A stretch of 36,823 nucleotides of DNA, taken from Chthonomonas calidirosea (lineage in GTDB: Bacteria; Armatimonadota; Chthonomonadetes; Chthonomonadales; Chthonomonadaceae). Below the pieces are notes generated by a model. The model did no database searches and was not told the DNA's origin. It worked only from the letters and a program-made list of their open reading frames with translations. The DNA lies in the NCBI GenBank assembly GCA_945878775.1, contig CAMCUQ010000015.1, forward strand, positions 1 through 36,823. The letters are read 5' to 3'. This document shows, one piece after another, positions 1 through 36,823 of this stretch. The stretch's first letter is position 1; every line of letters starts with the position of its first letter. Both the position numbers and the translations under genes were made by a program.

Positions 1-284
1 CGAGGTAAAAGTTCAAAAACCCGGGACCCGCAAGCTCAAACTTGTTCACATGGGGGTTTGTTGGGAAGTGCTGAATAATCTTTTGCGCGATTTGACGGCT
101 ATCATTGATACCCGTTGCCTTCTTGAGCGTGAGCGCGATGTTACTCGAATAGTCCCCGTGCTGTTTATTGCGTGGTGTCTCGATAGCAATAGAGGTAGGA
201 GGCTCAAAGTCAGGAAGGTCTCCTGCGGTTTGTGCATTCTTGATTGCGCTTAGTAAAAGGTCTTTCAGCGTTTCCGTAATCACG
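1..284 (-). CDS. argS: Arginyl-tRNA synthetase, N-terminal fragment (runs off the left edge)
   Basis: Minus-strand frame from a GTG at 284 (AGGAG upstream) reads VITETLKDLLLSAIKNAQTAGDLPDFEPPTSIAIETPRNKQHGDYSSNIALTLKKATGINDSRQIAQKIIQHFPTNPHVNKFELAGPGFLNFYL, matching the ArgS N-terminal domain (HGDYSSNIAL, AGPGFLNFYL). Missing from the ORF track because it starts with GTG and is truncated. Confidence 0.9.
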
Positions 285-379
285 AGAAGGACTCCTCGGC
301 GTTCTCAGGTGTTGAGAACGGGTTCTGTAGTGTATTGTGTACGGTTTCTGTAGGAACGGATGGAAACCGTGGAATGCGA

Positions 380-1576
380 TTACAAGTGCAAATAGGGCTT
401 CAGCAGAAAGCGGAGACCCTCGGCGAGGTACATGGTTATGACGACCCCTGCCATGTTTTGTGCCATGCCCATACACCAGATGCGTCGCCAGAGGCGTGGG
501 CGTGTGGGCGGTACTGACCAGTATTTTCGTAGCAACTCCTCTCCGGCTTTTATTCCGCTTTCAAGTTGTTGCTTGGTTGCTGGACGGGTGGTAAACCGTT
601 CTTGAAGGAAAGCTCCCACGCGTCGCCAGTAAAACAGAGTGCTAAAGAGAGCGAAGAGAGGGGCTACCGAGTCGGCATAAGGGATAGAGAGACCCAACTG
701 TAGTACCACGAAAAAGACGGTTGCGCCCGCCATAATGTTGGTTCCGCAACGTGGGTGTGCCCGGGGCATTCTGCCCACAATCTCAGGTGTCAGTTTTTCG
801 GTGCGCTCAATGGCGTGCACCGTTTGGTGTTCGGCGGCATGAAAGCCTGCAAGCCGATTCATTCGCATAAGCACGAGCAGGATGAACAGAGTCATAAGCC
901 GTACAGCAATACTTAGAAGCCCCATCGTTGGGGATTGCGAGGTACTACCCACATCGAGGTCGTTTGAGAGACCTTTGGGTAGTCCATGCTGTTGCCCTAA
1001 AGTGAGTATGGCATCAGAGACCCAAATTGTGACCGTGAAGAATAGCCCTAGAAGCATACCAGAGAGAACAAGCGCAAGGTTATTTGCCCCTGCTTGAATG
1101 TTGCCATCGGTGAGATAGACCCCATAGGGTGTCGCCATGCCTCCTATCAGTGGGGGGCGTGGCGTGGGCATTGCGGGGGAGAGGAGATCGCTAGCTAGGA
1201 TCATACCGAGGCAGTAACCCTCATCATCCACTACGGGAACATTGTCTTCCTCACCCTGAAAGAAAATCTTCTCGACGTCGCTTAACGGCATCTCTGGAGT
1301 GGCGATTTTTACAGGCTGGTACAAGAATTCTTGAATGGGGCGTTCCAGGTAGGTATCTCTCTCTGCCTGACTCGGAAGTCCAAACGACTGTATGAGAGCC
1401 TTGCGCGAGACCATGCCTTTGAGATTGCCATCTTCAATGACAGGGAGCGACTGCGTATTGTAATATTGTGCTAGTTGTGCGAAGCGTGCAAGGCTATCGG
1501 TGGGCGCGAGGTCAGGTACCTCTTTCATCACCGTGCGAAGACCCTCTTTAGTTGTATGATAGATTGAGAACGGCAT
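380..1576 (-). CDS. CBS-domain pair fused to a DUF1385 membrane protein
   Basis: 398 aa. N-terminus resembles two CBS repeats (LPVIEDGNLKGMVSRKAL, VPVVDDEGYCLGMILASDLL). C-terminus has DUF1385 hallmarks (GGMATPYGV, FHAAEHQTVHAIE, HPRCGTNIMAGATVFFVVLQL) and several TM segments. Confidence 0.85.
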   Translation of the reverse strand: MPFSIYHTTKEGLRTVMKEVPDLAPTDSLARFAQLAQYYNTQSLPVIEDGNLKGMVSRKALIQSFGLPSQAERDTYLERPIQEFLYQPVKIATPEMPLSDVEKIFFQGEEDNVPVVDDEGYCLGMILASDLLSPAMPTPRPPLIGGMATPYGVYLTDGNIQAGANNLALVLSGMLLGLFFTVTIWVSDAILTLGQQHGLPKGLSNDLDVGSTSQSPTMGLLSIAVRLMTLFILLVLMRMNRLAGFHAAEHQTVHAIERTEKLTPEIVGRMPRAHPRCGTNIMAGATVFFVVLQLGLSIPYADSVAPLFALFSTLFYWRRVGAFLQERFTTRPATKQQLESGIKAGEELLRKYWSVPPTRPRLWRRIWCMGMAQNMAGVVITMYLAEGLRFLLKPYLHL

Positions 1577-1720
1577 AGTTTGTTACCAGAATCGAGAGGG
1601 GGGTCGCCTGTTTTGCTGGGCGACCCCCACAGGGGAACATTATACACTTTCACCAAACGGTTTTCAAGTGGTTAAATGAGGGGTAAGCGATTCTCCCTGT
1701 ACCCCTTTTGGGAGGGTAGT

Positions 1721-3975
1721 TCAGCGTTTGGCACTCTTTTTAGTGCTAACCTTCACACCCTCCTTGAGAATGTAGAGCGCGACGTCACGGTTTACAGGCG
1801 GAGTGGACAGCCACTGGGGTTGTTTCTCATTATCGACATTGAGGTCTGAAGTGTCGAGTGACTTCGCGTTTGCAATGTCCCACCATGTCACACGATATTT
1901 GCCCTTCTTCAAGCCCATGAAATTGATTTTGCCTGTGGCGGGGGTGAGGGTTTGTGAGGCAGGGGCATCCACGTTCGTGCGGTGATAGACCCAAGCCACA
2001 GCGTACTCTTTTCCAATTCGCGCCATAGCGGTGAGGGCTGGCGCATAGTCGGAGAGTTCGATGCTCTTAATTACGAGCCAGTCCTTGCCTGTGTTTTCGA
2101 TGGTGACCGTCTGCGTTCCGGCAGGAACCTCTAACGCCACGGTGCTGTCCTCTTGTTTGGGGGAGAAGTCGGCATTGGAGGAGGCATACTCATGTTTGGC
2201 AGTTTTGCCGGAGCAAGCTACCTTTAGGGTTGCACCAGATTTTGAAATTTGGTTCACGGTGACACGCAGTGTGCCGGGAGTAGCAAAATTGACTTGTAGA
2301 GTGAGCGGCTTTGGCGTCATCTCACGGTGGGCATCGCCTTGCAGAAAGGCAGGGTACGTTTCGATGCCTGCGGGGATACCGGCGGTTCCAACCACGAACT
2401 CGTTCTGTTTGGCGGTGGCGTACCCCGCTCCCGGCGCGAAGCGTAGACCCGCTTTTTCGCTTGTCTCTACAGGCAGATTAGCATTGACGAGTCCGCTTTG
2501 GTTCGTGATTCCAGAGGCATCGATGAAGTCTCGTGCAGAACGGAAATGGGAGTAGAGGTTCGCTTTCTCCACGTTGTCCCAATCCCAATATTGTGCAGCA
2601 CCAGAGGGGTTTCGCATGAGACTCGTCCATAGTCCAAGGTGGAGGGCAGTTCCCTCTGCGTCCTTGAGGTTCATGGAGCCGAATTCACCCACGAAATGGG
2701 GTTTCTCCGATTTTGTTTTTGTATCGCCTGGGACACCTGCCACCGCGCTGATTACATCAGAGGGATAGGTATGGGTTTGAAGGTAGTCGACGGTTTCCCA
2801 AACGGGGCTATCGAGGGGGATACCATTTGCGGCGCTCGTGGTGATGAGGTGGTGATAACCGTCGAATTGGCGCAAAAATATCGCCATTTCGCGGTGCCAC
2901 ATGGCGATGTCCTGCCACAGCTTCCCGTTTCCTGCATCTGTTCCCTCCACCTCGTTGAAGAGTTCCCAAGCGAGAACATTTGGCGAATATCCGTAGCGGG
3001 CAAGAATGTAGTAGAGTTTGCGTTTTGTGAGGCGTCGCGCTTTGGGATCGGTGAAGAAGTCTTCAGGGCTTTGCAGAAAGCCCCCATTTTTTGAATTCCA
3101 AGGGTTGTCTTCCCAATTCGCGTTGTTGTTGTTCGAGTATTTGTGTCCCGCTTTGCTGGAGTATTGTCCATGGTGTTGTAGGACTAGCTGGAAGTATATT
3201 TGCGATTTTTCGGCAGATTCGAGCAGAGTATCCCACTTTTTGGCGACTTCGAGGTCGATTTGACCGGGGGGTGTCTTATTTTCGACACCAGTCCAATCGA
3301 GGTTTTTAGAATCCCAGTGGTTCATCCAAACCCGAGACCAGTTCTCGCCGTTTTTGTGCATGGTCTCAAAAAGCGCGGGTATCTCTGGCAGTCCGTTCGA
3401 TCTCCATGCCTGATTATGACCGAGAGGGTAGTAGCGACTTCCATTGTCAAAGATGAAGCGTGTCTTATCGCCCTTATCCACACGAACAAAGCCGGGGGCT
3501 GGCTCTCCGCTCACTGTCCAATCTTTTGGTTCGAGCTTGTCTTCATGAACGATCTCTTTGTTCAGTTTGACCTTCTCAACGACGTATTTGCCTTTTGAGG
3601 GTGGTGTGAATCGCATCCGCCAGGTGTCGCTACCGTCATAGAAGGCAGGAACATCCACTTTGCCACCGTCGGGTTTGGTGAGGGTGACGAAGACGGCAAC
3701 CTGCTCAAAATCGAAGGGATCGCCCTTGATACCCGTGAGTTTGAAAGAGGTTTCTATCTTGGGATAGGTGCCACGATTTACCAAATCTTCTGGACCTCCG
3801 CGCCCCGATGTATAGCTGTTGCCGAGGGAGGAGTTGTAACCACTACCAATATCGCCCCCAAGGCTTCGAGAGAATCCGCCGTAGTCTTGCTGGGCACTAT
3901 TGCACCCTGAGAGGAGTGCAAACGCTCCAAGAAGCAGGGGAATGAGGCGAATGGGGGGAATAGGATGTCGTACCA
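1721..3975 (-). CDS. Lipoprotein glycoside hydrolase: DUF5060-like N-domain, GH5-like catalytic domain, C-terminal putative collagen-binding-like domain
   Basis: Start reassigned to the Met at 3975 (MVRHPIPPIRLIPLLLGAFALLSGCNSAQQ, lipobox LSGC). WELFNEVE and PHFVGEFGSMN look like the GH5-type acid/base and nucleophile motifs. ORF track extends to 4099. Confidence 0.75.
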
Positions 3976-4236
3976 TAACCGAAATTCTCCTATGTCGAAC
4001 GGACATGCGTTTTATGTCTTTTGTAGACGCACTCTCTACACTGTTTGTGACGGGATGGAAACCCTTGTATAACAGTATACCGCTATAATATTGTATCACG
4101 GGGGATATTGGGAGGCTTGAGAAAAGGAAATTGCTTCTGCTTTTGCGAATGGTAGTAGTGGGGAATGGTTTAGAGGTTATTGGGTGCTTGAACGGGGAGA
4201 GAATTCGGATTCTTACGGAAGCGAAAATGCAACATC

Positions 4237-6516
4237 ATGAGTGAGGTGCTGTTGAAATTGGAGAGCGAGGAGCCAGAGATTTTGAAGAAGCGAACGAATA
4301 GGCTTATCAATGGGCTGATGCTTGGTTTTTGTGTTGCATTGCCGTTGATGGCACAAGGAGGCGAGCGGTTGTTAGAGCAGAAGGTGCTAGAAGCGGTGGC
4401 GAACTTGCCACGACTGCCCCGTGCGGCAAAGGCAAGACCGGACTGGTTAGTGCGAACAACAGGGCAAAAGGCTGGCGTTTTTCGTGGAGAAGAGGCGCGT
4501 GAAATCGTGCTGGATAATGGACTATTACGTCGGGAGTTTCGTGTGTTACCCAACCTAGCAACCATTGGCTATGTAAATTTGACCACGAAAGAGGCTCTAC
4601 TCCGAGGGGTGAAGCCGGAGGCGTATGTTGAACTAGATGGCGAGAAGTTCGCTATTGGGGGGTTGCAAGGGCAACCGGACTACGCCTATCTCAAGCGCGA
4701 ATGGATCGGGACTTTGACCGCCGACCCCAAAGCGTTTGCGTGTACTGGGTTTTCCATCGGTGCAACTCTGCCTCGGATGGAATGGAAGCGGAAGCGGTAC
4801 GCTTCACAGACCGCTTATCCGCCTTCTGGTGTCCAGTTGACGTTCGACTTTGCGCCTCCACAGGGCAGACTTGCGGGTGTTTCGGTGCAGGTGCATTATG
4901 AGTTATACGACGACATCCCGTTATTGTGTAAATGGATTACACTCAAGAACAGCAGTGGGAAGCCAATCCGCCTGAACTCTTTTACAAGCGAAGTATTAGC
5001 CGTTGTGGAGCCGGAATCGAAGGTTGAAACGGCGGCACATTGGGAACCCCCGAACCTGCACATTGAGAGCGACTATTCGTTTATCGCTGTTGATCCCACC
5101 ACTGCAAACAAGGTAGCACGATGGATTCCTGATCCGCAGTACACAACGCAGGTGAACTACCTTTTGCAGACCCCGAACCTGTTGGAGTGTCGCCCCCCCA
5201 TGGGACCCGATGTTGACGTTCCACAGGGAGAGACCTTTGAATCTTTTCGCATATGGGAACTGTTGCATGATAGCACGGAGCGGGAGCGCAAAGGGTTGGG
5301 GATGCGACGAATGTATCGGAAGATCGCACCGTGGGCAACCGAGAACCCGATTCTTATGCACGTTCGCGATGCTAAGCCAGAATCTGTTAAATTGGCGATT
5401 GACCAGTGTGCAGAGGTCGGTTTTGAGATGGTGATCTTGAGCTTTGGGAGCGGGCTAAATATGGAAAATAATTCTCCCGACTATCTCGCAAAGATCAAAT
5501 CTCTGGTGGATTATGCCCACACCAAAGGGGTGGAACTGGGAGGATATTCTCTGCTTGCCAGCCGCCGAATCAGCGACGAAGACGATGTCATCAACCCAAA
5601 GACGGGTAAAATCGGAGGGGCAATTTTTGACAATTCGCCCTGTCTTGGGAGCCGTTGGGGACAGGACTATTTCCGCCACATCAAGACTTTTATCGAGAAG
5701 ACAGGCTTTGATCTACTGGAGCATGACGGATCGTATCCGGGCGACATGTGCGCGTCAACGACGCACCCGGGGCATAAGAGACTGAGCGACTCGCAATGGC
5801 TACAGTGGCAACAGATACGCGATTTTTATGTTTGGTGTCGTGGACAGGGCGTCTATCTGAATGTGCCAGACTGGTACTTTCTTGAGGGCGCAAATAAGAC
5901 CGCGATGGGGTATCGGGAGGTGAACTGGTCTCTGCCAAGAGAGCGGCAGATTATTCTTGCACGCCAGAATATGTACGATGGCACGTGGCAGAAGACCTCT
6001 AGCATGGGCTGGATGTTTGTGCCACTTGTAGAGTACCAAGGGGGAGGCGCGGGGGCAACGCTAGAGCCGCTTCATGAGCATCTTGACGCTTATGGGCAAC
6101 ACTTGGCACAGAACTTCCTAAATGGCGTTCAAGCCTGCTATCGGGGACCACGCCTCTATGACACCCCTGAGACCAAAGCGGTGGTTCAGAAGTGGGTGTC
6201 GTTGTACAAGCAGTATCGCGATATTTTGGATTCGGACGTCATCCATTTGAGAAGACCGGATGGGCGGGACTACGATGGGTTGCTCCATGTGAACCCGTTT
6301 GGGAAGCACAAGGGCTTCGCTGTTATCCATAACCCCCTCGACACTGTCCTGAAAACGAATGTGCGCTTGCCACTCTACTACACAGGATTAAGCCAGTTTG
6401 TGAGCCTTAGCCATGAGGGAGGCAGCGCAAAACGGGTACGCTTAGAGCGTGATTACTCGATTGTTGTGCCGGTCACAATTCCGGCGCGAGGCTTAACGTG
6501 GTTTGCTATCGAATAG
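4237..6516 (+). CDS. Secreted alpha-galactosidase-like (GH36/melibiase-type) glycosidase
   Basis: 759 aa with an N-terminal hydrophobic segment, a beta-sandwich-like N-domain, and a TIM-barrel-like region (VGFEMVILSFGSGLNME, GFDLLEHDGSYPGDMCA). Confidence 0.6.
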   Translation: MSEVLLKLESEEPEILKKRTNRLINGLMLGFCVALPLMAQGGERLLEQKVLEAVANLPRLPRAAKARPDWLVRTTGQKAGVFRGEEAREIVLDNGLLRREFRVLPNLATIGYVNLTTKEALLRGVKPEAYVELDGEKFAIGGLQGQPDYAYLKREWIGTLTADPKAFACTGFSIGATLPRMEWKRKRYASQTAYPPSGVQLTFDFAPPQGRLAGVSVQVHYELYDDIPLLCKWITLKNSSGKPIRLNSFTSEVLAVVEPESKVETAAHWEPPNLHIESDYSFIAVDPTTANKVARWIPDPQYTTQVNYLLQTPNLLECRPPMGPDVDVPQGETFESFRIWELLHDSTERERKGLGMRRMYRKIAPWATENPILMHVRDAKPESVKLAIDQCAEVGFEMVILSFGSGLNMENNSPDYLAKIKSLVDYAHTKGVELGGYSLLASRRISDEDDVINPKTGKIGGAIFDNSPCLGSRWGQDYFRHIKTFIEKTGFDLLEHDGSYPGDMCASTTHPGHKRLSDSQWLQWQQIRDFYVWCRGQGVYLNVPDWYFLEGANKTAMGYREVNWSLPRERQIILARQNMYDGTWQKTSSMGWMFVPLVEYQGGGAGATLEPLHEHLDAYGQHLAQNFLNGVQACYRGPRLYDTPETKAVVQKWVSLYKQYRDILDSDVIHLRRPDGRDYDGLLHVNPFGKHKGFAVIHNPLDTVLKTNVRLPLYYTGLSQFVSLSHEGGSAKRVRLERDYSIVVPVTIPARGLTWFAIE

Positions 6517-6531
6517 GGAGAAAGACAAACG

Positions 6532-7305
6532 ATGATGCAGTTGAGTTTTGACCAGAAAAAGTCGCTCTATGAGCAAGGGTTTTTGCAGGTTGCGAACGTG
6601 GTTCCAGAGGTGATGGTGAAAGCGGCACGAAAGCGCATTAACCACTCTTTGGGGCAGGAGGGAATGAGTCCGGAGCAACTGACAAAACACCGCGCTCAGT
6701 CCTTTGCGCCTGAGATCCAGCGGAGTGAAGAGATCGTGAATCTCGTGATGAAGACTCCGGCTTGGGATTACGCGCAGTCGTTGATAGGTGAGGGGACTCT
6801 AAACCCGGTGACGGGGGGACAAATCGCCCTTCGGTTCCCGACGCTGCTAGACCCTGCTCCTCCGCCACGCCCACACCTGGATGGAATGCATACGCCCACA
6901 AACGGTGTACCGGAAGGGAAGATACAGAACTTTACGCTGTTGCTTGGCGTGTTATTGAGCGACCTTCCAGAGCCGAACGCGGGTAACTTTACTGTTTGGC
7001 CCCGCACGCATACCCTCTTTGAGGAGTACTATCGAGAGCATACACCAGAAGACCTTATGACAGGAATGCCCCGTGTTAAGATGCCAGAACCGCACCAGAT
7101 ATGCGGAAAGGCAGGCGATATTGTGTTGGTTCACTATCAGACGGGGCATACGGCGTGCCATAATGTCTCGGATAATATTCGCTATGCGATTTTCTTTCGG
7201 CTCTATCGGGAGGGGCATGGCGATTTTTGCCGAGAGTGCATGTTAGACATCTGGAAAGAATGGGACGGAATGCGGGACGTGATCGCCGCCATGCAGAGCG
7301 GCTAG
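6532..7305 (+). CDS. Phytanoyl-CoA dioxygenase (PhyH) family protein
   Basis: 257 aa. HxD in PHLDGMHTP, distal His in HYQTGHTACHN, N-terminal YEQGFLQVANVVPE typical of PhyH. Confidence 0.85.
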   Translation: MMQLSFDQKKSLYEQGFLQVANVVPEVMVKAARKRINHSLGQEGMSPEQLTKHRAQSFAPEIQRSEEIVNLVMKTPAWDYAQSLIGEGTLNPVTGGQIALRFPTLLDPAPPPRPHLDGMHTPTNGVPEGKIQNFTLLLGVLLSDLPEPNAGNFTVWPRTHTLFEEYYREHTPEDLMTGMPRVKMPEPHQICGKAGDIVLVHYQTGHTACHNVSDNIRYAIFFRLYREGHGDFCRECMLDIWKEWDGMRDVIAAMQSG

Positions 7306-7341
7306 ACGCATTTTTCGAAGATCCAATTAGAGGAGACTGTT

Positions 7342-8751
7342 GTGTTCAATTGGCGAGGACTTGGCATACTGATGCTTGTGGTGGCGACGTTTGGGGCAGC
7401 CCACGCGCAGAACCCTGCGACGATACCTGCCCCTGCAACCCCACAAATCTGGGCTGCACGGTGGCAAGCGAAGTTGGATCGGGTGAAAAAAGGGAATGTT
7501 GACCTTATCTTTGTGGGGGATTCGATCTCTCACGCATGGGATAACACCTCCAACTATCCGGTTTGGAGTGCTTACTACGAGCCACGCAATGCGGTCTCAT
7601 TGGGCTTTAGCGGAGCGCGTACCGAGAACATCCTATGGATGCTTGAGAATGGCATTGTGGATGGGATATCACCCAAAGTCGCTGTGGTGATGATCGGGAC
7701 GAACAACACGGACGGAGTGCATTTTCCTGTTGCCAACACGCCAGAGCAGATTGCAGAGGGGATCACCAAGATCGTCGAGACGCTCAAGCAAAAGTTACCC
7801 AAAACCAAAATCTTGCTGCTGCATATCTTCCCGCGTGATAATCTCCCCGGAACGGGTGAGGCGGGAAAGAAGGCGAGCGAGATTGTTTCGCATCTGCACG
7901 ACGGCAAGCGTGTTTTCTTTTTGGACATTAGCAAGACCTATCTCAAGTCAGATGGAACCATCGACCCCGCACTAATGCCCGATCTTTTGCACCCAAATGA
8001 GGTGGGAAACCTGCTCTGGGCGAAAGCGATGGAGCCGACACTTCAGAAGCTCATGGGAAAGCCAGAGAATTCTGCGATAGTTCCGGCAGAGAAGAGCGAA
8101 TCGGACTTCTACGATTGGTACGCGAGGCATATCGATGCAAAAGCGTATGTGAAGAAGCATCCCGTTGATTTGGTGTTTGTGGGAGACTCTATCACGCATA
8201 TGTTTGGTGGTGAGCCGACCTCAAATCGGATTCTTGCTGGCGACCAATGGGCAAAGTGGTACGGCAAACGGAATGCGATGAATCTTGGATTTGGGTTTGA
8301 TAGGACTCAGCAGGTACTCTGGCGACTAGCGCATGGAGAGTTGGAGGGTATTCAGCCCAAAGCGGTTGTGCTGTTGATTGGCACGAATAACCTGACACCG
8401 CACGCCGTGCGCGGTAACACGAACGACGAGCTTCTGGACGGCATCAAAGCGATTTGTAAGCTGATCCACAAACACTCCAACAAGACCAAGATTCTGCTCA
8501 TGGGGCTATTACCCCGTGGAGAGCAACCGAATACGCTCTATCGAGTGCGAATTACCGAACTCAACGCGCAACTCGCGAAACTGAACGGGAAGCAAAACAT
8601 CACCTACTTCGATCTCGGACCAAAATTGTTGGATGAGAAAGGCGTCATGCTTCCGGGGGTGACGACCGATTTTCTACATCTCGCAGAGCGTGGCTATGGC
8701 ATTTGGGCAGAGGCAATCGAGCCTATAGTAAAGTCGTTGCTATCCGAGTAG
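7342..8751 (+). CDS. Tandem SGNH/GDSL-type hydrolase (two catalytic domains)
   Basis: GTG start at 7342 with AGGAGA 10 nt upstream and a signal peptide. Two repeats of the SGNH blocks: VDLIFVGDSIS / VDLVFVGDSIT, MIGTNN / LIGTNN, PDLLHPNEVG / TDFLHLAERGY. Confidence 0.9.
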   Translation: MFNWRGLGILMLVVATFGAAHAQNPATIPAPATPQIWAARWQAKLDRVKKGNVDLIFVGDSISHAWDNTSNYPVWSAYYEPRNAVSLGFSGARTENILWMLENGIVDGISPKVAVVMIGTNNTDGVHFPVANTPEQIAEGITKIVETLKQKLPKTKILLLHIFPRDNLPGTGEAGKKASEIVSHLHDGKRVFFLDISKTYLKSDGTIDPALMPDLLHPNEVGNLLWAKAMEPTLQKLMGKPENSAIVPAEKSESDFYDWYARHIDAKAYVKKHPVDLVFVGDSITHMFGGEPTSNRILAGDQWAKWYGKRNAMNLGFGFDRTQQVLWRLAHGELEGIQPKAVVLLIGTNNLTPHAVRGNTNDELLDGIKAICKLIHKHSNKTKILLMGLLPRGEQPNTLYRVRITELNAQLAKLNGKQNITYFDLGPKLLDEKGVMLPGVTTDFLHLAERGYGIWAEAIEPIVKSLLSE

Positions 8752-8773
8752 GTTGAATGTGGCATTCTGAGGC

Positions 8774-8819
8774 AAACGGCAGGTATGGAATATCAATTGA
8801 CGCGAGTATCTGCCGTTTT
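8774..8819 (+). terminator. Rho-independent terminator after the SGNH gene
   Basis: AAACGGCAG (8774-8782) pairs with CTGCCGTTT (8810-8818), followed by a T run. Confidence 0.6.
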
Positions 8820-8864
8820 TGTTCGTGATAGGAGAGAAACATTAAAATTAGCGAAGAATAAGTA

Positions 8865-8894
8865 TTGACATCCTGAGTATACAGGGGATATAAT
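8865..8894 (+). promoter_or_regulatory. Sigma70-type promoter for the prepilin operon
   Basis: TTGACA (8865-8870), 18-nt spacer, TATAAT (8889-8894): exact consensus hexamers. Confidence 0.8.
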
Positions 8895-8920
8895 CAATTT
8901 AAGTTTGGGATACAAAGATA

Positions 8921-9100
8921 ATTTTAGCAAGGTAAAGTCGCCACGCTTAGTTCTCGGAGGAACCTGTTGCTTACTATTTAAGCGTAGTGGCGATTGGTTT
9001 CGTTGAGAATTGCGTGGTTTGTTGCTATATGGAATTATCTATGCATTCTTCAGTATTGCTCTCATTATTGGGAGTAGTTTGAGCGTTTGCTCTTTTTATC
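8921..9100 (+). ncRNA. Structured 5' leader, candidate cis-regulatory RNA upstream of the prepilin gene
   Basis: Stem TCGCCA+CGCTTA (8938-8949) / TAAGCG-(TAG bulge)-TGGCGA (8979-8993) enclosing GTTCT-CGGA-GGAAC (8950-8963). AGCAAGGT (8926-8933) is complementary to ACC(TG)TTGCT (8962-8971) in the loop. Downstream GAGCgtttGCTC-TTTTT at 9081-9096. Confidence 0.5.
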
Positions 9101-9165
9101 ACGGTTGCATCTTTACAGAGTGATGTGTTTTGCCGTGAATATTTTTTATGGAGGGTCACACTATA

Positions 9166-10050
9166 ATGACTGGCATTCGCCGAAGCCGATCCGGCTTCAC
9201 GCTCATTGAGCTCCTCGTCGTTATCGCGATTATCGCGATTCTTGCTGCCATTCTCTTCCCTGTTTTTGCACAAGCCCGTGAACAGGCTCGCAAAATCAGC
9301 TGTCTAAGCAACGCCAAGCAGATGGGTACTGCTCTCGCAATGTATACTCAGGACTATGATGAGAAAGTCGCCCTGAGTTGTACTACAGATACCGCAACCT
9401 TCTTCTACACATGGCAAGACCTCGTTCAGCCCTACATGAAGAGCTACCAACTGCTCATCTGCCCAAACTCCCCTTACAAAAGTACCGACCCCAACGGGTT
9501 TGAGTACTGGATGTCCTACGGTAGCCTGCCAACCGCAGCCTCTACTGGCGGACCTTTCTGGGTCACACGTACCACCGCTTGGTTAAACAACAACTACACC
9601 CCTTCAAACCTTCGCTATGATGGTCTTATGGGTTCTGGTTGGAGTGGTTCACAGTGGTATGGTTGGTTGCTAGGAAGCTACGACAGCAAGACCCTTGCGT
9701 CTGTTGCCCGCCCTGCTGAGTATGCGTTCGTGTTTGATAGTGGTAACTTTGACGGATGGCATGGCGTCTACGGTGCTGGCGGCCTTCCCGCAGGTGCTGG
9801 TGGTGGTGCACAAGCCATTGGTTTCTGTGGCGGTTGGATCGGATACGACTATTCGTTCTTTGGACCTCAGCCTCGCCACACCGGTGGTAGGAACGTTTGC
9901 GTTGTTGCTACTCGCTCCACAGACTACGGTGCGGGAATGTACAACGTCACCTTCCTTGACGGTCACAGCAAATCTATGAAGCCCGGACAGTTCTTGAAGC
10001 CGAACGTCAATGTTCCGGACACCCTAAACCACCTGTGGCCCAACGACTAG
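9166..10050 (+). CDS. Prepilin-type N-terminal cleavage/methylation domain protein (DUF1559-like major pseudopilin)
   Basis: [63 protein letters not shown]-terminal [13 protein letters not shown]. Start taken at 9166 (GGAGG at 9150); ORF track uses 9148. Confidence 0.93.
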
Positions 10051-10075
10051 TCTCTGGAACAGGATATAGCGTAAC

Positions 10076-10291
10076 ATGAAAAAGAGCGTTCCACCTGCCG
10101 TTATCGTCGTTGCTGTTGTGGTGTTGGTTGGTATCGTAGGTTTCTTGTTCGTTAAGTTCACAGGAACCGATGGTGGTGCGCGCCCCTCACCAGAGCAAGC
10201 AGAGAGTGGTCCTAAGATTGGTAACAGACGTTTCCCCGGTGCTGCCCCTGCGGGTGCTGGTGGTGGCGGTGCTACTAAGACAGGCGACTAA
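10076..10291 (+). CDS. Small single-pass membrane protein with Gly/Ala-rich tail, in an operon with the prepilin
   Basis: 71 aa: MKKSVPPAVIVVAVVVLVGIVGFLFVKF followed by a GAAPAGAGGGGATKTGD tail. Lies 25 bp after the prepilin stop and before a strong terminator. Confidence 0.75.
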   Translation: MKKSVPPAVIVVAVVVLVGIVGFLFVKFTGTDGGARPSPEQAESGPKIGNRRFPGAAPAGAGGGGATKTGD

Positions 10292-10321
10292 CCTTTAAGC
10301 AGGTAGTTCTCACGGTTCGAA

Positions 10322-10360
10322 GAAAGCCTCTTCACGTAACAGTGGAGGGGCTTTCTTTTT
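10322..10360 (+). terminator. Rho-independent terminator of the prepilin operon
   Basis: GAAAGCCTCTTCAC-gtaaca-GTGGAGGGGCTTTC (14 bp with two G-U pairs) followed by TTTTT. Confidence 0.9.
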
Positions 10361-10502
10361 GCTTTTTGAGCTAGCTCCTAAACTTGGTGAGTGGCGGAGT
10401 TTTAATCTTATCAGAGGGTGCTACTCTATCCGAATTGGTAGTGCATTGGGTATAATGCGGAGGAGGCTGTTATCTCAAAGTACATTGAGGAGGGTGTCGA
10501 AG

Positions 10503-11342
10503 ATGACTTCACGGGAAGATTTGGCAGGACGCATTGCCGAGTTTAAGGAGCAAGGGTATACGCTCTTTGAGAATGTTTATGATCGCGTCCTGATGGACAA
10601 ATGGATCGCCAAGCACACGGAGCTACAGGAGAACGGGGTTCGTAGCAATGTTGGGCATCCGGTGTGGTGGTTCAAGGACACCACAGAACATGCACCGACT
10701 CTGATGCTTCCCGCCGTGGCAAACCCTCTGATCTTGGATTTCGCCGAGCGGATTATGGGTCCCTGTGTTCAGTTGGATAATCTAACTCTGGCAGGGTTTC
10801 CGTCTGTTGCTGCGGACACCGTGGTAGGCAAGACTTCGGGCTGGCATCGTGATAGGTGGGGGCAAGTTCCACGAGGGGAGACCTATGAGCGTCCTCACGC
10901 TATCAATGCCATCTGTTACCTTCAGGACTTGACACCGGAGTATGGACCTCTACGCGTTATACCTGGCTCACACCGCAAGCCAATGATACTCCCACCCGAT
11001 CAACGGAGCCTTCCGCATCCAGACGAAGTTGTCATTCCCATGAAGGCGGGGGATGTGGTGGTCATTCATAACTGCCTCATTCACTCTGGAACGCCCAATA
11101 CTTCTGGGAAAACACGCTACTTCTTTAGTATCTTCTATAACCTCACTTGGCTGAAGGTTACAGACAACCACAATGGTCCCAACGTTCAGCAGATCATCGC
11201 AAACGCGAAAGAGCGGAACGATTTGCGTACCATGCGCCTGTTTGGCGTCGATCCAAACTTGGAGAAGCGGGCAAATAGTGGGTTTTTGGATTGGGATGAA
11301 GAGCGTTGGGAGCAGTGGATTCAGGAAGAGCAAAAAGGGTAG
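10503..11342 (+). CDS. Phytanoyl-CoA dioxygenase (PhyH) family protein
   Basis: GWHRDRWGQ (HxD), distal His in VVIHNCLIHSGTPN, TRYFFSIFY. Start set at 10503 (GAGGAGGG upstream); the ORF-track start at 10359 overlaps the terminator. Confidence 0.87.
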   Translation: MTSREDLAGRIAEFKEQGYTLFENVYDRVLMDKWIAKHTELQENGVRSNVGHPVWWFKDTTEHAPTLMLPAVANPLILDFAERIMGPCVQLDNLTLAGFPSVAADTVVGKTSGWHRDRWGQVPRGETYERPHAINAICYLQDLTPEYGPLRVIPGSHRKPMILPPDQRSLPHPDEVVIPMKAGDVVVIHNCLIHSGTPNTSGKTRYFFSIFYNLTWLKVTDNHNGPNVQQIIANAKERNDLRTMRLFGVDPNLEKRANSGFLDWDEERWEQWIQEEQKG

Positions 11343-11353
11343 ACTGCCAAGTT

Positions 11354-11827
11354 TTACGCATCGCAGTTTTGCCGTAACTCTGCCGTTCCGTCACATCGCA
11401 GATTGAATTTGTGGTTCTCAAAGAATCGAAAGGAATCTTGGTCCACCTCGCTTAAGGAGACATCAAGCGCCGAGATCGCTTCAGGCTTAGTGTTATTCCA
11501 CAGGTCGATGAGGTCTACTTTGTGCCCGTCTGCCAACATTCCTAGAAGGACATGGTAGACAGCCTTCGTCGATTCTATATCATCGGCGTCCTCTGGAGCC
11601 CAATCCTCTGGAGGTGCAAAGTCTAGACCATTGCTTGTAGACAAATGCCTGAAATGGCAGCTGCATCCACCGTATTGACATTGAAGGTACCACCGCATTG
11701 GATGGGCTAGCAAATTGATAATATCTGGGTCGTTGTCCTCTGTGACTGGCAGAAAACGATAGAGCTTTGAGGGCAGGGCGCTGAGGTCTTCTTTGCTTGT
11801 GGTCGAGATGTAGATTAAGTAGCACAC
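11354..11827 (-). CDS. Hypothetical protein with a small Cys-containing motif
   Basis: 157 aa ORF with protein-like composition (QCQYGGCSCHFRHLS). No family recognised. Confidence 0.65.
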   Translation of the reverse strand: MCYLIYISTTSKEDLSALPSKLYRFLPVTEDNDPDIINLLAHPMRWYLQCQYGGCSCHFRHLSTSNGLDFAPPEDWAPEDADDIESTKAVYHVLLGMLADGHKVDLIDLWNNTKPEAISALDVSLSEVDQDSFRFFENHKFNLRCDGTAELRQNCDA

Positions 11828-11898
11828 TTTGGTTATTTCTCGAGCTTCAGTACTCTGTTTGCCCGAATATGAGCGAGCGACTGTTCGCTAATCTTTGC

Positions 11899-11948
11899 AA
11901 AGTGGGAGAGCCTAAGACGATTGCCACAGTCTTAGGCTCTCCCACTTT
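11899..11948. terminator. 20-bp perfect inverted repeat (hairpin/terminator)
   Basis: AAAGTGGGAGAGCCTAAGAC-(10 nt)-GTCTTAGGCTCTCCCACTTT. Between two minus-strand genes. Confidence 0.8.
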
Positions 11949-11961
11949 TTGGTTGCGGTGC

Positions 11962-13242
11962 TTACAGAGACCAGTAGAGCGTCTGTGCAGAGAAGTCTTT
12001 TGGATCGTAGAGTGCCTTGACATCTACCACGACACCGCCGGGTTTGACGAGGGCTTCAATTCCCTTGGCTCCCAGTTGCAGATAGGTATCGTGAGAGACT
12101 GCGACGATAACCGCGTCTAGGTCTTTCAGTTCCTCATCGCCCACGAGTTCAATTTTATACTCATGGCGTGCCTCCTCAGCATCCGCGTGATTGTCGTGAA
12201 TGAGGACATTCACATCATACTCGTGTAGCTCCTTGGCAATGTCGGGAACCTTGCTATTACGGAGGTCAGGCACGTTTTCTTTGAAGGTCAAGCCGAGAAT
12301 GGCGACGCGTGAACCTTTTATCGTTGCACCAGACTTGATCAGCATTTTGATGAGTTTCTGAGCGATGAAAGCTCCTGTGCCATCATTCACCCGACGGGCT
12401 GCACGAATGAGATGAGGGTAGTAGCCCTTCTGCTCCGCAATCGTCGTGAGGTAATAGGGATCGACGCTGATACAGTGTCCACCAACGAGACCGGGCTTAA
12501 ACTTGAGGAAGTTCCACTTGGTTCCGGCAGCCTCTAGCACGTCGCGGGTGGGGATATCCAGTATCTCGAAGATTCGCGCCAGTTCATTCATAATGGCGAT
12601 ATTGATGTCGCGTTGGGTGTTCTCGATGACCTTGGCGGCTTCTGCGACCTTGATGCTGGACGCGGGGTGCAATCCGGCTTGTATGATGCGCCCATAGACG
12701 CCAATGACGCGGTCTAGGGTCTCTTGGTCTTCACCCGCAACAATTTTCATAATAGTCTCAAGGGTGTTGACTTTATCACCGGGATTGATTCGCTCTGGAG
12801 AGTAGGCGAGCTTGAAATCTTCTCCCTGTTTCAAACCAGAAACTCTGGCGAGAATGGGACCACAAATATCCTCTGTGATGCCGGGCCACACGGTCGATTC
12901 ATAACAAGCAATGGCTCCCTTAGAGAGTGCCTTGCCAACGGTCTCGGAGACTTTCAGAAGAGGGGTGAGATCAGGATTATTATAGGCATCTATAGGGGTA
13001 GGAACCGCTACAATAAAGAAGGTAGCACCGCACAAATCCTGAAGGCTATTTGTTATCTTGAGATTTGTGGTACGAAGGTCATCTGCGTTCACTTCGTTGG
13101 TGCGGTCAATACCATTTTTTAGTTCAAGAATCTTCTTTTCATTGATATCAAAACCGATAACGCCCTCAAATTTCTTTGCGAGTGCTATGGCAAGCGGTAA
13201 TCCCACGTATCCTAAACCGACTACGGCGATACGTTCATTCAT
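11962..13242 (-). CDS. Nucleotide-sugar dehydrogenase (UDP-GlcNAc/ManNAc/UDP-glucose 6-dehydrogenase family, TviB/WbpA-like)
   Basis: MNERIAVVGLGYVGLPLAIALAKKF, TVWPGITEDICGPIL, GLVGGHCISVDPYYL (catalytic Cys), ILGLTFKENVPDLRNSKV. Start at 13242 with AGGAG upstream. Confidence 0.92.
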   Translation of the reverse strand: MNERIAVVGLGYVGLPLAIALAKKFEGVIGFDINEKKILELKNGIDRTNEVNADDLRTTNLKITNSLQDLCGATFFIVAVPTPIDAYNNPDLTPLLKVSETVGKALSKGAIACYESTVWPGITEDICGPILARVSGLKQGEDFKLAYSPERINPGDKVNTLETIMKIVAGEDQETLDRVIGVYGRIIQAGLHPASSIKVAEAAKVIENTQRDINIAIMNELARIFEILDIPTRDVLEAAGTKWNFLKFKPGLVGGHCISVDPYYLTTIAEQKGYYPHLIRAARRVNDGTGAFIAQKLIKMLIKSGATIKGSRVAILGLTFKENVPDLRNSKVPDIAKELHEYDVNVLIHDNHADAEEARHEYKIELVGDEELKDLDAVIVAVSHDTYLQLGAKGIEALVKPGGVVVDVKALYDPKDFSAQTLYWSL

Positions 13243-13332
13243 CGTTGACTTATCTCCTACTATTTTATTGTGTCGTGTCCTGTGGATTACAAGCACGATC
13301 AAAATCATTCATTGATACACAATTCAATAAAG

Positions 13333-13362
13333 ATTATATCTGACGTTTGGTAAGGGTGTCAA
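13333..13362 (-). promoter_or_regulatory. Consensus sigma70 promoter for the nucleotide-sugar dehydrogenase
   Basis: Minus strand TTGACA (13362-13357), 18-nt spacer, TATAAT (13338-13333). Confidence 0.8.
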
Positions 13363-13411
13363 GCGTTTTGACACATGAGTGGCTTGTGTGACAGACAGTA
13401 TGTGATCTGGA

Positions 13412-15688
13412 TCAGTTTTTGACAGACCTGTCCTTGAGATAACGGTCGAGAAACTCAAAGGTCTTTTTAGCATTGATCGTATGGGGACCCACAAAGTATT
13501 CTATTTCCGTCTTATCACCGATTCCTAGTCGCGCTTGGTAGAGGAAGCGCACCTTCGCGTACTCGTAGGAGACCGCTTCATCTGACCCGACGCCGTCGAA
13601 ATGTCCGCGTTCTACCATGAATGGGCGTGGGGCGATGAGTGCTGCCATTTCGGCATAATTGAAGGTCATTCCGAGGTCAAACTCGAAAATTTCATACTCG
13701 CCTTTGTTCGAATAACTATAGGGGCTTTCTGTGCTAGCGTTCTTCCAGACCCATTCGTTGAAGTCGCCAGAGCAGATAGCAAGGCAGTAGTTGGAGACGA
13801 GGGGGGGGACTCGCATGGCAGTTTTGCCTCCATAGCTCAGCCCATAAAAGCCGATTCGCCCGCTGTCCACGTTGGAGAGGGTCTTCAGCCAATCGGTAAT
13901 CTGCTGGTGTTGGGGAACCATGATAGAATAAAGGGTTTTGCCCAATGGATTGGCTTTGCGTTGGAGGTTGCGGAATCGGTCTTCAAAAATATAGATATTC
14001 TGGGGTGCGAAGGTGATGTAGCCCTGATTGGCGAGTTCTGCAGAGAACGCTTTGTAGTAGTCGAAACCCTCTTTGCCAATGGTATGCTGAGGACGTCCCT
14101 CTAAGCCGTGCTGACACACAACGACGGGACGTTTTTCTCCGGGCTTTATGTCGTTGGGGATGAGAAGCAATCCGTAGGCGATCACATCGGGGAATACGTC
14201 TAGCACAACCTCATACGCTTTCCAGTTTTTTGCCTCGTAGGCGAGGCGAGTTCTGGGGTTTGGGGGTAAGAGCGGACGCTCAAACCGCCCAATGATCTCT
14301 TTGGCAAAGCGTTCCCTATAGGGTTCTACTGTGGCTTTGAAGTTGGCAAGAGAGTCGGTCTTCAGGTCTTTCATATATTGGTCACGGATACTTGCGCTCT
14401 TGGTGAGAAGTATCTGGTTATAATCGTCTACCTGCTGAACGAGGCGTTCTGTGCGCCCAATCGCGTTTTTGTTCGGTTGAATGATGGTAAGAGGTTGAGG
14501 TCCCACCCCTGGTTTGGCTCCGGGATACAGTGCATAGTCAAGTGTGGCTGGATCAAGGATGTTTGGGTCATTGCCTTTATCAATACCATACACCCTATAC
14601 ATTGCGAGACTGAATAGAAACGTATCGCTCTTGTCGAAGGCATTTGAGGGTATTGGGTTGAGCGTTGCAGGTGCGCCGCGTCCACCCTTCAGCACTTCTG
14701 CGGGGGCATTTGTTGAGACCTTGAGCACCACTGCACGAGGGATAAGCATCTGCACCAATTCTCTATCCCCGAAGTGGGTGTAGCGATCAAAGACATTGCG
14801 ATCAAGAGGCTCCTCCCAAAACTTGCGGTTGTCGTTGAGATAGCCATAGACTCCTGTAGCGTCAATTCGTGTATCCAGTGCGCCTGCGTAGAGGGCGATC
14901 ATTCCCCCTTCCCCGTAGCCATAGACCCCGATTTTGGTCTGTTTTGTGGCGAACCAATCCACGGCGGCGAGAATCTTTTGTACCTCGTAGCCTATGAGGT
15001 GTCTGCCAAGTTCAAAGGCACTTCGGTAGAGATATTCGCGGTAGGTAAGTCCGGAATTCTTGGGGTGGTCGGTGCGGGGGATGAGGGCAGGTACAAGGAC
15101 AACGTACCCACGTTCCGCTAAAGCGAGGGTTCCATGTGAATTGGCATCGGGCGAGCCAATACCGACAAACTCCTCTGGCGTCTGATTGCAGTCTGGGATC
15201 GCAACAATATAGCCTCTGATATTGCCTTTGCGTGGTCGGATAAGGAGACCTTCGCTGTCCAAGCCTGTCAAGGCGTGCCAGCGAGCAGTATGAACCTCCA
15301 CTGTTTTGGAATGTGCAATAAGAGAGGGGGAGTCTAGGGTGCCGAGAAGTTCTGGGGCATTGGCAGGAAGGCGGTTATCACGCACACCGAGAATATAGCC
15401 AAGCCGTTTGCGTAAAGGCGCAAGCACTGCTTGATAATTTTGGGGGTTGGCACGATCTATCTTAGACCATTCCGCTTCACGTTTGAGACGCGTCGCATCC
15501 ATTTCGTTCAGCAGGAAACGGTCAATGCCATCTATCATCTGTGAAGCGATGTCACCAGATTGGGTAAGAAGGTGTGTTGCTGGAAGATGTTGCGTGCTGT
15601 TTTGTGTGGTAGTAGGCTCTTCTGGTAGGTTATTCATAGTTCTCGTTGTTCCCAAAAAGAATAGTGTCGCAAAGAGGGTATACCACAT
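13412..15688 (-). CDS. Two-domain alpha/beta hydrolase (acetyl-xylan-esterase / dienelactone-hydrolase-like)
   Basis: 758 aa with two hydrolase-like halves: N-half VYGYGEGGMIALYAGALD, C-half RIGFYGLSYGGKTAMR (GxSxG) with late GPHTINAKKTFEFLDRYL. Confidence 0.75.
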   Translation of the reverse strand: MWYTLFATLFFLGTTRTMNNLPEEPTTTQNSTQHLPATHLLTQSGDIASQMIDGIDRFLLNEMDATRLKREAEWSKIDRANPQNYQAVLAPLRKRLGYILGVRDNRLPANAPELLGTLDSPSLIAHSKTVEVHTARWHALTGLDSEGLLIRPRKGNIRGYIVAIPDCNQTPEEFVGIGSPDANSHGTLALAERGYVVLVPALIPRTDHPKNSGLTYREYLYRSAFELGRHLIGYEVQKILAAVDWFATKQTKIGVYGYGEGGMIALYAGALDTRIDATGVYGYLNDNRKFWEEPLDRNVFDRYTHFGDRELVQMLIPRAVVLKVSTNAPAEVLKGGRGAPATLNPIPSNAFDKSDTFLFSLAMYRVYGIDKGNDPNILDPATLDYALYPGAKPGVGPQPLTIIQPNKNAIGRTERLVQQVDDYNQILLTKSASIRDQYMKDLKTDSLANFKATVEPYRERFAKEIIGRFERPLLPPNPRTRLAYEAKNWKAYEVVLDVFPDVIAYGLLLIPNDIKPGEKRPVVVCQHGLEGRPQHTIGKEGFDYYKAFSAELANQGYITFAPQNIYIFEDRFRNLQRKANPLGKTLYSIMVPQHQQITDWLKTLSNVDSGRIGFYGLSYGGKTAMRVPPLVSNYCLAICSGDFNEWVWKNASTESPYSYSNKGEYEIFEFDLGMTFNYAEMAALIAPRPFMVERGHFDGVGSDEAVSYEYAKVRFLYQARLGIGDKTEIEYFVGPHTINAKKTFEFLDRYLKDRSVKN

Positions 15689-15712
15689 TTTCCTGCTCCC
15701 GTATAGATTGTA

Positions 15713-15750
15713 TACGAACCCTGCTCAAGCAATAGAGCAGGGTTCGTATG
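15713..15750. terminator. 15-bp perfect inverted repeat, hairpin without U-tract
   Basis: ATACGAACCCTGCTC-aagcaata-GAGCAGGGTTCGTAT, between two minus-strand genes. Confidence 0.7.
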
Positions 15751-15810
15751 AAGTTTTGGTATCGTGCGGAAGAGACTCGATATGCCGAATAGTGGTGTCT
15801 ACTTCCGCTA

Positions 15811-17076
15811 CTACTCGTGGCGCAGAGCGGTGATAGGGTCTAGGCTAGAGGCACGTATTGCCGGATAGACTCCAAAAACGATACCGACGCCCGCTGAGAA
15901 GGCAAAGGAGAGCATACTCACGGTTGGCGAAATGTAGACAGCGAGTCCCTTTGCGCCTGTTTGTGGGTCTTCCATGGCGGGTATGAATCGGGTAATGTAG
16001 CCGACTGTGTAGGCGAATCCTGCGCCGAGCAGTAACCCTATGATACCTCCCGTCGCGGAGACTGTGGCAGACTCGATCAGAAATTGGAGCAAAATGTCTT
16101 TTCTTTTTGCACCAACCGCTTTGCGGATACCGATTTCGCGGGTTCGTTCGGTGACGGAGACGAGCATAATGTTCATGATTCCGATACCGCCCACCAGTAA
16201 GGCAAGTCCGGCTATGGAGCCTAGCACGACACCAAATACGGCGAGGATTTTGTTGATGCTGGCAAGGATGTTCTCTTGACTGTCAACATGGAATCCGGGC
16301 AGGTTTTTGTAGCGTCGCATGAGCAGTTGCCAGACCTGCTCCATCGCCTCATTGATCTTTTTGGGGTCTTTTGGCTCTGCCCAAATGACGCCCACAAGTT
16401 CGCGTCCAATATAGCGTTTTTGAACGGTCGTGAGAGGCACAAATACGTTCTTGTCGGCATCACCCTCTAAGGAACGCCCTTTTGGCGCGATAAGCCCTAC
16501 GACGGTGAGTGAGACACCGTTGACGCTGATCTCTTTGCCAAGGGGGTCTTCGTCCTTGAAGAGTTCCTTTCGGACTTTTTCTCCAATGACGCAGACCTTT
16601 GCCCAAGTTGTCATATCTTGTTCGGAGATGAAACGCCCCCGTGCAAGGCTTACGTTTCGTAGGCGTTCGTAGGCGGGTTGCACGCCATTGGGGTTGATTT
16701 CGGTCTCTTTATCACGGTATTTCCCAACAAAGGTGGAACCAGAATTAGGACCCTGATTGATGGGTAGTTCTGCGGAGAGTGCTTTAATGAGACTGCATTC
16801 GTTTAGAATGGCGCGAACATCGTCCATTTTCATGGCGTCGATACGGCGGGTTGTCTTGTTGCGGTCCTTTGCATCGAGCTGATAGAAGATGATAACCAGA
16901 CTCGAACCAAGGCGATTGAACTCGGAGGTGACGCGCTCCGAGGCTCCTTGTACAATGGCAACCATGACGATGACTGCACCGACACCAATAATGACCCCAA
17001 GCATCGTAAGGGCAGAGCGAAGTTTGTTGGCACGCAGATTCGCAAGTGCCATCTGGATAGCATACCAGAAGTTCAT
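15811..17076 (-). CDS. ABC transporter permease, MacB/FtsX type
   Basis: ALANLRANKLRSALTMLGVIIGVGAVIVMVAI, VGGIGIMNIMLVSVTERTREIGIRKAVGAKRKDI, GVYPAIRASSLDPITALRHE. Confidence 0.93.
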   Translation of the reverse strand: MNFWYAIQMALANLRANKLRSALTMLGVIIGVGAVIVMVAIVQGASERVTSEFNRLGSSLVIIFYQLDAKDRNKTTRRIDAMKMDDVRAILNECSLIKALSAELPINQGPNSGSTFVGKYRDKETEINPNGVQPAYERLRNVSLARGRFISEQDMTTWAKVCVIGEKVRKELFKDEDPLGKEISVNGVSLTVVGLIAPKGRSLEGDADKNVFVPLTTVQKRYIGRELVGVIWAEPKDPKKINEAMEQVWQLLMRRYKNLPGFHVDSQENILASINKILAVFGVVLGSIAGLALLVGGIGIMNIMLVSVTERTREIGIRKAVGAKRKDILLQFLIESATVSATGGIIGLLLGAGFAYTVGYITRFIPAMEDPQTGAKGLAVYISPTVSMLSFAFSAGVGIVFGVYPAIRASSLDPITALRHE

Positions 17077-17095
17077 GGGCTACGCCTCTCCCTTT

Positions 17096-18835
17096 CTAAG
17101 GTCCATTGATATCAATGGCTTTGCGCTCTGGTCCCGTGAAGGCGTTGGGGCGCACTTTCTCACCCTCTTTAACCCCCTCCGCGAGTTCCACAAAATCATC
17201 ACCCTTAAGACCCACCTTCACTTTACGTGCTGTGGTAGTCTCTTTCTTTTCTCCGTTTACCGTGGAATCTGTGACGATCTGTACCGTTGCATCTGCGCCT
17301 TCGCCCTGAATACAGTTTATGGGTATGCGTAGTACCCCTTTGTTTCTGGAGACGATGATCGCGCATCTAGCACTCATGCCAGGCTTCAAAAGATTATTCG
17401 GTACATCAATCTGAATCTCTACCAGAAAGCGAATGACCTGCCCTGTGTTATTTAGGAGGCTCCCTCTGCTTCCCGAATCGCCCGTGCTACCTGCCGTGAG
17501 GGAAGCGGGCGAGATTTTGCGTATCTTGCTAGGGAACATGGCTCCCTTGGAGGCGTCTATGGATACTTCGGTGTAGGTTCCCAATTTCAGTTTGCCAATA
17601 TCGACTTCGTTGACATTGATCTTGACGAGCATGACTCCGAGATCGGCTATCTGAAAGACGGGGGTTCCCGACGAGAACGAGGAGATGGCGGAGGTGATGA
17701 GTTCTCCCTCTTCGACATAGCGCTTGGTTACCACACCGTTCATCGAGGCGTACAGTGTGGTGTCGTTCTTCCTCACGAGAAGTTCGTCAAGTTGGCTCTT
17801 AATTTGATTGACTTGCGCCTTCGCCGCAATGGACTCGTCAAAGCGGACTTTATCCTGCGTCCGCCCCGATTTTGCCGATTCGTATTGTGCGAGGGATTGC
17901 GCGAGGTTGGCTTTTGCGTTCTCAACTTCACGTAACCGGGTGACAGGGAGGGTGCTCACTTTCGCCTGAACGAGTTGTGCTTCCATCTGTCTTACCTGAC
18001 TTTTGGCACTTGCTATCTGACTTTGGGCATTGGTAATCTCGATAGCGTTCGTCTGTTCAATGCGATCCAAACGTTGGCGTGTCTCACGGACTTGTGCCTC
18101 GGCAAGTTTTAGCTCCGTGTCCGCGTTATCGACAAGTTGTTGAGCAACAAACCCTTTATCAAGGAGTAGCTGTTGCCGTTCAAGATTGCGCTTTTGGTTC
18201 TTCGCCGTTGCAACGGCGCGATCATAGGCGGCTTGTGTGTTTACCACGTTCTGCGGATGGGTGCTCTCTTTGAGGAGTCGCATATTGTCCATCTGCACGC
18301 GAAGACTTGCCTGCGCCGCTTCGAGATTTGCCTCTACGATCTCTATCGCCTTTTTGGTCAGTTCGGGTTGTGCTTGTGCCTCTGTTAGGGTGTTGCTGAG
18401 GCGAGATCGTGCCGCTTCCACTGCCTGAGCAAACTGTTGAATGCTAGTTCGAGTCTGATCGGTTTGAAAGATCGTACTCTTTTGTGCTGCCGCGAGGCGT
18501 GCCTCCGCTCCTGCTAGTTGGGCTTGGAGTGCCGCGAGTTGGGTATTGATCTCTTGGGGGTCTATTGTGGCGAGAGGTTGCCCAATCTTCACGGTATCCC
18601 CTTCATCGACGAGGAGTTTTAGCACCCGTCCGCCCGCTTTAGACTTGACCTCGACTTTGCGGAGTGGCTCAATGGTTCCGTTTTCGACGACCTTAATTTC
18701 GACGTCGCCCTTTTGTACGATTTCCACTCGCTCCGCTTTTGGCTTCGGCTTGAAGTTCTTTATACCGACTGCAATACCAACTCCTAGCAGGATGATGGGT
18801 ATTGAGCAGCCAATAACTACACGTTTTTTGACCAT
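17096..18835 (-). CDS. Efflux periplasmic adaptor (MacA/HlyD family)
   Basis: N-terminal TM, VEIKVVENGTIEPLRKVEVKSKAGGRVLKLLVDEGDTVKIGQPLATID lipoyl-type motif, long coiled-coil, NDTTLYASMNGVVTKRYVEEGELI. Confidence 0.93.
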   Translation of the reverse strand: MVKKRVVIGCSIPIILLGVGIAVGIKNFKPKPKAERVEIVQKGDVEIKVVENGTIEPLRKVEVKSKAGGRVLKLLVDEGDTVKIGQPLATIDPQEINTQLAALQAQLAGAEARLAAAQKSTIFQTDQTRTSIQQFAQAVEAARSRLSNTLTEAQAQPELTKKAIEIVEANLEAAQASLRVQMDNMRLLKESTHPQNVVNTQAAYDRAVATAKNQKRNLERQQLLLDKGFVAQQLVDNADTELKLAEAQVRETRQRLDRIEQTNAIEITNAQSQIASAKSQVRQMEAQLVQAKVSTLPVTRLREVENAKANLAQSLAQYESAKSGRTQDKVRFDESIAAKAQVNQIKSQLDELLVRKNDTTLYASMNGVVTKRYVEEGELITSAISSFSSGTPVFQIADLGVMLVKINVNEVDIGKLKLGTYTEVSIDASKGAMFPSKIRKISPASLTAGSTGDSGSRGSLLNNTGQVIRFLVEIQIDVPNNLLKPGMSARCAIIVSRNKGVLRIPINCIQGEGADATVQIVTDSTVNGEKKETTTARKVKVGLKGDDFVELAEGVKEGEKVRPNAFTGPERKAIDINGP

Positions 18836-18939
18836 CTATTCGTCTTCTCTCTCTCGTTCAGGATGGATTTTCCGTACATTTTACGCATAAGTGCCTATTG
18901 TCGTTTCAATAGTTTGAGGTTTCGGTAACATAAACAGAC

Positions 18940-18996
18940 AAATATCTGCCCTAATCTTGAATTCTGAGATAAAAAAGAAGAATAGGGCAGATATTT
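18940..18996. terminator. 14-bp perfect inverted repeat with 29-nt loop
   Basis: AAATATCTGCCCTA (18940-18953) / TAGGGCAGATATTT (18983-18996). Confidence 0.55.
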
Positions 18997-19017
18997 AAGA
19001 TAGAACGAAGGAGCAGG

Positions 19018-20085
19018 CTAGTGCGAATGCTCCTCTTCAGGGTCGTGGTGGTGTCCGTCCTTGTGGTGCAACTTTTGATAGTGTGCGGCAAGGAGGTCTG
19101 CGCCCCAATCGTTCTTAAAGTCACGCCATACAGCATGAATATGGTTGTTGCTATTTTGGGTATTGTCGAACTCAATGAGGAAGGTTGTGCCTTGCACGCG
19201 GTAGTAGGTTCCCACACCGCGCTCTGTTCCGCCCATCCACGCGAAGACCACTTTGTCTAGCCCCGCTTTGCGAACTTTTTCAAGCCTTTGCTTTGCGATT
19301 GCAGGGTTTTGGGTGGTGGCATACTCTTGAATCAGCGCGATGAGAATACCCTGTTGTTCTTTGGTGAGTGCAGTATAGTGCACCCCTTTGGAGTCCAGAA
19401 TGTCGGCTTGACGTTGTGCCGCCGTGATGATGTCGGGGGGGGCGGTTTCACTGAGAATAGCCTCCTTACGCTGTTCTGGCGAAAGAGAGCGTACCAGCTC
19501 TAGCCCTAAGTCCTCCTCTTTGTGTAGGACACGACGCCCTTTAAGCGGTCCAAATCGTACCTCTGCCGGGTTTGTTCCCAAAAACTGCGGACTACTGGCG
19601 ATAACACGCCCTTGAATGACCGTCCAGTTTAAGGAGATATGATGCCCCTCAAAACGCCAGCCCCAAACCCCAGAATCGGTGGGTTCGCCAAAAAGGGAGA
19701 CATAATAGAGATCGGGATCGCGTGTGGGACCCGTACCCTTTTCCATCTCCTTTAGTACGCCTTCGAGTTCGCGAATCTGGCTAACCTTTTCCATTCCGCG
19801 CACGCTCAAGCCCGCTTTGAGGAGCTGTTGGGCAGCCGTTTGTTGTGCCTCGTTCATCTCCTTGAACGGCATCCCTTTCCTTGCTCGTGGGATGTAGTGC
19901 CAGTTTAGACGCTCTTCCGAGTTAAACTCTAGGAGTGCCTTGTGCTTTTGCTCCTCGGATAAGGATTGCAAAAAATTCTGTGCAAGTCGATGCATTTTCT
20001 CCTCCCGTGCTAGGCATAGTGTTGGTTGTGTGCTCGGAGCGTTTAGAAGCGTCATTCCGAGGACGCAGTAGATCAACCGCAACAT
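19018..20085 (-). CDS. DUF3500 domain protein with His-rich C-terminus
   Basis: FNSEERLNWHYIPRARKGMPFKEMNEAQQ, GWRFEGHHISLNWTVIQG, FLIEFDNTQNSNNHIHAVWRDFKNDWG, ending HHKDGHHHDPEEEHSH. Confidence 0.85.
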   Translation of the reverse strand: MLRLIYCVLGMTLLNAPSTQPTLCLAREEKMHRLAQNFLQSLSEEQKHKALLEFNSEERLNWHYIPRARKGMPFKEMNEAQQTAAQQLLKAGLSVRGMEKVSQIRELEGVLKEMEKGTGPTRDPDLYYVSLFGEPTDSGVWGWRFEGHHISLNWTVIQGRVIASSPQFLGTNPAEVRFGPLKGRRVLHKEEDLGLELVRSLSPEQRKEAILSETAPPDIITAAQRQADILDSKGVHYTALTKEQQGILIALIQEYATTQNPAIAKQRLEKVRKAGLDKVVFAWMGGTERGVGTYYRVQGTTFLIEFDNTQNSNNHIHAVWRDFKNDWGADLLAAHYQKLHHKDGHHHDPEEEHSH

Positions 20086-20296
20086 AGACCGATTTTCTCC
20101 TTGATGTGGTATGGGGCAATGGTTCGCGAAAGAAGAATAATATTCCTGCGTGATTACGGATAAGGAACAAGAGAATACTCTTCGCCCCGTATGGTATACT
20201 TAACAAGGTGGCGGGAGTATCCCGCCTCTAACCTTGAATCAGAAGCGTTTGCCGCCCCAATATCTAGGATGTGTGGGACGGCAAGGAGAACATGGT

Positions 20297-21106
20297 ATGC
20301 CTTTTCGAACCAACACGGTAGCAAAGTTGTCGCATGGTGGGCTATTGTTTGGAGCCACCGCCCTTGTTATGTCCACGAGTAGTGTTGCACGTGCCGAAGA
20401 CCCTACGAGCCTTATTCAGAAAACGGTTGCCCAATATAGCCAAGCAAAGGCGTACCAAGCCGTTTTGAAAATTACGCAAACGGGGAAAGATCAGGCGGGG
20501 AAACCTGGTGAAGTCGTCTCAAATCAGAGGGTGATTTTCAAAGCACCGAACTTTTTCTACTTTGAGACCAAGGCTTCAGGGAAAGGGGCGGCTTCAGATG
20601 CTGCAAAAGGCAACAGTATAATGGTTTCTGATGGCAAAACCTTGTACCAATACTTGCCCGCAATGAAGCAATATGTCAAGCAAGCTGCACCTCCCACTTT
20701 CTCAATGTTGCAGATCGTATCGAAACTTCTTCCTAGTACCGATAATTTTGTTCCCGATGGCACGACCATGGGGAACGTAGGTGGTCAGCCTGCCACTGTG
20801 ATTAAGATGAAGGCGATAATGCCCAATAACATTCCGGCAAATATCACTTCCGACCAGAAGAAACGCCTTGAGCAGTTGGTAAAGACCTCAAAACCTGTGA
20901 TTCTTTCACTGAGCAAGACGAACCATATCTTACGAATTGAGAGGCTCTTGGACGGTGGCAAATTGGATATCGTCTTCACCGGCGAGACATTCGCGCCAAA
21001 CATCGCGATGTCTATCTTCAAATTCACTCCTCCGGCGGGGGCAAAAGAGTACGTTCAACCCGCAGGGGGCGCACCGCCACAGCAGCCCGGAATTCGACGT
21101 CCATGA
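20297..21106 (+). CDS. LolA-like / DUF2092-type outer-membrane lipoprotein-sorting family protein
   Basis: Start at 20297 after AAGGAG; signal peptide; VSNQRVIFKAPNFFYFETKASGKG, SDGKTLYQYLPAMKQYVKQ, ANITSDQKKRLEQ. Confidence 0.7.
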   Translation: MPFRTNTVAKLSHGGLLFGATALVMSTSSVARAEDPTSLIQKTVAQYSQAKAYQAVLKITQTGKDQAGKPGEVVSNQRVIFKAPNFFYFETKASGKGAASDAAKGNSIMVSDGKTLYQYLPAMKQYVKQAAPPTFSMLQIVSKLLPSTDNFVPDGTTMGNVGGQPATVIKMKAIMPNNIPANITSDQKKRLEQLVKTSKPVILSLSKTNHILRIERLLDGGKLDIVFTGETFAPNIAMSIFKFTPPAGAKEYVQPAGGAPPQQPGIRRP

Positions 21107-21753
21107 TCGAAAAGAGGCGGAATATCTATCTCGTTCGCCATGGCGTGACCGCTTGGAATCGTGAGATGCGGTTGCAAGGGCAGACGGATATTCCGCTTGA
21201 TGCGGAGGGAATGGCACAGGCGCAATGTGTAGCATTGCGCCTTGCCTCGCTTCCAAACCCTCCACAGGCACTCATTAGTAGCGACCTCACACGCGCAAAG
21301 CAGACGGCGCACGCCATTGCTGAGCAGTTGGGCTTGCCGGTACACGCGATGCCGGAGATTCGTGAAACCCATCTCGGCTATTGGGAAGGCTTGAACCAAG
21401 CTGAGATAATTGCCCGTGGGGAAGAGGATCAGCTTCGCAAGTACCAAGAGAATTCGTTTTTGCACCGTCCCCCCGGCGCAGAGGAGCTAGAATCGGCATG
21501 GGAGCGGATGATAAATGCCCTCGCTACGATAAAAGCCCAGTTTCCAACAGAGCATATCGCTATTGTGGGGCATGGTGGAAGCCTGCGTGTGTTGCTCTAC
21601 GATGCGCTTGGTGCGCCCGTCTCCTCTCTCAACAGAATTTGGCTTGCAAACGCCTCGCTCTCCATCATCGAAGAGCGATTTCGAGAGGGCAACCTCTTCA
21701 AGCGAGGTGTCTCTCTATTGAATGATGTGAGCCACCTTCAGAAAGCCGAGTGA
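21103..21753 (+). CDS. Histidine phosphatase (phosphoglycerate-mutase-like) family protein
   Basis: IYLVRHGVTAWNREMRLQGQTDIPLDAEG (RHG), SDLTRAKQTAHAIAEQLG, VGHGGSLRVLL. ATGA overlap with the upstream stop. Confidence 0.92.
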   Translation: MIEKRRNIYLVRHGVTAWNREMRLQGQTDIPLDAEGMAQAQCVALRLASLPNPPQALISSDLTRAKQTAHAIAEQLGLPVHAMPEIRETHLGYWEGLNQAEIIARGEEDQLRKYQENSFLHRPPGAEELESAWERMINALATIKAQFPTEHIAIVGHGGSLRVLLYDALGAPVSSLNRIWLANASLSIIEERFREGNLFKRGVSLLNDVSHLQKAE

Positions 21754-21766
21754 CCTACGAGACCCT

Positions 21767-22900
21767 ATGCGCTCCATTCTTAGCCCCTTTTTGTACATCC
21801 GCCGTAACCCTGCAAAAGCACTCCCTGTCGCTATGGTTGTGATGCTCGCCGTGATGCTTGTCTATAGCGTAGTCACCCTCGTGCGCTCCGTAAACACCAC
21901 GATATTTACCCTTTATGGCTACAACCGTTATGTTGCAGGACTCACCCCTCGAAACGTGTTGAGCGTGGACCCAGACGAAATAAAGAGAGTCCGGAAGCTA
22001 GAGGGGCTTGGAATCCTGACCGAAACCCATAACTATACCGTACAGGTAAAGACTATTTTCGGCAAGATGTTTTTTCCGCTTTTTGGAGTGAATGCAGAGG
22101 TGCGGAAAGAGTTGATGAAACGCTGTGAGGTTCGGCTCAAAGAGGGGAGACTCCCCGAAGAGGGCAAGCCTGAGGCGGTGGTGTCGCTAGAGATAGTTCG
22201 GAATTTGGGGTTGAAGCTGGGAGACATTATTGCCAAGCCAGATTCAGAGGACAATTATGCGCCTGCACCTGTGAAACTTGTGGGCATTTTGGAAGGGAAT
22301 GTCTGGCTTGGCTTTATCTCAAAACAGTTTGTCGATGATAACTCGCCCTTTATTTTTGTGGGCTATATGGTTTTCGCTAAAGAGGGTTATCCGCAGGACA
22401 AGCTCGATTACGCGCTGAATCGTGTGGTGGACAAGGGGAAGGCACGCGTTTGGGTGTTTACCTCGCTTGTGAGAGAGGCTCAGACTTCGCTCTCAAACCT
22501 CTACTTGATTCTGAATATCGTCATTGGCACGATCATGATCGCTATCGCCTTTGTGTGCGCTCTGCTGTCCAACATCTACTTTACACAGAGATTACCGGAG
22601 ATCGCTACGTTGGCAGCAATTGGCTACACTCGGCAACAGTTGCTCGTTCGGGCAGTGGGGGAGACCTTGTATCTCTGCACCATAGGTTGGGCAATGGGTA
22701 TGATCGGCTCTTTGGCGTTTTTGAAACTCATCTATATTGTGTTGCTGGAGCCAAAAGGGCTTGTCCTCTCACTCTTTGAGTTTCCTTCTCTCTACTTTAC
22801 CGTTCCGTTGCCGATAACCATAGGGGTTGTCGCGTGGTTTACCTTGTCGTACCGTTTAAAACGCCTCGATCCCGTCTCGATTATTGAGCGACGGGCTTAA
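21767..22900 (+). CDS. ABC transporter permease, FtsX type
   Basis: N-terminal TM with periplasmic domain, then ICLLS-like TM block (FTQRLPEIATLAAIGYTRQQLLVRAVGETL), C-terminal SYRLKRLDPVSIIERRA. Confidence 0.85.
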   Translation: MRSILSPFLYIRRNPAKALPVAMVVMLAVMLVYSVVTLVRSVNTTIFTLYGYNRYVAGLTPRNVLSVDPDEIKRVRKLEGLGILTETHNYTVQVKTIFGKMFFPLFGVNAEVRKELMKRCEVRLKEGRLPEEGKPEAVVSLEIVRNLGLKLGDIIAKPDSEDNYAPAPVKLVGILEGNVWLGFISKQFVDDNSPFIFVGYMVFAKEGYPQDKLDYALNRVVDKGKARVWVFTSLVREAQTSLSNLYLILNIVIGTIMIAIAFVCALLSNIYFTQRLPEIATLAAIGYTRQQLLVRAVGETLYLCTIGWAMGMIGSLAFLKLIYIVLLEPKGLVLSLFEFPSLYFTVPLPITIGVVAWFTLSYRLKRLDPVSIIERRA

Positions 22901-23094
22901 TTTGGGGGCGAATTTGAGAAAAAGCGTGCAACTTAAGGAACCTGATCGCGACTAAAAGTGTAGAGAGAGATAGATTTTACTAAATAACTTCACGTTTGGG
23001 GAGTGATATTCCCCCTTTTACCTAACTAGTACGCTCTGCTTCAACAGAATCAGGCAAGGCTATACTGAGTTGAGAAGGGGTCGAACATCTCCTT

Positions 23095-25458
23095 TTGGGA
23101 ATATACAACCGCATGCTTGCACGTCTCAATTTTCTGATCGCTACCTTCGTTATTGCCCCCGGAGTACTACTCTATTCGGCTGGGGCTGGGCAAAAGCCCA
23201 AAAAGCCTATTGCTAACACCTCCGCCTCTTCTTTTGAACGTGAAATTCTTCCCGTACTAAAGCAATACTGTATAGGGTGTCATGGTAAGACAAACCCCGC
23301 TGGCGGTGTCTCTCTTGTGGGAGTCACAACCGATGCGGGGGTCATTGCCTCACGAGAGCGATGGGAGCAGGTGCTTCGCAACGTGCAAGTGGGCACGATG
23401 CCGCCTGCGGGATTACCACATCCGTCGGAACCCGCACGGTTGCGGTTTATGGGCTATTTGGAGGGCATTTTTCGGAAGCTGGATTGTCGTGTGCAAGACC
23501 CAGGGCGGGTTACTATGCGACGCCTAAACCGCGAAGAGTACAACAATACAATTCATGACTTAATGGGGATCGACCTGCGCCCTGCGGACGATTTCCCTTC
23601 CGATGACGTGGGGTATGGTTTCGATAATATTGGCGATGTCCTCTCCATCTCGCCTCTCTTGATGGAAAAGTATATCAGTGCCGCAGAAAAGATCGCGCGT
23701 GCGGCGATTCTTGCGCCCGAAGATGTTCTCAAGGTAGATGGCTTCGACGGCTCACAAATCTCAAGCATTTCAGCGGGAATATTTGCAAATGGGGGACGTA
23801 TTCTTGCGACAAACGGTGCGATGTGGGTGGACTACGATTTTGCGAAACCCGGCAAGTATACGATCAAAATAGATGCATTTGGACAACAGGCAGGGAACGA
23901 ACCTCCCAATATGGTGGTGAAACTCGACGACAAAGAGATATATGCCACTGGTGTGAAAAACGTAGAGCGCACTCCGGCATCCTACACAACACCTGTTCAG
24001 ATTTCCTCCAAAGGGAAGCATCGTGTGAGTATCGAGTTTACCAACGATTTCTATGATCCTAACGCGAAAAGTGTGAACCGTCGCGATAGAAATCTCATTG
24101 TGAATCGGATGGAGATAAAATGTGAGGATTCCGGTTTGCCCGACGTATTGCCCGCTTCGCATCGCCGTATTCTGTTCACCTCCCATAAGGATCGTAATCG
24201 TCAAGAGGTTGCAAAACAGATACTAAAGGCTTTTGTGGGGAGAGCATTCCGTCGTCCTGCTACCGAGAACGAATTGAGACGACTTGTGAAGTATGTGGTG
24301 GTTGCAGAAGAGCAAGGGGAGAGCTTTGAGCGTGGAATACAACTTGCAGTTCAGGCAACACTCTGTTCACCCTACTTTCTATTTCGAGTAGAACAACCTG
24401 CGCCTGCCAACGCGAAAGGAGCAGTCGATCTCAGTCCCTACGAACTCGCCTCGCGGTTGTCCTATTTCGTGTGGAGTAGTATGCCGGATGAGGAGCTACT
24501 CGCGGCGGCGGCGAAGGGAACCTTGAAGAATCCAGAGGTGCTGGCGCATCAGGCAAAGCGTATGCTGAAAGACCCCAAGGCGAAGGGGATGACACAGAAC
24601 TTTGCCGGTCAGTGGCTCCAACTACGAAAACTGGCTATTGTCAATCCAGATACTGCGCTTTTTCCTGCATTCACGCCGCAACTCCGCCAGTCTATGAAAC
24701 GGGAGACAGAGCTGTTCTTTGACGAGGTTGTACGCCAAGACCGAAGTATTCTCGACTTCATTGATGGCAAATTTACGTATGTGGATGGCGAATTGGCAAA
24801 GTTCTATGGAATACCAAATATAGACGACAAGGAGTTCCACAGGGTACAATTAGTGGGTGATCAGAGGCTAGGTATATTGACCCAAGCGAGTATTCTTACC
24901 GTCACGTCGAACCCAACGCGGACTTCGCCCGTCAAACGAGGTAAGTGGATACTAGAGAACATTTTGGGGACGCCTCCTCCTCCGCCTCTACCGAACGTAG
25001 GCGAGTTGGAAGATGATAAGAAGACAGGGAAGGCACTTGTCGGAACCCTGCGCCAAAGGATGGAACAACACCGGAAGAACGCTATCTGCGCTTCGTGCCA
25101 CTCGCGTATGGATCCCATCGGATTTGGTATGGAGAACTTTAACGCGGTTGGGCAGTGGCGCGATAAAGAGGGTATGGACAAGATAGATTCTTCTGGGACC
25201 CTACCTGGTGGACAATCCTTTCAGGGACCCGTTCAGCTGATACGTCTGTTAAAAACAAAGCAGAGTCTTTTCGTACACAATTTTGCAGAGAAAATGCTTA
25301 CCTACGCATTGGGACGGGGATTGGAGCGCACTGACCGATGTCATGTTGAAGCCGTTATGAAGGCGGCACAACAGCAAAATTTTCGTTTTTCTGCCGTGGT
25401 GACTGCCATTGTGCAGAGCGACGCCTTTCGTAAAAGGCGTACAGGAGGAGGAGCTTGA
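23095..25458 (+). CDS. DUF1592/DUF1588/DUF1587/DUF1585-type cytochrome-domain protein (PSCyt-like)
   Basis: CIGCH haem c motif near the N-terminus, RRLNREEYNNTIHDLMGIDLRPADDFPSDDVGYGFDNIGDVLSISPLLMEKY, AFRRPATENELRRL, RTSPVKRGKWILENILGTPPPPPLPNV, CASCHSRMDPIGFGMENF. TTG start at 23095 or ATG at 23113. Confidence 0.92.
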   Translation: MGIYNRMLARLNFLIATFVIAPGVLLYSAGAGQKPKKPIANTSASSFEREILPVLKQYCIGCHGKTNPAGGVSLVGVTTDAGVIASRERWEQVLRNVQVGTMPPAGLPHPSEPARLRFMGYLEGIFRKLDCRVQDPGRVTMRRLNREEYNNTIHDLMGIDLRPADDFPSDDVGYGFDNIGDVLSISPLLMEKYISAAEKIARAAILAPEDVLKVDGFDGSQISSISAGIFANGGRILATNGAMWVDYDFAKPGKYTIKIDAFGQQAGNEPPNMVVKLDDKEIYATGVKNVERTPASYTTPVQISSKGKHRVSIEFTNDFYDPNAKSVNRRDRNLIVNRMEIKCEDSGLPDVLPASHRRILFTSHKDRNRQEVAKQILKAFVGRAFRRPATENELRRLVKYVVVAEEQGESFERGIQLAVQATLCSPYFLFRVEQPAPANAKGAVDLSPYELASRLSYFVWSSMPDEELLAAAAKGTLKNPEVLAHQAKRMLKDPKAKGMTQNFAGQWLQLRKLAIVNPDTALFPAFTPQLRQSMKRETELFFDEVVRQDRSILDFIDGKFTYVDGELAKFYGIPNIDDKEFHRVQLVGDQRLGILTQASILTVTSNPTRTSPVKRGKWILENILGTPPPPPLPNVGELEDDKKTGKALVGTLRQRMEQHRKNAICASCHSRMDPIGFGMENFNAVGQWRDKEGMDKIDSSGTLPGGQSFQGPVQLIRLLKTKQSLFVHNFAEKMLTYALGRGLERTDRCHVEAVMKAAQQQNFRFSAVVTAIVQSDAFRKRRTGGGA

Positions 25459-26801
25459 TGAGTAATACGATTATGCCTCGTCGCACGTTACTGAAGGGTT
25501 TGGGCACACTGGTTGCCTTGCCTGCTCTGGATGCGATGATACCAAGCTTGTCACAGGGACAGGCAGGTAAGAAGCCAGCCTGCCGCATGATGTTTATCTC
25601 CGTCCCGAACGGTATTCATATGCAGGATTGGACACCAAAGGCGACTGGGGCAGGTTTCGCATTGCCCTACATTCTGGAGCCCGCGCAGAACGTGAAGGAC
25701 TCTCTACTTGTCCTCACGGGCTTAACACAAGATAAGGCGCGTCCTAATGGAGACGGTGCAGGCGATCATGCCCGATCTGCTGCCGCTTGGTTGACCGGTT
25801 GTCAACCTCGTAAGACCTCCGGCTCAAATATCAAGGTTGGCGTCTCTGCGGATCAAATTGCCGCGCAGATGATGGGCCAATTAACTCGTTTTGCCTCTCT
25901 TGAATTGGGCTGTGAGCGGGGTGGGCTTGCAGGGGACTGCGACTCTGGGTATAGCTGTGCCTACTCTTCTACTATCGCTTGGCGCGGTGAGGCAACTCCC
26001 GTTGCAAAAGAGGTGAATCCTCGCAACGTTTTCGAACGGTTGTTTGGAAATGGAGACACCACGGAGAGCCTGGAAAGCCGACAACGACGCTCTAAATATA
26101 AGCAGAGTGTGCTGGATTTTGTTCTTGACGACGCGCAAGCACTTCAAAAGCGACTGGGAGTGCAGGACCAACGGAAACTGGATGAGTATCTGACAAGCGT
26201 TCGGGAGATTGAGACTCGATTGACGCAGGCGGAAAAGTACACCAAACAGGCAAACCTTGCTGGTGGACAGATTCCTGTGGGGGTTCCGGCAGAGTATGGT
26301 GATCATATTCGCCTCATGTATGATATGGTGCTACTCGCATTTCAGACCGATCAGACTCGTGTCGTGACGATGATGTATGCAAACGAGGGTAGTAATCGAA
26401 ACTATCCACAGATCGGGATCACAGACGGACACCACGACCTCTCACACCATGGGAATGATAAGACGAAGCACGCGAAATTGCGCCAGATCAACCGTTTCCA
26501 GATTCAAAACCTTGCATACTTCTTGGAGAAGCTACAGGCGATCAAGGAGGGGCAGAACTCGCTTCTGGATAACAGTATGATCGTTTTTGGAAGCGGTATT
26601 AGTGACGGTGACCGCCACAACCACGATAACCTGCCCGTCCTGTTTGCAGGGAAGGGCGGAGGCTCTATTCAGACGGGGCGCCACATCGTCTATACTGAGA
26701 ATACACCCATGAACAACCTCCTGCTGTGTATGCTGGATAGGATGGGAATGCATCCCGACAAGCTTGGAGACAGCACAGGGCGGCTTCAGCAACTGATCTA
26801 A
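25458..26801 (+). CDS. DUF1552 family protein (partner of DUF1592)
   Basis: MPRRTLLKGLGTLVALPALDAMIPSL, FISVPNGIHMQDWTPKATG, ARSAAAWLTG, GSGISDGDRHNHDNLPVLFAGKGGG. ATG overlaps the upstream TGA. Confidence 0.93.
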   Translation: MSNTIMPRRTLLKGLGTLVALPALDAMIPSLSQGQAGKKPACRMMFISVPNGIHMQDWTPKATGAGFALPYILEPAQNVKDSLLVLTGLTQDKARPNGDGAGDHARSAAAWLTGCQPRKTSGSNIKVGVSADQIAAQMMGQLTRFASLELGCERGGLAGDCDSGYSCAYSSTIAWRGEATPVAKEVNPRNVFERLFGNGDTTESLESRQRRSKYKQSVLDFVLDDAQALQKRLGVQDQRKLDEYLTSVREIETRLTQAEKYTKQANLAGGQIPVGVPAEYGDHIRLMYDMVLLAFQTDQTRVVTMMYANEGSNRNYPQIGITDGHHDLSHHGNDKTKHAKLRQINRFQIQNLAYFLEKLQAIKEGQNSLLDNSMIVFGSGISDGDRHNHDNLPVLFAGKGGGSIQTGRHIVYTENTPMNNLLLCMLDRMGMHPDKLGDSTGRLQQLI

Positions 26802-26892
26802 GGCAATATGTCGCTCTCCCCAAAAACCTGCCTCGTCAAAGGGCAGTGATTGGGAGCGGAGATACTGATTAGCGTGGGCAAAGATGAATTTA

Positions 26893-26923
26893 GCGGGGAG
26901 AACCACATATCGGTTCTCCCCGC
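26893..26923 (+). terminator. Hairpin after DUF1552
   Basis: GCGGGGAGAACC-acatatc-GGTTCTCCCCGC, 12-bp perfect stem followed by a weak T-rich stretch. Confidence 0.65.
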
Positions 26924-26937
26924 CTTTCACTTTGAAA

Positions 26938-26978
26938 AAAGCAGAAGGAACGAAGGCATATGAGCCTTCGTTCCTTCT
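26938..26978 (-). terminator. Rho-independent terminator of tRNA-Glu
   Basis: Minus strand AGAAGGAACGAAGGC-tcatat-GCCTTCGTTCCTTCT followed by GCTTTTTTC. Confidence 0.9.
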
Positions 26979-26983
26979 TGTAG

Positions 26984-27055
26984 TAGGGATACGGGGAATC
27001 GAACCCCGGTTACCGAGCTGAGAACCCGGCGTCCTGACCGCTAGACGATATCCCC
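26984..27055 (-). tRNA. tRNA-Glu (anticodon CTC)
   Basis: Minus strand GGGGATATCGTCTAGCGGTCAGGACGCCGGGTTCTCAGCTCGGTAACCGGGGTTCGATTCCCCGTATCCCTA folds as a cloverleaf: anticodon loop TTCTCAG, T-arm CGGGG-TTCGATT-CCCCG. CCA not encoded. Confidence 0.95.
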
Positions 27056-27081
27056 AAAACGGATGTCTTCTTGCAGGGTTT

Positions 27082-27110
27082 AGGATACCACGACTTTCTG
27101 GATTTGTCCA
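27082..27110 (-). promoter_or_regulatory. Probable promoter of tRNA-Glu
   Basis: Minus strand TGGACA (27110-27105), 17 nt, TATCCT (27087-27082), about 27 nt upstream of the tRNA 5' end. Confidence 0.55.
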
Positions 27111-27152
27111 GATATTCAAACAAAATTCTCTAGGTAAAATGCACGGAAAGCC

Positions 27153-27181
27153 TTGACAAATTCCGGTATAAATTCTACAAT
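27153..27181 (+). promoter_or_regulatory. Sigma70-type promoter for galU
   Basis: TTGACA (27153-27158), 17 nt, TACAAT (27176-27181). Confidence 0.65.
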
Positions 27182-27243
27182 TCACGACACCTTACAACGG
27201 AAGTTTGATGTGTTGAAACCGCAATAGACTGAATAACAACCCA

Positions 27244-28134
27244 ATGCCTGTACCCCACACCACTCCTGAATCAGTGTTGATTCGGAAAGCCGTCGTACCT
27301 GCCGCCGGATTTGGCTCTCGCCTACGCCCTCTGACCCAAGCTTTTCCCAAAGAGTTACTACCTATTGGTCGCAAGCCGGTGCTTTCCTATGTTGTCGAGG
27401 AACTACGCCAAAGTGGTGTGCGTGAGATACTTTTTGTGGTGTCTGACGCCAAACCCCAGATTCGTGGCTTCTTTGGTGATAGTGTGGAGGAGACTGCCGA
27501 GGGATTGCCTCCCGTCAAATTCTCGTACACGTTTCAAGAACAGCAACGTGGCTCCGGTGATGCCGTGCTGTGTGCTGAGGATTGGGTGGGGGGGGAACCG
27601 TTTGTAGTGGCGTTTGGAGACTGTATCGTGGACTCTCCTGAAGCGAGCCCCACGCCATTGAGCCGTATGATTTCTACTTTTAATTCGAATAAAGCAGGCG
27701 GGGTCATTTTGGTGGAGAGGGTTCCCAAAGAGAAGGTCTTCCGGTATGGAGTTGTAGACCCAAAAGCGCCCCTGGAAGAGAACCCAATAACGCCGTTTGA
27801 GCTGCGAGGAGTCGTGGAGAAACCTGCCATAGAAGATGCGCCGAGCGATATGGTGATCGCGGCAAGATTTGTGTTGCATCCCGCGATTTTTAGGGCACTG
27901 CACAACACAACGCCAGATAGACGGGGAGAGTACAACCTCCCCGATGCCATGTGTGCTTTGCAAGAGGAGGCAAGATCGCTTTTTGCGGTTCCACTTCTTG
28001 CGGGTGAGGCACGGCGCGATATTGGAAACTTTGAGACCTACTTCACGAATTTTGTGCGTTTTGCCTTGCGCGATGCGGAGTATGGTGAAAGTTTAAGGCA
28101 GTTCCTTGTGCATGAGATGGCTAAAGCGGATTGA
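27244..28134 (+). CDS. galU: UTP-glucose-1-phosphate uridylyltransferase
   Basis: IRKAVVPAAGFGSRLRPLTQAFPKELLPIGRKPVLSYVVEELRQSGVREILFV, FVVAFGDCIVDS, GRYVLHP-like AARFVLHPAIF. Confidence 0.88.
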   Translation: MPVPHTTPESVLIRKAVVPAAGFGSRLRPLTQAFPKELLPIGRKPVLSYVVEELRQSGVREILFVVSDAKPQIRGFFGDSVEETAEGLPPVKFSYTFQEQQRGSGDAVLCAEDWVGGEPFVVAFGDCIVDSPEASPTPLSRMISTFNSNKAGGVILVERVPKEKVFRYGVVDPKAPLEENPITPFELRGVVEKPAIEDAPSDMVIAARFVLHPAIFRALHNTTPDRRGEYNLPDAMCALQEEARSLFAVPLLAGEARRDIGNFETYFTNFVRFALRDAEYGESLRQFLVHEMAKAD

Positions 28135-28219
28135 TTTTTGAGTGAGTATTGGATTCAGTGCGGATTACGCTACAGCGTCGGGTATAGTTATACGTAATTC
28201 TGGCGACGTCTCTGCCGTG

Positions 28220-28248
28220 TTGAATTGGTTGTGCTGTTTCTATAGAAT
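28220..28248 (+). promoter_or_regulatory. Possible promoter upstream of the DegT-family aminotransferase
   Basis: TTGAAT (28220-28225), 17 nt, TAGAAT (28243-28248). Confidence 0.45.
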
Positions 28249-28302
28249 CGCTGAGACATTCCACCGATTTTAAGGAATTCGTTGGGGTGCAAGGAGGAAG
28301 GG

Positions 28303-29448
28303 TTGAAAGTACCTCTCGCGGACCTACGAGCTCAATATTACGAGCTTAAAGATCAGATCGATACCGCAATTGCTGACGTTATCGAAACGGGACAATTTAG
28401 TGGCGGTGCGCGGGTAGCAAATCTCGAACATGAGATAGCAAACCTCTGCGGAGCCAAGCATGGGATTGGAGTTGCCTCTGGTACGGACGCCTTAATACTC
28501 GCACTGGACGCTTTGGGAATCGGGCGAGATGATGAGGTGATCACGACCCCCTTTACGTTTGGGGCTACTACGGAGGCTATCGCGCGAATGGGAGCGCGTC
28601 CTGTGTACGTGGATATCGATCCTGATACCTATAATATCGATGTGAACCGCATCGAATCCCGCATAACGAAACGCACAAAAGCCCTGCTGCCCGTTGATCT
28701 TTACGGTCAAATGAGTAATCGCGAGGCACTTATCGCTATCGCAAGCCGTTATGGACTCCGCCTTATCAACGATTCTGCGCAGTCTATTGGAAGCACACGC
28801 CACGGTATTCCTATCGCTGTGCAGGGGGATGCCTCAACTCTCTCTTTTTATCCAACAAAGAACTTGGCGGCATACGGCGATGGTGGCATGATTTTGACGA
28901 ATGATGACGAAGCCGCTGAGGTGCTTAGAAGTCTGCGAGGACACGGCACGCATGGGCATAAGTACCACTATGTTCGTGTGGGGTACTGTAGCCGTCTAGA
29001 TGCAATGCAGGCAGCAGTTCTCGCCGTCAAATTGCCTCTGCTGGTGGGCTGGAACGACGCGCGCCGTAGAAACGCTCACGTATATAACCGCTTGCTGGTA
29101 GATGTGGCACAGGAGAGCGGCGGCGAGTTGGTTCTGCCCTTAGAGACTCCAGAAAGCTTCCACGTCTATCATCAGTACACCATTCGACACCGTCGTCGTG
29201 GCGAACTACAAGCATTTTTGAAAGAGCGTCAGATAGGCACTGAGATATACTACCCTGCGCCCCTCCATCTTCAGCCCGCTTACACTCCGCTTGGCTATCG
29301 AGAAGGCGATTTCCCCATCTCGGAACGGGTTGCAAATGAGGTTCTTTCGTTGCCAATCCATCCAGAGTTGACGGAAGAGCAAGTGACCTACGTTTCTCAA
29401 TGCATCTGTGAGTTTCAGACTAGCCGTGTCGCGTCATCATTGCATTAA
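28303..29448 (+). CDS. DegT/DnrJ/EryC1/StrS family sugar aminotransferase
   Basis: VPLADLRAQYYELKDQIDTAIADVIETGQFSGG, GVASGTDALILALDALGIG, DSAQSIGS, STLSFYPTKNLAAYGDGGMILTND (PLP Lys), RLDAMQAAVL. TTG start at 28303 after AAGGAGG. Confidence 0.92.
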   Translation: MKVPLADLRAQYYELKDQIDTAIADVIETGQFSGGARVANLEHEIANLCGAKHGIGVASGTDALILALDALGIGRDDEVITTPFTFGATTEAIARMGARPVYVDIDPDTYNIDVNRIESRITKRTKALLPVDLYGQMSNREALIAIASRYGLRLINDSAQSIGSTRHGIPIAVQGDASTLSFYPTKNLAAYGDGGMILTNDDEAAEVLRSLRGHGTHGHKYHYVRVGYCSRLDAMQAAVLAVKLPLLVGWNDARRRNAHVYNRLLVDVAQESGGELVLPLETPESFHVYHQYTIRHRRRGELQAFLKERQIGTEIYYPAPLHLQPAYTPLGYREGDFPISERVANEVLSLPIHPELTEEQVTYVSQCICEFQTSRVASSLH

Positions 29449-29490
29449 GAATGACGTGCATTTTTGAATTTGTGTTATTGAGGAGAAGTT

Positions 29491-30546
29491 ATGAGTGAAG
29501 TGACCCCTGAGTTTGCGGGAGACCGTTATGATAAGACTCCCGAAGGTTGGTTTCGTCGTTCTGGGCGTTCTGGATTGCTTTTGCCCGCTATATCGATGGG
29601 GTGCTGGCACAATTTTGGCGATCCCGGTACGGATTCCGCACGTCATGCCGATGACCATTCTCTCCATGAGAACGCGAAGGCGATGCTCTTTGCCTCATTC
29701 GATAACGGGATCACGCATTTTGATCTTGCCAACAACTATGGACCCTCGCCGGGAGCCGCTGAGACCCGTGTTGGACGCATCCTCAAGGAGAACTTTCAAG
29801 GCTATCGGGATGAGTTGATTATCTCCTCGAAAGCGGGCTATTGGATGTGGAAAGGTCCCTATGGAGAATGGGGATCAAGAAAATACCTCACTGCCTCCCT
29901 CGATCAATCGCTGAAGCGTTTGCAATTGGACTATGTGGACATCTTCTACTCGCACCGCTTTGATCCAAACACCCCTCTTGAAGAGACCATGTTTGCACTC
30001 GACTCGGCAGTGCGTTCTGGAAAAGCCCTCTATGTGGGAATATCTAGCTATAGTGGAGAGCAGACCCGACGCGCCATCGCGATATGTGAGGCGCACAACT
30101 ATGTCAAGCCGATCATTCATCAGCCGAGCTATTCGATGCTAAACCGTTGGATCGAGCCGGACCTCCTCCCTGCAACGGGGGATTTGGGCATTGGGGTCAT
30201 CGCGTTCTGCCCATTGGCACAAGGGCTTCTAACGGACAAATATCTAAACGGTATCCCCGATGATTCGCGTGTCCGACAACCCGCAGGAGCTTTGAATGAA
30301 GGGAGTATCACGCCGGAAACGGTGGCGAAACTCAAAGGGCTTCAAGGTGTGGCAAAAGAGCGTGGTCAGTCCCTTGCACAAATGGCTCTCTCTTGGTCAC
30401 TTCGAGATAGTAGAGTGACTTCTGCTCTCATTGGAGCAAGCCGCGCTGAACAGATCGTCGAGAATGTGAAGGCTGCCGAAAACGTGATCTTCTCACAAGA
30501 AGAGATCACTCTCATCGATGGGATTCTTGCTGGGAAAACGGCATAA
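29491..30546 (+). CDS. Aldo/keto reductase (YghZ/MgrA-like L-glyceraldehyde 3-phosphate reductase family)
   Basis: RRSGRSGLLLPAISMGCWHNFGD, ANNYGPSPGAAETRVGRIL, LQLDYVDIFYSHRFDPNTPLEETM, SLRDSRVTSALIGASRAEQIVEN. Confidence 0.92.
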   Translation: MSEVTPEFAGDRYDKTPEGWFRRSGRSGLLLPAISMGCWHNFGDPGTDSARHADDHSLHENAKAMLFASFDNGITHFDLANNYGPSPGAAETRVGRILKENFQGYRDELIISSKAGYWMWKGPYGEWGSRKYLTASLDQSLKRLQLDYVDIFYSHRFDPNTPLEETMFALDSAVRSGKALYVGISSYSGEQTRRAIAICEAHNYVKPIIHQPSYSMLNRWIEPDLLPATGDLGIGVIAFCPLAQGLLTDKYLNGIPDDSRVRQPAGALNEGSITPETVAKLKGLQGVAKERGQSLAQMALSWSLRDSRVTSALIGASRAEQIVENVKAAENVIFSQEEITLIDGILAGKTA

Positions 30547-30564
30547 GGGAGAACCTTCCACGCC

Positions 30565-31707
30565 ATGATCCAACGGCTATACGTTCACAACTTTAGATGT
30601 TTAGAGAACTTCGACTTGCTTTTAGCCGATAAATCGTCCATGCTATTGATTGGCAAAAATGGCACCGGTAAATCTACTATTGCCTCTGTGTTAGAGGTGT
30701 TCCAAAATATCGGGAGGGGAAACAATCAGGTTAGTCAGCTTTTTAGCCTTACAGATTTTGCACAGGGAAAAACGGACGTGCCGATTCGTATCGAAATTGA
30801 GGTGCTTCTCAATGGGGTGAGGTACGAATACAAGATTGCCGTGGAGTTGTCTGGAGGGTTTAAGGAGATTCGTATTCGAGAAGAGAGGCTTGTTGCCGAT
30901 GGCAAAGACCTTTTTTTTAGAGATATTGCCCAAGTAAACCTTGTTAAGAACGAAAACTTGCCACCCTCTCAGTTTACAGTAAATTGGTATCTTGTGGCTC
31001 TTCCTGTGATTCAATCGAACTCAATTGATCCGATATATGTCTTTAAGGTCTGGTTGGCTCAAATGTTGATATTAGCTCCCATTCCTGCCCTCATTGCAGG
31101 CAATTCTGAGAGGCAGAGTTTAGAGCCCAATAGGCAAGCCACAAATTATGGCGACTGGTTTTCAGGTCTAATCGCACAATCTCCACGCGCGTACAGTATC
31201 ATTGAGCATCATGTCAAAGAGATATTGCACGACATGAGTGATATAACCAGTCCTGTTATTGGTCGAGACCCACGTAATGGAGTGGACTCCCGCACTCTGC
31301 TTGTGAGATTTAAGGCGAAAGGTAGCGGAGCGAGAATACCTTTAGATATTCCTTTTCAATCTCTCTCTGATGGTGAGAAGATATTCTTTATTTTTGCCAC
31401 TGTTCTTGCCGTGAACCAGACAAATGGACCTGTATTCTGTTTTTGGGATGAACCAGATAACTTCATATCACTTGATGAAGTGGGACATTTTATTATGGCA
31501 CTGCGTCGTTCATTTCAGTCACAGGGTCAATTTATTGCTACCTCTCATAATGCAACAGTGGTTCGCCACTTCTCGAATGAGAATACCCTGTTACTTGGCA
31601 GGCGTAGCCACCAAGACCCTACACGTTCTGTTTGGCTCAACGAAGCAAAGTGGGATGGCGACCTTGTTCACGCGTTAAGCGACAATGAGATTGAGCCATG
31701 GGAATGA
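30565..31707 (+). CDS. AAA family ATPase (RecF/OLD/AAA_21-like, SMC-type ABC ATPase fold)
   Basis: IQRLYVHNFRCLENFDLLL, Walker A LLIGKNGTGKST, signature FQSLSDGEKIFF, Walker B FCFWDEPDNF, His switch FIATSHNATVV. Confidence 0.9.
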   Translation: MIQRLYVHNFRCLENFDLLLADKSSMLLIGKNGTGKSTIASVLEVFQNIGRGNNQVSQLFSLTDFAQGKTDVPIRIEIEVLLNGVRYEYKIAVELSGGFKEIRIREERLVADGKDLFFRDIAQVNLVKNENLPPSQFTVNWYLVALPVIQSNSIDPIYVFKVWLAQMLILAPIPALIAGNSERQSLEPNRQATNYGDWFSGLIAQSPRAYSIIEHHVKEILHDMSDITSPVIGRDPRNGVDSRTLLVRFKAKGSGARIPLDIPFQSLSDGEKIFFIFATVLAVNQTNGPVFCFWDEPDNFISLDEVGHFIMALRRSFQSQGQFIATSHNATVVRHFSNENTLLLGRRSHQDPTRSVWLNEAKWDGDLVHALSDNEIEPWE

Positions 31708-32174
31708 ACAAATATCAACCCCATGTTGTCGTCTTACCAGAGGATGATGCCACCCGCCAATTGGCAGTAGGTTTTAGTTTGGGAATGCACCAAACCTGTC
31801 CGCTGGATGTGAAAGACCCTGCTGGCGGTTGGACACACGTTCTCCAACTGTTTGTGACAGAATATCTTCCCAAATTTCGGAAAGATAAAGGGAACCTGCA
31901 CCTTGTTATGCTCATTGATTTTGACAATAATCTGGAGCGATTGGAAACGATGAGGGAACGTATTCCTGATGAACTGAAAGGGCGCGTATTTGTTATCGGG
32001 GCATGGTCAGCAGCAGAAAAATTGCGACAGGGTCAGTATGGCAGTTTTGAGAAGATTGGATTGTCGCTGGCTCAGGATTGTCAAGAGGAGAGACCGTGGA
32101 ACCATGAGCTCCTCCAGCATATTGACGAGGAGATTAAGGACATGACCAAAGCCCTTAAACCCATTTTGTTTTAG
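31698..32174 (+). CDS. Small Toprim-like (DUF4276-like?) partner protein of the AAA ATPase
   Basis: 158 aa. Acidic motif after strand 1 (HVVVLPEDDA) and DxD after a later strand (LHLVMLIDFDNN), the spacing expected for Toprim-type metal sites. Overlaps the ATPase stop; ATG at 31698 or 31704 (ATGA). Confidence 0.6.
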   Translation: MGMNKYQPHVVVLPEDDATRQLAVGFSLGMHQTCPLDVKDPAGGWTHVLQLFVTEYLPKFRKDKGNLHLVMLIDFDNNLERLETMRERIPDELKGRVFVIGAWSAAEKLRQGQYGSFEKIGLSLAQDCQEERPWNHELLQHIDEEIKDMTKALKPILF

Positions 32175-32228
32175 TGGAGAGCGTCTATTGAAGAGTAAAG
32201 CAAAACTTAGCTGGGAGTCGTATCTGCA

Positions 32229-33281
32229 ATGAAGGCAATGATTTTGGCGGCGGGAGTTGGCTCCCGTCTTGATCCGTTGACAAGGAACGTACCGAAGCCC
32301 CTTGTTCCTATCGTAAACCGCCCTGTAATGGAGTACTTGATCGATCTGCTGAAGAAGCATGGGTTCAATGAGATTATGGTGAACCTCCACTATTTGGGGG
32401 ATCAGATCGTGTCCTATTTTGGCGATGGTTCTCAATGGGGCGTCAAACTGTACTACTCACACGAAGATCAATTGTGGGGGGATGCCGGAAGCCTCAAACG
32501 TGTGGAAGAGTTTTTTAAGGACGAGACCTTTATTGTTATTGGCGGTGACGACCTGACAGATATGGACTTGACTCGTCTGCTTCGGACGCACAAAGAGAAG
32601 AAAGCTATTGCCACTATTGCGTTGTCGCTTGTCGATGACCCTAGCGAATATGGCATCGTCTTGATGGATGAAAATAGTCGCATTACGCGGTTTTTGGAGA
32701 AGCCAAAAGGAGAGGTGATCTTCTCGAATACGGCAAATACGGGCGTGTATATCTTTGAACCAGACATTTTTGAATTGATACCGCGAGGAACCTTCTATTT
32801 GTTTGGCAAGCAGGTTTTCCCTTTGCTTCTCGATCAAAGGCTCCCGCTATTTGGGCATCTGACAGCTGCCTACTGGAAAGACGTGGGGAACCTGAAGGTT
32901 TATCAGCAGACGCATCAGGATGTTCTTGCTGGGCGTGTGGATACCAAATTGCCCTTAACAGAAGCGCGGAAGTATGTGTGGATCGGTGAGAATGTCACCA
33001 TTGATCCCACTGCGGAGATCGGTTATCCCGTTGCCATTGGGCACAACGCCGTCATACAGGCAGGGGCGCGTATCTTAGAGAATACCATTGTGGGGAACAA
33101 TTGTACCGTGGAAGAGGGCGCAACCGTCCGGGATAGCATTCTTTGGGATGGTTCTGTCGTCATGCGAAACACCCATTTGGAACGGTGCGTCGTGGGTAAG
33201 GAATGTAAGGTCAAGACAGATGCCGCCATCTTTGATGGTATTATCGTGAACCCACAACGCCCCGAGGCGAACGGTAAATAG
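32229..33281 (+). CDS. Sugar-phosphate nucleotidyltransferase with left-handed beta-helix (GDP-mannose pyrophosphorylase / glucose-1-phosphate thymidylyltransferase-like)
   Basis: MKAMILAAGVGSRLDPLTRNVPKPLVPIVNRPVMEYLIDLLKKHG, FIVIGGDDLTDMDL, hexapeptide-like C-terminus (VTIDPTAEIGYPVAIGHNAVIQAGARILENTIVGNN). Confidence 0.92.
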   Translation: MKAMILAAGVGSRLDPLTRNVPKPLVPIVNRPVMEYLIDLLKKHGFNEIMVNLHYLGDQIVSYFGDGSQWGVKLYYSHEDQLWGDAGSLKRVEEFFKDETFIVIGGDDLTDMDLTRLLRTHKEKKAIATIALSLVDDPSEYGIVLMDENSRITRFLEKPKGEVIFSNTANTGVYIFEPDIFELIPRGTFYLFGKQVFPLLLDQRLPLFGHLTAAYWKDVGNLKVYQQTHQDVLAGRVDTKLPLTEARKYVWIGENVTIDPTAEIGYPVAIGHNAVIQAGARILENTIVGNNCTVEEGATVRDSILWDGSVVMRNTHLERCVVGKECKVKTDAAIFDGIIVNPQRPEANGK

Positions 33282-33300
33282 CCGTTACATCTGCAACATG

Positions 33301-33356
33301 AAAAGACCTCCTGCTTTCCCTTTTTTGGGGTATGCAGGAGGTCTTTTGTTTTTTGT
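33301..33356. terminator. Terminator between convergent genes
   Basis: AAAAGACCTCCTGC (33301-33314) / GCAGGAGGTCTTTT (33334-33347), then GTTTTTTG. Minus-strand use also possible for ahcY. Confidence 0.88.
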
Positions 33357-33370
33357 TGCGCTAAAAGGCT

Positions 33371-34798
33371 CTAGTAGCGGTAGGTATCCGGCTTGTAGGG
33401 ACCTTCGGTAGGGACGCCAATATAGTCTGCTTGGCGAGCCGTAAGCGTCGTGAGTTTCACGCCAATCTTCTCGAGGTGGAGGCGAGCAACCTCTTCATCC
33501 AGTTGCTTGGGAAGTGTGTAGACGCCAACCTCATAGCGATCTCGGTTTTTCCAGAGATCGATTTGTGCCAGAGTCTGGTTTGCGAAACTGTTGGACATGA
33601 CGAAGCTGGGGTGTCCTGTCGCACAGCCCAAATTCACGAGACGTCCTTCCGCGAGGAGGAAGATGCTATTTCCAGTGGGGAAAGTGTACATATCGACTTG
33701 GGGCTTGATATTGGTTCGGACTGCGCCGGAGTTGTTCAAGAGGTCAACCTGAATCTCGTTGTCGAAGTGTCCAATATTGCAGACAATCGCCTGATCCTTC
33801 ATCTTCTTCATGTGTTCCAACGTGATGATGTCCACGTTTCCGGTACAGGTGACATAAATATCTCCAATGCCTAGGCTCTCTTCCACTGTGGTGACCTGAT
33901 AGCCTTCCATTGCCGCCTGTAGGGCGTTGATGGGGTCTATTTCGGTGACAATGACACGTGCACCTAAACCGCGCAGAGATTTTGCTGAGCCTTTGCCCAC
34001 ATCACCATAACCACAGACGACGGCGACTTTGCCGGCTACCATCACGTCTGTAGCGCGTTTGATACCATCTACAAGCGATTCGCGGCAACCGTAGAGGTTA
34101 TCAAATTTGGATTTGGTGACGGAGTCGTTGACATTGATTGCGGGGATGAGTAGTGTGCCTGCCTCTTGCATTTTGTAGAGGCGATGGACGCCTGTAGTGG
34201 TCTCTTCGGAGACTCCGCGCCAATCTGCGACAACGTCATGCCAGAAGGAGGTGCTGTTCTGCGCCACTTCCTTCAGAAGGTTCTTGATTACCTGCTCCTC
34301 ATGGCTTTCGGAGGTGGTGCTCACCCAATCGCTCCCATTCTCCAACTCATAACCTTTGTGAATCAGGAGCGTGGCGTCTCCGCCATCGTCCACAATCAGC
34401 TGGGGACCTTTTCCGTCGGGGAAACTGAGGGCTTGGAAGGTACACCACCAATACTCTTCGAGGGTTTCACCCTTCCATGCGAAGACCGGAATGCCCGCTT
34501 CTGCAATAGCTGCTGCGGCGTGGTCTTGGGTAGAAAAAATGTTGCAGCTTGCCCAACGAACAGTGGCTCCGAGTGCAGTGAGAGTCTCGATCAGGACAGC
34601 TGTCTGAATGGTCATATGCAGAGAGCCCATGATACGGACTCCGGTGAGGGGCTTTTCTGCGGCGTATTTGTTGCGGATCGACATGAGACCGGGCATCTCT
34701 TGCTCGGCGATCATGATCTCTTTGCGCCCCCATGAGGCGAGGGAGAGATCGGCGACTTTATAGGGTACGGTTGTAGATTCCAATAGGGTTAAGCTCAT
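33371..34798 (-). CDS. ahcY: S-adenosylhomocysteine hydrolase (adenosylhomocysteinase)
   Basis: [84 protein letters not shown]-terminal PYKPDTYRY. Start at 34798 after GGAGG. Confidence 0.97.
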
Positions 34799-34817
34799 TT
34801 TCAATACCTCCATGGAC

Positions 34818-34898
34818 TATTATGGCATATCAATCAATAAATCAATATCTATTGATGAATTATTTTGCATTCGGGTTAATTTTTTTTCTGCCATAATA
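34818..34898. promoter_or_regulatory. Shared regulatory region: mirrored extended -10 elements with a central palindrome
   Basis: Palindrome ATCAATA-tc-TATTGAT (34841-34856). TGCCATAAT on the plus strand at 34889-34897 and its mirror on the minus strand (TATTATGGCA, 34818-34827). Confidence 0.65.
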
Positions 34899-34941
34899 CC
34901 ATTGGGAATGTAAAACTAACTTTGATTATGGAACTCTGCTC

Positions 34942-35886
34942 ATGGAAGTATTGAAGTGGCTTCGACTATTGGGTGACGGCTCACGGGTTCGGATTTTGCG
35001 CTTGGTGGCACGGGAAGAGTTGAGCGTCGCGGATCTACAAGAGATTTTGGGCATGGGGCAGAGCCGCATCTCTATGCAACTCTCTCAGCTACGGCAATCG
35101 GAGTTTGTGGAGGTGCGTCGGGCAGGACAGAAGAGCCTGTACCATATGGTAATACCTGCCGGAGCCGAGGCGATTTTGCACGAGGTCTTAGAAAAATCGA
35201 CTTCTGACATTCGCGAGATCGCGCATGATGACGAAGGGCTGAGGCTACTCCTGGAGCGGCGTAAGGATCATCTGCGGAGCTACTTTGACGGGCTAGCGGG
35301 ACGCTTTGGGCGGAATTATGTTCCTGGTAGGAGCTGGAAGGCTCTTGCCGAAATGACGCTACGCCTGTTGCCACCCCTCGTTATTGCTGATATTGGGGCA
35401 GGGGAGGGGACGATGTCTCTCCTGCTTGCACAAACGGCTGAACGGGTTATTGCCGTCGATAGCTCTATCAAAATGGTGGAATATGGCTCCGAACTTGTTG
35501 TGCGGAACGGGATCGAGAATGTGGAGTATCGGCAAGGCGATATGGAGGAGTTGCCTATAGGGACAGAGGAGGTGGATATGGTGCTTTTACATCAGGCACT
35601 GCACCACGCCTTACACCCTTCCCAAGCCTTGTCCGAGGCGTGGCGGATATTACGCCCTAATGGTAGAATCGTTTTGCTTGATCTGGTGAAGCACGACGTA
35701 GAGGAGGCGCGTGAACTCTATGGCGATGTGTGGCTTGGCTTTTCCCAAGTGGAATTGGTAACACTCCTACGCAATGCCAAATTTGAGGATATTAGGATCT
35801 CTATTGTGGATAGAGCAGGAGAGCCACCCCATTTCGAGACGATTATGGCACTAGGCGCGAAGAGGTGTTCTCACCTAGCAGAATAA
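34942..35886 (+). CDS. ArsR-family HTH regulator fused to a SAM-dependent methyltransferase domain (SahR-like)
   Basis: N-terminal wHTH (LRLLGDGSRVRILRLVAREELSVADLQEILGMGQSRISMQLSQLRQSEFVEVRRAGQKSLYHM), C-terminal class I MTase (VIADIGAGEGTMSLLLAQTAERVIAVDSS). Divergent from ahcY. Confidence 0.9.
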   Translation: MEVLKWLRLLGDGSRVRILRLVAREELSVADLQEILGMGQSRISMQLSQLRQSEFVEVRRAGQKSLYHMVIPAGAEAILHEVLEKSTSDIREIAHDDEGLRLLLERRKDHLRSYFDGLAGRFGRNYVPGRSWKALAEMTLRLLPPLVIADIGAGEGTMSLLLAQTAERVIAVDSSIKMVEYGSELVVRNGIENVEYRQGDMEELPIGTEEVDMVLLHQALHHALHPSQALSEAWRILRPNGRIVLLDLVKHDVEEARELYGDVWLGFSQVELVTLLRNAKFEDIRISIVDRAGEPPHFETIMALGAKRCSHLAE

Positions 35887-36087
35887 CGGTATGGGCTTTC
35901 CGCATTTTATCCTGTCTTTGCAAATCGCGGAGAAACCTCGCAATGGTACGGTACGTATTCAGTATGTCTGCAGGCTGAGAGCCTTCTCCAGTTATTCGTC
36001 GATACCGGAGAGAGGCTTGCGAATCGGGATATAAGGGCGGTAGAAGGCTATTGCAGAGGACTAAGTTGTAACAAACCGCCCACGGGC

Positions 36088-36117
36088 TTGACAAATTCTT
36101 TGTTGGGCGAATATACT
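36088..36117 (+). promoter_or_regulatory. Sigma70-type promoter for the fatty-acid hydroxylase gene
   Basis: TTGACA (36088-36093), 18 nt, TATACT (36112-36117). Confidence 0.7.
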
Positions 36118-36199
36118 GAAGATATATCCTGCTCCTTAAGCAGGTGCGCGTGAAGGGGTAAGAACGCTTACCCTTGTTCAGAAGGGAAAACCTAATACA

Positions 36200-36802
36200 A
36201 TGAGTTGGAATCTAAAGTGCGAATTAGTCGCATTTGTTTGCTATTTCCTGTATGGCAGTTTCTTTGAATGGGCGTTCCACAAGTATCTCTTCCATTCAAA
36301 TAAGTACATTAAGGCAACCTATCGAGCACACATGCTCGTCCATCATCTTAGGTACAAGTACTCTAAGAACTCGTATGAATGGCATGAGGGAGATGGGCGC
36401 AACAAAGAGCATATTTCCATGGACTGGTTTGCGTTGCCTTTGTTCCTTGGTGTTCACCTTCCATTTCAGATTGCGATTCAGTATCTAACTGGCATTCCTA
36501 GTGCGTTTGCTGGTGTGGCTGCAATCACCGCGTACTACTGTGTGTATGAGTATTTCCACTTCTGTATGCACATTCCAGGAGGACGCTGGTTCGAGAACTT
36601 GAAGCCCTTTACCTTCGCTAAGGAGCATCACCGGATTCACCATAAGTATATGCTACGCAACCTAAACGTTTTCTTCCCGTTGGCTGATCTTTGCTTGGGA
36701 ACCTTTATCAGCGCAGATAAAAACCGAGCACAAGAGGCACGTGAGGCGGCGGCGAAAGAGAGTATCACTTCTATTGAGCGCGAAAAAGTCGGCGCACGAT
36801 AG
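36200..36802 (+). CDS. Fatty acid hydroxylase / sterol desaturase superfamily protein
   Basis: His boxes typical of the family: HKYLFH, HMLVHH, EYFHFCMH, HHRIHHKY; multiple TM segments. Confidence 0.85.
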   Translation: MSWNLKCELVAFVCYFLYGSFFEWAFHKYLFHSNKYIKATYRAHMLVHHLRYKYSKNSYEWHEGDGRNKEHISMDWFALPLFLGVHLPFQIAIQYLTGIPSAFAGVAAITAYYCVYEYFHFCMHIPGGRWFENLKPFTFAKEHHRIHHKYMLRNLNVFFPLADLCLGTFISADKNRAQEAREAAAKESITSIEREKVGAR

Positions 36803-36823
36803 AGCCACTGTAGTATTGTGAGC

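Follow-up and report, generated by a model that had tools for sequence, protein, structure and literature searches.

Two overlapping genes of Chthonomonas calidirosea, here called ATP and TOP, probably form a discrete and so far unnamed defensive ATPase–Toprim system that is related to known systems but separate from them. They lie in the window, that is, the whole stretch of 36,823 nucleotides that was analysed. The pair is a compact, conserved and testable candidate defence system found in at least 11 phyla, and its effector carries no name in the Pfam, NCBIfam or PADLOC libraries that were searched. Searches of open-access literature found no paper naming the pair.

Organization and base composition of the gene pair

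ATP (30565..31707, + strand) encodes a 380-aa ABC ATPase of the SMC/Rad50/PtuA type (Pfam AAA_21), and TOP (31698..32174, + strand) encodes a small predicted Toprim nuclease of 158 aa. The two reading frames overlap by 10 nt, so that the whole pair covers 1.6 kb, and they are flanked by genes for an aldo/keto reductase (AKR) and a sugar-nucleotidyltransferase. The original prediction, made from the DNA letters, had placed both reading frames at these coordinates and had described the ATPase motifs, the acidic motifs of TOP and the metabolic neighbours, all of which are present. It had also judged the ATPase gene AT-rich by eye, and per-gene values bear this out for the pair: the GC content is 43.8% for ATP, the lowest among the 27 genes of the window, and 46.3% for TOP, as compared to a mean of 51.5% (SD 1.9) for the 25 other genes, corresponding to z-scores of -4.1 and -2.7, respectively. 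In parallel, GC3 is 42.8% in ATP and 47.8% in TOP versus 56.1% in the remaining window genes. The base composition of the pair is foreign.

The same locus differs in close relatives. Four relatives, two of the same genus and two of the same family, are without the pair at this place; in their genomes the genes for a DegT aminotransferase and the nucleotidyltransferase are separated by 62-185 nt, while in the window 2,780 nt containing AKR, ATP and TOP lie between them. AKR (29491..30546, + strand) is outside the cassette, has a normal GC content (52%) and is also missing at the relatives' junction. It may have arrived separately from the pair, as it is located elsewhere in three same-genus genomes (about 87% identical), or it may have come with the insertion; its DNA similarity to same-genus genomes stops at the gene borders. 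One same-genus genome contains a remnant of TOP without the ATPase.

The ATPase

On its sequence motifs and predicted model, ATP is assigned to the ABC/SMC-type ATPases (AAA_21), with a Walker A, a signature, a Walker B and a His switch. The match to Pfam AAA_21 reaches 5.6e-15, and SMC_N is matched as well. The Walker A motif GKNGTGKST (aa 30-38; 30652..30678, + strand) includes G30, N32, G35 and K36, which are 100% conserved, and is followed by the conserved ABC signature LSDGEK (aa 267-272; 31363..31380, + strand). The Walker B strand (aa 290-296; 31432..31452, + strand) carries D295-E296 and runs into the motif FWDEPDNF (aa 293-300), where W294-D295-E296-P297 are 100% conserved, as is the His switch H328 (31546..31548, + strand) within TSHN (aa 326-329). 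Among 80 homologues, G30, N32, K36, S268, G270, E271, K272, D295, E296 and H328 are invariant. The AlphaFold model of ATP (pLDDT 74, with residues 174-188 and 220-258 poorly modelled) resembles PtuA of Septu and retrons, Rad50 and SMC heads, with a best E of 1.9e-10. Among PADLOC models, ATP matches AbiLi (4e-19), AriA (2.6e-16) and HEC-01A (2e-15).

A small partner of predicted Toprim fold

TOP has no family match in Pfam or NCBIfam; likewise, 55 members of its family give no meaningful match in Pfam, including none to Toprim or RecR, and a sequence search of the PDB with TOP profiles returned nothing meaningful. The AlphaFold model, obtained with 55 sequences, has a mean pLDDT of 90 and a pTM of 0.85, with strands at residues 9-14, 36-38, 67-74 and 97-102 in a predicted Toprim-like topology. 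In particular, Toprim motif 1 PEDD (aa 14-17; 31737..31748, + strand) puts the catalytic-type E15 immediately C-terminal to strand 1, motif 2 DFD (aa 74-76; 31917..31925, + strand) closes strand 3, and E107 (32016..32018, + strand), conserved in 87 of 88 sequences, is a candidate second-metal acid after strand 4. The top PDB match in Foldseek is the retron-Eco2 RT-Toprim (E 7e-3, prob 0.97), the OLD nuclease 6p74 is also among the matches (prob 0.72), and viral matches include a DnaG TOPRIM (prob 0.91), with modest E-values that are all at or above 7e-3. The topology and these matches agree with the proposal, made at the outset, that the small partner is of the Toprim type.

The acidic motifs picked out by the original prediction are not due to chance, since all 88 homologues share E15, D16, D74 and D76. 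In the alignment of 88 near-full-length sequences, P14, G44, G101, G121, C128 and W134 are also invariant, and W45, R81, E107, H141 and N142 are nearly so, the window copy having I at 142. The glycine that follows the catalytic glutamate is missing in TOP, where E15 is followed by the invariant D16 (ED, not EG), so the predicted Toprim assignment rests on the fold topology together with the invariant E/DxD acids. As the homologue alignment also contains no universally conserved lysine, nuclease activity of TOP is not assured. In retron-Eco2, whose Toprim domain is an RNase, metal A is bound by E374 and D460/D462 and metal B by D378/S513/E515, while K562 is catalytic (PMC12405507). E107 of TOP may be the equivalent of Eco2 E515 (SxE). 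A TOP homologue of one genome (G145, loci L011 / L024) has an in-frame TGA at the position of the nearly invariant W45, which may represent a pseudogene, an assembly error or recoding.

Distribution, pairing and mobility

The possibility that the pair could be an isolated oddity, or a distinct type standing by itself, gave way to a well-populated family: one strict scan of species genomes, based on a 3-sequence TOP alignment, returned 123 relatives, of which 80 matches were kept. The latter come from Acidobacteriota, Cyanobacteriota, Thermodesulfobacteriota, Pseudomonadota, Planctomycetota, Verrucomicrobiota, Chlorobiota, Deinococcota, Actinomycetota and Calditrichota, among other phyla, and TOP is known from at least 11. 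Within the phylum of the host, a search of 290 other genomes gave matches in 12, some of them partial and one spurious (13/291 with the host included). A match at L034/G222 was rejected as TOP because the reading frame had no support from the TOP profile. In one cyanobacterial order, TOP is present in 49/293 genomes (about 17% of those sampled), and a relative is carried by a large Kovacikia plasmid. Phage records and a scan of viral contigs, the latter with strict patterns, contained no TOP relatives.

Wherever both genes are complete among the loci checked, TOP always lies immediately 3' of the same type of ATPase, the usual overlap across homologous loci being 4 nt. The pairing is also reflected in ATPase scores: the ten ATPases of the phylum at or above 419 bits are exactly the TOP-paired ones, and the next best reaches 248. 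No conserved neighbours surround the pair across loci, and the insertion sites are unrelated. On the tree of the family, 15 phylum changes are counted, as against a minimum of 9 and a shuffled mean of 40; the tree is thus clustered partly by phylum, with a contribution of vertical inheritance and, probably, transfers. Housekeeping synteny was rejected on the patchy presence and the non-conserved neighbours. Rather, the pair is patchy and mobile, being found in a minority of genomes and in unrelated neighbourhoods and missing at this junction in close relatives.

Relation to known ATPase–Toprim systems

As had been anticipated, the pair follows the same ATPase-plus-Toprim logic as OLD, RloAB and PARIS, and its effector has no clear match to a known family, RloB and DUF4435/AriB being excluded at the profile level. 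The closest characterised mechanism is that of PARIS, in which the Toprim tRNase AriB is paired with the ATPase AriA (PMC12409363). The two systems have the ATPase and the Toprim on separate genes, and the AriA model matches ATP, but the 158-aa TOP has no detectable relationship to the DUF4435 proteins sampled (no Pfam match; hhalign prob 0.05 versus six of them). RloA/RloB and AbiLi/AbiLii also combine an ATPase with a following Toprim-like protein, and AbiLi is the best PADLOC match of ATP; TOP, however, has no detectable relationship to RloB (PF13707), with no Pfam match and an hhalign prob of 0.03 versus 20 RloB proteins. The same genome has an independent RloAB-type pair (contig C8:23007-24906), where an RloB (4e-34) adjoins its best AAA_21 ATPase. 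The retron-Eco2 RT-Toprim and the OLD nucleases share with TOP the Toprim fold and the E plus DxD acids, but the TOP system has no reverse transcriptase, keeps its ATPase on a separate gene and has ED instead of EG. Gabija and class 1-3 OLD systems were rejected on the separate genes and because no third gene (GajB helicase or reverse transcriptase) is shared among the neighbours. Septu and retron PtuA provide the closest solved fold to the ATPase; their partner differs, as PtuB of Septu is an HNH nuclease whereas TOP is a predicted Toprim.

A wider class emerges from lower-scoring sister ATPases of the same phylum, since 12/12 of those checked (L169-L180) have an overlapping or near-adjacent protein of ~170-200 aa downstream. 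These small proteins look Toprim-like and typically carry CED, DAD and E(T/N)W motifs. TOP aligns with a profile of eight of them over 155 columns, its full length, and the acidic residues line up (prob 88, E 3.5e-7, score 38.4, whereas no score in 60 column-shuffled controls exceeded 7.0), which points to a distant but detectable relationship with the 'CED…DAD…ETW' proteins. The sister proteins in turn align with HEC-01B-like proteins (prob 96); one of them matches PADLOC HEC-01B at 1.4e-9, while PADLOC leaves 6/7 of those scanned unmatched. Because TOP is linked indirectly to HEC-01B through the sister proteins, the window pair forms, on sequence comparison, a separate branch within a larger class of ATPase–Toprim pairs, one of whose members is a PADLOC candidate. 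With several such pairs brought together in this class, a single mechanism could be tested across it. An assignment of TOP to HEC-02B was rejected, as a weak match (5e-4) in 1/55 members did not recur; a search of the phylum found no HEC-02B, and the same search was also silent in control genomes.

Function and alternative explanations

The reading that we consider likely is that ATP and TOP are a two-gene system against phages or plasmids that moves horizontally and in which the ATPase controls a small two-metal Toprim nuclease. A defensive role is probable because of the obligate pairing and the movement between distantly related bacteria. Together with this role, we infer a complex, a sensed trigger, a nuclease activity and RNA rather than DNA as substrate. 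The SMC/PtuA-like ATPase would assemble with TOP and control it; upon infection, it would recognise an altered nucleic acid or a product of the phage, and this recognition would license TOP to cut nucleic acid. By analogy with AriB of PARIS and with retron-Eco2, RNA or tRNA cleavage and growth arrest would be favoured over DNA cleavage. A bolder proposal, put forward tentatively and judged rather improbable, is that TOP is a new class of Toprim effector, with an ED-type active site and a conserved C-terminal set of C128, W134 and H141-N142, that acts on a target which no known system uses while its dedicated ATPase senses a distinct phage trigger.

It is unlikely that the pair instead serves DNA repair or genome maintenance as a RecF-like ATPase with a RecR-like Toprim partner. 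Its ABC ATPase fold is common to Rad50 and SMC heads, RecF is weakly matched (5e-6) and the neighbour genes are mostly metabolic, but an accessory of this kind fits poorly with a pair that occurs in a minority of genomes, is inserted at unrelated places, is missing at this junction in close relatives and is sometimes broken, and TOP matches neither Pfam Toprim nor RecR. Even less credible is a toxin-antitoxin module with TOP as a constitutively toxic nuclease and ATP as its antidote. The overlap of the genes, the nuclease-like partner and the mobility would suit such a module, but an intact TOP lies beside an ATP broken by a stop or a large deletion at five loci (L048, L058, L064, L069 and L096), although assembly errors are possible for these copies; the records of L048 and L058 are not titled MAG. 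TOP without a full ATP seems to be tolerated, since it persists in this state.

A further alternative bears on the separateness of the pair and leaves its defensive role untouched, namely that it is merely a divergent member of HEC-01, which is possible but not favoured. HEC-01, a Hma-embedded candidate of PADLOC (HEC-01A + HEC-01B), likewise has two genes for an ATPase and a small Toprim-like protein. Membership is suggested by the match of ATP to HEC-01A, though its scores with the AbiLi and AriA models are as good, and by the chain of profiles that leads from TOP through the sister proteins to HEC-01B. Directly compared, however, TOP falls short of HEC-01B, whose models give no meaningful match (2e-3 at best among 55 members; hhalign prob 0.8 to HEC-01B-like proteins), and it has motifs of its own (PEDDANRQ, SEPE, WxHxLLxHN). 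Its ATPases form a separate score group, with a clean split between the TOP-paired ones and all others, and one locus has both systems side by side, the ATP–TOP pair adjoining a HEC-01 pair that is encoded on the opposite strand (L043:2267-4836). The HECs are embedded candidates, several of which have demonstrated antiviral activity, HEC-06 being named (PMC12988326); no statement was found on HEC-01.

The favoured reading of ATP–TOP as a defence system therefore keeps part of the earlier idea of a defence cassette: mobility, patchiness and the predicted Toprim partner speak for it, while no clear enrichment of defence genes was found when the nearest neighbours were compared with more distant genes. 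Individual copies adjoin R-M, BREX, Dpd and HEC-01 genes, and matches to defence models also occur farther away.
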